NCBI GenBank assembly: GCA_004282745.1
Contig: SHMT01000010.1
Span: 62,001-126,000 of the forward strand
DNA from: Candidatus Scalindua sp. SCAELEC01
GTDB lineage: Bacteria > Planctomycetota > Brocadiia > Brocadiales > Scalinduaceae
Length of the DNA: 64,000 nt
Direction: 5' to 3'
The notes beneath the pieces are model-generated. The model worked only from the letters and a program-made list of their open reading frames with translations. It made no database searches and was not told the DNA's origin. The position numbers and the translations under genes are program-made. Below, in pieces: positions 1 through 64,000 of the stretch; position 1 is the first letter of the stretch; the number at the start of each line of letters is the position of its first letter.

Positions 1-2
1 TG

Positions 3-1241
3 GTGCTCATTATCGGCACATGTATTGCCAATTCATTTGCTGATACCACGTTTGAGTTTAATGAAGCCGGTGTCAAGTATATGGATTCACATGAGTATGA
101 GTTAGCAATAGAGTCATTCCAAGAAGCCTTTGAACTCAATCCTGAGAGTGATACAATCAAAAAAAATCTCATCCACTCCTTTGCCGCTCTCGCTAATAGC
201 AATGCCCAACAAGGTGATTGGGAAGCAGCTATCGATACCATTATTAAAGCGTACGAACTAGATAGTAACAACGCCGTTGTTCTGCATAATCTATCAGTTT
301 TTTACACAAACTTCGCGTACGAACAAATGAAGCAAGGCCTTTCCAATAGCGCTCATGACAATCTAAAAACAGCGTTACAATATGATACGAACAATTGGGC
401 AGTCTATGTTTCTCTTGGCAGATTAATGTATAATAAAGGGGACATTAAAGAGGCGGTGAGATACTGGAGAGAAGCGGTAACACTTAATCCAGCGCTTAAT
501 GAAATAAAAACACGACTTGAAATGCTTGAGAATGAAATCACCATTGAACAGAAATTTAGAAATAAGCAGTTTATGTATTTCGACGTAAAATATGAGGGAT
601 ATGAAAGAAACAATTTAGCCTGGAAAGTTGTTGAGATTCTCCGTGAAGCATATACCCAGCTGGGTCATGATTTTAAATACTATCCGCAGCAGAAGATTCC
701 CGTAATCATATACACAAAAGAACAGTTTCAACAAGCGACAGGAACGCCCGATTGGATTGGAGGTTTATATGACGGAATTATTCGGGTTACGGCTTCTACT
801 ATTGAGGGGAAAACAAAACATTTGGAGACTACCCTCTATCATGAGTACACTCATGCCTTATTACATCAAAAAACAGGAAATAATCTTCCCCTTTGGTTAA
901 ATGAAGGGTTAGCCCAGATTATGGAACCGGGCAACAGTAGTAACAGAAGGAACGAAATTACTTTTCTGAAAAGATGTCTCGACGATGGAAGCTTCATAAC
1001 CCTTTCCGATTTAAATAAGGCCCTCATACAACGACAGAACAGAGAACAGTTAAAACTTGCTTATCTTGAAGCAAAGAATCTTTTGCAATACATAAATGAG
1101 AGGTACTACTTTTACCGAATCGTTTTAATTTTAGATGGGCTCATTGACGGTAAAACTATTGAAGAAGCGCTAGAAGAGACACTTTTTGTTGATACGAAAG
1201 CTTTGGAAAACAGCTGGTTACACTGGTTACATTCCAAATAG
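3..1241 (+). CDS. Secreted TPR protein with C-terminal gluzincin metallopeptidase (MA-like) domain; 5' end may lie outside window
   Basis: The reading frame opens at a GTG at base 3, and an upstream start cannot be excluded because the window begins here. The first ~17 residues are hydrophobic and end in NSFA, which fits the tail of a signal peptide, so the protein is probably exported. Residues ~20-190 are tandem TPR helices (for example AIESFQEAFELNPES). Around residue 280 lies YHEYTHALLH, an HExxH zinc motif, followed by WLNEGLAQ, whose Glu is the expected third ligand. This is the Peptidase_MA-like gluzincin arrangement. The substrate is unknown. It ends just before repeat copy A1. Confidence is good for the domains, lower for the start. 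Confidence 0.82.
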   Translation: MLIIGTCIANSFADTTFEFNEAGVKYMDSHEYELAIESFQEAFELNPESDTIKKNLIHSFAALANSNAQQGDWEAAIDTIIKAYELDSNNAVVLHNLSVFYTNFAYEQMKQGLSNSAHDNLKTALQYDTNNWAVYVSLGRLMYNKGDIKEAVRYWREAVTLNPALNEIKTRLEMLENEITIEQKFRNKQFMYFDVKYEGYERNNLAWKVVEILREAYTQLGHDFKYYPQQKIPVIIYTKEQFQQATGTPDWIGGLYDGIIRVTASTIEGKTKHLETTLYHEYTHALLHQKTGNNLPLWLNEGLAQIMEPGNSSNRRNEITFLKRCLDDGSFITLSDLNKALIQRQNREQLKLAYLEAKNLLQYINERYYFYRIVLILDGLIDGKTIEEALEETLFVDTKALENSWLHWLHSK

Positions 1242-1339
1242 AAAATAAGTAACGGTAACGTATGAATTATTATCAAGGAGTGTGCTCTCCCTGCACCGTT
1301 AGAACCTCATCGAAGAGAGAAATCAACCTCCATTATCCA

Positions 1340-1469
1340 GTGGTTGGACCAAAGCTGCCCGGTTGCAAGGCGCGCTGATTTCGTAGTCGGAACGTACGGG
1401 GACTGAGGTACTTGATGATTACGAAATTATTGCAGCAACACAGTAGATGGGTAGTTATCGTTCAACCAC
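1340..1469 (+). repeat. Family A palindromic dispersed repeat, copy A1 (130 bp variant)
   Basis: The ends are GTGGTTGGAC and its inverted match GTTCAACCAC. Inside, a left arm (GCTGCCC, CAAGGCGCG) and a right arm (GCAGCAAC, GATGGGTAG) form a long imperfect hairpin. It is the same plan as nine other copies in the window and is in the same orientation. It lies 3 bp from the end of the DUF393 gene. Confidence 0.85.
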
Positions 1470-1472
1470 TCT

Positions 1473-1856
1473 TTATCTCTTCTCTTTCATCAGTGGCGCT
1501 ATAGTTCGAGAGATAACAAATCTGTTATTCGCAATACATCGATAAAGAGCATAGGGAAAGAGATTAATTACGGGCATTCTAAAAAAAATTGAGAACCATC
1601 TAAAATAGCGAAGCCGGCAAAGTATTTCAGGTAATGATTTTTCGCCTAGCAGAATTTTCTTATCAGGTAACACCACATGTAAATATTCCAAACAACCTGT
1701 TTCATCTATTTCCGGAAATCTATTTTTTCGTTCATCAGACTGGCAAGGAATAAATTCAAAGAGACTCTTCCTTATGGCATGTAATTGAAGCCAACGCATG
1801 CATCCGCAACACAAACTGCACCGGGCATCATAAATGATAATAACAGATTCTAACAT
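1473..1856 (-). CDS. DUF393 / DCC-type thiol-disulfide oxidoreductase family protein
   Basis: This is a 127-residue protein beginning with the family signature YDARCSLCCGCMRW, i.e. D-x-x-C-x-x-C (DCC motif) at about residues 10-16. That is the hallmark of the DUF393/YuxK family of small thioredoxin-like proteins. An extra CxxC (CCGC) overlaps the motif. The length matches the family (~120-140). The substrate is unknown and a redox role is inferred from the CxxC. It stands alone, divergent from nusA, and its 3' end abuts repeat A1. Confidence 0.8.
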   Translation of the reverse strand: MLESVIIIYDARCSLCCGCMRWLQLHAIRKSLFEFIPCQSDERKNRFPEIDETGCLEYLHVVLPDKKILLGEKSLPEILCRLRYFRWFSIFFRMPVINLFPYALYRCIANNRFVISRTIAPLMKEKR

Positions 1857-2125
1857 TTAGCTTGCTCTCTTAAAATAGTGCTTCATACGAGAATCGACAT
1901 TTCCCCCATGTAGCGAGAAAATTATTACTCTTGTATCTGCTTTACATTTTTTAATTGAACCTCCATGAAACGATTCTCTGGCATACTAAAACCGATTAAA
2001 TTGTTCATTTTATATAAAAAAAACAATCCATTACCAATAAAATTCAATCATATGCTGGATTGGTATGATTTTTATAAATGCCTTTACAGAAAATTACTTA
2101 CAGACGTTAAGAAACAAAAATGCGC

Positions 2126-2153
2126 TTGACAATGATGCTTTTTTTGTTATTAT
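2126..2153 (+). promoter_or_regulatory. Sigma70-type promoter upstream of nusA
   Basis: A perfect TTGACA (2126-2131) is followed, after 16 bp, by TATTAT (2148-2153). It is the best promoter match in the 545-bp gap before nusA and would give a leader of about 240 nt. No gene is visible between it and nusA. Confidence 0.6.
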
Positions 2154-2354
2154 CACTACTGTGTCAGTATGTGGGGTTTTGCGCTTCGTCCAGTAAGTTT
2201 CCGCAAAACAAGATTGCTTGAGTTTTTGTCATTTACGCACCTTTGATGCTACTGTTTCACTCCTCTGCGCTTCATCATTAGTCCATACAGTTGTGCAAGG
2301 AAGTAAGTTTTGATTGAACCGAATGTTACGAGTTATATTTGTGTGCCAGACAAT

Positions 2355-2383
2355 AGTGGGAGCATGCCCGCTTATTTTCTTTT
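2355..2383 (+). terminator. Possible attenuator hairpin in the nusA leader
   Basis: AGTGGG (2355-2360) pairs with CCCGCT (2367-2372) around a 6-nt loop, followed by a T-rich run TATTTTCTTTT. It lies 18 bp before the nusA start. NusA autoregulates its operon in other bacteria, so an attenuator is plausible, but the stem is short. Confidence 0.3.
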
Positions 2384-2401
2384 GGACTATGAAAGACTAA
2401 A

Positions 2402-3433
2402 ATGGATAAAGAAAGTTTGTTAAGATTGGTTGACATGTTACATAAGGATAAAGATATTGACAAGGATATTGTTTTCCAGGGTATTGAGTCAGCATTAGAA
2501 TCTGCCACAAAAAAACATCTAAAAACAGAAGAACACCTTTCGATCAAGATAGATAGGGAAACGGGTAGCATTGTAGCATTGCAAGGAGACCAAGAGGTTG
2601 ATCTTTCAGATCTGGGAAGAATTACCGCACAAACAGCGAAACAGGTGATTATTCAAAAAATCAGAGAAGCCGAGAGAGACGTCATCTTTGAGGAATACAG
2701 CAGCAGAAAGGGTTCTATCGTAAGCGGAACCGTACAACGTTTTGAGGGGTCAAACATTGTGGTAAACCTCAGCAAAATTGAGGGGTATCTACCGAAAGTT
2801 GAACAAATAAGCAATGAACACTATCGGACGGGTGAAAGGATTAGATCTCTGGTTTTTGAAGTAAAAAAATTGGGCAATAAAGTAAGAATCTTGCTATCGA
2901 GAACTCATCCTCGTTTTGTCAGACAACTTTTCGAGCTTGAAGTGCCAGAAATAATAGAAGAAACCATTAAGATAAAAGGATTAGTTAGGGAAGCGGGATT
3001 TAGGACAAAGATCGCCGTTTATTCGGAAGATGCAAACATTGATTGTGTTGGCGCATGTGTCGGGGTAAGAGGAACCAGAATCAAAAGTATCGTTGATGAA
3101 TTAAACGGTGAGAAAATTGACATCATTCGCTGGGATGAGGAGCCTGAAGTTTTTATTCCGAATACTCTAAAACCTGCAGAAGTTACGGGAATTTTGCTCT
3201 CACCGGAAAACCAGGTAGCCACAGTCGTTGTCCCCGATGATCAACTTTCACTCGCTATCGGCAAAAGAGGCCAGAATGTCAGACTTGCATCTAAGTTGGC
3301 AGGTTGGGATATCGATATAATTACGGAAATTGAGCTTGAACGAGAACGTGAGCGTGAAGAAGCCGAAAAATCTACAGAAGAGGGAGTTGAGGAAGCAACC
3401 TTAAATAATGAAGATGCTGATGTCAATAAGTAA
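2402..3433 (+). CDS. nusA: Transcription termination/antitermination factor NusA
   Basis: The 343-residue protein has the NusA N-terminal domain (1-~100), an S1 domain (~103-175, KGSIVSGTVQRFEGSNIVV) and two KH domains (~195-330; the second carries SLAIGKRGQNVRLASKLAGW). The acidic C-terminal repeats of the E. coli protein are missing, as in many other phyla, and the tail is short and Glu-rich. NusA binds RNA polymerase and nascent RNA and modulates pausing, termination and antitermination. It heads a nusA-infB-ylxP-rbfA run; rimP, usual in front of nusA, is absent here. The ATG at 2402 has only a weak Shine-Dalgarno sequence. Confidence 0.96.
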   Translation: MDKESLLRLVDMLHKDKDIDKDIVFQGIESALESATKKHLKTEEHLSIKIDRETGSIVALQGDQEVDLSDLGRITAQTAKQVIIQKIREAERDVIFEEYSSRKGSIVSGTVQRFEGSNIVVNLSKIEGYLPKVEQISNEHYRTGERIRSLVFEVKKLGNKVRILLSRTHPRFVRQLFELEVPEIIEETIKIKGLVREAGFRTKIAVYSEDANIDCVGACVGVRGTRIKSIVDELNGEKIDIIRWDEEPEVFIPNTLKPAEVTGILLSPENQVATVVVPDDQLSLAIGKRGQNVRLASKLAGWDIDIITEIELEREREREEAEKSTEEGVEEATLNNEDADVNK

Positions 3434-3483
3434 GACCTGAGATGTAATTTAACGCAAATTGAAAAAGGAGTCTTTTGATAACA

Positions 3484-5820
3484 ATGATGAGAATTAACCA
3501 ACTAGCAAAGGACTTGGGGGTTAAAAGTGGTTTGTTGATAAAAAAATGCCAAGAGTGCGGACTTGGGCATATTAAACACCATGCAAACTCTTTAACGGGG
3601 GAAGAAGAGGGCTTATTGCGCAGCAAATTGAAAGAAGGGAATACCAAGGAGGTCACTATTAACCAGGAAAAACAGATTACGATAAGAGAAAAGTCAGATA
3701 AAAAAACGATTGAGGGGAGCACTACTGTCACAAAAACTACTATAAAAAGCGCTGTAGGTAAGTCAAGCGCTGCAGCAGGTACCACAACTCCTGCAAATAA
3801 ACCGAAAGCTGCAAGTACCACAACTCCTGCAAATACGCCGACCGCTACAAAAAAGCCAAGTACTGCGAATCCAACCGCACTCAAGGATGGAAGACGTGTC
3901 CCCGCTTGGAAACATAAAGCAAGAGAGGGTTTAATAAAGGGACGCTATAAGGACGTAACAAGGGTATCATCTTCACCCAAAAAGTCGAGGGGCACTTTTC
4001 AAAAACCGGGAAAGGATATCTCCAAAGAAAAAAAAACCACCCCGCAGAAGGAAGACATTAGCAAGATAACCCTTGAAGTTCCAGCATCTGTAAAAGATGT
4101 CTCAAAGGCATTGGGATTAAAAGCTAACGATATTATATCCAAATTACTTATTGACCATAACGTTTGTGCAACGATTAATCAAACTTTAGACAACGACCTC
4201 ATTGAGATGTTAGGGCTGGAACATGATGTTGAGATTGAATTGGTACAAGCAAAAGATATCGAAGATGAGATCCTCTTTGAAGATGAAGAGGGAAGTGCTG
4301 AGGACTTGAAACCAAGAGCGCCAATTGTGACCTTTCTCGGCCATGTAGACCATGGAAAAACATCTTTGCTTGATAACATTAGAAAATCAAATGTGGTATC
4401 TATTGAAGCAGGCGGAATAACTCAACATATTGGAGCATACCGTGTGGATGCCAATGGAAAATCAGTTGTTTTCCTTGATACACCTGGACACGAAGCTTTT
4501 ACTTCGATGAGAGCAAGGGGAGCGAATGTTACGGATATTGTCGTATTGGTGGTAGCCGCTGATGACGGAGTAATGCCACAAACGGAAGAGGCAATAAATC
4601 ATGCTCGTGCAGCAGAGGTCCCTATTGTAGTAGCCATCAACAAAGTTGATAAACCAGAGGCAAATGTTTTAAAAGTAAAACAACAGTTATCGGCCTTAGA
4701 TTTGATGCCTGAAGATTGGGGTGGTAAGGTTCAAATGATAGAAACTTCAGTTGTCACGAAAAAAGGGCTGGATGACCTGCTAGAAGGGTTATTGTTAGAA
4801 GCTGAAGTTTTAGACCTCAAAGCCTCTTCAAAAAAATTGGCCAGGGGCGTTGTATTAGAAGCGCAAATCCATGAGGGGAGAGGTGTGATAGCAACTCTCT
4901 TGGTTTTAGAAGGTATCATAAAACACGGGGACATTATTCTTTGCGGCCAAGCTTACGGAAGGGTAAGAGCATTATATAATGACCTTGGAAAGGACATTAA
5001 GGAAGCAGGCCCGGCATCTCCTGTTGTCGTATCAGGCTTATCAGACTGTCCCGAGGCAGGCGATAAATTTTATATCGTGAAAGATATTCAAAATGCAAGA
5101 GAAATAGCCCTAAAACGACAAAGAAAGATGAGAGAAATTTCTTTAACCGGGCGTCAACATGTCACGCTTGACAATCTCTATAAAAAGATTGAAGAGGGAC
5201 AAATTAAAGAGATTAAGATAATATTGAAAGCAGACTACAAAGGTTCGGTTGAGGTCCTCAAAAAATCGTTGGAAGAACTCTCTATCAAAGAAATAAGGAT
5301 TAAGATTTTACATAGCGGTGTTGGCGGTATTACCGAAACAGATATTCTCCTCGCAGACGCATCTGATGCAATCGTGATTGGTTTTCATGTAGTGCCAGAA
5401 GATAAAGCCAATCAATTGGCTCAGGAAAGTGGTGTCGATGTAAGACTGTACAAGATTATCTATGATGCTACAAATGATATAGAGGCTGCTATGGAGGGAA
5501 TGTTAGAACCCGACAAGATTGAAAAATCAACCGGGAAGATTGAGATTAGAAGAATTTTTAAAGTATCAAAGTTAGGTAACATTGCAGGATGCTATGTAAA
5601 AAGTGGTTTAGTAACGAGAAACTCCTTTGTTCGGTTGATACGCGATAACGTTGTTTTGTACGATGGAACACTCTCGACCTTAAGAGTAGTGAAAGATGAT
5701 GCTAAAGAGGTTAAAGCTGGTTATGAGTGTGGTATTAAACTTTCAGGATATAACGACATTAAAATAGGAGATATTATAGAATCCTACGAAATTCATAAAG
5801 TTGCACGCACGCTTAAATAA
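3484..5820 (+). CDS. infB: Translation initiation factor IF-2
   Basis: This GTPase delivers initiator tRNA to the small ribosomal subunit. The N-terminus [15 protein letters not shown] is the IF2_N domain. It is followed by a Lys/Thr/Pro-rich linker with TTTPAN repeats (~residues 95-130), then the G domain with GHVDHGKTS (~285), DTPGHEAF and NKVD, and the beta-barrel and C-terminal fMet-tRNA domains. The length (~778 aa) is normal. The start is uncertain: AAGGAG at 3465-3470 is 4 nt from a TTG (3475), 13 nt from ATG 3484 and 16 nt from ATG 3487. I chose 3484 because family members begin M(R/K)IN. It lies 50 bp after nusA. Confidence 0.96.
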
Positions 5821-5900
5821 GTAAAAAACATTTTTCTCGTATCCAAGACAGAAACCATATATTCACTGTCATCACCCGTTTCCAGTATGAATATTTTAGC

Positions 5901-6182
5901 ATGATCATAGGAACTTTGCGCATCGAAGTTGTTATCGTCAGCTCTCGCTCCCTAAAAGACAAGCGCAGAGTTATTAAATCATTAAAGGACCGAATTAGGA
6001 ATAAATATAATGTCTCAATTTCAGAAACGAATGCACAAGACAACCTCAAATACTCTACGTTAACTGTCGCTATGGTTGGGACGGACAGACAATACGTTAA
6101 TAGCACATTATCATCGTTAATAAATTATTTTCGTTTTTTTCCACAAGTTCAATTGATAAATTATGAACTTGAATTGATGTAA
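5901..6182 (+). CDS. ylxP: DUF503 family protein (YlxP-like)
   Basis: This 93-residue protein has the DUF503 pattern: a beta strand (IGTLRIEVVI), then SLKDKRRVIKSLKDRIRNKYNVS and NLKYSTLTVAMVG. The family is typically found between infB and rbfA, as here, and is thought to act in ribosome or translation-linked processes, but no biochemical role is established. It starts 80 bp after infB and ends 2 bp before rbfA, indicating co-transcription. Confidence 0.85.
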   Translation: MIIGTLRIEVVIVSSRSLKDKRRVIKSLKDRIRNKYNVSISETNAQDNLKYSTLTVAMVGTDRQYVNSTLSSLINYFRFFPQVQLINYELELM

Positions 6183-6184
6183 CA

Positions 6185-6532
6185 ATGACAAGAAGAACAG
6201 ATCGGGTTAGTGAAATAGTAAAACATAATGTAAGTAACATTATTTTGCACAAACTGTATGATCCAAGATTAAGTTTGTTAACCGTAACTACGGTGTCAGT
6301 TTCACCAGACCTGAGAAATGCTAAGGTTTATGTAGCCATACATGGTGATGAAGCTGCTAAAAAGAGAACGCTACAGGCTCTCAACCATGCAAAAGGGCAT
6401 ATTCAATCTGAAATGGCTTCACACTTGAAAATGCGCAATACCCCGTCGTTGAAATTTTTTTTAGACGATTCTGAAATAAAGAGTAATAAGATTTTATCGT
6501 TAATCGAAAAAGCGGTCAACGAAGACAATTAA
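6185..6532 (+). CDS. rbfA: 30S ribosome-binding factor RbfA
   Basis: The 115-residue protein has the RbfA KH-like fold: an RVSEIVKHNVSNIIL helix, DPRLSLLTVTTVSVSPDLRNAKVYV, and KFFLDDS near the C-terminus. RbfA matures the 3' end of 16S rRNA and assists cold adaptation of the small subunit. It sits at its canonical place downstream of infB, with a 2-bp gap after ylxP. Confidence 0.93.
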   Translation: MTRRTDRVSEIVKHNVSNIILHKLYDPRLSLLTVTTVSVSPDLRNAKVYVAIHGDEAAKKRTLQALNHAKGHIQSEMASHLKMRNTPSLKFFLDDSEIKSNKILSLIEKAVNEDN

Positions 6533-6555
6533 CTTTTACAAAGAGCAATTAAATC

Positions 6556-7428
6556 ATGAAAAAATTACATTTTGGTATACCGAAAGGAAGTTTACAAGAT
6601 TCAACAATAGCTATGATGAAGAACGCCGGCTACAAAGTATATGTGAACAGTCGTTCATATTACCCAACGGTAGACGATCCTGAATTAGCGATACGCTTAA
6701 TCCGTCCACAGGACATGTCCCGGTACATTGAGAAAGGGATTATTGATGCCGGTCTTACGGGACAGGACTGGGTAGAAGAGGCAGGTTCTGATGTTAAGTG
6801 TATTGAGAAATTAGTTTACGCAAAGCAACAACTAACAAAGGTTCGCTGGGTCTTGGCAGTTCCTGAAAACTCTTCGGTTCAGACAGTGAAGGATCTTCAT
6901 AATAAGAGAATCGCTACGGAATTAGTAAATGTCACGAGAAATTATCTTAAAAAGCACTCGATAAATGCAGATGTTGAGTTTTCCCACGGTGCAACAGAAG
7001 CGAAAACTCCTGACCTTGTTGATGCAATTGTTGAATTAACTGAGACCGGTAGTAGCCTTAGAGCTAATAAGCTTCGCATCATTGATACCGTAACAGAATC
7101 AAGTACCGTATTCATTGCAAACCATACATCATGGGAGGATTCCTGGAAGAGACAAAAGATAGAAAGTTTAGGTCTATTATTTCAAGGAGCCATTATCGCA
7201 CGTGACAAAGTTGGTTTAAAAATGAATGTAGCAACTGACCGTTTAGAGACACTCTTAGAAAAACTACCCGCGTTACGAACACCTACGGTTTCCCATCTTG
7301 CAAACGATGCTGGTTATGCTGTTGAGACAGTATTAGATGAATCAATTGTCCGGAATATTATTCCTGAATTAAAACTCCTTGGCGCTGAGGGTATCATTGA
7401 ATATCCATTAAACAAGATCGTTCCGTAG
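6556..7428 (+). CDS. hisG: ATP phosphoribosyltransferase, long (HisG-L) form
   Basis: It catalyses the first step of histidine biosynthesis, ATP + PRPP to phosphoribosyl-ATP. The N-terminus (FGIPKGSLQDSTIAMMKNAG), GIIDAGLTGQDWVEE and the phosphate-binding ELTETGSSLRANKLRIID motif are typical. At 290 aa it includes the C-terminal regulatory domain, so it should be the hexameric, histidine-inhibited form that needs no HisZ. It starts 23 bp after rbfA, so it may be carried by the ribosome-factor operon; no other his gene is nearby. Confidence 0.95.
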   Translation: MKKLHFGIPKGSLQDSTIAMMKNAGYKVYVNSRSYYPTVDDPELAIRLIRPQDMSRYIEKGIIDAGLTGQDWVEEAGSDVKCIEKLVYAKQQLTKVRWVLAVPENSSVQTVKDLHNKRIATELVNVTRNYLKKHSINADVEFSHGATEAKTPDLVDAIVELTETGSSLRANKLRIIDTVTESSTVFIANHTSWEDSWKRQKIESLGLLFQGAIIARDKVGLKMNVATDRLETLLEKLPALRTPTVSHLANDAGYAVETVLDESIVRNIIPELKLLGAEGIIEYPLNKIVP

Positions 7429-7584
7429 GGTTCAGGAAAATTGATTTATCTCACATATTCACATTGTGTATCGTACTCCTCTTGAGGCATTAGGACAATC
7501 GTTTACCCTAATCAATGACTTAAATAGCTTTTTTCAACCATATTTATGTTTCTGCAAACACCCAATAATATCCACTACAAGGCA

Positions 7585-9177
7585 ATGAGAATTACTCTCC
7601 TGGTTACGGCACTCACCATCCTTGGCTTTCATTACCCCTCATTTGAGGCCTCTGCCTCTAAAGACGAGCAAACGGTGATGTCATCGGACAATGAACCGCT
7701 TGTCTATGCTAACTTTTGTACCGGCTTCTACCTCATGCTTGATCAGGAATGGGAAGAGGCAATAAAATTTTTCAATAAAGCCCTGGACTTAAACCCTAAA
7801 GCTGAAAAAATACACGATCTTTTAGCAACATGTTACTTTAAATTAAATAATAATGATTTAGCACTTGCACACATAAAGAAAATAGCTCAACTAAATCCTG
7901 ATGATTTTTCCGTTCACTATACACTCGGAGGAATCTACGAGAGTGAAGGAGATACGAATAATGCTATTGCTGAATATGAACTCGCTAAGAATAATATACA
8001 TGATCAGGAGATGATCGGGAAGGTCTTTGTTTCAGACATGCTTCATCGTCTTGCAAATCTCTATTTAAAGATCGGTGATCTCGAAAATTCAACACAAATC
8101 TTTCACAAAATTATCAATGATTCGTTGACTCATAAACCAGTCACCATCTACTACAAACTGGGACAACTCTATTTCGAAAGGGAGAGATATGAAGATTCAA
8201 TAAATGAGTTTGTTAAAGTGAGAGAGATCAACCCTGACTCTGAATCAATAAACCTCTACCTGTCAATCTGTTACGAAGAATTAAAGGACTATGATAGGGC
8301 AATTTCTGAGCTAACTCCCTTACTTGAAAAGCATAAGGATGCATGGCATATTCGCCTTAGCTTATCAAACATATATGAGAAAATTAAAAATTATGCGTTA
8401 ATGCAGCGAGAGAGAGAGATAGTTTGTGAAACGCTGGAAAAGAGTGTGTACAATGGAAGCCAAAACGTAAGAGAGTATATTGTATTAAGCCAACTCCTTC
8501 AACAGACGGGGAGAAAGCAACAAGCCATTGATACTCTCAAAACAGCCCTTATTTTTTTAAGAAATAAACTCGATAAAGACTCTCTACAGGAAATACAATT
8601 TTTGATGGCAAATGTATATTATGATATGGACAATCATGAAGGTGCAATAGAGCAATTAAGAAATATCTTATCGGTAGATCCCAGCTGCCACCAGGCAAAT
8701 AATTTTCTTGGTTATCTGTTTGTAGAGAGAGGAGAAAAATTAGACGAAGCCATTAACTTGATCGAAAAGGCTCTAGAGTCAGAACCTGAAAATGGTGCAT
8801 ACCTTGATAGTTTGGGCTGGGCCTATTACAAACTTGCCACTAAAGGCAACAGTCAAAAAATGATGCTGGCATTACAAACGCTCCTTGATGCCTCAAAATA
8901 TGCCGAGGACTCTGAGATTATGTATCATATAGGAGAGGTATATTATTGTCTTGGTCGTTGGGAAGAGGCAAAAGATCAGTGGAGTAAGGCCTTGAATTTA
9001 TTAAAAGAACAGACAAAAGATCTCCCCCCCTATCTAGTACGCAATGATAGCCGTGAATCAAAGAGTATGGAAATGATCAGGCAAAGACTCGAAAAGCTGG
9101 AGTATCTAAAAATGGTAGAAAGCTTGCCAGATAGTCAAAAAGTACAGAAAAGAGATTTTAGCAACCGTATCCAATAA
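7585..9177 (+). CDS. Secreted TPR-repeat protein
   Basis: The ATG at 7585 begins MRITLLVTALTILGFH followed by FEASA, a clean signal peptide. An in-frame ATG 39 bp upstream would bury this signal, so I prefer 7585. The rest (530 aa) is tandem TPR repeats, for example AIKFFNKALDLNPKAEKIH, AIAEYELAKNN, SINEFVKVREINPDSE and AIEQLRNILSVDPSCHQ, continuing to ~residue 470. TPR solenoids mediate protein-protein contacts; the partner is unknown. An exported scaffold role is inferred. It is separated from hisG by 156 bp. Confidence 0.8.
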   Translation: MRITLLVTALTILGFHYPSFEASASKDEQTVMSSDNEPLVYANFCTGFYLMLDQEWEEAIKFFNKALDLNPKAEKIHDLLATCYFKLNNNDLALAHIKKIAQLNPDDFSVHYTLGGIYESEGDTNNAIAEYELAKNNIHDQEMIGKVFVSDMLHRLANLYLKIGDLENSTQIFHKIINDSLTHKPVTIYYKLGQLYFERERYEDSINEFVKVREINPDSESINLYLSICYEELKDYDRAISELTPLLEKHKDAWHIRLSLSNIYEKIKNYALMQREREIVCETLEKSVYNGSQNVREYIVLSQLLQQTGRKQQAIDTLKTALIFLRNKLDKDSLQEIQFLMANVYYDMDNHEGAIEQLRNILSVDPSCHQANNFLGYLFVERGEKLDEAINLIEKALESEPENGAYLDSLGWAYYKLATKGNSQKMMLALQTLLDASKYAEDSEIMYHIGEVYYCLGRWEEAKDQWSKALNLLKEQTKDLPPYLVRNDSRESKSMEMIRQRLEKLEYLKMVESLPDSQKVQKRDFSNRIQ

Positions 9178-9364
9178 AACTTAACTCATAAGATCACTAA
9201 CTCTTTGGGTTTACTTCGTAATTCAAAACACCAACTCAGATCTATCCGCCTTTGTATTAACTTACGTGGATAAATCATACGTTGATTCATAGGAATTCCA
9301 ACATCATATTATCGGTACGTTAGCATACCTACCCGAACAATTCGTTCAGGCGGGGACGAGACAT

Positions 9365-9426
9365 CAATTTTGAAAGAGTTGTTCCCGCCTGACGAGTATT
9401 TCGTCGGACAGGATGCACTGACTCGA
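9365..9426 (+). repeat. Repeat sharing sequence with 24948-24984, carrying a nested palindrome
   Basis: CAATTTTGAAAGAGTTGT is followed by a palindromic insert (CCTGACGA..TCGTCGG) and then CAGGATGCACTGACTCGA. The same outer halves occur joined, without the insert, on the minus strand at 24948-24984. It lies just before the yebC ribosome-binding site. Confidence 0.55.
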
Positions 9427-9441
9427 TGGAGGTTTAAATTA

Positions 9442-10188
9442 ATGGCGGGACATTCGCATTGGGCGAGTATTAAAAGGAAAAAGGGTGCGGTCGATGCAAA
9501 GAGAGGTAAGATCTTTTCCAAACTTGCTAAAGCTATTACCTCTGCAGCAAGACAGGGCGGTGGAAAACCGGACATGAATCTTAAGCTACAATATGCTATC
9601 GATGCCGCAAAATCAGAAAACATGCCAAAAGACAATATTGAAAGGGCGATACTGAAAGGTACCGGTGAATTGACTGGAGGGACAGAGCTTTATGAGTGCC
9701 TCTATGAAGGCTATGGGCCCAGCGGGATCGCCATACTTATTGAAATATTAACTGACAATAAAAACCGAACGGCATCAGAAATCAGAAAAATTTTTGATAA
9801 ATCTGGCGGAAACCTTGGTGAGTCAGGTTGTGTTGCTTGGTTGTTCCAAAAGAGAGGATTGATCACCGTTCAGATAGATGAAACAAGCGAAGAAGATCTC
9901 ATGACACTTGTTTTAGATGCTGGTTGTGAGGACTTAGAAACTGTCGAAGAGAAATATCAAATTATTTGCGACCTGAAAGATTTAAACGGTATTAAGGATG
10001 TGCTGCGGGAAAACGACATCAAGACAGAGTCTGAGATAATTTGCTGGATACCCAAAAACTCAATTGACTTAAATGAAGATAATGTGAAGAAGGTTGTATC
10101 CCTCATGGAAGCGATAGAAAACCATGACGATGTTCAAAATGCATACGCTAATTTCACGATTCCCGAAGAGTTATTAAGCAAATTGTAA
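9442..10188 (+). CDS. yebC: YebC/PmpR family protein (TACO1-like translation factor)
   Basis: The start MAGHSHWASIKRKKGAVDAK is the invariant YebC N-terminus and is preceded by GGAGG at 9428-9432 (9-nt spacing), which decides against the frame's earlier in-frame codons. The 248-residue length is standard. Conserved blocks include RQGGGKPDMN, ENMPKDNIERAI and YEGYGPSG. Family members were described as DNA-binding regulators and more recently as factors that relieve ribosome stalling on proline-rich stretches. The ruvC/ruvAB genes often found beside yebC are not here. Confidence 0.94.
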   Translation: MAGHSHWASIKRKKGAVDAKRGKIFSKLAKAITSAARQGGGKPDMNLKLQYAIDAAKSENMPKDNIERAILKGTGELTGGTELYECLYEGYGPSGIAILIEILTDNKNRTASEIRKIFDKSGGNLGESGCVAWLFQKRGLITVQIDETSEEDLMTLVLDAGCEDLETVEEKYQIICDLKDLNGIKDVLRENDIKTESEIICWIPKNSIDLNEDNVKKVVSLMEAIENHDDVQNAYANFTIPEELLSKL

Positions 10189-10234
10189 ATGTTGAAAGAT
10201 TGCTTACCAACCCCCACAAGCTAATTGATACAGC

Positions 10235-12148
10235 TCATGAAATAATTTCTTCCTTTATTGCGTCGTCCTTCTCGCCATCGTCTTTCCTCTTTTCCTCTTT
10301 GATGTCAAGCAGTTCCAGAATTTGATACCCTTCCAGTACCTCAACTTCTTCCAGCTTTTTGGCAAGACGCTCAAGTTTATGCCTATTCTCTTCAATTAAG
10401 GTCTTCGATTTATTGTAAGACTCTTTTATGATCTTGGTCACTTCCTCATCAATCTCAATCGCAGTTTTCTCACTATACTCCTTTTCCTGAACAAGATCAT
10501 GTCCAAGAAAAACGTTCCCTTGCTGCCGACCAAATGTTTGTGGACCAAGTACCGAGCTCATCCCAAACTTACAAACAAAGTTTCTGGTTAGTTTTGTAGC
10601 CCTTTCCAAATCATTTTGAGAACCGGTAGATAACTCGTTAAATATAACGTCCTCTGCTGCACGCCCGGCAAGAAGTACGCATAAAGTATTTAATATTTCT
10701 GATTCCCTTGTTAAATATTTGTCTTCTGTCGGTAACTGCAATGTATACCCAAGCGCAGCGGCCCCTCTTGCTATGATCGATACCTTATGAACTGGATCAG
10801 AATGTGGCAAAAGTGCTGCAACCAATGTATGTCCAGACTCATGATACGCTACAATACTTTTCTCTTCATCGCTTATTACCCTGCTTTTCCTTTCGGGTCC
10901 AGCAACAACTCTTTCGATTGCCTCCTCAAGCTCTCCCATCTCAACAAAATTTTTGTCACGGCGTGCGGCTAGTAACGCTGCCTCATTGATAACGTTGGCA
11001 AGATCGGCACCGGAGAAACCGGGAGTACGTTTTGCTATCACCTTCAGATCTCCATTGGGAGATACCTTGACATCTTTTACGTGCACCTTTAAGATCGCCT
11101 CTCTTCCAAGCAAATCAGGTCTGTCAACAGTAACTTGTCTATCAAATCTCCCCGGACGTAGCAAGGCACTATCCAAGACATCAGGCCTGTTCGTCGCTGC
11201 AATGATAATGACCCCTTTTTGCGAAGAAAAACCATCCATCTCTGCTAAAAGCTGATTTAATGTCTGCTCGCGCTCGTCGTGACCACCTCCCAGACCTGCT
11301 CCCCTTTGCCTCCCAACACTATCAAGTTCATCAATAAATACGATGCAAGGGGCCTTTTGTTTCGCCTGTTCAAACATATCGCGTACCCTGGCAGCCCCCA
11401 TACCGACAAACATTTCAACAAAATCAGATCCACTTATTGAGAAAAATGGCACCCCGGATTCACCCGCAACCGCCTTTGCTAACAGCGTCTTTCCCGTCCC
11501 TGGAGGCCCAATAAGCAGGACCCCTTTCGGTATTTTAGCACCAAGCTTTTGGAATTTTTGTGGAAATTTCAGAAAATCGATAACCTCCTTCAACTCCTCT
11601 TTTGCTTCATCACAGCCCGCAACATCGGCAAAGGTCATTTTCTTTACATCTTGCTCTGCATAAAGCTTTATCTTCGCTTTTCCAAAAGACATAAAAGGGG
11701 CGCCCATCCCTCCAATTTTTTTAGAAATAAAGAACCATGCTAATGCAATAATAGCAAACGGGAAGATCCACCACACAATCATGCTTTTAAAAAATGTATT
11801 TTCAATCTCACCCTTAAACTGAACATTCTGACTTTTTAGCACATCAACCAGTTTCGGATCGTGAACGGGAACGGTAACAAAGGCAATGGGGAGGTCCTTG
11901 TCAGATGAAGAGTCTTTAAAGTGCCCTCTGATAACCCTCTCACCAATCGAACAATCAACGATATTGCCTTCACTCAAGTAATCTCTAAAGAGACTGTAGG
12001 GAATTTCGTTAGCTTTCGGAGACATAAAAATCTGTATTACATATAACACAACTAAAAAGAGAAATAGATAGCCAATTGAGAAAGTGGTCTTCCTCGATTT
12101 TAGTTTTTTACTCTTTTTCTTTTCAGGATTTTTGTCAGTTTTTTTCAT
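10235..12148 (-). CDS. ftsH: ATP-dependent zinc metalloprotease FtsH
   Basis: This membrane-anchored AAA+ protease degrades misassembled membrane proteins and regulatory substrates. It has two transmembrane helices (residues ~24-42 and ~122-141) flanking a periplasmic domain, Walker A GPPGTGKT (214-221), Walker [10 protein letters not shown], the arginine-finger region, and zinc motif HESGH (436-440). The length (637) is normal and the basic N-terminus is lysine-rich. It is convergent with yebC with a 46-bp gap. A strong promoter lies just upstream. Confidence 0.97.
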
Positions 12149-12189
12149 GACGTATAGGGGGTTTTACTAGAATTTAAAAACGATAAGTC

Positions 12190-12217
12190 ATTATATGATA
12201 ATTTATTACAATGTCAA
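12190..12217 (-). promoter_or_regulatory. Strong sigma70-type promoter for ftsH
   Basis: On the minus strand, perfect TTGACA (12217-12212) and perfect TATAAT (12195-12190) are separated by 16 bp. The predicted transcript would start ~35-40 nt before the ftsH ATG. Confidence 0.75.
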
Positions 12218-12287
12218 AATAAATAAATAGCTGTGATTACTTATTGACAAAATTTAAGGTCTCCGCTAGAATCACTTCCGTTATATA

Positions 12288-12432
12288 GTGCCTGAACGAA
12301 AACCCTGTGTTTGAATGAAAAGTGCCTAGGTACAAGGCGCGTAATAATTTCGCAACCGGAACGTACAATTGTACTTGAGGATTGCGAAATTATTGCAGCA
12401 ACGCAGTAGATGGGTAGTTTACGTTCAAACAC
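12288..12432 (+). repeat. Family A repeat, copy A2 (145 bp, flanked by TATATA direct repeats)
   Basis: It runs from GTGCCTGAACG to CGTTCAAACAC. The left arm's outer segment is duplicated (GAACGAAAACCCTGTG then GTTTGAATGAAAA). It is immediately flanked by TATATA on both sides (12282-12287 and 12433-12438), a 6-bp target-site duplication. It lies between ftsH and tRNA-Pro. Confidence 0.9.
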
Positions 12433-12517
12433 TATATAATAGATAGGTACTACCTATATTTTTACTCCTCACATTAGTGTGATTGCAATCAATTTCGTTA
12501 GTTCGAAATATAAGATC

Positions 12518-12593
12518 CGGGGCGTAGCGCAGCTTGGTTTAGCGCACTTGGATGGGGTCCAAGAGGTCGCTGGTTCGAATCCAGTCGCCCCGA
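12518..12593 (+). tRNA. tRNA-Pro (anticodon GGG)
   Basis: This is a complete cloverleaf: acceptor CGGGGCG/CGCCCCG with discriminator A, D-arm GCGC..GCGC, anticodon stem CTTGG/CCAAG with loop ATGGGGT (anticodon GGG at 12554-12556), and T-arm GCTGG-TTCGAAT-CCAGT. CCA is not encoded. It is read on the plus strand. Confidence 0.96.
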
Positions 12594-12743
12594 TCAAACT
12601 TAAAAATGGGTTAAGTCATTTGCGAGAGGTATCCATATCTCTCCTCTTTCCTCAATTGTCTTCAGATTCTAAAACCGTCACACTATCCCTCAAAACAGGA
12701 ATCCGGAAAATTTCTTATAATTCAACATTTGCTTAGCGATTTG

Positions 12744-13289
12744 TTAGACATCCGGTTTGTTTTTAGGGTCTACATCCTTGGCTATCTTGGAGATAAAATT
12801 CGGGACCAAGCCCTCCAAAAAGCCGGCGATGAAATCCCATATGATAGATTTGGCCATATCGGTATTCGTAGCCGGCCTGGCCTGATCGGCGAACTCCCGG
12901 AAAGTCGTAAAAACATGATCTCCGGAGGCGAAGGCTGGGAATAGCGATCCCTGTACAAACCCTGACATGAAGATAGCATACAAAACAATTGCAAAGACCC
13001 CACCAACGAAAGGTGAGAGATAAATCTGGATAGCAATCAGTCTTCCGGTCATCGCATTCGACTCCAGGACCTTGGACACTGATAGCATCTGCATCCTCCG
13101 AAAACTATTAACTACCCCTCCCACCGTGCCAGCAACAAAGATCAGCGTAGTCCACGGGATCAGACCATATTTGGCGAGAAAGGCGCTTGTCATCATGGCA
13201 CAGACGACCAGAACAATCGCTATGGCAATATGAATCGCCGGATCGGAATCCACTTGAGGTTTCTTTCCTAAAGCAGTGGGAGTCTTCAT
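12744..13289 (-). CDS. Small multi-spanning membrane protein of unknown function
   Basis: The start at 13289 (MKTPTALGKK) is chosen because AGGAGG lies 5-6 nt upstream; the frame extends 13 codons further without such a site. In 181 residues there are three hydrophobic segments (HIAIAIVLVVCAMMTSAFL, LIPWTTLIFVAGTVGGVV, SPFVGGVFAIVLYAIFMSG), probably transmembrane helices, and an amphipathic C-terminal end. I recognise no family. The gene is somewhat richer in G+C than its neighbours. It stands alone on the minus strand after the tRNA. Confidence 0.65.
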   Translation of the reverse strand: MKTPTALGKKPQVDSDPAIHIAIAIVLVVCAMMTSAFLAKYGLIPWTTLIFVAGTVGGVVNSFRRMQMLSVSKVLESNAMTGRLIAIQIYLSPFVGGVFAIVLYAIFMSGFVQGSLFPAFASGDHVFTTFREFADQARPATNTDMAKSIIWDFIAGFLEGLVPNFISKIAKDVDPKNKPDV

Positions 13290-13376
13290 ATATCCTCCTA
13301 ACATGAAGGTGACTAATACTTGTAGCAAGCCACTACATATTCCTTATTTGTAATCCATACTTTTATAGAGAGATAT

Positions 13377-14090
13377 CTATTTTTTACGCTTTGGTTTCTC
13401 TATAAGGTGAGGATATTGTTCTTTTATTTGTGCGAGCAGTTCTGGTGCTAATTCTGCATCGTACAGTGTAGCAACCTTGGAAAGTTGCTCAATGGTTACG
13501 TGTGTAGCACCCACAAGGACAGCGCCCTCAAGATATGCATCCCCAAGATATGCATTTTGTAGATTGGCTATCTGAAGATCAGCACCCTGAAGATCGGCGA
13601 ACCGAAGATTTGCATACTGAAGATTTGCCCCTTCAAGATTGGTTTCCTGAAGATTGGCAAACTCAAGGTTGGCACCAAAAAGGGTGGCACGCGAAAGGTC
13701 GGCATTTGAAAGATCCGCTCCCTCAAGATTGGCTCCCTCAAGATCGGTACCCGCTAGACTGGTCTCGCTAAGATCTACACTCTTTAGTGTACCTTTCCAG
13801 TTTTCAACAGTTTCTTTCATCAGATCTACCACTCCTTCATATCTCTTCTTTTTAAAAAGAGAGCGATAGATCGTGAGAGGATTTATGATATTCGGTTTGT
13901 ATGGACATTCCATCTGTTGAATGGTCTCTATTCTGCGGAAAGCAATCCCCTTTATCATTGAATCAGGACCAGTTAATTGTAGATAAATTGTGTTTACTCT
14001 GTTTTCAATAATATCAACTTTCTGAGAAGGTAAAAGAATTTCTGTTTGTTCGTCAACGATTGCTGAAAACGTGTCCACAATAAGAGACAA
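13377..14090 (-). CDS. Pentapeptide-repeat protein
   Basis: Residues ~105-205 are uninterrupted A(D/N)Lxx pentapeptides (GANLEGADLSNADLSRATLF and onward), which fold as a right-handed quadrilateral beta-helix. The first ~100 residues (with IYRSLFKKKRYEGVVDLMKE) are not repetitive and resemble no domain I can name. The last ~30 residues include QLSKVATLYDAELAPELL, a segment often found capping such helices. There is no signal peptide, so it is probably cytoplasmic. Its function is unknown; known relatives include gyrase-protecting and scaffold proteins. Confidence 0.8.
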   Translation of the reverse strand: MSLIVDTFSAIVDEQTEILLPSQKVDIIENRVNTIYLQLTGPDSMIKGIAFRRIETIQQMECPYKPNIINPLTIYRSLFKKKRYEGVVDLMKETVENWKGTLKSVDLSETSLAGTDLEGANLEGADLSNADLSRATLFGANLEFANLQETNLEGANLQYANLRFADLQGADLQIANLQNAYLGDAYLEGAVLVGATHVTIEQLSKVATLYDAELAPELLAQIKEQYPHLIEKPKRKK

Positions 14091-14295
14091 ACGTAAATGA
14101 GTATGGATGTGTTGTTTAGAGAGAAATAATTGAGCACTAGGGAAAAACAGGTGATGATTAAAGTAAACACTTCACCTTGTGCAACAATTTAGATTCGAGC
14201 AAAATTGATTTTATTTTCCTGCATAAGCGCTTAAAGGATAGGAGTTACAAACTTTCTTCTCCCACTGCCACATCTGGCATGTGAATTGTTAACTA

Positions 14296-14440
14296 GTGTC
14301 TGAACGAAAACCCTGTGTTTGAGTGAAAAGTGCCCAGGTACAAGGCGCGTAACAATTTCGTAACCGGAACGTACAATTGTACTTGAGGATTTCGAAATTG
14401 TTGCAGTAACGTAGTAGATGGGTAGTTTTCGTTCAAACAC
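14296..14440 (+). repeat. Family A repeat, copy A3 (145 bp, flanked by TAACTA direct repeats)
   Basis: It has the same plan as A2: GTGTCTGAACG at the left, CGTTCAAACAC at the right. It is bracketed by TAACTA at 14290-14295 and 14441-14446, a perfect 6-bp target-site duplication. Confidence 0.9.
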
Positions 14441-14470
14441 TAACTATACATCGTCCTGAAATGTTAACAG

Positions 14471-14504
14471 ATACCCATTGCAAAATGATTCTTGAAATGG
14501 GTAT
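14471..14504. repeat. Short palindrome resembling the ends of family C
   Basis: ATACCCATTGCAAAATG and ..GAAATGGGTAT pair across 34 bp. The left part matches the left end of the family C elements at 20266 and 22834, so this may be an end-to-end deletion derivative. Confidence 0.45.
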
Positions 14505-14539
14505 AGCATCCATCATATTTTATATTCAGATATTTACCC

Positions 14540-14842
14540 ATGATAACGAACCCTGACTGGAATACACCGAAAGAGGAACACTGTTTTCATCAAATATCTC
14601 AGGATTGCATGTTAGAATTAGCCGGTTGTGTAGAGTGTTTCGATAAAGGGCTTATAGACGATCATATGTTAAGCTTTATGTGTAAGCAAATACTCTCCGT
14701 AGAAATTAATGATCCTGATTTCCTTGCCTTCTCGTTACAAAATATTCATGAGCTTCTACCGCATGTTACTTCTGGTGATTCAACAATTAGAATTTACAAG
14801 GATGTGAATGGAGACACATGGTTTGGTGTAGGCAATACATGA
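14540..14842 (+). CDS. Hypothetical 100-residue acidic protein
   Basis: It is an open frame with its own ATG. The composition looks protein-like (acidic, with five Cys, several His, and ELLPHVTSGDSTIRIYKDVNGDTWFGV at the end in two pieces). There is no signal peptide, no transmembrane helix and no recognised domain. It lies between repeat A3 and the LamG gene, with no strong ribosome-binding site. I keep it because codon use and the folded-looking C-terminus resemble a real gene, but it could be chance. Confidence 0.45.
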   Translation: MITNPDWNTPKEEHCFHQISQDCMLELAGCVECFDKGLIDDHMLSFMCKQILSVEINDPDFLAFSLQNIHELLPHVTSGDSTIRIYKDVNGDTWFGVGNT

Positions 14843-14988
14843 AACTACACGTTGCACTTGTCACACAACGGCTGGCATAGCGAATTCATCGCGCTCCAAC
14901 GTTTCTTTATGTCAACACTGAGTCCATAGTTGAACGAAAACTTCTTTCTAATGAAATCAAGGTAGACAGGAAGAGTGAACACTCGCAT

Positions 14989-15807
14989 TCACTCTTCACT
15001 TCCATTTCTTCTATTGAAACCGGAAAAAGTAGCCCCTTTGCATTGACCCTCAGAATTTACGAGGTAAATGTCACTGATTTTTTGATCAGAAATAGCCCTG
15101 TTACATATTTGAATTTCGTCAATAATTCCATCAAAGAAATCAAAGCTAACACCGGTTTCTTTCCGTCGAGCACCAATCACTAAATGAACAGCTAACGTAT
15201 CACCTGGAAAACCAGAAAAGGGTTCAGCAGCAATAACCTCACCATCGAAATATAAAGCATGGGAATCCCCTTCCCGTACGTATGCGTAATGATGGAATTC
15301 ACTATCTGTTACTGGAAAACCTTTAAGATATACGCCTGAACCATCGCTTCGTTCAAATCCTGCAATCAAATAATTGTTTAGGTCAAAACTCATGGTAAGT
15401 GTTGTCGGTACTCCTATCCCATCAGAACCTTCCAAACCTTTGTACATTAACTGTTGATTATCCCCAAAAGAGTTTCTCATCGCCCAGAAATCTATGGTTA
15501 AATCACCAATGATATTCAAATTGGCACTTGCAGGGATCTTAACCCAGCCATCTATTCCATCAAAGCTGAAAGCATCACCAACAAGACCGGGAGTAATAAA
15601 CACGCCATCCTTCAGAAATCCATCGTTTCCGGCCTCAATATCAAACGCTATGGATTCTGACACTGCATCACCATCCCACCAGCTAACAATCCCTTCTGGT
15701 GGCTGGAGACAGAACTGAGCAGAGAGATAATGGGGAGAACAAAAGGTTATGAAGGAGACAATGACAAACCAGTATAGCTGTGGGCTATATTTTTTTTTCA
15801 GTTTCAC
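14989..15807 (-). CDS. Secreted LamG / concanavalin A-like domain protein
   Basis: It has an N-terminal signal peptide (YWFVIVSFITFCSPHYLSAQ, residues ~12-31). The mature part is one LamG-type jelly roll: VSWWDGD, DAFSFDGIDGWVKIP, LTIDFWAM, HHYAYVREGDSHALYFDG and FFDGIIDEIQICNRAIS, the classic start-to-end signature of the Laminin_G_3 family. Such domains bind carbohydrate or protein ligands at the cell surface. It stands alone with no neighbours in the same direction. The function is inferred from the fold only. Confidence 0.85.
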   Translation of the reverse strand: MKLKKKYSPQLYWFVIVSFITFCSPHYLSAQFCLQPPEGIVSWWDGDAVSESIAFDIEAGNDGFLKDGVFITPGLVGDAFSFDGIDGWVKIPASANLNIIGDLTIDFWAMRNSFGDNQQLMYKGLEGSDGIGVPTTLTMSFDLNNYLIAGFERSDGSGVYLKGFPVTDSEFHHYAYVREGDSHALYFDGEVIAAEPFSGFPGDTLAVHLVIGARRKETGVSFDFFDGIIDEIQICNRAISDQKISDIYLVNSEGQCKGATFSGFNRRNGSEE

Positions 15808-15872
15808 TATTTACTCCTTTAAATGTAATATCTTATCAAACAAGACAAAAATGTATCGAATGCGACAAGTAA

Positions 15873-16002
15873 GTGGTTGGACATAAACGACACAGATAGA
15901 ATTCCCAGAACAATTTCGAACTGAAACGTACGAGCACGTACATGCTTGAGAACTACAGAATCATAATAACAGCGGAGTGGATGGTCGCTTTCGTCCACCC
16001 AC
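15873..16002 (+). repeat. Family A repeat, copy A4 (diverged 130 bp variant)
   Basis: It starts GTGGTTGGAC and ends GTCCACCCAC. The internal arms are diverged from other copies but alignable (AATTTCGAACTGAAACGTACG; CTTGAGAACTACAGAATC). It is the same length as A1, in the same orientation, with no flanking duplication. Confidence 0.65.
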
Positions 16003-16547
16003 TCAATAGGTAAAGTCCCTTCCACTGAAAGAGATACTCTTCATAGAACAACTTTCATACCATTTTTTATTTAAAAATAAAAATTGTGTAAGCATATTAT
16101 ATAGAACATTTTATAGAATATTTTCAACTGAAAACGCCTTGATACAATGGGTACCTGTGTAAACAAAATCTGACAAACGCACCAACTTCCTCCTATTTTG
16201 AAGTATGCCCATTGAAAAAAAGTTTTTCAAGTTTCAGTATTTGAGCTTGTTTAAAACGTAATATTTCGATTGAGAAAAATGCAAAGTCCATGTGAAAGAT
16301 GATTCTGGAAGCCGTAAATCTCTTCTTAATAGATTTAACTACGGAATCGACAAAGTGGCAGGTAAAAAATGCTTCTCTTTTACTCCCAATTGATAGGAAA
16401 TTTGAGGTTCAAAAATATGACATTCAGACGATAATTAATCAGAAATAGTTTGAGGATAGGGGAAACTGTCTATTATTCGATCGAATTGAGTGGTCTGCGT
16501 CGATTAAGGATTCAGAAAAAAACTGATAGAGGAGGGGTATTCTGTTC
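16003..16547. other. Gene-free interval with decayed family C element
   Basis: I see no gene in this 545-bp interval. Bases ~16205-16315 (GCCCATTG .. CGATTGAGAAAA .. CATGTGAAA .. TTCTGGAAGCC) are a degenerate copy of the family C element found intact at 20266 and 22834. GAGGAGGGG at 16531-16539 is the ribosome-binding site for the next gene. Confidence 0.5.
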
Positions 16548-16733
16548 ATGACTGACACAATCACCATTAATGGCGTAGCAAAGAAATTGGGCATACATCC
16601 AACCACCATTAAGAGATGGGAGGTAAGGGGAAAGGTGAAGAAGGCAAAAAGAGATAAAAATGGTTGGAGGGTTTATGGTGAAACCGAAGTTGAAGAGTTA
16701 TTGGCGTACCATCTCGTCAAATCGCATTTATGA
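16548..16733 (+). CDS. Small MerR/excisionase-type helix-turn-helix protein
   Basis: The 61-residue protein consists of a single winged HTH: ITINGVAKKLGIHPTTIKRW, then a basic wing (KVKKAKRDKNGWRVYGETEVEELL split by a Lys-rich turn). This matches MerR N-terminal or excisionase (HTH_17) DNA-binding domains. There is no effector domain. The strong GAGGAGG ribosome-binding site supports expression. It overlaps the convergent amidotransferase gene by 17 bp. It may be an orphan regulator or a relic of a mobile element; the target is unknown. Confidence 0.75.
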   Translation: MTDTITINGVAKKLGIHPTTIKRWEVRGKVKKAKRDKNGWRVYGETEVEELLAYHLVKSHL

Positions 16734-17427
16734 GTTTCAAGAAATTAGAAGCAAATATTCTTGCATGCTTCCGGTAATTATCAGCCTTTAATCTTGAATC
16801 GGAAACTATTTTCTCAGGATCGACGAAGCCTTTCAGTGAGTCAATTTCTTCCCTATATGCATCGATCCATTGTTGAATCATTTCGTCGGTAACCTCAATG
16901 TGAAACTGCAGTCCATAGACATTGCCGTCTGCCCTGAAGGCCTGGTTCGGGCAAAGAGTCGATCCGGCGAGTCTTGTAGCCTTGTCCGGGATCTCAAATG
17001 TATCGCCATGCCACTGGAAGACGTCAAATGTTACCGGGAAACCCTGAAAGAGAGGATCCGGCAATACCTCTCTATCCAGTGATACGGTAAACCAACCTAT
17101 CTCCTTTACCGGGTTCTGCGTTACCTTGGCCCCTTTTGCCTTTGCAATTAATTGAGCGCCTAAGCAAAAACCCAAAGTAGGTAGCCCCTTTTGAAAGACC
17201 TCTTTCAAAAAGATGTCCTCTTTCCGTAAGAAGGGGTATTTATCCTCTTCGTATACGTTCATTGGTCCACCAAGCACAATGGCACCAGAAACGCCCTCAA
17301 GAGATTTTGGCAATGGTTCCCCGGCGGAAACATCAATAATCTTGCAAGGAACACCTTTCTCATACAGAAATTCGCCGATGGTACCAGGCCCTTCAATATC
17401 TATGTGTTTAATTATTATGACCGTCAT
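16717..17427 (-). CDS. Class I glutamine amidotransferase (GMP synthase-like, stand-alone)
   Basis: The 236-residue GATase1 domain has nucleophile Cys88 in LGFCLGAQLIA, and the His/Glu of the triad in LQFHIEVT (~residue 176-178). The family releases ammonia from glutamine for a partner or acts on gamma-glutamyl compounds; no synthetase partner domain is fused or adjacent, so the substrate is unknown. Its ATG overlaps the end of thiC by 20 bp, so it is translationally coupled as the last gene of a four-gene operon. Confidence 0.88.
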   Translation of the reverse strand: MTVIIIKHIDIEGPGTIGEFLYEKGVPCKIIDVSAGEPLPKSLEGVSGAIVLGGPMNVYEEDKYPFLRKEDIFLKEVFQKGLPTLGFCLGAQLIAKAKGAKVTQNPVKEIGWFTVSLDREVLPDPLFQGFPVTFDVFQWHGDTFEIPDKATRLAGSTLCPNQAFRADGNVYGLQFHIEVTDEMIQQWIDAYREEIDSLKGFVDPEKIVSDSRLKADNYRKHARIFASNFLKLINAI

Positions 17428-18691
17428 CAGCTACCTTAAAAACACAGAACTCCGCACACATTGAGCACACCTCTTCATTCTGTGGAATACCTCTTTTTCT
17501 AATTTTCTTTGCTAAAGGTGGATCAATACACGTAGAAAATTGACCTTCCCAATCGCGTTTTCTTCGTAATTGAGACATCGTTTTGTCCCATTCCCACGCA
17601 GATTTTAACCCCTTCGCTATATCTGCAGCATGGGCGGCAATTCGCGTCGCCATAACCCCATCATGTACATCATCAGGTTGTGGCAGGCTTAAATGTTCAG
17701 TCGGAGTAACGTAACACAAAAAATCTGCCCCAGCGGATGCTGCAATAGCCCCTCCAATTGCAGAGGTAATATGGTCGTATCCAGGAGCTATATCTGTCAC
17801 TATGGGTCCAAGGACATAAAACGGCGCCCCCTTACAAAGCTCTTTTTGTAATTGAACTTGAGACTGGATCTGATTGAGTGGTACATGTCCAGGCCCTTCA
17901 ACAATTACTTGAACATTCGCCTCTTGTGCCCGTTGTGTAAGCTCTGCCAACACGTTCAATTCATAAATCTGAGCCCTGTCACAGGCATCGGCCAGGGCAC
18001 CCGGCCTCAACGCATCACCCAAACTGATTGTTACATCATACTCATACGCAATCGATAAAATCTCGTCGTACAGTTCATAGAGAGGGTTCTCCTTTTTATG
18101 AAACGACATCCAGTCAACCAAAAATGACCCACCCCTGCTTACGACACCACATATTCTCTTGTCGTTTGCCAGATGCTTGAGGACACCCTGCGTTACACCA
18201 CAATGAACAGTAATATAATCTATCCCATCTTCACAATGGCAACGTACTGCATCAAGCATGCTCGCAGCAGTCATGTCCCTTGTAGAGTGTTTGCTCTTTA
18301 CGACATCGACAACCGCTTCATATATTGGAACACTGCCCATCGTTATTGAACAGTTTTCCATTATCTCCTTCCTGACGGTTCGGAGGTTACCACCGGTACT
18401 CAGGTCCATAATAGTATCTGCCTGCGCACCTTCTGCAGCACGCAGCTTATCTAGCTCCTCCTGTAATCCATGATAGTCGACCGAGGTACCGATATTGGCA
18501 TTCACCTTTGTCCTAAGTCCCTTACCAACGCCACAAACTTTTTCGGCCTTTCGTTTTTTGTTAAAAGGGATTACCGCTTTTCCTTCGGCAATGTTTGCTC
18601 GTAACACCTCGACATCGCAGTCTTCTATTTGCGCAACACGTCGCATCTCAGGCGTTATGTTATTTAGTCTTGCTTCTTTTATTTGCGTCAT
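17408..18691 (-). CDS. thiC: Phosphomethylpyrimidine synthase ThiC
   Basis: This radical SAM enzyme converts aminoimidazole ribotide to HMP-phosphate, the pyrimidine half of thiamine. At 427 aa it is the short form lacking the N-terminal extension. It has NANIGTS, MDLSTGGNL, VEGPGHVPL and the C-terminal CSMCAEFC cluster motif (CxxCxxxxC), which binds the 4Fe-4S cluster. Its start overlaps the pseudouridine synthase gene by 32 bp, so there is no room for a TPP riboswitch directly in front. No other thi gene is in the window. Confidence 0.97.
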   Translation of the reverse strand: MTQIKEARLNNITPEMRRVAQIEDCDVEVLRANIAEGKAVIPFNKKRKAEKVCGVGKGLRTKVNANIGTSVDYHGLQEELDKLRAAEGAQADTIMDLSTGGNLRTVRKEIMENCSITMGSVPIYEAVVDVVKSKHSTRDMTAASMLDAVRCHCEDGIDYITVHCGVTQGVLKHLANDKRICGVVSRGGSFLVDWMSFHKKENPLYELYDEILSIAYEYDVTISLGDALRPGALADACDRAQIYELNVLAELTQRAQEANVQVIVEGPGHVPLNQIQSQVQLQKELCKGAPFYVLGPIVTDIAPGYDHITSAIGGAIAASAGADFLCYVTPTEHLSLPQPDDVHDGVMATRIAAHAADIAKGLKSAWEWDKTMSQLRRKRDWEGQFSTCIDPPLAKKIRKRGIPQNEEVCSMCAEFCVFKVADDGHNN

Positions 18692-19565
18692 TTCTTCTTT
18701 TCCCCAATCTATTTGGCATCTTTGAAAGATGGCTTCGACGGGTTTTGATAAGACCCTTTTTCCCGTCTCTCTGTTTTGGTTTGTGAGGAGTCCGTATTTT
18801 ACACGAAGTAGCCTGCATGTATAAGCGCTTAATCTCAGAAACGAGGAGAGGTCTGTACTTTCCCGACTTGAGTGATGACTCAGCCCTTAAATGGCCTATC
18901 TTTACTCTCTTCAACGAAATTACGTTGTGGCCGGTCTTGGCAAGTATCCGCCTAATTTCCCTATTTTTCCCCTCTCTTAGCACTATCTCAAGGGTACTTG
19001 TTCTGTACCGTCTATGGATCACTTTGACACTTGATGGTACCATCTTACCATCAGAAAACCACATTCCCTGCCTGAGGGTCTCCAAAGTATCGTCCCGTAT
19101 TCGGCCCTTGACCTCTGCCATGTAGCGTTTCTCAATCCCATATCTTGGGTGCGAGAGCAGGTTTGCCAGCTCCCCATCATTTGTCAACAAGATAAGGCCC
19201 TCGCTCTCTTTGTCCAACCTCCCTATGGTATAAATCCTTTGATCTACGCTCCGTAACAAATCTATCACCCTAAACCCCCGAGAAGCGTCGTCATTCGTAC
19301 ACACATATCCCCTCGGTTTGTTCAGAAGGTAATACACTTTTTTCTGTTTTTTTATGGGCTCACCATCGCAAAATATCTTGCAGGTATCGGGATTCACAAC
19401 TTGACCCATCTCGACAACACACCTACCATCAATTGTCACACGTCCGGCCTGGATCAAGGCTTCGCAAGTACGTCTCGAACCTAAGCCAGCCTCTGCAAGT
19501 ATTTTGTGAAGCCTTTCCCCCTGCTTCACTGCAACCTTTTCTTTATTGCTCTTTACCATGATCAT
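18660..19565 (-). CDS. rluB: RsuA/RluB-family rRNA pseudouridine synthase
   Basis: It has an S4 RNA-binding domain at residues ~17-75 (RLHKILAEAGLGSRRTCE) and then the catalytic domain with Asp118 in TIGRLDKESEGLILLTNDGE, and KEGKNREIRRI-like REGKNREIRRIL. The C-terminal ~50 residues are a Lys/Arg-rich tail. RluB modifies 23S rRNA U2605 and RsuA modifies 16S U516; the extended basic tail favours an RluB type, but this is not decisive. The start ATG at 19565 has an alternative 6 bp downstream. It overlaps thiC by 32 bp. Confidence 0.9.
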   Translation of the reverse strand: MIMVKSNKEKVAVKQGERLHKILAEAGLGSRRTCEALIQAGRVTIDGRCVVEMGQVVNPDTCKIFCDGEPIKKQKKVYYLLNKPRGYVCTNDDASRGFRVIDLLRSVDQRIYTIGRLDKESEGLILLTNDGELANLLSHPRYGIEKRYMAEVKGRIRDDTLETLRQGMWFSDGKMVPSSVKVIHRRYRTSTLEIVLREGKNREIRRILAKTGHNVISLKRVKIGHLRAESSLKSGKYRPLLVSEIKRLYMQATSCKIRTPHKPKQRDGKKGLIKTRRSHLSKMPNRLGKRRNDANKRSKTK

Positions 19566-19602
19566 GCAATGTAATTTTTAAAGAACCTCAATATCTATCT
19601 GT

Positions 19603-19929
19603 TTATTGTACCTTGGAACCAGGCGTTATGTCACTTTCAGTCGTGAGTAAAACGACGTGATTGGTATCCCTAGCGGCAAGAAGCATCCCCTGGCTCTCCT
19701 CACCTCTTAATACGGCAGGTTCAAGATTATTTACCACAATAATCTTTTTTCCAATGAGTTGATCGGGAGTATAATCTTCCCGTATTCCAGCCACCAACTG
19801 TTTCTCACCACCATCTCCGCCTACATCAACCTTTAATACGAGTAGCTTGTCTGCATTCGGATGTTCCACGGCCTCCTTGACCTCAGCCACCCGTAAATCA
19901 ATTTTCATAAAATCTTCTATCGTAACCAT
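19603..19929 (-). CDS. Stand-alone EMAP-II/OB-fold tRNA-binding protein (MetRS beta-like)
   Basis: The 108-residue protein starts MVTIEDFMKIDLRVAEVKEA and contains HPNADKLLVLKVDVG, LVAGIREDYTP and GEESQGMLLAA. This is the tRNA-binding OB domain found at the C-terminus of methionyl-tRNA synthetase or as a separate beta subunit. Here it is free-standing, so it could be a MetRS trans-acting beta subunit or a CsaA-like protein. The MetRS catalytic subunit is not in the window. It probably heads the operon with rluB, thiC and the amidotransferase (37-bp gap to rluB). Confidence 0.85.
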   Translation of the reverse strand: MVTIEDFMKIDLRVAEVKEAVEHPNADKLLVLKVDVGGDGGEKQLVAGIREDYTPDQLIGKKIIVVNNLEPAVLRGEESQGMLLAARDTNHVVLLTTESDITPGSKVQ

Positions 19930-20265
19930 CTAACACCTTTCATTTTGCTTAGGAGTGAGCCAAAAAACTACAATCAACGTTTGATTCTAACAAATGTCAT
20001 TCTTCATAAGCAAGTGAAAAGTCGCTGACCGACAACCATTGGTGCTCGAATTGTTGGTTTTGTGGTGTAATTTCTCGCAAACCGTGTAAACATTAACTTC
20101 CGTACAGCTTACACATTATCTATCTACACACTTTTGTCACCATTTTCCTCAACTGTAGTCAGTCTCCAAACTTGCTACACCGTCTCTGAGGCTATCAGGG
20201 CAATAATGAGAAGAGCGATGAGTCATCTTAATGTCTTCGTGGTCAGTCAACTTTGCAATCTTGTC
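19930..20265. other. Gene-free interval upstream of the tRNA-binding protein
   Basis: I see no gene, RNA or strong repeat in this interval. It probably carries the promoter of the thiC operon on the minus strand, but no convincing -35/-10 pair is evident. Confidence 0.4.
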
Positions 20266-20441
20266 CCCATTGCAAAATGGTTTTAGGAATTTCTGGACCG
20301 GAGTTTACTTGAAATTTTGATTTTTCGATTGAACAAAACCAGAGGCTTAGTAATACTCAGTTGAGGATTTTGAGATTGAGAAAAGTCTAAATTTCATATG
20401 AAATCGGGTTCTGAAAACCTAAAACCAATTTGTGATGGGTA
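20266..20441 (+). repeat. Family C MITE-like element, copy C1 (176 bp)
   Basis: It is about 80-90% alike over its whole length to 22834-23012. The ends are imperfect terminal inverted repeats: CCCATTGCAAAATGGTTTTA at the left, TAAAACCAATTTGTGATGGG at the right. It has no coding capacity. Its right half overlaps the 3' end of the broken beta-helix gene and supplies an in-frame stop. Confidence 0.8.
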
Positions 20442-21249
20442 TACATCAACAAAGAACCTGAAACGGTCCTCCTTTTGAAGACCAATCTCACAGTCCGTTG
20501 TAAACGTCTCACCAGGAGATAATACCTGATCGGCACTAACATCTACCGCCAACGTCAAACCAACCCCACCCGGACGTCCATCAGCATTCAGCAGGACATT
20601 TCCGGCAGTGCCCCCCCGGTGAGTTCCTTCACTTGGAAGAATGGGAATCGAATCGGAGTAGAACTGCTATTGATGAACATCGCCGTAATGGTAAAGACGC
20701 TCACCGGTGCTCGACTACCAATCGGATCAATCGACGTGTCCACCTCTTCTTCCAACGAGACCAGTTCGTTCACGATGGGGTAAAACTCAAACGACCCAAT
20801 GTCACATAAAGGGAAAGGAGGCAAAAGGAGTCCCGAACCATTCACGGGTCGAATCCGACCGCGTTGGTCGGTGTTGAGGAAGTTTCCGTCTGGATCCAAA
20901 CAAACATCATCCCCTGCACCAATCACAGGGCTCCCAGCCAATTGGGCATGCGTATCGGTGGACCGCCGTTGTTCTGCAAAGGGCCGAGTAGAGGATCAGG
21001 GTTGTGTAAGTCATGAGGTTGTGCAAGGTTGCAAGTGCCATCGCTATCAAGGTTAAAGTCGAGAGAAATCAGGACGTTTCCTGGACCAGTAGACATACAA
21101 TCATCAGGGTTGCTAAAAATATTAGTGTTCCCACCTATAATGGTATTTTGCAGATCCACGGTACCACTAGGTGGGATAGGGAGACCCATAAATATCCCAC
21201 CACCTCTTTTTGATAGAATCTTAACCACTTGAGTTCCATAACACAGCAT
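20394..21249 (-). pseudogene. Remnant of a choice-of-anchor / parallel beta-helix secreted protein with two frameshifts
   Basis: Three frames join to give one protein. The first (21249-~20935) has LQNTIIGGN and GPLQNNGGPP. The second (~20941-20615) has AGSPVIGAGDD, LNTDQRGRIRPVNGSG and CDIGSFEF, the end of the 'choice-of-anchor Q' beta-helix family. The third (~20612-20394) has LAVDVSADQVLSPGETFTTD and ends at a stop inside repeat C1. The frame breaks fall near 20935 and at a C7 homopolymer (20611-20617). The N-terminus with its signal peptide is missing. Homopolymer sequencing error could explain one break but not the lost N-terminus. Confidence 0.75.
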
Positions 21250-21306
21250 TAAATTTTCGGAGCTAACGCAATACGCATAATCCTTAATTCATCTACCATC
21301 TACGAT

Positions 21307-21345
21307 AAAAAGAGCCTGATGTGTCATGATTACACATCAGGCTCT
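21307..21345 (-). terminator. Rho-independent terminator for the two secreted-protein genes
   Basis: A perfect 14-bp stem, AGAGCCTGATGTGT with its complement, encloses a 7-nt loop and is followed on the minus strand by TTTT. It lies 134 bp beyond the stop of the 21479-21832 gene. Confidence 0.85.
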
Positions 21346-21478
21346 TCAAACATTCCTCAGAAAACAACGTTCCATCATACTGTACAGATGAATACAACAT
21401 TAAGGTTTACCCATAAATAAAGTGCAACTTTGAAGTGCCTCCGCACTCCTAGTATTAATTATTTTAGTTGCAATTTAA

Positions 21479-21832
21479 TTATTCATTTTCCAAGTCAGAA
21501 TCATTTGGACCTACCTGACCCTTTCCTTCTTCAAGGGCAAACTGTTCTTCTTTGTAAATTTCATTTACTTCTTCTATTGGAAAACCTTCTGTATCAAAGC
21601 TTTGAAATTCTAAAGCAGCATCATCAAAACCTTCTGTATCAAGTGTCGCCACGTATTCATTATCAAGTTGTTCTTCTGTAAAGAATTCTTCAACGCTTTC
21701 TAAATTAGACTCTCTACTTTCTAATTCCGCATCATTAGGCCCTCTCCCATTGTTTGCATTTGCGATCTCATATGCAAAAGTAAAATGGACCATTAGAATT
21801 AGAGTAAAAACAAACATCCACATCATCCTCAT
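21479..21832 (-). CDS. Secreted acidic protein of unknown function with internal repeats
   Basis: A 117-residue protein. A signal peptide (MWMFVFTLILMVHFTFAYEIANA) follows a GGAGG ribosome-binding site 7 nt before the ATG. The mature part is strongly acidic and internally repetitive: DTEGFDDAALEF and DTEGFPIEEV, and GPNDAELES near the start against GPNDSDLEN at the end. I recognise no family. Acidic short repeats suggest a cation-binding or disordered exported protein (inference). It is probably co-transcribed with the next upstream secreted protein and ends at a strong terminator. Confidence 0.7.
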   Translation of the reverse strand: MRMMWMFVFTLILMVHFTFAYEIANANNGRGPNDAELESRESNLESVEEFFTEEQLDNEYVATLDTEGFDDAALEFQSFDTEGFPIEEVNEIYKEEQFALEEGKGQVGPNDSDLENE

Positions 21833-21953
21833 TTTCTATCCTCCAAAGTTTCTAACGCAAGCTCCAAGTTCTGATAATTGAACTTAAATTCTTCAGCAAA
21901 TTATCATGTTGAAAAATCCATAAAATTTATTATAAGGATTTCATAGGAAGGCG

Positions 21954-22340
21954 CTATTGCAATCGTGTAAAATTTAAAGTAAAACTTACAGCCCCACTAG
22001 ATGCACCATTTCTTACTTGGACAGTTTGGCCAGGTAGATATACTAACGGAGGATCAAACATAACCTCAACAGAATCCCCTGATTCCACACTAATAAAACC
22101 TGTCATTGGGTAATTGCTTCTAAAAAGCCTTTGGCAGCAACTGTTTCCCGAACCATTTTTTGCGATAATGGCAGAGTTAACGAGATAAACACTACCGGCA
22201 GGAACTGTCGTAAGAGTTCTTGTATTAAGATTAGGTACAGAATTACCTATTAAAGTATCAGCAAAGCTCTGATGTACAAAAAGGCAAATGCCAAAAAACA
22301 ATGTAATTCCTATCACTTTTAATTTGTTCTTTCTTAACAT
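21954..22340 (-). CDS. Small secreted protein of unknown function
   Basis: A 128-residue protein with a clear signal peptide (LKVIGITLFFGICLFVHQSFA) and a GGAGA ribosome-binding site. The mature ~100 residues look all-beta (SVEVMFDPPLVYLPGQTVQV, GAVSFTLNFTRLQ) with one adjacent Cys pair (SCCQ). This resembles a small beta-sandwich, but no family is recognised. It is followed by the acidic secreted gene, then a terminator; the two probably form a unit. Confidence 0.7.
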   Translation of the reverse strand: MLRKNKLKVIGITLFFGICLFVHQSFADTLIGNSVPNLNTRTLTTVPAGSVYLVNSAIIAKNGSGNSCCQRLFRSNYPMTGFISVESGDSVEVMFDPPLVYLPGQTVQVRNGASSGAVSFTLNFTRLQ

Positions 22341-22833
22341 AATAATCTCTCCTTTTTAAAAAAATATAATATTGAAAAATAAAATTCTATAACTCTTTCT
22401 GCTACTTAAAAAAAAACACTCTCCTTTCTATAATAAAACAGAAAATCCTTTTAGTAAAAAAGCCTTCACATTAAAAGCCTCTCGGCAGTTCTGAACATTC
22501 ATTAAAACCAACCTTTTAATAAAGCTTCAACAAACAAAAACAGGCAAACCATATATCATGTCCGAAATTATTTTTACCAAGATAACAAACACGGTTGTTA
22601 TTGTTTGTAATTGGTTTTTAACGGAGCTACTCTTATGCCAAACTATGCATTATTTTTGGGTACAAACGTAAGTACCCGTAGGTGCACAATATAAATTATT
22701 ATTTTTTAGTATTAGCGAAGTTTTGTTGCTTTCTGGTGTAAGTCAAAACTGGTGTTTTACTGGTGATATATTGGTTTACTGTTTATTTTCTCCAACTCTT
22801 AACCATCTATTAAAAACAAAATTAACGTTATTA
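22341..22833. other. AT-rich gene-free interval
   Basis: I see no gene in this very AT-rich stretch. It should contain the promoter for the secreted-protein pair on the minus strand, but no single -35/-10 pair stands out. Confidence 0.35.
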
Positions 22834-23012
22834 TACCCATTGCAAAATTATTTTAGGAATTTTTGGGCAGGAGTTTGTTTGAAATTTTGATTTTTCGATT
22901 AAACAAAACCAGAGGCTTAGTAATACTCAGTCGAGGATTTTGTGATTGAGAAAAGTCAAAAGTTCATGTGAAATCGGGTTCTGAAAACCGAAAAACAATT
23001 TGTGATGGATAT
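22834..23012 (+). repeat. Family C MITE-like element, copy C2
   Basis: A near-full-length match to C1 in the same orientation, beginning ATACCCATTGCAAAAT and ending ACAATTTGTGATGGATAT. The inverted ends again pair imperfectly. There is no open frame. A further 230 bp to 23270 shows nothing recognisable. Confidence 0.8.
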
Positions 23013-23270
23013 GGATGAGCAAGTGTAAAAATCGTTCGATTGAAACTATTTGAGAATGTATGATTCAGGGGAAGGATTGTATGAAACAGTAGTTACGTAG
23101 TCAACTCAAGTGGAATCAGTCAGAATCAGCAGGAAAACAATTAAATTGTAAGTCTCTTTATGCTAAAATGATTGCAACATTACAGACACGATATCAGGCA
23201 TTTATAAGTATGTAAAAAACCTAAAAAATAGAACTGTTGGTTCTATGGATTATTCATGTAGGATCAGGCA

Positions 23271-24014
23271 TTAATACTTTACCCGCACCAGGCACAATCC
23301 CCTGGCAGGAACACTCACTCCAGCACGCGATCTATTTTTTTCCTTTACGATCCTATCAAACTCTTCCAGGGAGATCTTCTCCCTCCCCACCTCAAGGAGT
23401 GTTCCAACAATCGCCCTCACCATTTTATACAAAAACCCATCTGCCTCAATGGTGAAGAGTACATACCTCCCTTTTCTTAAAACCTCCAGCATCTTGACCG
23501 TCCTGACCGCGGTTTTCTCATATTTTTCCGATCGTGATCTTGATTTGAACGCACTGAAGTCATGTCTGCCCGTTATCATTTTAGCGGCCTGCTGAATCCT
23601 TTCGATATTCAAAGGGGTGCAGTATTGATAGCAGAAATTTCTATTGAGAGAACTTCGTACCGTATGGTTGAGGATGGTGTAACGATAAATTTTTGATTGT
23701 GCACTGTATTGTGAATGAAACCCCTTTGCTACTCTCCTTGCGGATCTCACTGCAATATCCCTGGGGAGATAAAAATTAATTGCTGGCACCATTCTCGCGA
23801 TTGGAATAGTCGAATGTGTCTCAAAGTTTGCGACTTGACCGCGTGCATGCACACCGGAATCGGTCCTTCCTGCACCCAGGAGCCTTATCTCCTCCTTTAC
23901 AACTTCCTCTATGGCCCGTTTCAGTGTCTCCTGTACACTCTTATCGTTCTTCTGTTTTTGCCACCCGGAATAATTTGTACCATCATACTCAATAACAAGC
24001 TTTATATTTTTCAC
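23271..24014 (-). CDS. truA: tRNA pseudouridine(38-40) synthase TruA
   Basis: It modifies U38-U40 in the tRNA anticodon stem-loop. Motifs are IKLVIEYDGTNYSGWQKQ at the start, GAGRTDSGVHARGQVANF with the catalytic Asp, and RNFCYQYC and DGFLYKMVRAIVGTLLEVG. I place the start at a GTG (24014) giving VKNIKL..., which matches family N-termini; the frame runs 19 codons further to another GTG, but that extension is not TruA-like. The length of 247 is normal. It stands alone. Confidence 0.93.
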   Translation of the reverse strand: MKNIKLVIEYDGTNYSGWQKQKNDKSVQETLKRAIEEVVKEEIRLLGAGRTDSGVHARGQVANFETHSTIPIARMVPAINFYLPRDIAVRSARRVAKGFHSQYSAQSKIYRYTILNHTVRSSLNRNFCYQYCTPLNIERIQQAAKMITGRHDFSAFKSRSRSEKYEKTAVRTVKMLEVLRKGRYVLFTIEADGFLYKMVRAIVGTLLEVGREKISLEEFDRIVKEKNRSRAGVSVPARGLCLVRVKY

Positions 24015-24105
24015 GATCTCTTGTTGACATATTTTTAGAAAAAACAGGAATGTTATCCCTGATCCACTCACAATAAGGTAGTTGTACTTTTTCGATTATC
24101 CCTTA

Positions 24106-24316
24106 AGGACCCAGGAAAGAATAACTTGTTGTTTTATCGCCCGTCCGAACGGCATGGGCCGGGCGGGCGCTCAGTTTTAGATCAGATTTGGTCGATCTGA
24201 TCGAGCAGGACCGCAGGCGTAGCCTGAGCTACAGCGAGGATACTGCGAGTAAAGAGCGACATAAGGTGGCCTGAAAATGAGATACGAGGACAACAAGTTA
24301 TTCTTTCCTGGGTCCT
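24106..24316. mobile_element. MITE-like element E: 211 bp with 27-bp perfect terminal inverted repeats
   Basis: The left end, AGGACCCAGGAAAGAATAAC.. (24106-24132), is matched exactly in inverse by 24290-24316. The interior holds two further palindromes: CCGTCCGAACGGCATGGGCCGGGCGGG (in parts; 24140-24168) and GATCAGATTTGGTCGATCTGATC (in parts; 24181-24203). It has no open frame, so it is non-autonomous. No clear target duplication is visible. Confidence 0.75.
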
Positions 24317-24439
24317 AATCAGTTGGACTCCACATTTACTGACAGCTTTTCGTAACAATAAATCATTTGTAGCAAAGAAGAAGGGCGACAGAAAGGTCGG
24401 TGGGCAAGAAGGCCGTGTGGGTATACATTAACTTTAACT

Positions 24440-24766
24440 TCAGGGGAAGAGCTTGAGGATGGTTACGGCTACTCCAACAGTACCGACGACGATGCCAAAT
24501 ATTTTGATCAGCAAGTCTCTTTGAGCATATGCCATGCGCACTTCTAAATCTTTTATATCTTGTTTGAACTCATTTCGTAAATTGCTTATTTCGCTACGAA
24601 TTTCATTACGGAGAGTATTATTCTCGTTGCGAATGAACTCTTTCAGGTCTTCCCGGCCGCTGACCTGAGCTTTTTCAATAATACTGGTTAATGCTTCTGC
24701 TTGTTTGTGGTCAAAGCCTGCAGACTCTAATGTCTTGATATTATTCAGTTCTTCTGTGATAGACAT
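24440..24766 (-). CDS. Coiled-coil protein with C-terminal membrane anchor (DUF1640/CCDC90-like)
   Basis: With the start at MSITEELNN (24766), the 108-residue protein has a small helical head (ESAGFDHKQAEALTSII), typical of the CCDC90/DUF1640 family, then a heptad coiled coil of Arg/Asn/Glu (~residues 35-80; RNEIRSEISNLRNEF) and a final transmembrane helix (IFGIVVGTVGVAVTILKLF). The family forms trimeric membrane-anchored stalks; a role in mitochondria is described for eukaryotic members, but the bacterial role is unknown. It stands alone. Confidence 0.75.
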   Translation of the reverse strand: MSITEELNNIKTLESAGFDHKQAEALTSIIEKAQVSGREDLKEFIRNENNTLRNEIRSEISNLRNEFKQDIKDLEVRMAYAQRDLLIKIFGIVVGTVGVAVTILKLFP

Positions 24767-24947
24767 GGTATGAAAAGTAACAGAAAAGTAAGAAAATGTC
24801 AAGATGAACGTTTGCCGCTTTCAATTTACTATTGACGAATGACTTACGGGTAACCAATTTTCAACAAATTGTCTTTTCTTCCCCCTTGATTGCCAGCCAT
24901 CTCCTTCATTGACTATGTGGCCGGCAAAGCCAAGCATGAGGAGTCTT

Positions 24948-24984
24948 TCGAGTTAGTGCATCCTGCACAACTCTGTCAAAATTG
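24948..24984 (-). repeat. Second copy of the repeat seen upstream of yebC
   Basis: On the minus strand it reads CAATTTTGACAGAGTTGT then GCAGGATGCACTAACTCGA, which matches 9365-9426 minus its nested palindrome. It lies in the 855-bp gene-free region before the IMPase gene, next to a small palindrome (ACGACATCCATGTCGT). Confidence 0.55.
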
Positions 24985-25032
24985 CTACAACGACATCCAT
25001 GTCGTTGATTAACGCCATTTTGGGTATGTGCA

Positions 25033-25215
25033 TTAGCACATAAATTTGGTAAAGCCAATACCTTGTGCGAACATGCCACTCATGTATCTGTCATTACCAT
25101 CATTGTCACGCAACAACCCAATCCCAAACTCACCCCCTCCCTGACATAGGACTTCGGCAATAACACGAATCAATGCAGAATAAACAATTGAGTTAGAACT
25201 TTAAGAGTTAAAGGT
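25033..25215 (-). pseudogene. Relic of a secreted 'GDDxY/GND' repeat protein
   Basis: One minus-strand frame without a start reads GGGEFGIGLLRDNDGNDRYM then SGMFAQGIGFTKF before a stop. The pattern (LLxDxxGNDxY..xQGxG) is that of repetitive secreted proteins common in Planctomycetota. No signal peptide or further repeats remain, so it is a fragment. Confidence is limited because it is short. Confidence 0.4.
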
Positions 25216-25236
25216 ACCTCAAAACACATTAACACA

Positions 25237-25267
25237 CCCCTAAATCCCCTCTTTTTAGAGGGGACTT
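25237..25267. repeat. CCCC..GGGG hairpin
   Basis: CCCCTCTTTTTAGAGGGG preceded by CCCCTAAAT. A related hairpin (CCCCCTTCAAAGGGGG) occurs at 39494-39526. It is a short dispersed palindrome with no gene. Confidence 0.4.
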
Positions 25268-25514
25268 GTAAATACCAAAACAGTTGCCGCATAATCCCAA
25301 CCAGAAAGATGCGTGGATGTGCAAGTAGACTGCTTGTGTAATACCTGCTGAAGTAACACCATTTTATTATTGTTTGTTTTCCCCGTCTGGTAGATTCTCA
25401 TTCAACCTTTCCCTAACCCAAACGAATCTAAAAAATAAATAGATACTTGACCTTTCCAGATACTTACGGTATGTATACTGTTCTCACAGTTAGAAAGTTT
25501 TTACGTCTCAGGAA

Positions 25515-25660
25515 AAGTTAAAAGTACCTTAAGTGAACTAAAGTTGCCATTCTGTGCATGCATAGCAGATGTCTGCGTATATCGCACAGGCTGGCGTAGA
25601 CAGGCGGAAAAATATTTTTAACTTTCGGCACTTTAGATCACTTAAGGCACTTCAAACTTG
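25515..25660. repeat. Inverted-repeat element F directly before the IMPase gene
   Basis: The left arm (AAGTACCTTAAGTGAACTAA.., ~25515-25548) and the right arm (..TTTAGATCACTTAAGGCACTT, ~25628-25660) are imperfect inverted repeats of about 33 bp enclosing a ~80-bp centre. It occupies the space where the IMPase promoter would be expected. Confidence 0.6.
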
Positions 25661-25693
25661 GTTGCGGCTATGCCGCGCTATGCTATGCAATCA

Positions 25694-26461
25694 ATGAAAA
25701 GAACGGCGATAAGGGCAGCAAGGGAAGCGGGAAAAATCATCTTGGAGTATTACGCCAAAAACGTTAATGCCCATAAGAAGGGAGATTCCTACAATCTGGT
25801 TACAGCCGCCGATATCGCTGCGGAAAAAGCCATTATTAAGATAATAAAAGAGCGTTACCCCACTCACTCTCTTTTAACGGAAGAATCCGGAGAAGAGGTA
25901 AATAGCTCCGATTACTGCTGGATAATTGATCCGCTCGACGGTACAAATAATTTTTATCATAGATTCCCCCAGTTTTGTACCTCAATTGCACTCTATAACA
26001 AAGAGAAACCACTCCTTGGTATCGTATTTGATCCTCTTAAAAAGGAGATGTTTTACGCCGAAAAAGGAAAAGGCGCATACCTTAACAACAAAAGAATCGA
26101 AGTCTCAAGCACCAACAAACTCAACAAATCATTACTGGCATTGGGTTTTTACTATGAGAGGGGGACCCTGATGAGAAAAAGTCTCAGCCAGATGAAGAGA
26201 TTCTTCTATGAAAATGTTCATGGTATTCGACGGACTGGTTCTGCTGCATTGGACCTCTGTTACACTGCCTGTGGAAGATTTGACGGATACTGGGAGTTAA
26301 AATTGAATCCATGGGATTATGGCGCCGGCAGTCTCATAGTAATGGAGGCAGGAGGAAAGATTACGGATATCCAGGGAAAAAAGTATGCTCTCATGATCAA
26401 AAATATTGTCGCATCAAATGGAAAAATCCACAAAAACATGATAGAGGTTATTGGAAAATAA
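25694..26461 (+). CDS. suhB: Inositol monophosphatase family protein
   Basis: This is a Mg-dependent phosphatase of the IMPase/FBPase superfamily. Metal-binding motifs are LTEESGEE, WIIDPLDGTNNFYHRFP (DPxDGT) and NPWDYGAGSLIVMEAGG (WDxAxG-like). The start MKRTAIRAAREAGKII at 25694 is a typical family N-terminus; the open frame extends 12 codons upstream into repeat-like sequence. The 255-aa length is normal. Substrate (inositol-1-phosphate or another sugar phosphate) cannot be told from sequence alone, so the symbol is tentative. Confidence 0.9.
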   Translation: MKRTAIRAAREAGKIILEYYAKNVNAHKKGDSYNLVTAADIAAEKAIIKIIKERYPTHSLLTEESGEEVNSSDYCWIIDPLDGTNNFYHRFPQFCTSIALYNKEKPLLGIVFDPLKKEMFYAEKGKGAYLNNKRIEVSSTNKLNKSLLALGFYYERGTLMRKSLSQMKRFFYENVHGIRRTGSAALDLCYTACGRFDGYWELKLNPWDYGAGSLIVMEAGGKITDIQGKKYALMIKNIVASNGKIHKNMIEVIGK

Positions 26462-26467
26462 AATGCG

Positions 26468-26561
26468 AATTTCGGATTGCAGATTCCGGAATATTTGCAT
26501 TGGGAACTTACCCGTTTAACAATTAATAAAATCCGAATTCCGCATTCCGAAATCCGAAATT
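26468..26561. terminator. Inverted repeat between convergent genes (possible bidirectional terminator)
   Basis: AATTTCGGATT at 26468 is complementary to AATCCGAAATT at 26551-26561, with further partial pairing (ATTCCGGAA / ATTCCGCATTCCG). It sits between the ends of the IMPase and yhaN-like genes. It could equally be a dispersed palindromic repeat. Confidence 0.4.
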
Positions 26562-26566
26562 AAATG

Positions 26567-29359
26567 TTACGCCTTCATAGCAATAGGTCCCTTAAAATCC
26601 TCTATCTCTCGCTTGCATTGATTCAGAGTAGCGGGGTGACACGTAAACATGATGACCTGATGTTCACCGGCAACTTCGTTAATGAGTCGCAGGGTAGCCT
26701 TTGCCCTTTTCGGATCAAAGTTTACGAGTATATCGTCAACGATCAAAGGAAGCGGACCAACCCTGTCTGCATACTCCTTTATAAAGGCCAATCTCATTGA
26801 CAGATAGAGCTGTTCAGCCGTCCCCTTACTCAGAGAAGATACCTCTTTCTGCTGCCCTTCGGGTGTCTCAACCACCAACGTGTTATCATATGCCTTCTTA
26901 ATGACACGAACGTATCGACCCTCCGTAATCTTACCAAAATAGTCCCCCGCAAACTTGAGTACAAATGGCTGTCTCTCTCTCTCGTAAACCTTCATCGCAC
27001 CATCAAGAAGTTTGTAACAGAGTGCGCTTACGGACCACTCATCTATTGATTCCCGTAACCTCGCCTTCAGGGCCTCCTCTGTAAACCGCAATTCAGACAA
27101 CCTCTCTTTTCTCTCCAATTCCGACAGTTGATTTTTCTTCGCACCGATATCCTGCGTACAACTGGCAAGCTCTTCTTCCCTCTGCGTTATCTCGTTTTCT
27201 AATTCCGGGAGGGAACTGTCCGTCAGTGACGGATCAGTCTCACTCGCCACCTCTTCCTTAAACCTTTCAACCTCTACCGGTTTACCGATCAACCTTGCAA
27301 GCTGTATCTCAATAATATTCTTCCTCACAATCAGGCTCTCCCTCTTCTGTACGACACCTGAAAACTTCCGAAACTCCTCAACATCCTCTGCTCCACCCTG
27401 TTTTATTAAATCGTGAATAGCATCCTCACTATCTTGTATCATAACGAGGATCGTCTTTTCGGTCACGGTAACTTCCTTCCTCTTCTCTTCGAGACGATCT
27501 TTCCTCTCCTTCAACATCTTCTGTTTTTTCAACATATCATCAATCGTGAAGATTGATTGTGAAAGATTGTCCAGATCTGCCGGAGGCAGGCCACACAAGT
27601 TCAAGAGATTGTTCAGGCGAGCAAGGTATGTATTGGCTCTTTTATTAACTGATACAAGCTTGGATTCTGCATCCCTCCTTTTTCCGATAATGGCTTTGGC
27701 TCTCTTAATCTCCTCTACCAGATCAACAATTCCATCCCGATCAAGCCCCTCGTTAAGGCCATGGTTCCGAAGCCACCCCTGCCATTGTCCCAAAACCTTC
27801 CTATACCTCTCCCTGACTCCCTCAAGTGACTTTTCAGCCTCTTCAACAGACCTCTCCCGCGCATCCATAACAAGCATCTGCTGCTCTCTTGATTCAGCTT
27901 TATAAGCCTTCGGTACCACATTATAGAGGTAGTAGAGGCCAGCCATGATAAGGAGACCTACGGTTAGTGAAATAATACCTGAGATCGGCTTATAGGTTAT
28001 CCCAAAGAATACACTCAGCAAGATTACGACCGGTACTCCAAAGATCAGAAAAAACTTGAGCTGGATCGTTGGTCTCAGTCTCTCTAGGTTGCGAGCATAC
28101 TCCTCAAATTCCTTACATGATTCTTCCTTGTTTCTCTCTGCCTGATTATAGATTTCTTCGCTCTTTTCAACAGCAACATCGGCTTCTGAAAGTTGGTCAG
28201 TAATGACCCTGATATTCTGTAATGTTTCGTTTCCCACATTTATTGCCATTACACAATCCTCGTCCCAATCTGCTCCGAGATCTGCAAGAGAATCCGATAG
28301 TTCTCCCTGATACAAGTTCACGTTCGACTCTAGTTCCTCTCTCCTCCTCAGATTTTCTCTTTCAGCGGATCGATCATTGATTAAAGAAGTTATCGATGCC
28401 TCCTCCTCTAAGACTACATTGATAATGTTCAGTTGACCAATTTGGGTTTGTAATATTTCTGATTGGTTTCGACACCCCTCAAGTTCTCGCCTTTTCTCTG
28501 AAAGCGATTCTTCGTATTTCTCTAATCTTTTCACCCCATCTGCCGGAAAACTTTCAATCTCTAAGAGAGAAGATAGCTGCCTTTCAATCTCCAATAACTC
28601 ATGAACATTTTCCCTACCAGCCCTTAGTCTCGCGGCACGTTCCCTCTCTCTTCTCTTAACAGTAATATCATGGGTAACTCTTCTTTGTTCCTGTTTCAGG
28701 TTGTCAATCTCTAAAACCGTTGATTTGTATCGCTCCTGATCTCTCTTTATATCTGAGATCTCCAACCTGACCCTCTCAAGACTTTTTACTATTTTTGGTA
28801 CAACTTGCGCTGATCCTCCCTGCTTGTAGAGTCTGTTTCTCTTCTCCTCTACGATCTTTAAAATCTCCGGCAGGGTAACATCCCCCACTCCCGTACCTGC
28901 CGAGTAGATGTGTGAACTAATTTCATCGTTTTCCAGTGTGTCCAGTCTCTGAAGCTCTGACAGACTAAAGACAAAGACCGTCCGGTATATGTTTTCGCTC
29001 ACGCCATGAAGGATATGCTGAAGACTCCTTTTGGCATTTTCTCCACACAATTCAGCACCATCCTCTAGTATTACTTCTCCCGTTAGGGTACGGCCGGGTC
29101 TTAAGATAACGGAGACCCCCTTCCCGTCGGTTGTTTCAAGTTCTACTCTTCCACCATGGGTCCCGCCCGCTAAAGGTTCATAGCGATCAATGGTCTCTCT
29201 CCTTCCGGGAAACCCAAAGAATATGGCCCGGAAGAAAGACATAAGCGTCGACTTCCCCGCCTCATTGGGACCAACAAAGAGGTTAAAGCCGGGTTCAAGG
29301 GTAAATTCCCGGTTATGGAACTTCCCGTATCCGTCTATGTATACCTTTAAGAATCTCAT
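26567..29359 (-). CDS. yhaN: YhaN-like SMC/Rad50-type AAA ATPase with internal membrane hairpin
   Basis: The 930-residue protein has Walker A GPNEAGKST at residues 30-38 in the N-terminal AAA_27 head, long coiled-coil arms rich in Glu/Arg, two central transmembrane helices (IFGVPVVILLSVFFGI and IISLTVGLLIMAGLYYL, ~440-480), a second coiled coil, and the C-terminal head with signature SSLSKGTAEQLYLSMRLA and Walker B LPLIVDDILVNFDP. This is the YhaN branch of the SbcC/Rad50 family, in which the hairpin sits between the coiled coils. It normally works with a YhaO/SbcD-like nuclease, which here is 10.3 kb upstream at 39696-40961. A role in DNA end processing is inferred. Confidence 0.88.
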   Translation of the reverse strand: MRFLKVYIDGYGKFHNREFTLEPGFNLFVGPNEAGKSTLMSFFRAIFFGFPGRRETIDRYEPLAGGTHGGRVELETTDGKGVSVILRPGRTLTGEVILEDGAELCGENAKRSLQHILHGVSENIYRTVFVFSLSELQRLDTLENDEISSHIYSAGTGVGDVTLPEILKIVEEKRNRLYKQGGSAQVVPKIVKSLERVRLEISDIKRDQERYKSTVLEIDNLKQEQRRVTHDITVKRRERERAARLRAGRENVHELLEIERQLSSLLEIESFPADGVKRLEKYEESLSEKRRELEGCRNQSEILQTQIGQLNIINVVLEEEASITSLINDRSAERENLRRREELESNVNLYQGELSDSLADLGADWDEDCVMAINVGNETLQNIRVITDQLSEADVAVEKSEEIYNQAERNKEESCKEFEEYARNLERLRPTIQLKFFLIFGVPVVILLSVFFGITYKPISGIISLTVGLLIMAGLYYLYNVVPKAYKAESREQQMLVMDARERSVEEAEKSLEGVRERYRKVLGQWQGWLRNHGLNEGLDRDGIVDLVEEIKRAKAIIGKRRDAESKLVSVNKRANTYLARLNNLLNLCGLPPADLDNLSQSIFTIDDMLKKQKMLKERKDRLEEKRKEVTVTEKTILVMIQDSEDAIHDLIKQGGAEDVEEFRKFSGVVQKRESLIVRKNIIEIQLARLIGKPVEVERFKEEVASETDPSLTDSSLPELENEITQREEELASCTQDIGAKKNQLSELERKERLSELRFTEEALKARLRESIDEWSVSALCYKLLDGAMKVYERERQPFVLKFAGDYFGKITEGRYVRVIKKAYDNTLVVETPEGQQKEVSSLSKGTAEQLYLSMRLAFIKEYADRVGPLPLIVDDILVNFDPKRAKATLRLINEVAGEHQVIMFTCHPATLNQCKREIEDFKGPIAMKA

Positions 29360-29467
29360 GAATTATATACCGATAATTTCAAAACTGTTGCCCCATATTG
29401 CTGCGCGTATGACTCTTCACGATTCCTGAATTTTTACCTACAGCAATGAGTACTTGAACAGTGTCCC

Positions 29468-29634
29468 TGTGGTTGAACCAAAACAGCCCAGGTACAAAGC
29501 GCGTAATAATTTTGTAACCGGAACGTGCGCGCACATGGGTGCCTGAGTACGTGAGGATTGCGGAATTATTACCGCAACGCCGTAGATGGGTAATTTTCGT
29601 TGCCGAAAAACGGCTAGAAAATTCGATCAAACAA
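29468..29634 (+). repeat. Family A repeat, copy A5
   Basis: TGTGGTTGAACCAAAACAGCCCAGGTACAAAGCGCG at the left (in two parts) and GCAACGCCGTAGATGGGTAA at the right. The last arm is interrupted: TTTTCGTT is followed by ~25 extra bases before TCAAACAAC. It lies just upstream of yhaN and just downstream of the MNT gene. Confidence 0.8.
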
Positions 29635-29707
29635 CTTACAAGTAAGAAAATGAGACAAGAACTTGGCCTGAAGCATTGAATATTAATCAATAAAATCTTA
29701 GATGTTT

Positions 29708-30034
29708 TTAAGTTTGATAAATTATTTCACCTGTTGTTAATATATCATTCACAAAGCTTGCTTTTTCATAATTATTTAATTCTTCAGCATAAAATAAAGT
29801 GGGCTCAATTCTAACATCTACTCTTCTCACTAATTTAAATAACAGAGCCGATTGTTCTACATAATCTAATCCCTTCCCATCTTTTTCAACAAATATGGCA
29901 ATATCTATGTCACTATTTTTTTTTGACGTACCTTTTACCTGTGAACCAAAAAGAATAACAAGCTTTACATTAAAATTTTGTTTTAATGATTCTATATAAT
30001 TTTCTAATTTTGCTTTAATTTCTTTTTTATCCAT
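29708..30034 (-). CDS. Minimal nucleotidyltransferase (MNT) of a HEPN-MNT pair
   Basis: A 108-residue MNT-fold protein with LFGSQVKGTSKKNSDIDIAI, the G-S-x10-D-x-D catalytic motif, plus a third acidic residue in RVDVRIEP. In characterised HEPN-MNT systems the MNT protein is the antitoxin that transfers nucleotides to the HEPN toxin. It follows the HEPN gene with a 31-bp overlap, so they are co-translated. The pair is bracketed by repeat copies A5 and A6. Confidence 0.85.
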   Translation of the reverse strand: MDKKEIKAKLENYIESLKQNFNVKLVILFGSQVKGTSKKNSDIDIAIFVEKDGKGLDYVEQSALLFKLVRRVDVRIEPTLFYAEELNNYEKASFVNDILTTGEIIYQT

Positions 30035-30402
30035 TTTTGCAGTTCCTTTGTTTCTTTTAGAATAGCTTCACATTTTTCATGAGTTAAACTTTTCAAAAGT
30101 TCCTCTTTATATTTTGGATAACGAGCCTCAATATTCAACGGCATTAGTTTTTCTAACAATGACATTTGGTTTTCAGAAAGCCTATCTAGTAATTCCAGTT
30201 TTTCAGCAAGTATTAACAAATTATGCGTATACAATGGGACTTCGTCCCTTATCTTTACAAAATAAGCTTTTAAGATTTTTTCAATTGTTTGATGTGCCAT
30301 AAAACCAACATAAAGGAATCGTTTAGTTTTTAACATTGCATCTGCTGTCTCTAGATCATAATTTGATAAGTCTACCCAATATTGTATGGTTTTTTCACTC
30401 AT
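30004..30402 (-). CDS. HEPN-domain protein of a HEPN-MNT pair
   Basis: I start at MSEKTIQYWVDLSNYDLETA (30402); the 16 codons before it lie in repeat A6. The helical protein has FMAHQTIEKILKAYFV (the HEPN helix that pairs with MNT) and NIEARYPKYKEE near the C-terminus. The strict RNase motif R-x4-6-H is not evident: the Arg of EARYPKY has no His 4-6 residues on. So RNase activity is doubtful and the name rests on fold and pairing with the MNT gene. Confidence 0.82.
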   Translation of the reverse strand: MSEKTIQYWVDLSNYDLETADAMLKTKRFLYVGFMAHQTIEKILKAYFVKIRDEVPLYTHNLLILAEKLELLDRLSENQMSLLEKLMPLNIEARYPKYKEELLKSLTHEKCEAILKETKELQKWIKKKLKQN

Positions 30403-30427
30403 TTTCTGACTTTCACTTTCTATTACC

Positions 30428-30576
30428 CGAAAACCCTGTGTTTGAACCAAAACTGCGCAGGTACAAGGCGCGTAATAATTCTGTAACCAGAACGTACGCG
30501 CACATGAGTGCCTGAGTACGTGAGGATTGCGGAATTATTACCGCAACGCCGTAGATAAGTAGTTTTCGTTCTACCG
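30428..30576 (+). repeat. Family A repeat, copy A6
   Basis: It starts CGAAAACCCTGTGTTTGAAC and ends AGTTTTCGTTCTACCG. It has the usual core (GGTACAAGGCGCG, GGATTGCGGAATTATT). The outermost left arm is missing. It lies immediately upstream of the HEPN gene. Confidence 0.8.
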
Positions 30577-30585
30577 CTAATAACG

Positions 30586-30655
30586 ATAACAAACATCATA
30601 TTGTATTTCAAATATCATTTATTATACTCACTTACAGATTAAAGTGTCGATTATT
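30586..30655 (+). repeat. Left member of a ~70-bp direct repeat flanking the adenylate cyclase gene
   Basis: ATAACAAACATCATATTG and TATTTCAAATATCATTT here match ATAACAAACGTCATATTA and TATTTCAATTATCATTT at 33165-33234 in the same orientation. It ends 8 bp from the cyclase stop codon. Confidence 0.7.
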
Positions 30656-30663
30656 GTTTACGC

Positions 30664-32865
30664 TCACTTTGTTGCGCGAAAAACGCCATCCCAGTCGTCA
30701 CCCGGCGGAGTAACGAGGTACTTCTCGCAGCGTTTAAGCATAAGGCCGCTGGGAGTATCATTGGGTTTCATATCCAGCACGGCATTAAATCCGTCGCAGG
30801 CAGATCTCCAGTCGCGGTTGAGGTAGTGATCAAGCGCCTCGGCATAGCGGATTGTCCAGGCGATAACGGCCTCAGGAACGGCACACTTTTCGCCGACAAG
30901 TTCATAGATTAGGATGCTTTGTTCACGCCCTTCCACTCCAACTTTATCGATCGGTCGGGTAACCATGTGGTCGAGAGCGGTGGCGTGCGTCGATTCGCTG
31001 ATCAAGATATCGGTACCGTAGACCCGGTTGAGACTTTCGAGTCTACTGGCGATGTTTACCGTGTCTCCGATGGCAGTGTAATCAAGACGGTTTTTACTTC
31101 CAAAATTTCCCACCGTGACAGAACCTGTGTGAAGGCCGATGCGAGCACGGAGCTCGGGGAGTCCGGCTTGTTTCCACTCTGTGCGGAGTTCGGAAAGCCG
31201 CGCCTGGTTCATCAAGGCGGTGCGGCAGGAGGCGATGGCGTGTGAATCATGCGGTCGCGGCGCACCCCAGAAAGCCATGATAGAGTCGCCAATATATTTG
31301 TCAACGGTTCCACCGCTCCGGAGAATCTCGATGGTCATCTCTTCCAGATAGCGCGAAAGAAGTCCTATCAGTGCGTCGGCCGGTAACTGTTCCGAGATTG
31401 ATGTGAATCCCACGATATCAGAGAAGTATACCGTGAGCTCCTTCCGTGTCCCACCCAACACAGCCTCTTCTCCGGACTCAAGGAGAAGTCGTACCAGGTC
31501 GGCCGGTACGTATTTCTGGAACGAACGCAGACCGGTCTTCATCTCTTCGATCGACGTTGCCAACTTACTGATCTCTCGGATCCGGCTCTGCACTGGTTGC
31601 TTTGAAGTGAGCTGAAACCGACCGATCTCATACGTCTCTTGTGCGATATCGCTGAGACTCGTGGACACCCTGCGCGAAAGTAGGGCTGAAAGCACTGCCG
31701 CCACCAAGACGCCACCTAGGCCCAGAAGCACCATAAGGCGAGCCATGGAGCGCACATCTCCGAACACCTCATTCTCAGGAAGGAGCATACAGATAATCCA
31801 GTCCGGCCCACTCTCACGGCCAAGATGGCGAAAACCGCCAGCGTAGGTTTGATCATGCAACTCGACTCTAACGAGACTGAGCGAAGAGGGAATCCCGGAG
31901 AGATTTCTACCGAGGGAGGAGAGAAATTGGGTTACACGCGGGTCTGCCACCTGCTCAGCACTGACGGTAACTCGACCCTCATCATTAGAAGCAGGTTCAG
32001 TAAGGTCCAGCCGCGCTGCCGGATCCGGATGCGCCGCTGCCGGGTGAGCGATCACCTTGGGGCTACCATCCGATGCCACTTCGACTAGGAAGCAAAGCCC
32101 ATCTACACCGAGTTCCACTCCGCGAAGGAAGCGGCTCAGTGCGTAAAGGTCGAAGTCGGCAGTAAGTACGCCAAGTAGACTGCCGGCATCCGAGGCGAAC
32201 ACCGGTACAGCACGGCTGACACCGGGAATATCGAGCGATTCACCGGACCCGAGGAATACGTAAGACTCCGTCCAGATGGCTCTTCCCACATCACGAGCGG
32301 CGAGATAGTAGGGACGATCGTATGGCGGCGTACGTGTTGACCGTGCAATGTCACGGACCGTAATTCGACTGCCATCGGGAGTGACATTAAATTCGATCAG
32401 ACGCCGGTTGCCGTCGACCAGGGGGATGAGCCACAGTGAGCTCAATCCGCCATCCCGGTCACGAAAGGTATGGTAATATTTCCCGTTCGGCATACCGAAT
32501 GAGAGATAGGAGAGGCTCGGGCGTGCCTGCAATGAAGCAATGAAATAGTCCGTAGCGCGTTTATGGTCCCGTGGATTGAGCCACCCTTGTACGATGAGGT
32601 TCTGAATAGTGGTGGCCTCATCTTCGGCAACATCCAGGGAGTGCCGTATGTGCTGTTCTACCCGTGCCGCTGCCTGGGAGAGCACCTGGTCACCAAGATT
32701 CTCGACGGCAAATTTTGCATAGAGGTAAGCGGCGATAGCGAGCAGAGTTACCGCCGTAAGCAGCACGGTCAGCATCAGGGTAAATAAGGTGGCCCGAAAG
32801 CTAAAGCGCACAGACGGTTGACGCATCAACCGCGAATCAATCTCTTTTTTTGGTTTTTTCCGCAC
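30664..32865 (-). CDS. Membrane-bound class III adenylate cyclase with extracytoplasmic Cache sensor
   Basis: The 733-residue protein has a TM helix (~24-50), a periplasmic dCache-like sensor (~50-360), a second TM (MVLLGLGGVLVAAVLSALL, ~372-392), a HAMP-like linker, then the cyclase domain (~470-650) with FSDIVGFTSISEQ, VDKYIGDSIMAFWGAP and LDYTAIGDTVNIASRLE. The two metal Asp residues and the Lys/Asp pair typical of ATP use are present, so it should make cAMP in response to an external ligand. A helical tail follows. It is markedly G+C-rich (31141-31200 is 39/60) against ~40% around, indicating transfer. Confidence 0.9.
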   Translation of the reverse strand: MRKKPKKEIDSRLMRQPSVRFSFRATLFTLMLTVLLTAVTLLAIAAYLYAKFAVENLGDQVLSQAAARVEQHIRHSLDVAEDEATTIQNLIVQGWLNPRDHKRATDYFIASLQARPSLSYLSFGMPNGKYYHTFRDRDGGLSSLWLIPLVDGNRRLIEFNVTPDGSRITVRDIARSTRTPPYDRPYYLAARDVGRAIWTESYVFLGSGESLDIPGVSRAVPVFASDAGSLLGVLTADFDLYALSRFLRGVELGVDGLCFLVEVASDGSPKVIAHPAAAHPDPAARLDLTEPASNDEGRVTVSAEQVADPRVTQFLSSLGRNLSGIPSSLSLVRVELHDQTYAGGFRHLGRESGPDWIICMLLPENEVFGDVRSMARLMVLLGLGGVLVAAVLSALLSRRVSTSLSDIAQETYEIGRFQLTSKQPVQSRIREISKLATSIEEMKTGLRSFQKYVPADLVRLLLESGEEAVLGGTRKELTVYFSDIVGFTSISEQLPADALIGLLSRYLEEMTIEILRSGGTVDKYIGDSIMAFWGAPRPHDSHAIASCRTALMNQARLSELRTEWKQAGLPELRARIGLHTGSVTVGNFGSKNRLDYTAIGDTVNIASRLESLNRVYGTDILISESTHATALDHMVTRPIDKVGVEGREQSILIYELVGEKCAVPEAVIAWTIRYAEALDHYLNRDWRSACDGFNAVLDMKPNDTPSGLMLKRCEKYLVTPPGDDWDGVFRATK

Positions 32866-32875
32866 CTGTCAGAAG

Positions 32876-33042
32876 TATACTCATTTCATAATGGTTTTCG
32901 GATAAAATCCGAGATAAAATTGAGCGAGTAAAGTCCTCGACCCCTTTTTTCCCGGGGATAACGGCCCGCCTGAACGACATGTCGGGCAGGCAACCAAGAT
33001 GTGGTTTCCAACAAAACCGAAAACCAAATCGGTTTTCGTATA
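32876..33042 (+). repeat. Family B palindromic repeat, copy B1 (long form with nested palindrome)
   Basis: It starts TATACTCATTTCATAATGG and ends AACCAAATCGGTTTTCGTATA. Inside are TTTTCGGATAAAATCCGA and a nested palindrome CCCGCCTGAACGACATGTCG then GGCAGG. It lies immediately upstream of the cyclase gene. Confidence 0.75.
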
Positions 33043-33164
33043 TATGCTTTTATGAATCTCATGAATTACAGGTAAATTTAGTAGTTAGCATTTCAAAATC
33101 TGATTATGGCAAAAGCACTATTATTCCATTGTAGAGTACAAGTTGTTATCCATCTGGAATTACC

Positions 33165-33234
33165 ATAACAAACGTCATATTATATTTCAATTATCATTTC
33201 TTATACTCAATCATGAATTAAATTGTTAATATTA
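33165..33234 (+). repeat. Right member of the ~70-bp direct repeat flanking the cyclase
   Basis: It is about 80% identical to 30586-30655 over ~65 bp. Together the two copies enclose the cyclase gene and copy B1 (about 2.5 kb). Confidence 0.7.
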
Positions 33235-33822
33235 ATTCCAATCGGAACCATCCACCTCACCCATTAAGAGTGGCTTTATATTTTCCATAGCGGTTCTGTT
33301 ATTTAGGTAGGAAATGAACCTTCTCGCCGTTTACCAGCAAGGCATCCAGACGCAATCCGTAGCCTTCTTACTTTTTTCTCAAGCCGCACCGATTTTTGTA
33401 TCAAAGTTTATCTTCTGGACCTGTAACCATATAAAAGTGAAGTTCTCGTTTTTTGGTTTCGTTACCCATTTTAAAGTCTCCTTTGTTTTAAGTTTTAACA
33501 TATACGTGACGACAAAAAACCGAGCGAAAACCAAAGTGTCAACCAACACTAATACCTGGAGCAAGCTAGACATTAACACGTGGCCCGCTCTGGGTAAAAG
33601 GAATTGCAACTTTGATAAAACCGAATGAAGGAGTTTTTAGGAGAACAGAGATAGATACAGAAACTTATAACGTTACACCCGTAGTCATCGTAAACGTAAA
33701 AATAAGACTACATACGGGAAACAAGGAGATACTTATTGAAATGCGTCACTTGACGGATTCATATAATGCGTGCGACGCAACATATCATAACGTTCTATTA
33801 TCAGATGTTTATAAATCCTAAA
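33235..33822. other. Gene-free interval
   Basis: Several short frames exist on both strands (e.g. 33314-33628 plus, 33379-33609 minus), but none has protein-like composition or a ribosome-binding site. I see no RNA gene or strong repeat. Confidence 0.4.
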
Positions 33823-35031
33823 CTATTGTTTACCTTGCATAGCCAGTTTCAAATGAGCGAAGTTGCGTTCAATAGTATCAATATTTGGATGCCCGTTTGG
33901 GAATGTTCTTCGTAAAATATCAAGAGCATGCTTATACAAAGGCTCGGATTCTTCATATTTGCCCTGTTTCCTGTATAGGCAAGCCAGATTGTTCAGAGTC
34001 TCTGCGACAGAAGGATGATCTGAGCCAAGGGTTTTTTCTTTGATCTCCAGTGACCGTTTATACAAGGGCTCCACTTCTTCATATTTGCCCTGTTCCCTGT
34101 ATAGATTAGCCAGATTGTTTAGAGTAGTTGCAACAGAAGGATGGTCTAGGCCAAGGGCTTTTTCTTTGATCTCCAGTGACCGTTTATACAAGGGCTCCGC
34201 TACTTCATATTTGCCCATGTCATGGTAAAGCAAAGCCAAGTTATTTTGGATTTGTGCAAGTTCAACCGTTTCAGTTGTTTCCTGCTGGCGTAACTGAAGT
34301 AACTTCTCTAGCCATGGCTGAGCCTCTTTGTAATCCCCAAGCGTTTGCGCCATTGTGCCAGCCGCAAGCAGGTAATCAGGGTTGCCATTTTCCAACGCCA
34401 CTGCTCGGCTATACTTTTTCATCGCTTTGGCATAATCAATGCGCCCTTCTGCCAACTGTCCACTTTGATATGCTGCAAGCGCTACTACAACAGCACCTTC
34501 TTCATCAACTTCATCAAACAATTTCTCTGCTATCTTAGCATCCCCACTTTGTAGGTTTTTGCGTGCTTCTTTTATCTTTGATTTTGGTAGTGTTCCCTCA
34601 AGTTTTTCTAATGCCGTAACAGCCTTTTTTCGTCTCTTTGTTTCCTCCTCAAAGCTCTCTTGCAGGTTGTTTAATTTTTCACCAACTGCATTGAGTTCGA
34701 TTTCCAGTTTCTGTTGTTTTTCACACTCCTTATTTCTGATGGATTCTTGTAGTTCCTTGTGTATTCTTTCTCTCTCACGGTTTATTTTGACCTCATATTC
34801 TTCTAGCGTAATCCCTATGTAAGTAATTTTGTCACCACTTACAATATCGCCACTGCCTGCTGAATAATTTGCGTCACGCCCTGCCTTGATCTCTATTTTA
34901 TTCTCAGCAGTTTGTTTACTACCACGTGTTGCTAAATAACCTATGACAGCAACAACAAGTGGCACCACGATAGCGGCAATAATCCATTTTGTGTTTAATT
35001 TCTTCTTGTCTGTTTTGTTTGGAATATTCAT
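33823..35031 (-). CDS. Membrane-anchored coiled-coil TPR protein (kinesin-light-chain-type repeats)
   Basis: The 402-residue protein has an N-terminal TM anchor (WIIAAIVVPLVVAVIGYL, ~17-34), then GRDANYSAGSGDIVSGDKIT, a 'GDxVxGDKIT'-like turn motif seen in many signalling and conflict-system proteins. A coiled coil of ~90 residues follows, then TPRs. The last three TPRs are the 42-residue kinesin-light-chain type (LNNLANLYREQGKYEEVEPL, YKRSLEIKEKTLG..HPSVA). Adjacent repeats are nearly identical, suggesting recent duplication. Function is unknown; it lies next to a toxin-antitoxin module in the accessory island. Confidence 0.78.
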   Translation of the reverse strand: MNIPNKTDKKKLNTKWIIAAIVVPLVVAVIGYLATRGSKQTAENKIEIKAGRDANYSAGSGDIVSGDKITYIGITLEEYEVKINRERERIHKELQESIRNKECEKQQKLEIELNAVGEKLNNLQESFEEETKRRKKAVTALEKLEGTLPKSKIKEARKNLQSGDAKIAEKLFDEVDEEGAVVVALAAYQSGQLAEGRIDYAKAMKKYSRAVALENGNPDYLLAAGTMAQTLGDYKEAQPWLEKLLQLRQQETTETVELAQIQNNLALLYHDMGKYEVAEPLYKRSLEIKEKALGLDHPSVATTLNNLANLYREQGKYEEVEPLYKRSLEIKEKTLGSDHPSVAETLNNLACLYRKQGKYEESEPLYKHALDILRRTFPNGHPNIDTIERNFAHLKLAMQGKQ

Positions 35032-35123
35032 TTTGAGAAACCCGGGTCATGAAACCTCCGGGTCGTACCAATACACGCAACCGCATTAAAAGTTTTAAAA
35101 GGAAACTGAGAACAAACCGAAAT

Positions 35124-35432
35124 TTACAGCGTTGCTTCAGGTGTCACAGAAATTCGCAAACCCACAGCATGGAGAACCTTTGTCAGAGTTTCCAGCCTCG
35201 GATTACCTCTTTTTGATAAGGTTTTGTATAGCTGTTCCCTGTTCAAGTTAGTTTTCCTTGATAGGGCCGTCATGCTACCTACGCGCGCGTCTGCTACATC
35301 TTTTAAAGCAGCCGTAAACATCTCCATGTCACCATCTGCAAGTATCTCTTCCAGGTACATGGCGGCCACTTCAGGATTTTTCAGTAATTCCTTACTCGTT
35401 TTATCAAACGATCTGCTTGCTTTTTTTGTCAT
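35124..35432 (-). CDS. HTH antitoxin of a HigBA-like module (probable addiction-module antidote family)
   Basis: The 102-residue protein has FDKTSKELLKNPEVAAMYLEE at the N-terminus (in parts), then an HTH: MTALSRKTNLNREQLYKTLS followed by GNPRLETLTKVLHAVGL. This is the two-part layout of the TIGR02684-type antidote proteins. It overlaps the toxin gene by 4 bp (ATGA) and follows it, the HigBA order. It should neutralise the toxin and repress the operon. Confidence 0.88.
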   Translation of the reverse strand: MTKKASRSFDKTSKELLKNPEVAAMYLEEILADGDMEMFTAALKDVADARVGSMTALSRKTNLNREQLYKTLSKRGNPRLETLTKVLHAVGLRISVTPEATL

Positions 35433-35767
35433 GGTTTTGTCCTTTCTACATAATCAGTCAAATATTCTTTTGCCTTGGCAACTGTTTTTTTCTGGTCTTT
35501 TTTCGTTGAACCCGCCAGCAATAGAACCACCTTTTTTCCAACAACCGCGTAGAATATACGATAGCCTGGACCGTAATTTTCACGCATCTCAAAAACCCCT
35601 TTTGCACCTTTAATATCTTTCCAGTCACCAAAGTTTCCAAAGGAAGCCCGTATGATCCGGGCACGAATTTTGGCCTGAGCCCTTTCATCCTTGAGGCTCA
35701 AAAGCCATTCACCGAATGGCGCTTTACCGGAAGAGGTTTCGTATTCCTCAATGTCATATTTTTTCAT
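35429..35767 (-). CDS. RelE/HigB-superfamily toxin (phage-derived Gp49-like)
   Basis: The 112-residue protein has the Gp49-like/TIGR02683 pattern: YETSSGKAPFGEWLLSLKDE, RARIIRASFGNFGDWK, GVFEMRENYGPGYRIFYAVVG and VLLLAGSTKKDQKKTVAKAKEY. The family cleaves mRNA on the ribosome. It is the first gene of the module. Its promoter overlaps a perfect operator palindrome. Confidence 0.88.
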   Translation of the reverse strand: MKKYDIEEYETSSGKAPFGEWLLSLKDERAQAKIRARIIRASFGNFGDWKDIKGAKGVFEMRENYGPGYRIFYAVVGKKVVLLLAGSTKKDQKKTVAKAKEYLTDYVERTKP

Positions 35768-35776
35768 ACCTACACA

Positions 35777-35805
35777 ATAGTAGTTTATAAACTACTAATT
35801 GTCAA
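35777..35805 (-). promoter_or_regulatory. Promoter and palindromic operator of the higBA-like module
   Basis: On the minus strand TTGACA (35805-35800), 17 bp, then TACTAT (35782-35777). The perfect 20-bp palindrome TAGTAGTTTATAAACTACTA (35778-35797) covers the spacer and the -10. The predicted transcript starts only a few nt before the toxin ATG (35767), so the mRNA may be nearly leaderless. Confidence 0.75.
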
Positions 35806-35941
35806 TTGTAAAATGATATAAAAAATAAATATCAAGACCACATATGGGAAGCAATGCTACGTTATTTTTCCTTCAGCGCACTGCTTAAAAAACAAAACTT
35901 ATTGTCCATTACACACCAGTAAAGAAAACGGGGGGTTTGTT

Positions 35942-37299
35942 TAACCTAAGTTGAGCACTTTATATTTGTTTAAAAACCTTAAAATCCACTTAAAAGGCGA
36001 TAGCAATTTGTTATAATACATTTCCCAAAAAACAAAATCTACCACCCAATAAGTGAGGAAAATATTATGACCAAAAAGGTATTTAAAAGCAAGCGCAAGA
36101 TTAACGATATGGGTGTAACCAATGATACATTAGTTGGCAGAGGGGGAATGAATTTATTCGTAAAGTATTTAAGCAGTGTAGACATATACCCGTTATTAGA
36201 AGGCTCATTTGGTAATATGAGAAAAAGCCAGAAAGGTCTGCCGGTGTGGAATATATTCAAGCAGATATTTTGTTGGTTTTATGATGGAACGAGTCGACAC
36301 TTAAACTACTTTGATAAGTTAAAAGTTGATGAAGGGTACGCATCCGCAATAGAGAATGGCCCTGATGAGATGGCATCGTCGCATCAGATAAAACGATTCT
36401 ACAAGTCATTCTCGTGGGTATGCGGAGGACAGTTTCGCAAGATACTTCGCAAGATGTTTATTTGGAGGCTAAGGCTTGAAAAGCCTGATGTCATAGACTT
36501 AACAATAGATACAATGGTAATGGACAACAACGAGGCTCTGAAGCGATACGGAGTACAGCCTACCTACAAGAAAGTAAAGGGATTTCAACCATTACAGGCA
36601 ATTTGGAATGGTAAGATAGTAGATGCAATCTTTCGAGGCGGCAAGAAACACAGCAACTATGGAAATTCTGTAGTGAATATGATAAGGGGCCTTGTGCAAG
36701 TGATCCGCAAGGAATACCGTGAGACAGTCACTATAATAGTCAGGCTTGATAGTGGATTTTTTGATGAGAAGATCTTACGAGAATGTGACAAACTGGGAAT
36801 AGGGTTTATATGCACTGGTAAGATGTATAAAGGGGTGAAAGAGTATGTTGGTGTACAGCCCCAGAGCCAATGGAAGAGCTATAGCAATAGGAATCAAGAG
36901 TGGGAGTATCTGGAAGAGGTAATGCCAGTAGGTAGCTATGCAACAACGGTGAGGAGGAATGCATTAGACTTTGCTGCGAAGATAATAGGCACTGGTGGGC
37001 AACTAATCCTGAAAGTAAACCAGATAGTGATGGATACTTTACGATTTGATATTTTATGGTTACGAAGTCAAACACCCATACCAATAGTTATTTAGTTGTG
37101 ACAATCTTGAAGCTGAAAACAAAAAATCTGTAGGAGTAGTACGTCACTATTTGGTGAAATGCGATCAAACAGGTGCTGTTAAAGAATTTTTTTTAGTATG
37201 AGAGGGTTTGCTACCACGTAAAAACAATTTTTCCTGAGTACAATTGTGCCATTGGCACCTTTTTTTTGTCGTAAATTTAGTATTGCTCAATTTGGGTTA
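35942..37299 (+). mobile_element. IS1380-like insertion sequence, internally deleted
   Basis: Bounded by imperfect inverted repeats TAACCTAAGTTGAGCA (35942-35957) and TGCTCAATTTGGGTTA (37284-37299), 14 of 16 matching. It contains one transposase frame that stops early. At ~1.36 kb it is shorter than typical IS1380 elements (~1.6-1.7 kb), so a segment near the 3' end is probably lost. Confidence 0.7.
36067..37095 (+). pseudogene. C-terminally truncated IS1380-family transposase
   Basis: The 342-residue frame belongs to the DDE group 1 transposases: VIDLTIDTMVMDN, then KRYGVQPTYKKVKGFQPL, and IIVRLDSGFFDEKILRECDK with a catalytic Asp. Full-length members are ~430-450 residues. The last ~20 residues (DTLRFDILWLRSQTPIPIV) do not continue the family pattern, and the final catalytic Glu region is missing. 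It is therefore probably inactive. Confidence 0.8.
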
Positions 37300-37345
37300 T
37301 AATCGTTGTCTACAATTGGGAAAATAAGCAAGAAAGGACATTACC

Positions 37346-37537
37346 ATGAACAATGAAATAGGTGGGTATTTTTGCGAAGTCCTGCGTCTTGTAGAAGAGC
37401 GAGAGGCCAAACTAAAAGCATTAAGAAAATACATCAGTACAGCAATTGAACGTGGCGGAAACTATAGCGATTACGAGATAGGTGAAGCCCTTGCCAACGA
37501 TAGGGGCAAAGAAGAAAAATCAACTAAAAAGTTCTGA
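37346..37537 (+). pseudogene. ParD-like antitoxin remnant
   Basis: Residues 5-30 (GYFCEVLRLVEEREAKLKAL) match the C-terminal half of ParD antitoxins (usually ..VLREALRLLEERE.KL..LR), followed by GGNYSDYEIGEAL. The N-terminal ribbon-helix-helix DNA-binding strand is missing. An AAAGGA site precedes the ATG. It starts 46 bp past the right end of the IS, and its end overlaps the broken yafQ gene by 18 bp. No parE toxin follows. Confidence 0.6.
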
Positions 37538-37792
37538 ATGGGAGCCGGTTCGAGTATATTCTATAACCTTTTCGTCTTCGTTCACCTTGTAGATCAGTAG
37601 CCAGTCTGGCGCAATATGACATTCCCTGTGACCACGCCAGTTCCCTGTAAGAACATGATCCTTTTTTTTTGTGGAAGAGGCTTTCCAGCAACTAACAGGG
37701 TATCAATATCCTTAAAAAGCTGCATGTCTTCGCTGCTTCTTGCAATGCCGTACATCTCTTCTAAACTTGGTTGAAGCACGTATTTCGTACAT
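37520..37792 (-). pseudogene. yafQ: YafQ-type RelE-family toxin with two frameshifts
   Basis: Three frames assemble one YafQ protein: MYEIRASTKFRRDVRHCKKQ, then EDMQLFKDIDTLLVAGKPLP, then HVLTGNWRGHRECHIAPDWL and LLIYKVNEDEKVIEYTRTGS. The last contains the His and Asp residues of the YafQ active site. Breaks are near 37725 and at an A9-10 homopolymer (37660-37670). Its ATG overlaps the dinJ stop (TAATG). Either decayed or affected by sequence error. Confidence 0.82.
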
Positions 37793-38046
37793 TAAATTCC
37801 TAAATCTTTATACATATCTTCAGAAGTTTTGTAACGTTTTCCGCCACCACTGGCGAGTTCTTCCATGGCTTCTTTTGTTTCAGCGTTAGGTATTTTTATA
37901 TCAAAAGGAATACCCCCACGCATAGCAACCTGACGCAAGAAAAGATTGAATGCTTGCCAAGGTTTAAGGCCAACTTTGGCAAAAACCTTGTAAGCCCGTT
38001 TCTTTGCGTCAGCATCAAGACGTAAACTTGTCGGTTCTGTAGTCAT
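37792..38046 (-). CDS. dinJ: RelB/DinJ-family antitoxin
   Basis: 84 residues from MTTEPTSLRLDADAKKRAYK (ribbon-helix-helix strand), with LKPWQAFNLFLRQVAMRGGI and PFDIKIPNAETKEAMEE, the standard RelB/DinJ pattern. The start at 38046 is chosen because AAGGAG precedes it; 12 further codons upstream are open. It forms an operon with the yafQ frame (1-bp overlap). The antitoxin is intact while the toxin is broken. Confidence 0.88.
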   Translation of the reverse strand: MTTEPTSLRLDADAKKRAYKVFAKVGLKPWQAFNLFLRQVAMRGGIPFDIKIPNAETKEAMEELASGGGKRYKTSEDMYKDLGI

Positions 38047-38070
38047 TTTAAAAATCTCCTTATAGTTACG

Positions 38071-38099
38071 ATTGTATAACATTTGTAACTTTTTTACAA
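38071..38099 (-). promoter_or_regulatory. Promoter of the dinJ-yafQ module
   Basis: On the minus strand TTGTAA (38099-38094), 17 bp, TACAAT (38076-38071). GTTAC...GTAAC half-sites bracket the -10 region and could be the antitoxin operator. Confidence 0.5.
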
Positions 38100-38123
38100 A
38101 CTATTTACTTTTGAGAAAGTGAA

Positions 38124-38145
38124 CGGTGAGGTTTAAGCCTCACCG
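38124..38145. terminator. Hairpin CGGTGAGG-TTTAAG-CCTCACCG
   Basis: A perfect 8-bp stem. It is followed on the plus strand by CCTTTTGTTT. It overlaps the end of the 38140-38430 frame; a T-run for the minus strand is lacking. Confidence 0.4.
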
Positions 38146-38430
38146 CCTTTTGTTTAGGCTTGTTCTTCTACTTCCTCTCTGGGTTCGAGCAAGACCTTCC
38201 ATGGCATCACGTTGGAAACGAGCGCAAATACTAACCACATCATGTTTGTTGAGGTTTTGAAAATTACCGTCTCGGATTTCAGAAAGTAAGATCTCTAAAC
38301 CTTCTTCTGCGCGTTTAGTCAATATATCGTTATAGATCGCAGAAGCAGTCGCCGTCGGAATACCAAAGCATGCCAGTACATCGGATAATCCTGCCGTTGC
38401 GTATTTCACTATTCTGTTTTGCTTAGACAT
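38140..38430 (-). CDS. Hypothetical protein, probably C-terminally truncated
   Basis: The 96-residue frame has MSKQNRIVKYATAGLSDVLA, a helical region (RAEEGLEILLSEIRDGNF) and HDVVSICARFQRDAMEGLAR, which looks like the middle of a longer family of helical hypothetical proteins. After that the sequence becomes RTQRGSRRTSLNKRR and stops inside a hairpin, which suggests a frameshift or truncation. No function is known. It lies among decayed toxin-antitoxin genes. Confidence 0.5.
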   Translation of the reverse strand: MSKQNRIVKYATAGLSDVLACFGIPTATASAIYNDILTKRAEEGLEILLSEIRDGNFQNLNKHDVVSICARFQRDAMEGLARTQRGSRRTSLNKRR

Positions 38431-38560
38431 AAGTTTCCTTTTAGTTAATACTCAGACCAATCTACTGTCTTTTTAAACGCAGAAAGATGCTATCCGTAAT
38501 ACGTATAGATTAGGTATTTCCCATACTGGTTATTATCGTTCAACGATTTTAATGAAAACT

Positions 38561-38788
38561 TTATAAAGGTTCTGTCACTAAAGCGCGGCGCACTGCGTCC
38601 GGTTCCTGGTCTATAACAAAAAGAAAATTACGGGCTGGCCCTGTGGGTACACGGCGGCCTTGTTCCCAATCCCTAATAGTTGCAACTTTAAAACCAAAAT
38701 AATCAGCGAAATTATTGTGGCTCATCTTCAATTTTTTGCGAATACGCCGGACGTTAATTTCTTCGGGAATGTGAACAACTGCTTCTGT
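38561..38788 (-). pseudogene. XRE-type HTH antitoxin lacking its N-terminus
   Basis: The frame reads VHIPEEINVRRIRKKLKMSH, NNFADYFGFKVATIRDWEQG, RRVPTGPARNFLFVIDQEPD, then AVRRALVTEPL. This is the HTH core and C-terminus of a HigA/NadS-like antitoxin. No ATG precedes it in frame before the stop at 38789-38791, so ~25 N-terminal residues are lost. It follows the broken RelE gene by 6 bp, in the order toxin then antitoxin. Confidence 0.65.
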
Positions 38789-38794
38789 TTAATG

Positions 38795-39040
38795 TTACTT
38801 CGGGTGTTTTTTAATTGTCATAATGACGTATGTATCGCCATCAATAAGAAAATAGAGACGGTAATCACGACTGATTCTTAACTGCCAGAGATTTCGTTTC
38901 TTATCATATTTCTTGGCATTTAGAGAGGGGTAGCGAATATCTTTTAGTAAGGCTGTGAGTGTTTGTCAACAAGTTCTTGGAGTTTTAAGGTAAGCGCTTC
39001 GTAGTCTCTGACCGCTTTTTTGGTAAAAAATAGTTCCATT
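38795..39040 (-). pseudogene. RelE-family toxin with one frameshift
   Basis: MELFFTKKAVRDYEALTLKL in one frame is continued after a break (near 38955) by ALLKDIRYPSLNAKKYD and LWQLRISRDYRLYFLIDGDT, ending TIKKHPK. This is a canonical short RelE toxin. Its ATG overlaps the stop of the AbrB antitoxin gene (TAATG), so the two form one operon. The frameshift is not in a long homopolymer, so decay is more likely than sequence error. Confidence 0.75.
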
Positions 39041-39296
39041 ATTTCTTCTTGAGCGAAGCTTTAAAATCTTTCACACTACGAAAAGGCCCAGATGTTCGCC
39101 CTTTTTTGTAGTCGTCCATACCCTCATTGATAGCATCCTCAACACTCTCTCTGTCTACAATCGTTTTGGGCTTTATAAAAATAGTCTTACCTTTTGCTTT
39201 GATTTCCAGAAAATCCCCCTCTTTAATATGCATTTCATCACGCACTTTAGTGGGTATCGTAATCTGAAATTTATTTTTTACCTTTACTAGAGACAT
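39039..39296 (-). CDS. AbrB/MazE-family antitoxin
   Basis: 85 residues from MSLVKVKNKFQITIPTKVRD, the swapped-hairpin AbrB DNA-binding domain, with EGDFLEIKAKGKTIFIKP and a C-terminal tail (DDYKKGRTSGPFRSVKDF) that would wrap a RelE toxin. The start at 39296 is preceded by AGGAGA. It overlaps the RelE frame by 2 bp. The toxin is broken, the antitoxin is intact. Confidence 0.86.
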   Translation of the reverse strand: MSLVKVKNKFQITIPTKVRDEMHIKEGDFLEIKAKGKTIFIKPKTIVDRESVEDAINEGMDDYKKGRTSGPFRSVKDFKASLKKK

Positions 39297-39493
39297 TATA
39301 TTTTCTCCTGTGTGTTCCACATGTTTGAAAGTTATACTTTACAACTATCGTAACAGGTAGAGGAAATGTTTTCAAGCAGAGTATAAAACACTATTGCCAG
39401 ATAGGGTCTAATCCCATGTTTGAAAAAGCAACAGATGTAGTTACTTGTTTTTACCTGAAACGATCCGTAGTATATAGACAGTGGGTAATAACA

Positions 39494-39526
39494 TCCCCCA
39501 AATCCCCCTTCAAAGGGGGACTTTGA
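39494..39526. repeat. CCCCC..GGGGG hairpin
   Basis: CCCCCAAATCCCCCTTCAAA followed by GGGGGACTTT. It is related to the hairpin at 25237-25267 and to short repeats widespread in bacterial genomes. No gene. Confidence 0.45.
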
Positions 39527-39577
39527 TTTTAATGAGAATAAAGAACTTTGAATTCTTAATAATTATAAAGTTACATA

Positions 39578-39703
39578 GTGGTTGAGTGAAAACTGCCCAG
39601 GTACAAGGCGCGTAAAAATTACGGAACCGGAGCGTACTCAAGTACGTGAGGATTACGGAATTTTTACAGCAACGCCGTAGATGGGTAGTTTCCACTCAAC
39701 CAC
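39578..39703 (+). repeat. Family A repeat, copy A7 (126 bp)
   Basis: Ends GTGGTTGAGTGAAAACTGCC and TTTCCACTCAACCAC. The left flank TACATA fits the TANNTA target form, but the right flank (CGGATA) does not match it. The last 8 bp overlap the 3' end of the yhaO-like gene and carry its stop codon. Confidence 0.85.
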
Positions 39704-40961
39704 CGGATAAGAGGTCTAAGCCAAGGTCTACCGCCGCATCCAGGATCTTTAACAATTCTGTTTCATTCTTTTCGGTGAGATATTTCCGTATTACCCTGTT
39801 TGACAATGGTTGGTTCAGGATCTTAAGCAATTCAGTTTTCATGTGAGCATCATCACTCCCTCTCTCAGCAAGCCGAAGAAAATCACTGATAAAGCTCTCC
39901 TGATTCATAAAGTCTGCGCGCTCAACAACCGGCTTGACTGATAGGCGAATTGACTCGGGAAAGAGAAAGGGAGAGTGGTGGAAGAACCGTTCAACCAGGA
40001 TCTCCTTTACCTCATCTATCTTGTCAGGTATCGTTAATTCGTGATAGAGTGGTGACGCTCCGGTCAGCGTCCATCGGGAGACAATCCCCCGTTCACTATT
40101 GGTAATATTTGAAAGCTGTTCTTCACACCTATCAGACAGGAGATCTACCAGCTCCAACAAAGTTGAAGTTTTTTCCAAATTCAGCTCCTCATGCCCCCAG
40201 ACAATATTCTGTACCGGTCTGAATTCATGAGATATCTTCCGGTTTACATCAACCGTAATAAGATAACAGCCCCTTGGACCATCCTCATTAATATGTCTCC
40301 CCTGTATATTCCCCGGGTAGAGCATGAAGGGGTCCCTGCAGACGACCTCCGGTGTATGAATATGGCCAAGCAGCCACATATCCATACCGATGGACCTCAG
40401 ATCGTTTATGGTACACGGCGCATACGGCTCATGCCCGGCCCGTGAGCCTACATTTGCATGGAGCATTCCAATTGATAGGCCATCGCCTCCCTCCCCTTGA
40501 AACTTTAAGGAGAGGTTTTCCCTGGTATCTCTCACCTGATAACTGATTCCATAGATAGTGGCAATCACATTGATCGATTTTTCAACCGACACCGCCTCTA
40601 CTTTATCGCCGGAAAGCAGATGTACATTCGGGGGAAACCCTATCTCCATCACCCACTCAGACAGAGGATCGTGATTACCCGCCACAATGATGACGGGAAT
40701 GCCTCTTTTCTGCAGCCTTTCAAACTGCTCCCTTAGGAGGATTTGCGCCCTTAAACTTCTATCAACGCCATCAAAGGTATCACCACCAATCGTCAAGAAG
40801 TCCACACTTTCTGCCAAACAGAGGTCTATGATCTGCACGAAGGCCTCATTGGTAGAATCCTTAAACCTCTCAGCCAATGCAGGTTCCTTAATAGCCAGTC
40901 CCTGAAAAGGGCTGTCAAGATGCAAATCGGCACAGTGAATGAATGTTGTGTTTTTAGACAA
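39696..40961 (-). CDS. yhaO: YhaO/SbcD-like DNA repair metallophosphoesterase
   Basis: The 421-residue protein has all five phosphoesterase motifs: FIHCADLHLD (DxH), TIGGDTFDG, VAGNHDPLS (GNHD), GMLHANV and LLGHIHTPEV (GHxH). The C-terminal ~150 residues form the capping domain of the YhaO branch. It normally lies directly upstream of yhaN, which is here 10.3 kb away on the same strand. The stop codon lies within repeat A7, so the native C-terminus may have been altered. Confidence 0.88.
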   Translation of the reverse strand: MSKNTTFIHCADLHLDSPFQGLAIKEPALAERFKDSTNEAFVQIIDLCLAESVDFLTIGGDTFDGVDRSLRAQILLREQFERLQKRGIPVIIVAGNHDPLSEWVMEIGFPPNVHLLSGDKVEAVSVEKSINVIATIYGISYQVRDTRENLSLKFQGEGGDGLSIGMLHANVGSRAGHEPYAPCTINDLRSIGMDMWLLGHIHTPEVVCRDPFMLYPGNIQGRHINEDGPRGCYLITVDVNRKISHEFRPVQNIVWGHEELNLEKTSTLLELVDLLSDRCEEQLSNITNSERGIVSRWTLTGASPLYHELTIPDKIDEVKEILVERFFHHSPFLFPESIRLSVKPVVERADFMNQESFISDFLRLAERGSDDAHMKTELLKILNQPLSNRVIRKYLTEKNETELLKILDAAVDLGLDLLSGG

Positions 40962-41062
40962 GAGTTTGACTGAAGCCTCAAATAAAATAGTAGATATTTG
41001 GCGGTTCAGGAGTCAGATACAAAAAAAGGAAATAAACAAAAGATGAAACGAAAAATACTCTT

Positions 41063-41422
41063 TCACAATACCTGTATCATCTTTTTCTGCATTTCAAGAC
41101 TAAAACCTGAGGCACTCATTTTCACCTTTTCAAATTCTTCCGGCGTATACACTATGATATCCAGAGAGACACCCAGGTCAAAGAGTTCCTGATAGTCTAA
41201 GGGCCTTTCGATGAAGGCTTTCTCTGTTTCCGTAATAATTAAGATATCTATATCTGACCAGGGAGTTGTCTCATTCAAAGCCAATGATCCGAATAAAAAA
41301 CAAGACGTAATATCTCTTTTTGCAAGTTTCTCCTGAAGAAATGAGATAATGTCGGACAGAGAAAAATCCTGGACACTAATAACGGGCCTGCTTTTTTCAA
41401 GTACTGATCCATCACCATTCAC
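41063..41422 (-). CDS. Nucleotidyltransferase (MNT) of a second HEPN-MNT pair
   Basis: It has LFGSLALNETTPWSDIDIL, the G-S-x10-D-x-D motif, and SLDIIVYTPEEF with the third acid. I place the start at a GTG (41422) because GGGGGGAT lies ~7 nt upstream; an upstream ATG (41467) would overlap the HEPN gene by 41 bp. It should be the antitoxin partner of the HEPN protein. Sequence similarity to the 29708 MNT is limited to the motif, so the pairs are not a recent duplication. Confidence 0.82.
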   Translation of the reverse strand: MNGDGSVLEKSRPVISVQDFSLSDIISFLQEKLAKRDITSCFLFGSLALNETTPWSDIDILIITETEKAFIERPLDYQELFDLGVSLDIIVYTPEEFEKVKMSASGFSLEMQKKMIQVL

Positions 41423-41426
41423 AAAG

Positions 41427-41807
41427 TTATCCCCCCAATCGCTTGACAACAATATCATAAATTTCAACGGCCGCGGATAAAGCCCTTTCTGCCTGTTCCT
41501 TCGTAATCAGTTCAAATGGTGCCCCCTCCGGAAATGCGTCAGGATATCGTCCAGAGATATAAAATATATCCAATTCTTTGGCATTTTTTTCCAATTTCCC
41601 ATCTTCTTTCAATGAACGCACGATCTGAAACAATGAATGAGTTTTCACTATATCAAACCCCTTATAAAAACAAAACGCCTTCAGTGCCTTTTCACCAGCT
41701 TGTTGGGAAATAAAGCATGTTTGCGCGTAAAATTCACCCTCTAACGAGTGTTTTGCCCATTCTAAATCATTTGCTGCTTGTTTCAACCAGTCCTGATATC
41801 GGCTCAT
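41427..41807 (-). CDS. HEPN-domain protein of the second HEPN-MNT pair
   Basis: The 126-residue protein has QAANDLEWAKHSLE, CFISQQAGEKALKAF and ISGRYPDAFPEGAPFE, typical of HEPN proteins next to MNT genes. As in the other pair, GRYP occurs but the R-x4-6-H RNase motif is not complete. It ends 4 bp before the MNT gene. It is the upstream gene of the pair and likely the regulated partner. Confidence 0.82.
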   Translation of the reverse strand: MSRYQDWLKQAANDLEWAKHSLEGEFYAQTCFISQQAGEKALKAFCFYKGFDIVKTHSLFQIVRSLKEDGKLEKNAKELDIFYISGRYPDAFPEGAPFELITKEQAERALSAAVEIYDIVVKRLGG

Positions 41808-41899
41808 TACCTTTATGTTTCAAAGATGAAGTGTTTGTATACTACACAGCTCCTGATTATTATATGACAGAACCCTATCAAAAAAAACCATAAAATTGC

Positions 41900-42991
41900 C
41901 TACACATTAAAGAGAAAATGCATAATATCCCCATCTTTTACTACGTAATCTTTTCCCTCAAGCCTTAAGAGCCCTTTTTCCTTAACCTTCTGTTCAGACT
42001 TGTATGTTGCGAGATCTTCGTAACCATAGACCTCAGCACGTATGAAGCCCCGTTCGAAGTCGGTATGGATTACCCCTGCCGCCTGTGGAGCCTTTGTCCC
42101 GTTGTTTATGGTCCAGGCACGCACCTCCTTCGGTCCGGCAGTAAAATAGGTAGCAAGCCCTAATAATTTATAGGTCTCACGAATCAATCTCTTGAGCCCT
42201 GACTCTTTCAACCCCATGTCCTCGTAATAGTCCGCCTGCTCTGAGGGGTCCATCCGGGAGATCTCTGCTTCAATATCTCCTGAGAGGACCACACACTTTG
42301 AGCCCTCTTTCTCCGCATACGCCGTAATGGTATCAATATTATCACTATCCTTCTCAACATCAAAGACATTGATAACATACAAGACCGGTTTTGCCGTAAT
42401 GAGGTGTAAATCGACCGTACAGATCTTCTCCTGGTCCGTAAGAGGTAAGAGCCTCATCGGAATATCGTTATTCAAACCCTCCTCAATTTTTTTGAGTACC
42501 TCAATTTCTGCCAATATTTTCTTATCACCCGTCTTCAGGAGTTTTTTATTCTTCACTATCCGTTTTTCAACCGTTTCCAGATCCGCAAGGAGAAGTTCCG
42601 TATGGATAATGTCAATATCCCTGATCGGGTCAACACTACCCTCTACGTGTACGGTGTCTTCCTTCTCAAAACAGCGTACTACATGCAAAATAGCATTCAC
42701 ACTCTTAATATGGCCCAAAAACTTATTTCCTAATCCCTCACCTTTACTGGCACCTTTCACCAGACCGGCTATATCTACAAACTCAACCATTGCCGGAATT
42801 ACCTTTTCCGGAGGAATAAATTCCGTAATTTTGTCTAATCGTTCATCCGGGACAGCCACAGCACCAACATTTGGATCAATGGTACAGAATGGATAATTTT
42901 CTGACGCCGCCTTACTGGATGAGGTCAATGCATTAAAGATGGTGGATTTGCCAACATTTGGCAACCCAACAATACCACAGTTTAAGCCCAT
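41900..42991 (-). CDS. ychF: Redox-regulated ATPase/GTPase YchF (Obg family)
   Basis: The 363-residue protein begins MGLNCGIVGLPNVGKSTIFN (Walker A). It has the switch ENYPFCTIDPN, DIAGLVKGASKGEGLGN and the YchF-specific C-terminal TGS domain (FTAGPKEVRAWTI and GFIRAEVYGYEDL). YchF binds ATP in preference to GTP because of its NxxE motif, is associated with ribosomes and influences oxidative-stress responses. It stands alone with HEPN-MNT genes downstream. Confidence 0.96.
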   Translation of the reverse strand: MGLNCGIVGLPNVGKSTIFNALTSSSKAASENYPFCTIDPNVGAVAVPDERLDKITEFIPPEKVIPAMVEFVDIAGLVKGASKGEGLGNKFLGHIKSVNAILHVVRCFEKEDTVHVEGSVDPIRDIDIIHTELLLADLETVEKRIVKNKKLLKTGDKKILAEIEVLKKIEEGLNNDIPMRLLPLTDQEKICTVDLHLITAKPVLYVINVFDVEKDSDNIDTITAYAEKEGSKCVVLSGDIEAEISRMDPSEQADYYEDMGLKESGLKRLIRETYKLLGLATYFTAGPKEVRAWTINNGTKAPQAAGVIHTDFERGFIRAEVYGYEDLATYKSEQKVKEKGLLRLEGKDYVVKDGDIMHFLFNV

Positions 42992-43118
42992 AACGAAAAA
43001 TCCCTCTCTTGTCTCTCTTAATTGTAATAAATATAATGTTACAAGGTGTTACGAATACATGTTTATGCAACCCTTTTTATGCAATACTTTTTTATGAATC
43101 AGATCTCGTATGCTACTA

Positions 43119-43271
43119 GCGGTTGAATCAAAACTGCCCAGATACAAGCGCGTCAATTCCGGAACCGGAACGTACGTGCACATGGGTGCTGGAGTACGTG
43201 AGTGCTCAAGTATTTGAGAATTACGGGGCTTTTACAGCAACGCCGTAGATGGGTAGTCCTGATTCAACCGC
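43119..43271 (+). repeat. Family A repeat, copy A8 (153 bp)
   Basis: Ends GCGGTTGAATCAAAACTGCC and GTCCTGATTCAACCGC. The loop is longer than in other copies. It abuts the end of the DUF2132 gene (3 bp). Confidence 0.85.
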
Positions 43272-43274
43272 TCA

Positions 43275-43505
43275 CTACTCCTCTGCCTCCGTTATAAATC
43301 GCAAGTACAGCTCCTCAACTCTTTTTCTTGCCCAAGGAGTCCTTCTCAGAAATTTAAGACTGGACTTAATACTGGGATCGTGATTAAAACACCTGATATT
43401 GATCACGATTCCCATTTCATACCAGCCATAATGGTCAACTAACCGGGTAAGAATGTTTTCCAGAGTTATACCGTGAAGCGGATTATTGGGTTGTTGATCT
43501 TTCAT
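43275..43505 (-). CDS. DUF2132 / VF530-like protein
   Basis: The 76-residue protein reads [40 protein letters not shown] and [17 protein letters not shown]. This matches the VF530 family (DUF2132), small helical proteins suggested to bind nucleic acid. No experimental function is known to me. It is enclosed between repeats A8 and B2. Confidence 0.85.
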
Positions 43506-43506
43506 C

Positions 43507-43563
43507 TATACTAAAACCGATTTGGTTTTCGGTTTTGCTGAAAACCATTATGAAATGAGTATA
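43507..43563 (+). repeat. Family B repeat, copy B2 (short form, 57 bp)
   Basis: It starts TATACTAAAACCGATTTGG and ends AACCATTATGAAATGAGTATA. It is a simple palindrome made of the two B ends without a centre. It lies directly upstream of the DUF2132 start codon. Confidence 0.7.
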
Positions 43564-43588
43564 TCTGCTGTTCTTACTTTTTATCAAT

Positions 43589-44422
43589 TTATTCAATCAG
43601 GGTAATGCCTTTATTCTCAATCATAATGAGCCTTTTCTTGTAAATGGCGCCTATTGCCTTCTTATACGTTTTCTTACTCACACCAAACAGTTGATATATC
43701 TCTTCGGGAGGGCTTTTGTCTGTAACAGAAAGGAACCCACCCCTCTTTTTCAAGGTCGTAATAATCAACTTCGTTATATCATTGACCTTTTCGTAACCAG
43801 GTTTATGGAGAGAGAGGTCTATTTTGTAATCTTCCCGGATTTTTTTTATGAATCCCTTCATCTTCTCACCCTTCCCGAGTGGTTGGTACACATCTCTGTT
43901 ATGAAGTACCCCCCAATAAGAGCCGTTTATGACGGCTTTATAACCAATGTCGGTCCGGTTGCATATGAATAGATCAACTTCCCAGCCCACTTGAAAGTGA
44001 GGCGGCTGTTTGTCAAGAAATTTATCAAGTCTGGAAGAGGCGGCGATGCGGTTGGTCCGTTTATCGACATACACCCTCACGATATACGATTGACCCTCTT
44101 CCATAACCGTGTTCTGCTCACCACAAGGCAGCAGAAGATCTTTTGTTAAACCCCAGTCGAGAAAAGCGCCAATACGATTAACAGAAACCACCTTTAGGAG
44201 GGCGAAATCACCTACCATGGCGTAGGGAATTTCTGTTGTAGCAATGATACGATCTTCAGAGTCTCGATAGACAAATACCTTGACGATATCGTCAACCTTA
44301 CACTCTTTAGGAACATATCTCCGAGGGAGCAATATTTCTCCAAACCCTCCACCGTCAAGATAGAAACCGAATTCGACCTCCTTTACCACCCTCAGTTTAT
44401 TCTGTTTCCCTATCTCTGTCAT
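43589..44422 (-). CDS. cvfB: CvfB-like S1-domain RNA-binding protein
   Basis: It starts MTEIGKQNKLRVVKEVEFGF (44422), the usual CvfB N-terminus; 24 further codons upstream are open but unlike the family. The S1-type repeats include VGDFALLKVVSVNRIGAFL then DWGLTKDLLLP, and VGWEVDLFICNRTDIGYKAV. A C-terminal winged-helix (YQLFGVSKKTYKKAIGAIYK) completes the CvfB/YitL architecture. CvfB proteins bind RNA and affect virulence gene expression in staphylococci; the role here is unknown. Confidence 0.87.
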   Translation of the reverse strand: MTEIGKQNKLRVVKEVEFGFYLDGGGFGEILLPRRYVPKECKVDDIVKVFVYRDSEDRIIATTEIPYAMVGDFALLKVVSVNRIGAFLDWGLTKDLLLPCGEQNTVMEEGQSYIVRVYVDKRTNRIAASSRLDKFLDKQPPHFQVGWEVDLFICNRTDIGYKAVINGSYWGVLHNRDVYQPLGKGEKMKGFIKKIREDYKIDLSLHKPGYEKVNDITKLIITTLKKRGGFLSVTDKSPPEEIYQLFGVSKKTYKKAIGAIYKKRLIMIENKGITLIE

Positions 44423-44609
44423 CTGTAAGTCGCCCGGTACTTGAACCTTAGAATAGAGGAATACGCCTCTATCGTAGTGAACAAAATAACTCAAAAGATC
44501 TCTATTCTATTCGGTAATTCCTACTATTTCAAAGGTTATATTCTGGTTGGTTAACAAATTATCTTTTTGTGGGTAAATTGAAATTGGAAACAACCGAGTT
44601 CCCTATTTA

Positions 44610-44754
44610 GTGTCTGAACGAAAACCCTGTGTTTGAATGAAAAGTGCCCAGGTACAAGGCGCGTAACAATATCGTAACCGGAACGTACAATTGTACTTGA
44701 GGATTTCGAAATTGTTGCAGCAACGTAGTAGATGGGTAGTTTTCGTTCAAACAC
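44610..44754 (+). repeat. Family A repeat, copy A9 (145 bp, flanked by TATTTA direct repeats)
   Basis: GTGTCTGAACG at the left, CGTTCAAACAC at the right. It is bracketed by TATTTA at 44604-44609 and 44755-44760, a perfect 6-bp target-site duplication. It is nearly identical to A3. Confidence 0.92.
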
Positions 44755-44760
44755 TATTTA

Positions 44761-45133
44761 ACCAACCATCTGGTTATGGGAGCAATGCCCATGCACCTGT
44801 AACTCACCATTACCGGTAATATTTATCATCTTAGAGCGATAGTATCGCACCTTTTGTTTTATTTGTTGTTATTTTAGACATGCTGTTAACAATTTAAACA
44901 TAAGTGGACAACTTGCAGTTATTTTTCAAAGAAGATACAAAGTGCAGAAATGCAGTATCGTAATACCAATAAGGCTGTTAGAGAAAAAAGAGATAGATAC
45001 AGATTTAAAAGAAGAGATGGCACATGTGTTGCGAACCTTACCTATTGAGTAATTACTCTTGTACTGAATTTCATAAAGATTACGTATTTTGGTAATAGAT
45101 CTGGAACACATTTTTAGAGGGGGGGGAACAATT
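44761..45133. other. Gene-free interval before the mlaC-like gene
   Basis: I see no gene. GGGGGGGG at ~45119-45126 acts as the ribosome-binding site for the mlaC-like gene. The promoter is not obvious. Confidence 0.35.
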
Positions 45134-45775
45134 ATGAGATATAAAAAAATGGTATTTGTAACTTTAATGAGCACATTCTTTGTCATGGCTTTGCAACCAT
45201 ATCTTTGGTCGGGAGTACCGGGAAAAATGGTTGAGGAGATTATTCTTAAGGATTTTTCATCAAGTTTAGAAGAAAAATCCCCTCAACAGAAAACAAGACT
45301 CTGGAAAGAGATATCATCTTCATTTAATTTTGAAGAGATGTCTAAGAGGTCATTGGGGAAACAGTGGAATAACTTATACCCTGAACAAAAAAATGAATTT
45401 GTAGGATTATTTACCAAAAACCTGAGAAGCTCATACTTGAGAAATTCAGTCCACCTCTTTATCGATAAAATTGTCTCGATAGAAGAGAGACAGGGTAAAA
45501 AACATGCCAAAGTACAAACGGAACTACTCACAAAGAGAGGAAGAGAGATTAGCGTGGTTTTTTATCTGCTCAATAGAGATGAGGATTGGAAAATCTTTGA
45601 CGTAACAATCGAAGGTGTAAGCCTTGTCAACAATTACCACAGCCAATTTCAAAGTGTAATAGTCCGGACCTCATACGATGGTCTGATAGAGAAGATGAGG
45701 GAAAAACATGATGATAATTATTTCGCCTCTGAATACGAACTCCTTGTCTCGGAACGAGCAAAACGGACCTATTAA
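45134..45775 (+). CDS. MlaC/Ttg2D-like periplasmic lipid-binding protein
   Basis: The start MRYKKMVFVTLMSTFFVMAL (45134) is a signal peptide, preceded by a G-rich ribosome-binding site. The 213-residue protein has the Tol_Tol_Ttg2 family pattern: SSFNFEEMSKRSLGKQWNNL then PEQKNEFVGLFTKNLRSSYL, and WKIFDVTIEGVSLVNNYHSQ then F. MlaC shuttles phospholipids between outer and inner membrane Mla complexes. No mlaE/F/D/A genes are in the window, so the partner transporter is elsewhere. It ends at a terminator. Confidence 0.85.
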   Translation: MRYKKMVFVTLMSTFFVMALQPYLWSGVPGKMVEEIILKDFSSSLEEKSPQQKTRLWKEISSSFNFEEMSKRSLGKQWNNLYPEQKNEFVGLFTKNLRSSYLRNSVHLFIDKIVSIEERQGKKHAKVQTELLTKRGREISVVFYLLNRDEDWKIFDVTIEGVSLVNNYHSQFQSVIVRTSYDGLIEKMREKHDDNYFASEYELLVSERAKRTY

Positions 45776-45803
45776 ATAATTCAGAATCTTTGAACGTTAC
45801 TTC

Positions 45804-45850
45804 GGGCGCGGGAAAGAATCTCTTAGTATTTTTTTCTGCGCCCTTTTTGT
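45804..45850 (+). terminator. Rho-independent terminator after the mlaC-like gene
   Basis: GGGCGC (45804-45809) pairs with GCGCCC (45838-45843), with inner pairing GAAAGAA/TTTTTTTC, followed by TTTTTG. It is 29 bp after the stop codon. Confidence 0.7.
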
Positions 45851-46143
45851 TGCATCAGCAATCATGCATTGTGTTCGGTTCCTCGACACCACTCGTCCGC
45901 ATTACCACTCTTTCGGGCAGAGAATGGCGACATACCGGACATCTGCTACAGTCACATGTTTAGGTTGGGTCCGAAGTTTAACAAGCATGAATATACTAGA
46001 AATTGACACCAACGCAGGCGCGGAGGGCGGACAGGAGTCTATTCTCAACTCTACTTCGACGTTTGGTGAGTTTCATACTATGACCTGAGAACGGTATCCC
46101 TTCAGGTTGTGTAATAATACCATGTCATTATTTTCTCGACGCC

Positions 46144-47694
46144 CTAAACAATTATCAAATTCTTGCTGGTCATCGCTACAGGCTTTTCGATCCCCAAGAG
46201 ATAGAGGATGGTAGGAGCAATGTCTGAAAGGATTCCACTTTCAACGAGTTTTACGTTTTTGTAGTCTTCGGCAACGTAGATGAATTCAACGGGGTTTTTG
46301 GTATGGGATGTCTTTGTTATGCGGGTCTCATAATCTATCATCTCCTCAGCATTTCCATGGTCGGCCGTAATCAGGGCTATTTTGTTGTGAGACAATACCG
46401 CCTCCACCAGGAGACCGACACATTCATCAACGACCTCTACCGCCTTTTTAGCCGCCTCATAGTCGCCCGTATGACCAACCATGTCGCAATTTGCCAGATT
46501 TATGACCAGCAGACTAAAACTGTTTGAATTGATGATCTCAATGGTTTTTCTCGTCACATCACGAGCATTCATTTCAGGATGGTCTGCAAACGTAGCGGGA
46601 TCGTATTCACCCTTGATCTCAATCTGCTCTTCACCGGTATACGGTTTTGTTCGTTTACCATTAAAGAAGGATGTTGCGTGGCTGAATTTCTGAGTCTCCG
46701 CAATACGGACCTGTCTGAGCCCTTTTTCGCTCAGGACCTGCCCAAGAAGGTTGTCCATCCCACCACTATCATTCATGGCATCTAGAATGTTATAACGAAA
46801 TTCATCGTAATATCTGGTGAGTCCGCAATAGACGATGTCCAGCTTTTTCCACCGCTCCCCCGGATAATCATCTTCAACAAATGCCTTGGTCAATTGGATA
46901 GCCCTGTCCTGACGGTAATTGATATGAATTACCGAATCACCATCACGAATCCCGGTAAAGTCTCCAACGATCATTGGCGGTATGTATTCGTCAAACATCT
47001 CCTCACCGTTTGGAGTCGTCGTCTTGTAAACGTCCTTAATCGCATCTTCGACACTATCTATCCTTGTGCCCTGTGCCTTTGTTAATGCATCATAGGCTAT
47101 TGAGGTCAGTTCCCAGTTCCTGGCCCGATCCATCGCGTAGTATCTGCCCATTATGGTCGCAAGCTCGCCAATCTTATACTCCTCAATCTTTTTCTTTACT
47201 TCACCAATGTAGCTTAAGGCACTTCTCGGTGAAGTATCTCTGCCATCGGTAAAAAAATGGATGTATACCGTTTTCACACCATGCTCCTTTGCATACTTCA
47301 TTATTGCAAAGAGATGGTCCTGATGTGCATGTACCCCCTCATCCTGTACGAGGCCCATGAGATGGAGTGCGGAACTGTTATTAATGACGTTCGAAATGGC
47401 CTTCTGGAAATTTTGACTCCGAAAAAATGATCCGTCCTGGATGTTCTGCATGATCCTGGTCATCTCTTGCACAACGACCCTTCCCGCACCCATATTGAGG
47501 TGACCCACTTCTGAAGAGCCCTGATAGCCATCCGGTAAGCCAACCGAACTCCCTGAAGCGCCCAATTGGATATTCGGATATTTTTCAAGAAGGGCATCGG
47601 TCTTTGGTGTATGGGCGTTCTTTACCGCATTAAATTCCGGATTCTCATTTACGCCCCAACCATCTCTAATGATGAGGACAATCGATTTTTGCAT
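46144..47694 (-). CDS. gpmI: 2,3-bisphosphoglycerate-independent phosphoglycerate mutase
   Basis: It interconverts 3- and 2-phosphoglycerate through a phosphoserine. Motifs are IIRDGWGVNEN at the start, the nucleophile Ser61 in GSSEVGHLNMGAGR, FTDGRDTSPRSALSY, and the metal ligands in ITADHGNAEEM and TSHTKNPVEF. At 516 aa it is full length. It lies 26 bp after korC and is the last gene of the sucCD-kor operon, linking the 2-oxoacid module with the trunk of gluconeogenesis. Confidence 0.96.
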   Translation of the reverse strand: MQKSIVLIIRDGWGVNENPEFNAVKNAHTPKTDALLEKYPNIQLGASGSSVGLPDGYQGSSEVGHLNMGAGRVVVQEMTRIMQNIQDGSFFRSQNFQKAISNVINNSSALHLMGLVQDEGVHAHQDHLFAIMKYAKEHGVKTVYIHFFTDGRDTSPRSALSYIGEVKKKIEEYKIGELATIMGRYYAMDRARNWELTSIAYDALTKAQGTRIDSVEDAIKDVYKTTTPNGEEMFDEYIPPMIVGDFTGIRDGDSVIHINYRQDRAIQLTKAFVEDDYPGERWKKLDIVYCGLTRYYDEFRYNILDAMNDSGGMDNLLGQVLSEKGLRQVRIAETQKFSHATSFFNGKRTKPYTGEEQIEIKGEYDPATFADHPEMNARDVTRKTIEIINSNSFSLLVINLANCDMVGHTGDYEAAKKAVEVVDECVGLLVEAVLSHNKIALITADHGNAEEMIDYETRITKTSHTKNPVEFIYVAEDYKNVKLVESGILSDIAPTILYLLGIEKPVAMTSKNLIIV

Positions 47695-47720
47695 ACGTTA
47701 ACGGTCCTTAAAAAGTAGAC

Positions 47721-48737
47721 TTAGTCTTGATAGGTATAGCCATATTTTATAGCACGGGTATTCTCTTCCTGAAATCTTGCATGTAGTTCTGATCGAAAAT
47801 CTATCGCTTCGATCTTTATTCCAATCATGCTGAGCAGCCTACCCAGCGCTATCATATTTACAAAGACGGGACTATTGAATTCATCCGAAGATATTTGAGA
47901 GAAAGGGACCCTATCACTGACCGGACAGATAATGTCACAACCCGTACACTCCTGATTGCAGGCAGCCGTATCAATAATTATCTCTTTGGCATTCACTAAG
48001 GCCTTTTTACTCTTTGATAGACAGAGTCCCACATCAGCTTTTTCAAAGAATGGGGTCTCAATCTTCTCATCAGAATAGATCAGCTCCGCCGTTATCTCTC
48101 CTCCTCGTACCGCGGCGCCATAGATAATGTTCAGTGATACCTCCTTATTCATCTTTGCCAGGATATTCCCAAGTGTATGCGCCATAAGTTTTATACCCTG
48201 CCCAGCCTCTCCCGCAAGGATTATCTTTTTTTCCCTCATCTTTAAAGGGGTTGGCGCTAATACTTTCACCATCTGGATAATGCTCACCCCGAAGAACTGT
48301 TCGTCTATAGTGGCTTTCTGCTCAAAACCAGAACTTCTGAAAAGCTGATGTATGCCTCTCTCTTTAGGATAAGAAGAGAAGATCCGTGCTTCATAGCAAG
48401 ACCTCTTTGTAAACAGGTTTATGGTTTCATCCAAAAGAATTTTTGAGTAGCCTTTTCCCCTGAACGGTAATTTAACCCCCAACCAGTGGATATTCCCAAT
48501 GCCATCGGTGATCCAGGCAAACATAAAGCTGACGATCTCTTCCCCCAACTTTCCCACAAGGTAGACAGAGTCTTTTTCCGTAATATGTTCAGTAACCTTT
48601 TTAACCGTATACGCTGCCTTGAAATGTTTCCTTTCAGATGCCGGGCTCTCCGCGTGTAATTCATCGATAATTGCCTGAAACAGTTTTACCGTCTCCTTCA
48701 CATCTGGTTCGGCAAGTTCCCTTATCTCATATTTCAT
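47721..48737 (-). CDS. korC: GNAT acetyltransferase fused to 2-oxoacid:ferredoxin oxidoreductase gamma subunit
   Basis: 338 residues. Residues 1-~155 form a GNAT domain with the acetyl-CoA loop RGKGYSKILL (93-102). Residues ~168-338 are the KorC/PorC gamma fold: KKIILAGEAGQGIKLMAHTL, NIIYGAAVRGGEITAELIYS, and FVNMIALGRLLSMIGI. In between, C260-x3-C264-x2-C267-x3-C271-P resembles a 4Fe-4S ligand set and is not usual in gamma subunits. Gamma subunits complete the alpha-beta-gamma-delta oxidoreductase with korA, korB and korD. The fused acetyltransferase suggests local control by acylation (inference). It overlaps korB by 4 bp. Confidence 0.9.
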   Translation of the reverse strand: MKYEIRELAEPDVKETVKLFQAIIDELHAESPASERKHFKAAYTVKKVTEHITEKDSVYLVGKLGEEIVSFMFAWITDGIGNIHWLGVKLPFRGKGYSKILLDETINLFTKRSCYEARIFSSYPKERGIHQLFRSSGFEQKATIDEQFFGVSIIQMVKVLAPTPLKMREKKIILAGEAGQGIKLMAHTLGNILAKMNKEVSLNIIYGAAVRGGEITAELIYSDEKIETPFFEKADVGLCLSKSKKALVNAKEIIIDTAACNQECTGCDIICPVSDRVPFSQISSDEFNSPVFVNMIALGRLLSMIGIKIEAIDFRSELHARFQEENTRAIKYGYTYQD

Positions 48738-49471
48738 TTTATAATCCCAATCTCATTATGCTCTAACGTATCGGTTTTACTGTTTATTTTATAATTTTCC
48801 TTATAGGACATCATCATCTCATACGCATTTTTAAAACCTCTCCTACGGCCATCATTGGTAATGCATTGGGTCTTTATCTCAACAAATGACAATCCCTCAT
48901 GCTGGAGTGACTCGGTAATGCATTTCTCCGCATGATTAAAGTGGAATACCGTAGTCCGTGCATAATAGGAGTTGTGTGCCTTAAGGATAGCCTGCACATC
49001 AATGGGTGTATCGGCATTCCCCTGGGGAGTAGTAAGGGTTTTCGACCCCTGTTCAGTGGTTGGCGAGGTCTGACCGCCTGTCATACCGTAGATGGAATTT
49101 GCAATGCAAACGATACTTATGTTTGTATTTCTTCTTGAAGCATGTAATAGATGGTTTCCTCCAATTCCCAACAGATCACCATCACCGCTTATGATAATTA
49201 CGTTGAGGGCTGGGTTGGCATTTTTTATTCCCTCAGCTACGGGAATTGCCCTTCCATGAACCGAATGGATAGAATCGAGGTCAAAATAACCGGCACTCCT
49301 TCCAGAACAGCCAATGCCCGATACCATTACGGTATTTTTTTGAGAAAAATCCAATTTCTCCATAGCTTGGCATACAAGCTTCAGCACGATACCGTTCCCA
49401 CAACCCGGACACCACTGGGTGGGAAGTCTCTCCTGTTTGAGATAATTTAGATGGGTAAGTACCTTTGTCAC
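48734..49471 (-). CDS. korB: 2-oxoacid:ferredoxin oxidoreductase, beta (TPP-binding) subunit
   Basis: Start at a GTG (49471) because AGGAGG lies 5 nt upstream and the GTGA overlaps the korA stop; an ATG at 49504 would overlap korA by 37 bp. The 245-residue protein has WCPGCGNGIVLKLVCQAM (cluster/TPP entry), SGIGCSGRSAGYFDLDSIHS and the TPP motif ISGDGDLLGIGGNHLLHASR, ending NSIYGMTGGQTSPTTEQGSK. It binds thiamine pyrophosphate and the proximal 4Fe-4S cluster. The neighbouring sucCD makes 2-oxoglutarate the likely substrate. Confidence 0.95.
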   Translation of the reverse strand: MTKVLTHLNYLKQERLPTQWCPGCGNGIVLKLVCQAMEKLDFSQKNTVMVSGIGCSGRSAGYFDLDSIHSVHGRAIPVAEGIKNANPALNVIIISGDGDLLGIGGNHLLHASRRNTNISIVCIANSIYGMTGGQTSPTTEQGSKTLTTPQGNADTPIDVQAILKAHNSYYARTTVFHFNHAEKCITESLQHEGLSFVEIKTQCITNDGRRRGFKNAYEMMMSYKENYKINSKTDTLEHNEIGIIK

Positions 49472-50487
49472 GTTTCCCTCCTGGACCGTTTCAATTTTGT
49501 CCATATCTCTTGCAAATCTATTTTACCCCCCAAGACCGATACAAGATGAACCTTGCGATGTAATAACCTTTCAACTTCATTCACATACTGCCCCGCATTC
49601 ATTTCCATTACTATTATTCTCTTATATTGTCCGGCAATCTCCTTGATATCTTCAATCATTGGGAAAATTCTGATTGGTCGACAAATTGCGAAATCATCTT
49701 TAAAGTGATATGATACCCGAGATAAAGCTCCGTATGCAATCAGGAGGGTATCTGAAGAGGCATTTTCTCTATATTCATAACCGTTATATTTTTTTGCCAC
49801 CTTCTTCTGCTTTGTCTCAAGATGTTTGATAAATTTTTTATGCACTTCTGGATCCGAGGTAGCAGGTATCGATCCCTCGTGGGTGAGCCCCGTAAAGTGC
49901 CTGTTCGATGTTCCTAATGGAGGGAGAGTCCTTTTCGATATCCGGTAATCTTGTATTTGAATAGTCTCGTAAAGGTGTCCAACGTAACCGTCACTCAGCA
50001 GGATAACGGGACTACGAGACTCTTCGGCGGCATTGAATGCATGAAAAGTATACTGATACAGCTCATCAACAGAATTGGGATAAAAGACAATCGGAAAATA
50101 GTCACCATGGCTCCCATACTTACACTGTAATACATCCCCTTGAGCAGGCAATGTCGGCATACCCGTACTTGGACCCACGCGTTGGACATTCACAACCACA
50201 AGCGGAACTTCCATCATGTGGGCAAGGCCAATACTCTCCTGCATCAATGAAAATCCTGGTCCTGAGGTCGCCGTCATCGACTTAGCACCGGCTAAAGAGG
50301 CACCAATAATGGCGTTGATTGAAGCTATCTCATCTTCCATTTGCATCAATTTTACGCTCTTCTCACTCACCAGTTCATGGAGAATCTCTGAAGCTGGTGT
50401 AATGGGATACCCTGCGTAAAAGCCTAAACCGGCTTTGACAGCAGCCCTAGCGATTGCCTGGTTACCCTGTAGAAGTATCTTTGTCAT
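49468..50487 (-). CDS. korA: 2-oxoacid:ferredoxin oxidoreductase, alpha subunit
   Basis: 339 residues. Pyrimidine-binding domain with GNQAIARAAVKAGLGFYAGY and PITPASEILHELVSE, then QMEDEIASINAIIGASLAGA, TATSGPGFSLMQESIGLAHM, and the C-terminal transketolase-like domain with IRIFPMIEDIKEIAGQYKRI and VMEMNAGQYVNEVERLL. It pairs with korB to bind TPP and the 2-oxoacid. It overlaps korD by 26 bp. The enzyme either oxidises 2-oxoglutarate to succinyl-CoA or carboxylates succinyl-CoA in a reductive direction; sequence cannot tell which. Confidence 0.95.
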   Translation of the reverse strand: MTKILLQGNQAIARAAVKAGLGFYAGYPITPASEILHELVSEKSVKLMQMEDEIASINAIIGASLAGAKSMTATSGPGFSLMQESIGLAHMMEVPLVVVNVQRVGPSTGMPTLPAQGDVLQCKYGSHGDYFPIVFYPNSVDELYQYTFHAFNAAEESRSPVILLSDGYVGHLYETIQIQDYRISKRTLPPLGTSNRHFTGLTHEGSIPATSDPEVHKKFIKHLETKQKKVAKKYNGYEYRENASSDTLLIAYGALSRVSYHFKDDFAICRPIRIFPMIEDIKEIAGQYKRIIVMEMNAGQYVNEVERLLHRKVHLVSVLGGKIDLQEIWTKLKRSRRET

Positions 50488-50677
50488 TTTTTATATCTAT
50501 CACGAGAGCCATATCTGGACAATATCTCTCACATTGCAAGCACGCAATACACTGACCCAGCTCATGTAGTTTGTGATTTTTTATCGTATAATTTTTTACC
50601 GGACACATATTGACGCAAATACCACACACCTTACATCTTTTGTGGTCAATAGAAACTATCCCCTGTTTTTTGGCCAT
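50462..50677 (-). CDS. korD: 2-oxoacid:ferredoxin oxidoreductase, delta subunit (2x4Fe-4S)
   Basis: The 71-residue protein has two ferredoxin motifs, CKVCGICVNMCP and CIACLQCERYCP (CxxCxxCxxxCP), which carry electrons from the TPP site to external ferredoxin. It is the first kor gene of the operon. The distance to sucD is 93 bp. The length is normal. Confidence 0.93.
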   Translation of the reverse strand: MAKKQGIVSIDHKRCKVCGICVNMCPVKNYTIKNHKLHELGQCIACLQCERYCPDMALVIDIKNDKDTSTG

Positions 50678-50770
50678 AGTATGTTCGTAAGAAATTAATC
50701 TAAAAAAATCATCCCATATTGACTACTATTTGTGTTGATACAGATTGTTCCTTGCAAATACCCTCTGTCT

Positions 50771-51640
50771 TTACTTCAATACCTCTTCAACCGCCTCTCC
50801 AATATCAGCTGGATTGTCTACAACGGTAACATGAGCTTTACGCAAACAAGCTACTTTTTCCTTCACGGTACCCTTACCACCGGAAATAATAGCACCGGCA
50901 TGCCCCATCCTCTTGCCCGCAGGCGCGGTTAGCCCAGCAATAAAGCTTACGACAGGTTTCGACACTCTGTTTTTAATAAATTCCGCGGCCTCTTCTTCCG
51001 CACTTCCACCAATCTCGCCAATCAACACTATGGCTTTGGTATCATCGTCATCTTGAAAAAGGGTAAGTGCATCGACAAATGATGTTCCGATGACTGGATC
51101 ACCACCGATACCCAAACAGGTAGATTGTCCAATACCCCGCTGTGTCAACTGCCAGACAGCCTCATAAGTGAGAGTACCGCTCCGAGAGACAACTCCCACA
51201 GTACCAGGGGTATGTATATAGCCGGGCATAATGCCAATCTTCGATTGACCAGGCGTAATAATACCAGGGCAATTGGGCCCAATCAGGCGAGCCGGTTTCG
51301 TAGCAAGATAGGCTTTAACTCTCAACATGTCGATAGTTGGAATCCCTTCGGTAATACAGATGACCAATTCAATCCCAGCTTCAACAGCTTCTATAATAGC
51401 GTCAGCAGCAAAAGGGGCAGGCACATAAATAATAGAGGTATCACACCCTGTTATCTCCACCGCCCCCTTGACAGAATCAAAGACTGGTATATCAAAAATT
51501 TCGGTCCCACCTTTGCCTGGTGTTACACCGGCAACCATTCTGGTACCATACTCGAGCATGTGCTCAGTATGAAATTTTCCGGAAGCGCCGGTGATACCCT
51601 GACAAACAACTTTTGTTTCGCTATTTATGAGTATACTCAT
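50771..51640 (-). CDS. sucD: Succinyl-CoA synthetase alpha subunit
   Basis: It makes succinyl-CoA or the reverse, coupled to ADP/GDP. Motifs are [40 protein letters not shown] and the phosphohistidine in [17 protein letters not shown]. At 289 aa it is full length. Its start codon ATG and first codons (ATGAGTATACTC) are part of the end of repeat B3, and no Shine-Dalgarno sequence precedes it. It pairs with sucC upstream. Confidence 0.96.
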
Positions 51641-51749
51641 CTTATAATGGTTTTCGGATAAAATCCGAGAAAAAAAGGAGTGAGTATACCTTCACCAAGA
51701 TTTGGTTTTCATCAAAACCGAAAACCAAATCGGTTTTAGTATATACTCA
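51632..51749 (+). repeat. Family B repeat, copy B3, filling the sucC-sucD junction
   Basis: It starts TATACTCATCTTATAATGG and ends CGGTTTTAGTATATACTCA. The palindromic ends supply the sucD start codon at one side and the sucC stop codon (TGA of AGATGAGTATA on the minus strand) at the other. It carries AACCGAAAACCAAATCGGTT and TTCGGATAAAATCCGA hairpins. Confidence 0.8.
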
Positions 51750-52916
51750 TCTTGTATCATTTACCGCCTGAACTATTTTTTCCGCTGCATCCTTCATGCT
51801 CTCTGCAACAATCATATCAAGTCCTGAATTATCAAGGATAGTTTTCGCAATTTGAACATTCGTCCCTTCCAGTCTGACCACGAGCGGCACATGAATACCC
51901 ACTTTTTTTACCGCCTGTATAATACCCTGAGCAACGATATCACACTTCATGATACCACCAAAGATATTAACCAACACCCCTTTCACCTTTTGATCAACAA
52001 AAATCAATTCGAATGCCGTCGTCACCTTCTCTACAGGTGCGTCACCCCCAACATCCAGAAAATTAGCAGGCATTCCACCGTAAAATTTTATTATATCCAT
52101 TGTGGCCATTGCTAAACCGGCACCGTTCACTAAACAGCCAATGTTTCCATCAAGCCCAATATAACTCAAACCGGACGCTATTGCCTTTCCTTCATTAACG
52201 TCGCCCTCAGAAAAATCTCTCATTGCCAATAACTCTTTGTGTCGAAAAAGGGCATTATCATCAATATCCATTTTCACATCCAGTGCAACGATCTCTCCCT
52301 CTTGTGTTAACACGAGAGGATTTATCTCCAGAAGGGAGCAATCATTGCCAATGAAAGCCCTATAGAGGTTTGCGATTAGCTGGGAAGCCGCTATCATGAG
52401 TTTACCCGTCATACCCAATTTTTTAGCTATGTTACGTGCTTGGAAATCATACATACCCATAACGGGGTCTACACGTTCTTTCGCAATCTTTTCAGGTGAC
52501 TTCGAAGAGACCTCTTCTATTTCAACTCCCCCTTCTGTACTACAGATAATAACGGGTGCAGAGGAACTCCTGTCTATCGATATCGCCAAGTACAACTCTT
52601 TTTTTATCTCTACCGCATCTTCAATAAGTACCTTATTTACCTTTATCCCTTTACTCCCTGTCTGGGCCGTTACCAAGGTTAAGGCCAATATCTCAGATGC
52701 ATACCTTTTCACCTCTTCCAATGTCGTTGCTATTTTTACCCCACCGCCTTTTCCTCTCCCTCCAGCATGAACCTGCGCTTTTATAACACACTTCTTTCGA
52801 CCAATGTCCCCACACGATTCTCTAACGGTTTCCGCATCCGTTACAACAACCCCATGGGGAACTTTAATGTTGTATTTTCGTAGGATTTCCTTTGCCTGAT
52901 ATTCGTATAGTTTCAA
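51747..52916 (-). CDS. sucC: Succinyl-CoA synthetase beta subunit (ADP- or GDP-forming)
   Basis: The start is placed at a TTG (52916) giving MKLYEYQAKEILRKYNIKVP, the universal SucC start; AGGGG lies ~7 nt upstream. The frame continues into repeat B4, but that part is not SucC. Motifs are VIKAQVHAGGRGKGGGVK (ATP-grasp), LEINPLVLT and VNIFGGIMKCDIVAQGII. The 389 residues match the E. coli protein (388). It is the first gene of the sucCD-korDABC-gpmI series. Confidence 0.95.
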   Translation of the reverse strand: MKLYEYQAKEILRKYNIKVPHGVVVTDAETVRESCGDIGRKKCVIKAQVHAGGRGKGGGVKIATTLEEVKRYASEILALTLVTAQTGSKGIKVNKVLIEDAVEIKKELYLAISIDRSSSAPVIICSTEGGVEIEEVSSKSPEKIAKERVDPVMGMYDFQARNIAKKLGMTGKLMIAASQLIANLYRAFIGNDCSLLEINPLVLTQEGEIVALDVKMDIDDNALFRHKELLAMRDFSEGDVNEGKAIASGLSYIGLDGNIGCLVNGAGLAMATMDIIKFYGGMPANFLDVGGDAPVEKVTTAFELIFVDQKVKGVLVNIFGGIMKCDIVAQGIIQAVKKVGIHVPLVVRLEGTNVQIAKTILDNSGLDMIVAESMKDAAEKIVQAVNDTR

Positions 52917-52937
52917 TTGTACCCCTAAAAAAGAGAG

Positions 52938-53102
52938 TATACTAAAACCGATTTGATTTTCGGTTTTAATGGAAACCAAATCTTGATTGCCTGCCCGACA
53001 TGTCGTTCAGGCGGGCAGTTATCCCCGGACAAAAGACGCCGAGGACTTTACTCGCTCCTTTTTTTCTCGGATATTATCCGAAAACATGATGAGTTGAGTA
53101 TA
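52938..53102 (+). repeat. Family B repeat, copy B4 (long form, upstream of sucC)
   Basis: It starts TATACTAAAACCGATTTGA and ends AAAACATGATGAGTTGAGTATA (in parts). It contains the nested palindrome CCTGCCCGACATGTCGTTCA then GGCGGGC, as in B1, and the hairpin CTCGGATATTATCCGA. It is in the opposite orientation to B1. It lies where the promoter of the suc-kor operon would be expected. Confidence 0.75.
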
Positions 53103-53293
53103 ATTCAAAAAAAGTGGTGTATAAATGAAAATAAACTTTAGCAATTCTACTTGTCCAGGAGATACGTGTCAAGGGGAAATGAAGTCTCTCTCCGCAATGT
53201 AATATACCATAAAATGATAAATTATAAAATAGTCTTGACTACAACCAAATTTATAATAGACTGGACTTGTACCCATTTTACATCCATTTATTT

Positions 53294-53752
53294 ATGAAAA
53301 AAGATAAATTTAATTGTTGCCACTTTCACGTAGAAATTCCAGAATATACGTTTAACTTACAGGCTGTAGAATTCCAAAAAACTAATGAAGAGTTTGCGGT
53401 CTGGTTTTTTGAAGGCATTTTGGAAAATTATCCGAATTACGTAGAATGCCTTATGTACCTTGGAAATGCGTATACAGCTAGGGGTATGTATGAGAAAGGT
53501 TTGCAGGTCGACTTGAAGTTAGTAGAGCTGAGACCCTGTGACCCTATGGTTCACTACAATATCGCCTGCAGTTACTCATTGTTGGGAAAGATAGATCTAG
53601 CGTTTGCCTCCTTAAACAAATCGATCGACTTTGGCTATACAGATTTAAAACACTTTGAAACCGACAGTGATTTAGACCGATTAAGAGGTGAGGAACAGTA
53701 TAAAACGATCATAAATAAATTAAAAGAAGTCGAGCAAAAGCACGTTTCTTAG
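53294..53752 (+). CDS. Small cytoplasmic TPR protein
   Basis: With the ATG at 53294 (MKKDKFNCCHFHVEIP) the protein has ~152 residues. TPR units are FFEGILENYPNYVECLMYLG, AYTARGMYEKGLQVDLKLVE and NIACSYSLLGKIDLAFASLN, followed by the end cap GYTDLKHFETDSDLDRLRG. This last segment (xxDxDLxxLR) is a frequent end of bacterial TPR proteins. There is no signal peptide. Its function is unknown. It stops 3 bp before coaX ends (convergent). Confidence 0.75.
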   Translation: MKKDKFNCCHFHVEIPEYTFNLQAVEFQKTNEEFAVWFFEGILENYPNYVECLMYLGNAYTARGMYEKGLQVDLKLVELRPCDPMVHYNIACSYSLLGKIDLAFASLNKSIDFGYTDLKHFETDSDLDRLRGEEQYKTIINKLKEVEQKHVS

Positions 53753-53755
53753 CGT

Positions 53756-54505
53756 TTACCCAGCAAAATTCTCTTCAAAGGCAATCCGTATCCCTTCCAG
53801 GGTCAAGTGAGGAACAACTCTGTTAATTTGGGGAAGATCTGCTATAAAGGTGTTCGCATCACCGCCGGTAGCCATGATACATTGCACATCGCAGACCTCT
53901 TTCTGTAACTCTTCTAATATATATAGTACTGCACCAACCGTCCCGTTATAAATCCCCGACGAAATTGCAGAATCCGTGTTCTTACCAATCATTTTACTCG
54001 GTTTTCTTATTTCAACTTTCGGCAAGAATGCAGTTCGATTTTTAAGCGCATAAGCCGAGGTCTCAATACCAGGTAGTATTACACCTCCAAGGAACTCACC
54101 ATCTTTCGATACAATATCAATAGTTAAGGCGGTACCAAAATCAACCACTATAGTCGCGGTTTGGGTAAGGCGATATGCTGCAAATGCATTGAGCAATCTA
54201 TCTGTCCCCACTCTTTCAGGTTTTTCAACAAGGATAGGCAACTTCAACTCTATTTCTCTCCCTATCTTTAAAACCTTTTGTGTGTAGCGTTTTTTTAGAT
54301 ACTTACAAAAAGCTACTTCATACTCTGGATTCACAGAAGAGATAACAATTGCCTGAATTTCTTTCACCGTAAAGGTTTCAAGGAGAGGGTTTTCATTCTT
54401 TTGCACCAAGCTCTTCCCGTTAATACAACTATGAGAGAGAAGCTTCTTCCCTTCAAAGCAACCCAAACTAATATTCGTATTACCTATGTCTACTGTTAAT
54501 ATCAC
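53756..54505 (-). CDS. coaX: Type III pantothenate kinase
   Basis: First step of coenzyme A synthesis: pantothenate phosphorylation. The ASKHA-fold markers are LTVDIGNTNISLGCFEG, ERVGTDRLLNAFAAYRL, VVDFGTALTIDIVSKDGEFL with GGVILPGIETSAYALKNRTA, and MATGGDA. At 249 aa it has the usual length. Type III kinases are not feedback-inhibited by CoA. It lies 130 bp after obgE, perhaps co-transcribed. Confidence 0.94.
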   Translation of the reverse strand: MILTVDIGNTNISLGCFEGKKLLSHSCINGKSLVQKNENPLLETFTVKEIQAIVISSVNPEYEVAFCKYLKKRYTQKVLKIGREIELKLPILVEKPERVGTDRLLNAFAAYRLTQTATIVVDFGTALTIDIVSKDGEFLGGVILPGIETSAYALKNRTAFLPKVEIRKPSKMIGKNTDSAISSGIYNGTVGAVLYILEELQKEVCDVQCIMATGGDANTFIADLPQINRVVPHLTLEGIRIAFEENFAG

Positions 54506-54635
54506 GGTACGAAAAAAAACAGAAACAGATACCTAATTTGTTTGTTATTGAGAAATTATTATTTGGTGCTTGTTAGATATGCCTGAAAAACTCTCTTAAT
54601 AAAAATTTTTGTTAAGAGGCAAACGAACTTTCAAA

Positions 54636-55646
54636 TCATTTTTCATCTTTAATTTTTTCAAACACTACCTCTGCCGCTCTTTCGATCAGAATCTTCACAT
54701 TTTTTCCGGTTGCTGCAGAGATGGCATAGACAGGTTGTGACAATTTTCCGCTCAAATCCTTTACAATGTGTGCAAATGAATCATCCTCAAACAAATCAAT
54801 TTTGTTCACCGCAATTATTTCAGGTTTTTCACTCAATCCGTGATGAAATAACTGCAATTCTCTCCTAATGGTGTTGTAGGCATCCAAAGGATCTTGCTTT
54901 GCCGCAATATCTATCAAATGGATAACGACTTTAGTCCTTTCAATATGTCGCAAAAACGTATTACCCAACCCTGAACCACTATGAGCATCCTTTATTATGC
55001 CTGGGATATCTGCAAAAACCAACCTTCTATAATCTTCCAATTCAACAATTCCAAGTTGCGGTTGCAGCGTAGTAAATGGGTAATTGGCAATTTTTGGTCG
55101 TGCGGAAGAGATGCGAGAAAGGAAAGTAGATTTCCCTCCGTTAGGTAAACCGATAATGCCAATATCAGCAATCAATTTCAGTTCAAGCTTAAGCCAGCGT
55201 TCCTGCCCTTTTTTCCCCTTCTCAGCAATTTGTGGTGTCTGGTTTGTCGCGGATTTAAAGTGAACGTTACCTTTGCCTTTTCCTCCCCCCTTGACAATCC
55301 TAACTTTCTCCCCGATTTCATTAAGATCCTTCAGAATGCGGCCTGTCTTGAGATCTTTCACTATCGTACCTCTCGGTACATCTATGACCAAGTCTTGTCC
55401 ATTTTTTCCGTTTCTGTTCCGAATCGACCCGCAAGCTCCATTTTCTGCAATAATCCTCGACCTCGGCGGAATATCCATCAACGTATCAATTTTATCATTA
55501 ACGTAAAAGAAAATAGAGCCCCCTTTCCCGCCATCTCCACCATCAGGTCCTCCACGCGGCACATACTTTTCACGTCGGAAACTTACACTCCCGTCGCCAC
55601 CATCACCAGCTTTTACATAAACTGTTGCTTCATCTACAAGCATCAT
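54636..55646 (-). CDS. obgE: GTPase Obg/CgtA
   Basis: 336 residues: glycine-rich Obg domain (~1-160; GGDGSVSFRREKYVPRGGPD, GGDGGKGGS), then the G domain with GLPNGGKSTFLSRIS, NYPFTTLQPQLG, DIPGIIKDA and NKIDL. The C-terminal OCT domain is absent, which is normal for many phyla. Obg binds the 50S subunit and links ribosome assembly to stress. It follows rplU-rpmA (standard order), separated by a hairpin terminator. Confidence 0.96.
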   Translation of the reverse strand: MMLVDEATVYVKAGDGGDGSVSFRREKYVPRGGPDGGDGGKGGSIFFYVNDKIDTLMDIPPRSRIIAENGACGSIRNRNGKNGQDLVIDVPRGTIVKDLKTGRILKDLNEIGEKVRIVKGGGKGKGNVHFKSATNQTPQIAEKGKKGQERWLKLELKLIADIGIIGLPNGGKSTFLSRISSARPKIANYPFTTLQPQLGIVELEDYRRLVFADIPGIIKDAHSGSGLGNTFLRHIERTKVVIHLIDIAAKQDPLDAYNTIRRELQLFHHGLSEKPEIIAVNKIDLFEDDSFAHIVKDLSGKLSQPVYAISAATGKNVKILIERAAEVVFEKIKDEK

Positions 55647-55655
55647 TCACTACCT

Positions 55656-55686
55656 AAAAAAAAAGGGAGCATGATCTGCTCCCTTT
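55656..55686 (-). terminator. Terminator/attenuator between rpmA and obgE
   Basis: On the minus strand AAAGGGAGCA (55686-55677) pairs with TGCTCCCTTT (55671-55662) across a 5-nt loop, then a run of T (complement of A at 55656-55664). It is a strong terminator 44 bp after rpmA, which may tune obgE expression relative to the ribosomal proteins. Confidence 0.85.
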
Positions 55687-55729
55687 CACGTTCAAAGCGC
55701 TGCTTTCGCTAAAACTTTTGACTTTACTG

Positions 55730-55972
55730 TTATGCCGGATATACGCTAATACGACGCCCGGATTCAAACTTAACCGTACCGTCAATCTTCGTAAACAGGG
55801 TATAATCCCTTCCACATCCAACATTCGTCCCCGGCTTGAACTTTGTGCCACATTGACGAACTAATATTGAACCAGATATTACAGACTCACCACCATACTT
55901 TTTTATACCCCGGAATTGGGGATTACTATCTCTACCATTTCTCGTAGAACTTTGACCTTTCTTATGAGCCAT
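55730..55972 (-). CDS. rpmA: 50S ribosomal protein L27
   Basis: 80 residues starting [20 protein letters not shown], the conserved N-terminal tail that reaches the peptidyl-transferase centre, then [19 protein letters not shown] and [15 protein letters not shown]. There is no N-terminal cleavable extension. It follows rplU by 47 bp, the canonical pair. Confidence 0.97.
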
Positions 55973-56019
55973 TCCTCACCTCCAATTAAAACATTAAATT
56001 ATTTTGCGACAACATCGTA

Positions 56020-56334
56020 TTAAGCAATTATCTCATTAACCTTGACTCTCGTATATCTTTGTCTGTGGCCATTTTTTGTCCTAGAATCTTTTCGCCGACG
56101 AAATTTCATAACTACAAGTTTTTTTCCCTTCACGTGGCCTTGGACCTCAGATATCACTTTTGCGTTTTCTACCGTTGGCTTACCAATGAATGTTTCACCC
56201 TCTTTTGAAATCATCAATACATCGTTAAATTCTAGGATATCGCCTTTCTTGAGATTTCCCTTTAAATCAATCTCTAGACTTTTCCCCGGTTCAACCTTAT
56301 ACTGCTTTCCCTCATTTTTGATAACCGCGTACAT
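56020..56334 (-). CDS. rplU: 50S ribosomal protein L21
   Basis: 104 residues: MYAVIKNEGKQYKVEPGKSL, GKPTVENAKVISEVQGHVKG and the C-terminal KFRRRKDSRTKNGHRQRYTR then V. The ribosome-binding site AAAGGAG is clear. L21 binds 23S rRNA. It begins the rplU-rpmA-(hairpin)-obgE unit, separated from rng by repeat B5. Confidence 0.97.
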   Translation of the reverse strand: MYAVIKNEGKQYKVEPGKSLEIDLKGNLKKGDILEFNDVLMISKEGETFIGKPTVENAKVISEVQGHVKGKKLVVMKFRRRKDSRTKNGHRQRYTRVKVNEIIA

Positions 56335-56477
56335 AACATTTTTCTCCTTTAACCATTTTCCAATCTATAAGTACATACTTACCTTTATCCCTAACAACCT
56401 ACACCTAGCCGTGGACAGTAACATCTTACCTCCATTATCAGCGCAGCACGCATATCCATCTCCAGACCTCACCCAGA

Positions 56478-56589
56478 TATACTAAAATCGATTTGGTTTT
56501 CAGTTTTACCGGAAACCAAATCTTGGTGAAGGTATACTCGCTCAATTTTACTTCGGATTTTATCCGAAAACCATTATGAGATGAGTATA
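56478..56589 (+). repeat. Family B repeat, copy B5
   Basis: It starts TATACTAAAATCGATTTGG and ends AACCATTATGAGATGAGTATAC. It has the TTCGGATTTTATCCGAA hairpin and the internal GTATACTCGCTCAATTTTA spacer. It lies between rng and rplU. Confidence 0.75.
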
Positions 56590-56621
56590 CATCTTATTTC
56601 TTGCCTGCTCAAGAAAGGAAA

Positions 56622-58142
56622 TCACTTCAGCGTAATACGATTCTCATTTTTGTCAAAATAGTGAATTGCAATTTCACCAACTTTACAACTCGTATCACAT
56701 CTGATAATAATATCTTTTGCAAATTTGTCTTCAAGTTCAAAAATTTGCCTCCTTTTTAGATTCAGCAAATATTCTGTCACTTTCACACTAGCCAAAATCT
56801 CTATTTTCTTTACCTGAACATTGTTAACTGCTGATTTTATCTGTCTCATTAAATCAAGACACGTGCTTTCAATTGTCTTCGATTCACCTGTGCCCTCACA
56901 ATACCTGCATCTTTCATAAATTACCGCCTTGAGACTAGGCCTAATCCGCTGGCGCGTCATCTCAATAATCCCAAACCTAGATATTTTGAGGATTTTTGTT
57001 CTCGCCCGATCCCGTTTCAAGGCTACCTCTGCCACTTTTTCTATTGATCTTATATTCCGCTCTTCCTTCATATCTATAAAATCAATAATAATAACCCCCC
57101 CCATATCCCGTAACCTAATTTGACGCGCAATCTCTTTTGCTGCCTTCAGGTTAGTCTTGAATGCCGTTCTTTCCGGATCATTTTCTTCTCTATATTTACC
57201 ACTATTTACATCTATGGCAACTAACGCTTCAGTTTGCTCAATCACAATCGATCCCCCCCGAGGGAGACGAACCTCTTTTTTATGTATCTTTTCTATCTCT
57301 TTTTCAATTTTGTACTTGTGAAAAAGGGGCTCAGGCTCATTGTAAAACCGTAATTTTTTCACGCTCCGAGGCATTATTAATCGTAAAAAATAACGTATCT
57401 TCTTATAAACAGCTTCAGAGTCAATAACTATTTCATCAATGTCTGTGGTAAATATATCTCTAATGGTACGAATAACTAAATCACTCTCCTGATATATAGG
57501 GGATGGAGAGCTGGCCTTTTCAGCTTTGGCGTCTATGACCTTCCACAGTTTCTGAAGATAATTAAGGTCCCGGGAGAGTTCGCGTTTTGTTTGATTTTCC
57601 CCGGCAGTTCTCACAATAAAACCTAAATGGGGAGGTGGTTTTAATTCATCAATTATCTGTTTAAGCCTTTTCCTCTCAGTCTCATCGAGTATTTTTCTCG
57701 ATACCCCAACCCGCTTTACGTCTGGCATCAATACCAAAAACCTTCCTGGTATACTGCTGAATGTCGTTAAGCTGGGTCCTTTGTCACCTATCCCCTCTTT
57801 AATGACCTGAACGAGCACTTCTTGATTAAGCTTTAGTAATGTTTTAATACCCGCCCTATTTTCCTTCGTTTTTGGAACATCCTCTCCATTGGCCGGTTCA
57901 CCATTGTTGGATGGAACTCCAACATCTGAAACATGAAGAAATCCATTCTTTGATAACCCTATATCAACAAATGCCGCCTCAATACTTTGCTCAATATTTA
58001 CTACACGGCCTTTATATATATTCCCGGCAATTTGTTCACGTGAAATCCTTTCGATATAGAGTTCTTCCAGAACTCCGTCTTCTAATATTGCAATCCTACT
58101 CTCCTCTGGCTCAACTACATTTACCAACATTTTCTTTTTCAT
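56622..58142 (-). CDS. rng: Ribonuclease E/G family endoribonuclease
   Basis: 506 residues with S1 domain (~40-130; AGNIYKGRVVNIEQSIEAAF, VDIGLSKNGFLHVSD), the 5'-sensor and RNase H-like region, catalytic Asp residues in LVAIDVNSGKY and GGVIIIDFIDM, and the zinc-link CRYCEGTGESK. The C-terminal scaffold domain of RNase E is missing, so it is RNase G-like. It processes rRNA and mRNA. It lies 27 bp after the DUF2344 gene. Confidence 0.95.
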   Translation of the reverse strand: MKKKMLVNVVEPEESRIAILEDGVLEELYIERISREQIAGNIYKGRVVNIEQSIEAAFVDIGLSKNGFLHVSDVGVPSNNGEPANGEDVPKTKENRAGIKTLLKLNQEVLVQVIKEGIGDKGPSLTTFSSIPGRFLVLMPDVKRVGVSRKILDETERKRLKQIIDELKPPPHLGFIVRTAGENQTKRELSRDLNYLQKLWKVIDAKAEKASSPSPIYQESDLVIRTIRDIFTTDIDEIVIDSEAVYKKIRYFLRLIMPRSVKKLRFYNEPEPLFHKYKIEKEIEKIHKKEVRLPRGGSIVIEQTEALVAIDVNSGKYREENDPERTAFKTNLKAAKEIARQIRLRDMGGVIIIDFIDMKEERNIRSIEKVAEVALKRDRARTKILKISRFGIIEMTRQRIRPSLKAVIYERCRYCEGTGESKTIESTCLDLMRQIKSAVNNVQVKKIEILASVKVTEYLLNLKRRQIFELEDKFAKDIIIRCDTSCKVGEIAIHYFDKNENRITLK

Positions 58143-58169
58143 TATCTTCCTTTTATGTGCATAAACAAG

Positions 58170-58796
58170 TTACTCTTTTGCGGAAGATAGATCCACTCTC
58201 GTTCTCACCATATCGGTCAGATCATAGTCTTTGCCAACTTTAAGTCCCAGGCATGATAATACCTCTTCTGGTCGAGCCATTCCCTTCGGTGTCATCTTCA
58301 AATCCAGAAAGATAGATTCTGAATTAAGGGTCACGTTCACGATCGAAGGTCTTATATCAAACAACAGCTTTTTCCCTTTCCTTTGAGTATTTATCACATC
58401 GCTGGATAGAAATTCTTTAATTTTCTCCGTCTCAGGTACTTTCCCTTTTCCCAATTTTACCAAATATGTTATCTCCGATACAGAAGAACTCTGTTGATTT
58501 GAGACTGACACCACAGAAATAATTTGGATACCCTTCGGGAGTTGATTTTTTAATCTTGATTCAACTTCACCGACCGGCATATATTCAAAGAGAATTATCC
58601 CCAATTTCTCGTCAGTCCCTTCAATACCAACTGGTAAAGCCAGAGGAAAGATAATCTTTGGTCTAGGATTAAAACCTTCAGACATTTTTACTGGAATCTC
58701 TGCCCTGCGTACTGCCCTTTCAAAAAGTTTCATTAAGTTATGATGAGATATGAATCTTAAGCTTCCTTGCTTTTTGAATCTTATTTGAATTCTCAA
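58170..58796 (-). CDS. DUF2344 (TIGR03936-family) protein
   Basis: The 208-residue protein has RIQIRFKKQGSLRFISHHNL, MKLFERAVRRAEIPVKMSEG and FNPRPKIIFPLALPVGIEGT, the DUF2344 signature. In many genomes this domain is fused to or follows a radical SAM protein and precedes rng, suggesting a role in RNA modification or ribosome-associated biology, but no activity is known. The radical SAM partner is absent here. Confidence 0.88.
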   Translation of the reverse strand: MRIQIRFKKQGSLRFISHHNLMKLFERAVRRAEIPVKMSEGFNPRPKIIFPLALPVGIEGTDEKLGIILFEYMPVGEVESRLKNQLPKGIQIISVVSVSNQQSSSVSEITYLVKLGKGKVPETEKIKEFLSSDVINTQRKGKKLLFDIRPSIVNVTLNSESIFLDLKMTPKGMARPEEVLSCLGLKVGKDYDLTDMVRTRVDLSSAKE

Positions 58797-58838
58797 TAGT
58801 AAAACAAAAAATTATTCTTACAAAAAAACGGTAAACTC

Positions 58839-60869
58839 TTAAAATATTTCAGGTATAATTTCCCTTGCGATGTTGCGAAGGTACTTTGTTGTCTTATCAG
58901 CGTCGTCAAAAGAGCAAACGGTATCCGCAATTTCCTTGGCCCTGTCAAAGGTGACAGACCTGATTATCTTTTTGACTTCAGGAATGATCATAGCGGGTGC
59001 AACACTAAATTCTTTCAAACCAAGCCCTAACAGTAATATCGTGTACTCAATTTGACCTCCCATTTCACCACATATCCCAACTCTTATGTTGTGCTCGTCT
59101 GCCACCGTAATGACATGTTTTAATGATCTTATGATTGCAGGATGCGCAGGAGAAAAAAGATGTGCTACCTTTTCGTTATTTCTGTCGATTGCTAATGTGT
59201 ATTGGATTAGGTCGTTTGTACCGAAACTAAAGAAATCCACCTCCTTTGCGAAAACGTCTGCCAACATAACAGCAGAAGGTACCTCAATCATAATTCCAAT
59301 CTCTATTTTTTCATCAAAAGCTATCCCTGCACTCTTTAACTCGTCCATCACTTCTCTTACCACATCTTTTGCTTTCCGTAATTCTTGCAACGTTGAAATC
59401 AAAGGGAACAGAATTTTTACATTTCCAAGAGCCGATGCCCTCAAGATTGCACGCAACTGTAATTTAAAAAGGCTCAGGTGTTCTAAGCAATAGCGAATTG
59501 AGCGGCAGCCGAGGAAAGGGTTCGCCTCAGTGTTCTTATCTGTTGGAGAAATTTTATCGCCACCAAGATCGACCGTCCTAATGATAATGGGTTTCCCCTT
59601 CAACTCCTCAACAGATTTTTTATATGCGGCAAAATGCTCCTCTTCTGTGGGAACACTTTTCGAACCAAGATATAAAAACTCTGTCCGGTATAAGCCTATC
59701 CCCGATGCACCATGTCTCAAACTTGCACTAATCTCACGGGGAAAATCAATGTTTCCCAAAATCCTAATCTCCCTCCCGTCTGGTGTCACGGCAGGGAGAT
59801 CTTTCAGTTCAGTGACAAGCTTCTCCTCAAAAATATGAAACTTCTTTTCAATCGACTCATACTCCTTGAGGGTTTTTTCGTCAGGCCTGATTATCACAAC
59901 TCCCCGGTTGCCATCTAAAACTATCAGATCACCACCAAATACCTCTGCAGTAGCCGTACCCAATCCAACTACCGCTGGGATTCCCAAGGCCCTTGCTACA
60001 ATTGCAGAATGCGATGTGCGTCCGCCCATATCGGTAACAAAGCCCTTAACCTTTGATGTATCCAGAGATGCTGTTTGTGATGGAGTAAGATCATGTGCAA
60101 CAACGATAACTTCCCTGGTCAGATTTTTCAGCTCTTCTCTCTTCTCCCCTAACAAATTCCTCAAAAGCCTTTTTTCAATATCAAAAATATCACTGACTCG
60201 AGCAGAGAGGTATGGATCCTCAATCTCTTTAAATTTCCGAACATACACGCGTAACGACAATGAAACAGAGTACTCAGCACTGAACTTGTTTTTCTCAATC
60301 CTCTCAACAAATTCCTGTCTCAGTTTTTTGTCTTCCAGCATTAATCTATGGGTCGCAAAGATAGTGCCTATCTTAGCGCCTACTCTTCGAGAGATATTAC
60401 CCTCTAGTTCGTTGATTTCATCCATGGCAGACTTTATAGCTTCGGTCAACCTGGCAAGCTCTTCCGGCACCTCATCATCCGTGATCAGGTGACGTGGTAT
60501 CCGAAACCCTTCGCTTTCCAAGAGGAATGCCTCCTTAATGACAACACCCGGGGCAACAGCGATCCCCTTTCTTATTTCCATCATTTCCTCACAAAATCTA
60601 TCGCTGACAAGCCCCTCTAATGCATCCAATGCGTCCTCTTTATCGACGCCATCGGCGCTTACTATCAATTCGGTCCCTTTTTTAGCCCCTAACGTTAAAA
60701 GATCTATAATACTCTTACCGTTTACCTTCTCCTTGTCTTTTACACTCACAAATATTTCGGAGATGAATCTATTAGCTATTTCTGCAAATTGGGTTGCAGG
60801 TCTGGCATGGAGACCATTAATATTGGGGATTTTTATCCTCCGCTCTAGAAGCATTTGATCTTTGGACAA
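58839..60869 (-). CDS. ptsI: HPr-Enzyme I fusion of the phosphotransferase system
   Basis: 676 residues. Residues 1-~95 are a complete HPr: phosphorylated His21 in GLHARPATQF and the regulatory Ser53 in NGKSIIDLLTLGA. Enzyme I follows (from ~101 KGIAVAPGVV), with the phosphohistidine His287 in GGRTSHSAIVARALGIPAVV, and PEP-binding LYRTEFL, GTNDLIQYTLAIDRNN and GICGEMGG. EI takes phosphate from PEP, HPr passes it on. Only PtsN is encoded nearby and no sugar EIIB/C, so a regulatory (PTS-Ntr-like) role is likely. It lies 15 bp after ptsN. Confidence 0.94.
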   Translation of the reverse strand: MSKDQMLLERRIKIPNINGLHARPATQFAEIANRFISEIFVSVKDKEKVNGKSIIDLLTLGAKKGTELIVSADGVDKEDALDALEGLVSDRFCEEMMEIRKGIAVAPGVVIKEAFLLESEGFRIPRHLITDDEVPEELARLTEAIKSAMDEINELEGNISRRVGAKIGTIFATHRLMLEDKKLRQEFVERIEKNKFSAEYSVSLSLRVYVRKFKEIEDPYLSARVSDIFDIEKRLLRNLLGEKREELKNLTREVIVVAHDLTPSQTASLDTSKVKGFVTDMGGRTSHSAIVARALGIPAVVGLGTATAEVFGGDLIVLDGNRGVVIIRPDEKTLKEYESIEKKFHIFEEKLVTELKDLPAVTPDGREIRILGNIDFPREISASLRHGASGIGLYRTEFLYLGSKSVPTEEEHFAAYKKSVEELKGKPIIIRTVDLGGDKISPTDKNTEANPFLGCRSIRYCLEHLSLFKLQLRAILRASALGNVKILFPLISTLQELRKAKDVVREVMDELKSAGIAFDEKIEIGIMIEVPSAVMLADVFAKEVDFFSFGTNDLIQYTLAIDRNNEKVAHLFSPAHPAIIRSLKHVITVADEHNIRVGICGEMGGQIEYTILLLGLGLKEFSVAPAMIIPEVKKIIRSVTFDRAKEIADTVCSFDDADKTTKYLRNIAREIIPEIF

Positions 60870-60884
60870 TCCGTATCTTCCTCT

Positions 60885-61355
60885 CTAAGTTTTTACTTCA
60901 TCAACTTCTTTTAAGATCTCAACAATCTCTACTTTGCCAGAAGCCTCTTTAATAAAATTGCGGAAATCAGGATTTCTAATTGCCATAGAAATCTTTTCCA
61001 ACGCTGAAAGATGTAAATCTGTTGAGTCGTGAGGAGAGATCAACAAAAAAAAGAGATAGACCGGTTCCCCATCCAGTGCGTCAAATTCAACGCCCCTCAG
61101 AGAACGGGCAAATGCACCCGTTATCTTGGTCACACATTTATGCTTTGTATGGGGTACGGCAACACCTTTCCCGATACCCGTGCTCCCCACCTTCTCCCTT
61201 CTTAAAAGGGCATCCATAACGTCGTTGATATCACTCTCATCAATCTTTTTTAAATTGCACAACACCTCAACCATCTCCCGAATAACAGATTCCTTGTCAG
61301 TCGACTTCAAATCTTCTAAGACGGTTTCCTCGTCTATAAAATCAATTAATTTCAT
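60885..61355 (-). CDS. ptsN: PTS EIIA component, PtsN-like (nitrogen/fructose type)
   Basis: 156 residues of the PTS_EIIA_2 family: MKLIDFIDEETVLEDLKSTD, REKVGSTGIGKGVAVPHTKH with phosphorylated His69, and PVYLFFLLISPHDSTDLHLS then ALEKIS. No EIIB or EIIC domain is attached. It receives phosphate from the HPr part of the downstream fusion. In proteobacteria PtsN regulates potassium and nitrogen functions; the targets here are unknown. Confidence 0.9.
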   Translation of the reverse strand: MKLIDFIDEETVLEDLKSTDKESVIREMVEVLCNLKKIDESDINDVMDALLRREKVGSTGIGKGVAVPHTKHKCVTKITGAFARSLRGVEFDALDGEPVYLFFLLISPHDSTDLHLSALEKISMAIRNPDFRNFIKEASGKVEIVEILKEVDEVKT

Positions 61356-61469
61356 ACGTAACCCTTGCGATTAAACATGATAATGACTAAAAATAACAGT
61401 AATATAACACACAGAAGACTTAATAAAGTGGAATGACACAGGTAACTATCTACAGTGCTTATTCTAATA

Positions 61470-61781
61470 CTATGACTCTTCCTCTTTTTTATTTCTATGT
61501 TGTTTCAATTTCTCTCTTAACCGAACAAATTGTTTTTCAAGCTTATCCATTACTAAATCTATGGCAGCATACATGTCAGTATGTGATGCCTCAGCAACAA
61601 GAACAACTCCCTTAACATTACACACTGATTCTACAACATTGTTTAGACCCTCTATTTTTAAGGTAAATTGTACTTTATTAATCTTTTCATGATATTTCGT
61701 AAGCTTTGAAGCCTTTTTATTTACATAGTTTTCAATCGCTTCTGTGATGTCTAAGTGCCTGCCATGTATAATTGTTTCCAA
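61470..61781 (-). CDS. hpf: Ribosome hibernation promoting factor, short form
   Basis: 103 residues of the S30AE family: METIIHGRHLDITEAIENYV, NKVQFTLKIEGLNNVVESVC and DMYAAIDLVMDKLEKQFVRL. It lacks the long C-terminal dimerisation domain, so it is the short HPF/YfiA type. It binds the ribosome decoding centre and inactivates it in stationary phase. It lies upstream of ptsN, the order seen in proteobacterial rpoN-hpf-ptsN clusters; rpoN is not here. Confidence 0.92.
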   Translation of the reverse strand: METIIHGRHLDITEAIENYVNKKASKLTKYHEKINKVQFTLKIEGLNNVVESVCNVKGVVLVAEASHTDMYAAIDLVMDKLEKQFVRLREKLKQHRNKKEEES

Positions 61782-61970
61782 ATTTGTAATCCTTTCTTTT
61801 AGTAAAATCTCTCAAAATGGGTAAATGTTATACATATCAGAAGAAAAACGCGTTTGATGATACTTTTTTTCACTACTTTAGTCAAGCGATTAATAACTTT
61901 TCATTGGCAATCAATTTGAGAGTAAAGTCCTGATAATAGAAAAGTTACTCCATTCTTTACGGATCAGCAC
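61782..61970. other. Short gene-free interval between comF and hpf
   Basis: 189 bp, AT-rich, with no gene; likely carries the hpf promoter on the minus strand, which I cannot pinpoint. Confidence 0.3.
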
Positions 61971-62744
61971 TCACAATTTTGCCCTTGCCAGTGCGAGTAA
62001 AAATACTTTTTTAGCACCTGCTTTTTTCAAAATTCGGGCACATTCTGAAGCGGTAATACCCGTCGTTAACACATCATCAATTAAGAGTATCCGTTTTTTA
62101 AGAAATAGCTCTGGTTTTCGAACTGCAAATGCACCGGAAACGTTTTTATTGCGTTCACTTCTTGATAATCGGGTCTGCGATAGCGTATGCTTACAATTTG
62201 ACAAATTATTTACAGAAATCGGTATCTGTAACTCCTTTGAGATCCTTTTTGCAAATAATTCAGACTGATTGAACCCCCTACTCAGTTTTTTTTTCCAATG
62301 AAGGGGAACAGGTACCAATACGTCTATCTCAGTAATTACTCCTTCATTTAATAATTTTTTAATCATGAGCTCCGCAAGCGGTTTGGCCAGCATTTCCTGT
62401 TTATGATATTTGTAATGAATAATTACCTCTCTAAGTGGCCCAGTATAGTCTGAAACAAAAAAACCTCTTTCAAATCGTAAATTTATTTTTTTACATTCAG
62501 AACACCCCTTATCAGAAGAATATGCTCCTAGACCTAATATTAACCCACACTTATAACATCTTTTTGCTTCATTTTTCCTTATACTCTCCCGACATGTGTT
62601 ACAGATATGTACACTCTCTTCTTCAGAGATACCTATGTTACAGCCAAAACATATTCTTGGATACAAAAGATCCAAGATACCAATGAGTGTCTGGTAAAAA
62701 ACTTTCAACGTAAACCCTTTATTTCCTTGATACCCGTTTGACAT
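61971..62744 (-). CDS. comF: ComF-family phosphoribosyltransferase-like protein
   Basis: 257 residues. The N-terminal part holds three Cys pairs (CFGC, CNTC, CYKC and CSEC), a zinc-ribbon-like region. The PRTase-like C-terminal domain has VPVPLHWKKKLSRGFNQSEL and the PRPP loop ILLIDDVLTTGITASECARI. ComF proteins work with ComEA/DprA in natural transformation in Firmicutes and Proteobacteria and are widespread elsewhere with an unclear role. No other competence gene is here. Confidence 0.9.
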   Translation of the reverse strand: MSNGYQGNKGFTLKVFYQTLIGILDLLYPRICFGCNIGISEEESVHICNTCRESIRKNEAKRCYKCGLILGLGAYSSDKGCSECKKINLRFERGFFVSDYTGPLREVIIHYKYHKQEMLAKPLAELMIKKLLNEGVITEIDVLVPVPLHWKKKLSRGFNQSELFAKRISKELQIPISVNNLSNCKHTLSQTRLSRSERNKNVSGAFAVRKPELFLKKRILLIDDVLTTGITASECARILKKAGAKKVFLLALARAKL

Positions 62745-62861
62745 GATTTTATAATGAACAATGACTCGATCTTTTACCCTCCTAGTTACGACCTCCCGTT
62801 AGCGCAGCGGGTAGAAGATTGAACCGATAAAACGAAAACTACCTTCTCTCCTAGGTACTTA

Positions 62862-63006
62862 GTGCGTGAACGAAAACCCAGTGTTTGAACCAAAACTGCC
62901 CAGGTACAAGGCGCGAAATAATTACGTAACCGGAGCGTACTCAAGTACGTGAGGATTACGTAATTGTTGCAGCAACGCCGTAGATGGGTAGTTTTCGTTC
63001 AAACAC
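62862..63006 (+). repeat. Family A repeat, copy A10 (145 bp, flanked by TACTTA direct repeats)
   Basis: GTGCGTGAACG at the left, CGTTCAAACAC at the right. It is bracketed by TACTTA at 62856-62861 and 63007-63012, a perfect 6-bp duplication. It lies between divergent comF and the TPR lipoprotein gene. Confidence 0.92.
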
Positions 63007-63156
63007 TACTTATAAGAAGGTAAAGACCAATACCTTGGCTATTCTTTCGAAAGGACAGTTCCCTATCAGCTTTTCTTGACGCCTTATAACGCCGTAAGCG
63101 TCGCCTTTAAGCGCAGCTTTAAAACCAAAATTAACCCCATTTTCTACACAATTACC

Positions 63157-64000
63157 ATGCATTTATTTAGCAGATATTCAAGGACAAATTTCATTTTTCT
63201 CTTTATTCTCTACCTGTTTGTTGGTTGCTCGGGAAAAGATGCGACCCAGTTGAATAAACTTGGCATCCACTATCTCGAAAATGGCTTATATGAAAAAGCA
63301 ATAACTACCCTTAAGCAGGCAATCAAAGACAATCCTTCGCATGGTGAAGCACACTTCCACCTCGGTCGCGCGTATAAGAGTCTGGAATTGGAAGAGAACG
63401 CAAAAGCAGCGTTCTCTCTCTCTTTTCAAATTGATCCTGATAAATTTCACGAATATACCATAAAATTTGAAGAGGGTGCAGGCTATGAACCGTCTGATAC
63501 CCAATATCTTACCGAATTAGGAAGTACTTATACAGAAAAAGCGATGTATGACGAGGCAATTACCACATTTAAAAAGGTTGTGAAAATCGATCCCGATCAT
63601 GTACGGGCACATTACAATCTTGGAATGATCTATTCAAAGATGCAAATGTACCATAAGGCCGCTGAAGAATTCAGAACCACAATACAGCTAATGCCACAGA
63701 TGGCTGAAGCACATTATAATCTTGGTTTAGTCTATCAGAAACGGGGAATGCTTGATAATGCTATATCCGAGTTCAAATCAACGTTAGATCTTTTCCCTGA
63801 GAAAGTCGGCAGGAAAGAGGCAGGTGTTCATTACAAGCTAGGTTCAGTTTATTATGAAATTGGCAAGTACGATGAAGCAATAGAGGAGTTGCAGAAAGCA
63901 CTCGAAATCTCACCAAACCTTGCAAAGGCCCATGAACAATTGAGCACGGTATATAAAAGTGCCGGCAAAATTGAAGAAGCGAAAAAGGAGTTAGAAATTT
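63157..64000 (+). CDS. TPR lipoprotein (3' end beyond window)
   Basis: Starts ATG at 63157: MHLFSRYSRTNFIFLFILYL then FVGC, a lipoprotein signal with Cys24 as the likely lipid anchor. At least six TPRs follow (AITTLKQAIKDNPSHGEAHF, AITTFKKVVKIDPDHVRAHY, AISEFKSTLDLFPEK, AIEELQKALEISPNLAKAHE). The frame is open to the window edge. It is probably an envelope-anchored scaffold and one of several exported TPR proteins here. Confidence 0.85.
   Translation, partial: MHLFSRYSRTNFIFLFILYLFVGCSGKDATQLNKLGIHYLENGLYEKAITTLKQAIKDNPSHGEAHFHLGRAYKSLELEENAKAAFSLSFQIDPDKFHEYTIKFEEGAGYEPSDTQYLTELGSTYTEKAMYDEAITTFKKVVKIDPDHVRAHYNLGMIYSKMQMYHKAAEEFRTTIQLMPQMAEAHYNLGLVYQKRGMLDNAISEFKSTLDLFPEKVGRKEAGVHYKLGSVYYEIGKYDEAIEELQKALEISPNLAKAHEQLSTVYKSAGKIEEAKKELEI

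Follow-up and report, generated by a model that had tools for sequence, protein, structure and literature searches.

The 145-bp repeats found in the window, i.e., the whole 64,000-nucleotide stretch of Candidatus Scalindua sp. SCAELEC01 contig SHMT01000010.1 analyzed here, are very probably a MITE that is mobilized in trans by an ISNCY-class transposase of the NF033593 family. We assign the repeat to an ISNCY-class insertion sequence (IS) because its ends, its TANNTA target rule and the transposase clade agree. According to the mechanism that we propose, an NF033593 (ISNCY class) DDE transposase encoded elsewhere would bind both 16-bp ends (GTGYYTGAACGAAAAC) of the non-coding MITE and would insert it at TANNTA through cuts staggered by 6 bp, so that the TANNTA is duplicated. 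Sequence comparison suggests that an NF033593 transposase is also the actual mover of the MITE in this lineage.

The window includes four intact, extragenic copies of exactly 145 bp with GTG...CAC ends, all of them on the plus strand. Each is bracketed by a duplicated hexamer, read from the sequence and assigned to neither strand: copy 1 (12288–12432) by TATATA at 12282–12287 and 12433–12438, copy 2 (14296–14440) by TAACTA at 14290–14295 and 14441–14446, copy 3 (44610–44754) by TATTTA at 44604–44609 and 44755–44760, and copy 4 (62862–63006), an older one matching copy 1 at 125/145 positions, by TACTTA at 62856–62861 and 63007–63012. The first-pass annotation had placed these four copies and their hexamers identically, to the base. 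It had also counted ten copies in all, and a profile of genomic copies matched the same number of loci, the other six being older or degraded and likewise on the plus strand. They lie at about 1335–1469 (without intact duplication), 15869–16000 (very degraded), 29451–29601, 30428–30573 (92% like 29465–29601 over 137 nt when the two are compared), 39577–39703 (a hairpin-only copy, GTGGTTGA...CAACCAC) and 43119–43268.

The 145 bp consist of a 19-bp end copy followed by a 126-bp hairpin. In copy 1, the left end (12288–12306, plus strand; GTGCCTGAACGAAAACCCT, the terminal inverted repeat plus CCT) is directly repeated at 12307, where a near-perfect palindrome begins (12307–12432, plus strand; DNA fold z = -4.96). 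The description of the whole element as palindromic thus holds for the inner 126 bp and not for the first 19 bp, which duplicate the end in direct orientation. Terminal inverted repeats are present at the two ends of the MITE (GTGYCTGAACGAAAAC / GTGTTTGAACGAAAAC). The palindrome also stands alone, without the 19-bp prefix, as a 126-bp element at loci L055 and L068 and, in a same-genus genome, at L045; in L069 and L074 the prefix lies on the opposite side of it. No ORF of at least 150 aa overlaps the intact window copies. The earlier view that the element is devoid of coding capacity and is mobilized in trans is borne out. An Rfam scan of the window returned a single tRNA and nothing else.

Other repeats were also observed in the window. 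Another MITE-like repeat (TATACT...TTTTAGTATA), unrelated to the 145-bp one, occurs at 32871–33051, 51630–51753, 52928–53085, 56477–56594 and 43503–43554; at locus L032 it is inserted in a copy of the 145-bp MITE, apparently with a duplication of TA in the manner of IS630-type elements. An intergenic 192-nt direct repeat (89%; 20261–20452 and 22831–23022) is unrelated to the MITE, and a tandem 126-nt repeat (33917–34168) lies inside a TPR-protein gene (33823–35031, minus strand).

The 16-bp end of the MITE and its TANNTA rule are identical in full-length IS (1.86–1.90 kb) of NCBIfam NF033593 (transpos_ISNCY_1, DDE transposase), which supersedes the statement that neither the element nor its target rule matches a family that can be named. 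IS of this family, which we take to be probably the ISDol1 group of ISfinder, measure about 1.7–1.9 kb and encode a transposase of ~490 aa. The first-pass annotation had proposed searching for a full-length element with the same ends around a transposase gene, and such elements are present in other genomes, with none intact in the source assembly of the window (G000; 4.59 Mb, draft, 104 contigs). In a Bacteroidetes MAG (L159), the element delimited by the two ends is 1886 bp long and encodes a 491-aa transposase that matches NF033593 with E=1.3e-148 and Pfam DDE_Tnp_1 with E=1.7e-6. Complete IS were located by an NF033593 search in relatives of the window genome: the complete genome G026, which belongs to the same order, carries three perfect 1883-bp copies whose ends are both exactly GTGTCTGAACGAAAAC and whose duplications are TAAGTA, TATTTA and TAAGTA. 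The ends of the MITE match those of four IS (L253, L254, L286 and L287) at 16/16 positions, and each of the 13 full-length IS compared has TANNTA at its two flanks, the two hexamers being identical in 8 of them. The terminal ~16 bp are all that MITE and IS have in common, so none of the IS seen would yield the MITE by simple internal deletion.

The type of end tracks the transposase clade. Six transposases group in one clade (support 100/99), and the IS of all six carry the GTG..GAACG end; the other clade comprises six from the window genome's own family and a sister family. The ends of this sister clade, read in three IS (L257, L262 and L289), are GTTTCTGTACGGAAAT and also lie at TANNTA. Taking into account the homology and the invariant acidic residues D162, D384 and E435 (numbering of L253), which are compatible with a DDE triad, the transposase probably acts by DDE chemistry.

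We considered whether a different, unrelated transposase that recognizes similar ends, such as the product of a single-copy domesticated gene, moves the MITE. What speaks for such a mover is that the draft G000 contains no transposase of the matching GTG..GAACG clade although many MITE copies are near-identical: 16 of the 51 full-length copies match the consensus exactly, so the amplification was recent. Against it stand the 16/16 end and the 6-bp TANNTA of NF033593 IS, in the same order as well as in other phyla, and the correspondence between end type and transposase clade; we judge it improbable. The lack of an intact IS is compatible with mobilization by an NF033593 transposase, since a MITE can outlive its IS. 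As none is intact in G000, the cognate IS was presumably either lost after the burst or is missing from the draft. G109 has many ends at ~70–90 bp from contig ends, as expected where such repeats break assemblies.

The sole NF033593 match in G000 sits at the end of contig 1; it is a truncated gene that belongs to the other clade, and upstream of it lie TAGTTA and a GTTTTTGTACGGAAAT end. Of the 19 genomes searched for homologues of the L159 transposase, 6 contain them. A search of G000 with Pfam DDE_Tnp_1, a model on which NF033593-type transposases score weakly, gave no match. None of the G000 ends with non-MITE interiors flanks a transposase; upon inspection, they turned out to be gene-start remnants or copies that were truncated or interrupted by a nested second MITE. 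What looked like long end pairs in C23, G104:C247 and G106:C249 was discarded as separate neighboring elements.

The target rule holds across the genome. Exact matches to TANNTA plus end (TANNTAGTGYYTGAACGAAAA) number 318 in G000 (158 forward and 160 reverse), versus 0 for a reversed control pattern; the window has 7, and dinucleotide shuffles of it 0.00. For the duplication count, 30 G000 loci were picked by sequence only, their flanks being disregarded. Identical TANNTA hexamers stand on both sides in 27 of them and differ by one base in 2 more, while the last pairs TATCTA with TAGATA. We estimate that ~8% of copies would match by chance if TANNTA were fixed in the element with a free NN. 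Tabulating these hexamers over the genomic copies was the refutation test set in advance by the first-pass annotation; besides matching within copies, they are not invariant. Among 63 G000 copies, which are those that pass a TANNTA filter with perfect duplications, 11 different hexamers occur, with TATTTA, TAAATA and TAATTA dominating, and the bases outside the duplicated hexamer hold almost no information. The flanking hexamer is target DNA and not a part of the element.

Several individual copies deserve mention, positions in G000 being given as contig and coordinate. The near-consensus copy L024 (C101:42106-42250) has TATCTA and TAGATA flanks, a pattern that could result from recombination of one copy with another. 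A subfamily with right arm GTGTTTGAACGAAAACTCCCAAG occurs in five places (L059, C18:30856; L073, C54:37825; C72:7299; C96:79955; C101:91486); the arm continues CTTGCATACACTTGGAAGGCA in L059 and L073, the latter being 172 bp long with a TAAATA duplication. At L081 (C32:34685), a truncated copy, made of the prefix and the start of the palindrome, opens a 1172-codon reading frame, so that a host gene may owe its start region to MITE sequence. Remnants of 28–30 bp with the hexamer on both sides, which may be hairpin deletions or excision footprints, were seen at L095 (C31:54389), L106 (C88:81774), L149 and L180; examples are TAACTA-GTGTCTGAACGAAAACCCTGTGTTTGGA-TAACTA and, in Desulfobacula, TATCTA-GTGTCTGAACGAAAACCTTGTTCAGGCAC-TATCTA.

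Empty sites provide evidence of movement. Upon in silico removal of the element and one hexamer, a paralogous region on contig 23 aligns without gaps over 154 bp at 83% identity. Likewise, continuity is restored minus the element and one hexamer where an older repeat copy serves as the empty site (L029 versus L034), and in a Calditrichaceae genome the empty site carries a single TAATTA (L326 versus L178). Copy 1 is absent from the orthologous ftsH-tRNA-Pro interval of the same-genus genome G001, the bases adjacent to the site being too diverged there to show the single hexamer. Since filled and empty sites differ by exactly the element plus 6 bp, the repeat has spread by transposition with a 6-bp TANNTA target duplication, as the first-pass annotation had proposed.

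The strong hairpin, the extragenic position of the intact window copies and the high copy number would also suit REP/BIME-like palindromes spread by an HUH (Y1, RAYT) transposase or by recombination, with TANNTA as part of the repeat. HUH transposition, however, leaves no duplication, whereas the sites described above gain the element plus exactly 6 bp, and the NN varies between copies but agrees within each copy; this explanation, which the first-pass annotation had also argued against, is refuted and we give it practically no weight. The same negligible weight goes to an IS630/Tc1-mariner-type MITE with a TA target and a mere preference for the extra bases, which the TA at both edges of the duplication and the TA-type MITE nested in L032 might suggest, but which is refuted by a 6-bp duplicated unit with variable NN matching within copies and by same-end full-length IS that encode NF033593 and not IS630 transposases.

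GTDB genomes were scanned for TANNTAGTGNNTGAACSAAAAC. At least 107 stretches carry it, versus roughly 14 expected at random by our estimate; several copies are present in each of the 14 host genomes re-examined, and 0 in controls. The majority of ends delimit elements of less than 400 bp that follow the same target rule, a partner being found for 69 of 116 ends. Non-coding elements of ~125–255 bp with the same ends and TANNTA, and mostly with unrelated interiors, are spread over at least six phylum-level groups, complete ones with matching duplications having been read in Desulfobacterota, Calditrichota, KSB1, a Deferribacteres MAG, Pseudomonadota (Nitrosomonas, Parabeggiatoa) and Planctomycetota. 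NF033593 transposases appear to mobilize small elements of this sort in a wide range of unrelated bacteria. The interiors of elements with shared ends form 18 clusters, one of which unites the window MITE with elements of Desulfobacula/Desulfobacteraceae. As identity to these Desulfobacterota elements reaches 81% over the whole length, prefix included, the window MITE has crossed phyla. G000 for its part is probably a planctomycetotal genome: outside the genus, its Obg is most similar to that of a named Planctomycetota MAG (60%) and of the same-order G026 (57%), clear full-length Obg matches from other phyla reaching 43–48%. Two matches were obtained in viral contigs, one being a complete MITE; in plasmids, the element itself was unmatched and a 30-nt end query stayed at chance level. 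It is conceivable, if somewhat short of probable, that a single transposase clade maintains a cross-phylum guild of MITEs with unrelated interiors and a common 16-bp end plus TANNTA, which travel from phylum to phylum with visiting IS and are, in most hosts, more numerous than the autonomous element.

The lengths of elements from other phyla (L120–L226) cluster near 141–145 bp in several families with different interiors. Quantization of lengths by the 10.5-bp helical turn, striking in a first sample, was not retained: corrected for families, p was 0.03–0.16 at 10.5 bp and, over all periods, 0.07–0.20, which is not significant.

MITEs and NF033593 transposases are both already known kinds, and ISNCY stands in ISfinder for "not characterized yet" (PMC10132070). 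In the open literature searched, the MITE and IS end sequences had no match, and we found no report of MITEs of the ISNCY/NF033593 class or of the TANNTA rule. The present analysis assigns a high-copy bacterial repeat to this named class, which gains a concrete end sequence and a target rule (TANNTA, 6 bp). It also provides a 22-base search key that retrieves related elements in at least six phylum-level groups. With one transposase and one substrate, the question of how MITEs cross phyla can be put to a direct test.

Bacterial MITEs of the Correia and Nezha types resemble the 145-bp MITE in being short, non-coding, hairpin-forming, high-copy and moved in trans. Their duplication is TA and their ends are different, whereas the 145-bp MITE duplicates a 6-bp TANNTA. 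REP/BIME sequences with RAYT are, like it, extragenic palindromes in hundreds of copies, but lack the target duplication that it shows as 6 bp. The hupL and dsrA MITEs of Thiomargarita nelsonii are high-copy hairpins whose parental IS the authors did not find (PMC4853749); by description they are set apart by direct repeats of 10 bp combined with inverted repeats of 19 bp, or by TATAG ends (PMC4853749). The IS1202 family, formerly in ISNCY and listed under it in ISfinder, targets dif sites with duplications of 3–5 or >15 bp and has a TnsB-like transposase, unlike the TANNTA of the MITE (PMC10132070). The NF033593 IS, for their part, differ in having a ~490-aa transposase gene where the MITE is 145 bp of non-coding DNA, and agree with it, through their ends alone, in the terminal repeat GTGYCTGAACGAAAAC, the TANNTA flanks and the 6-bp duplication.
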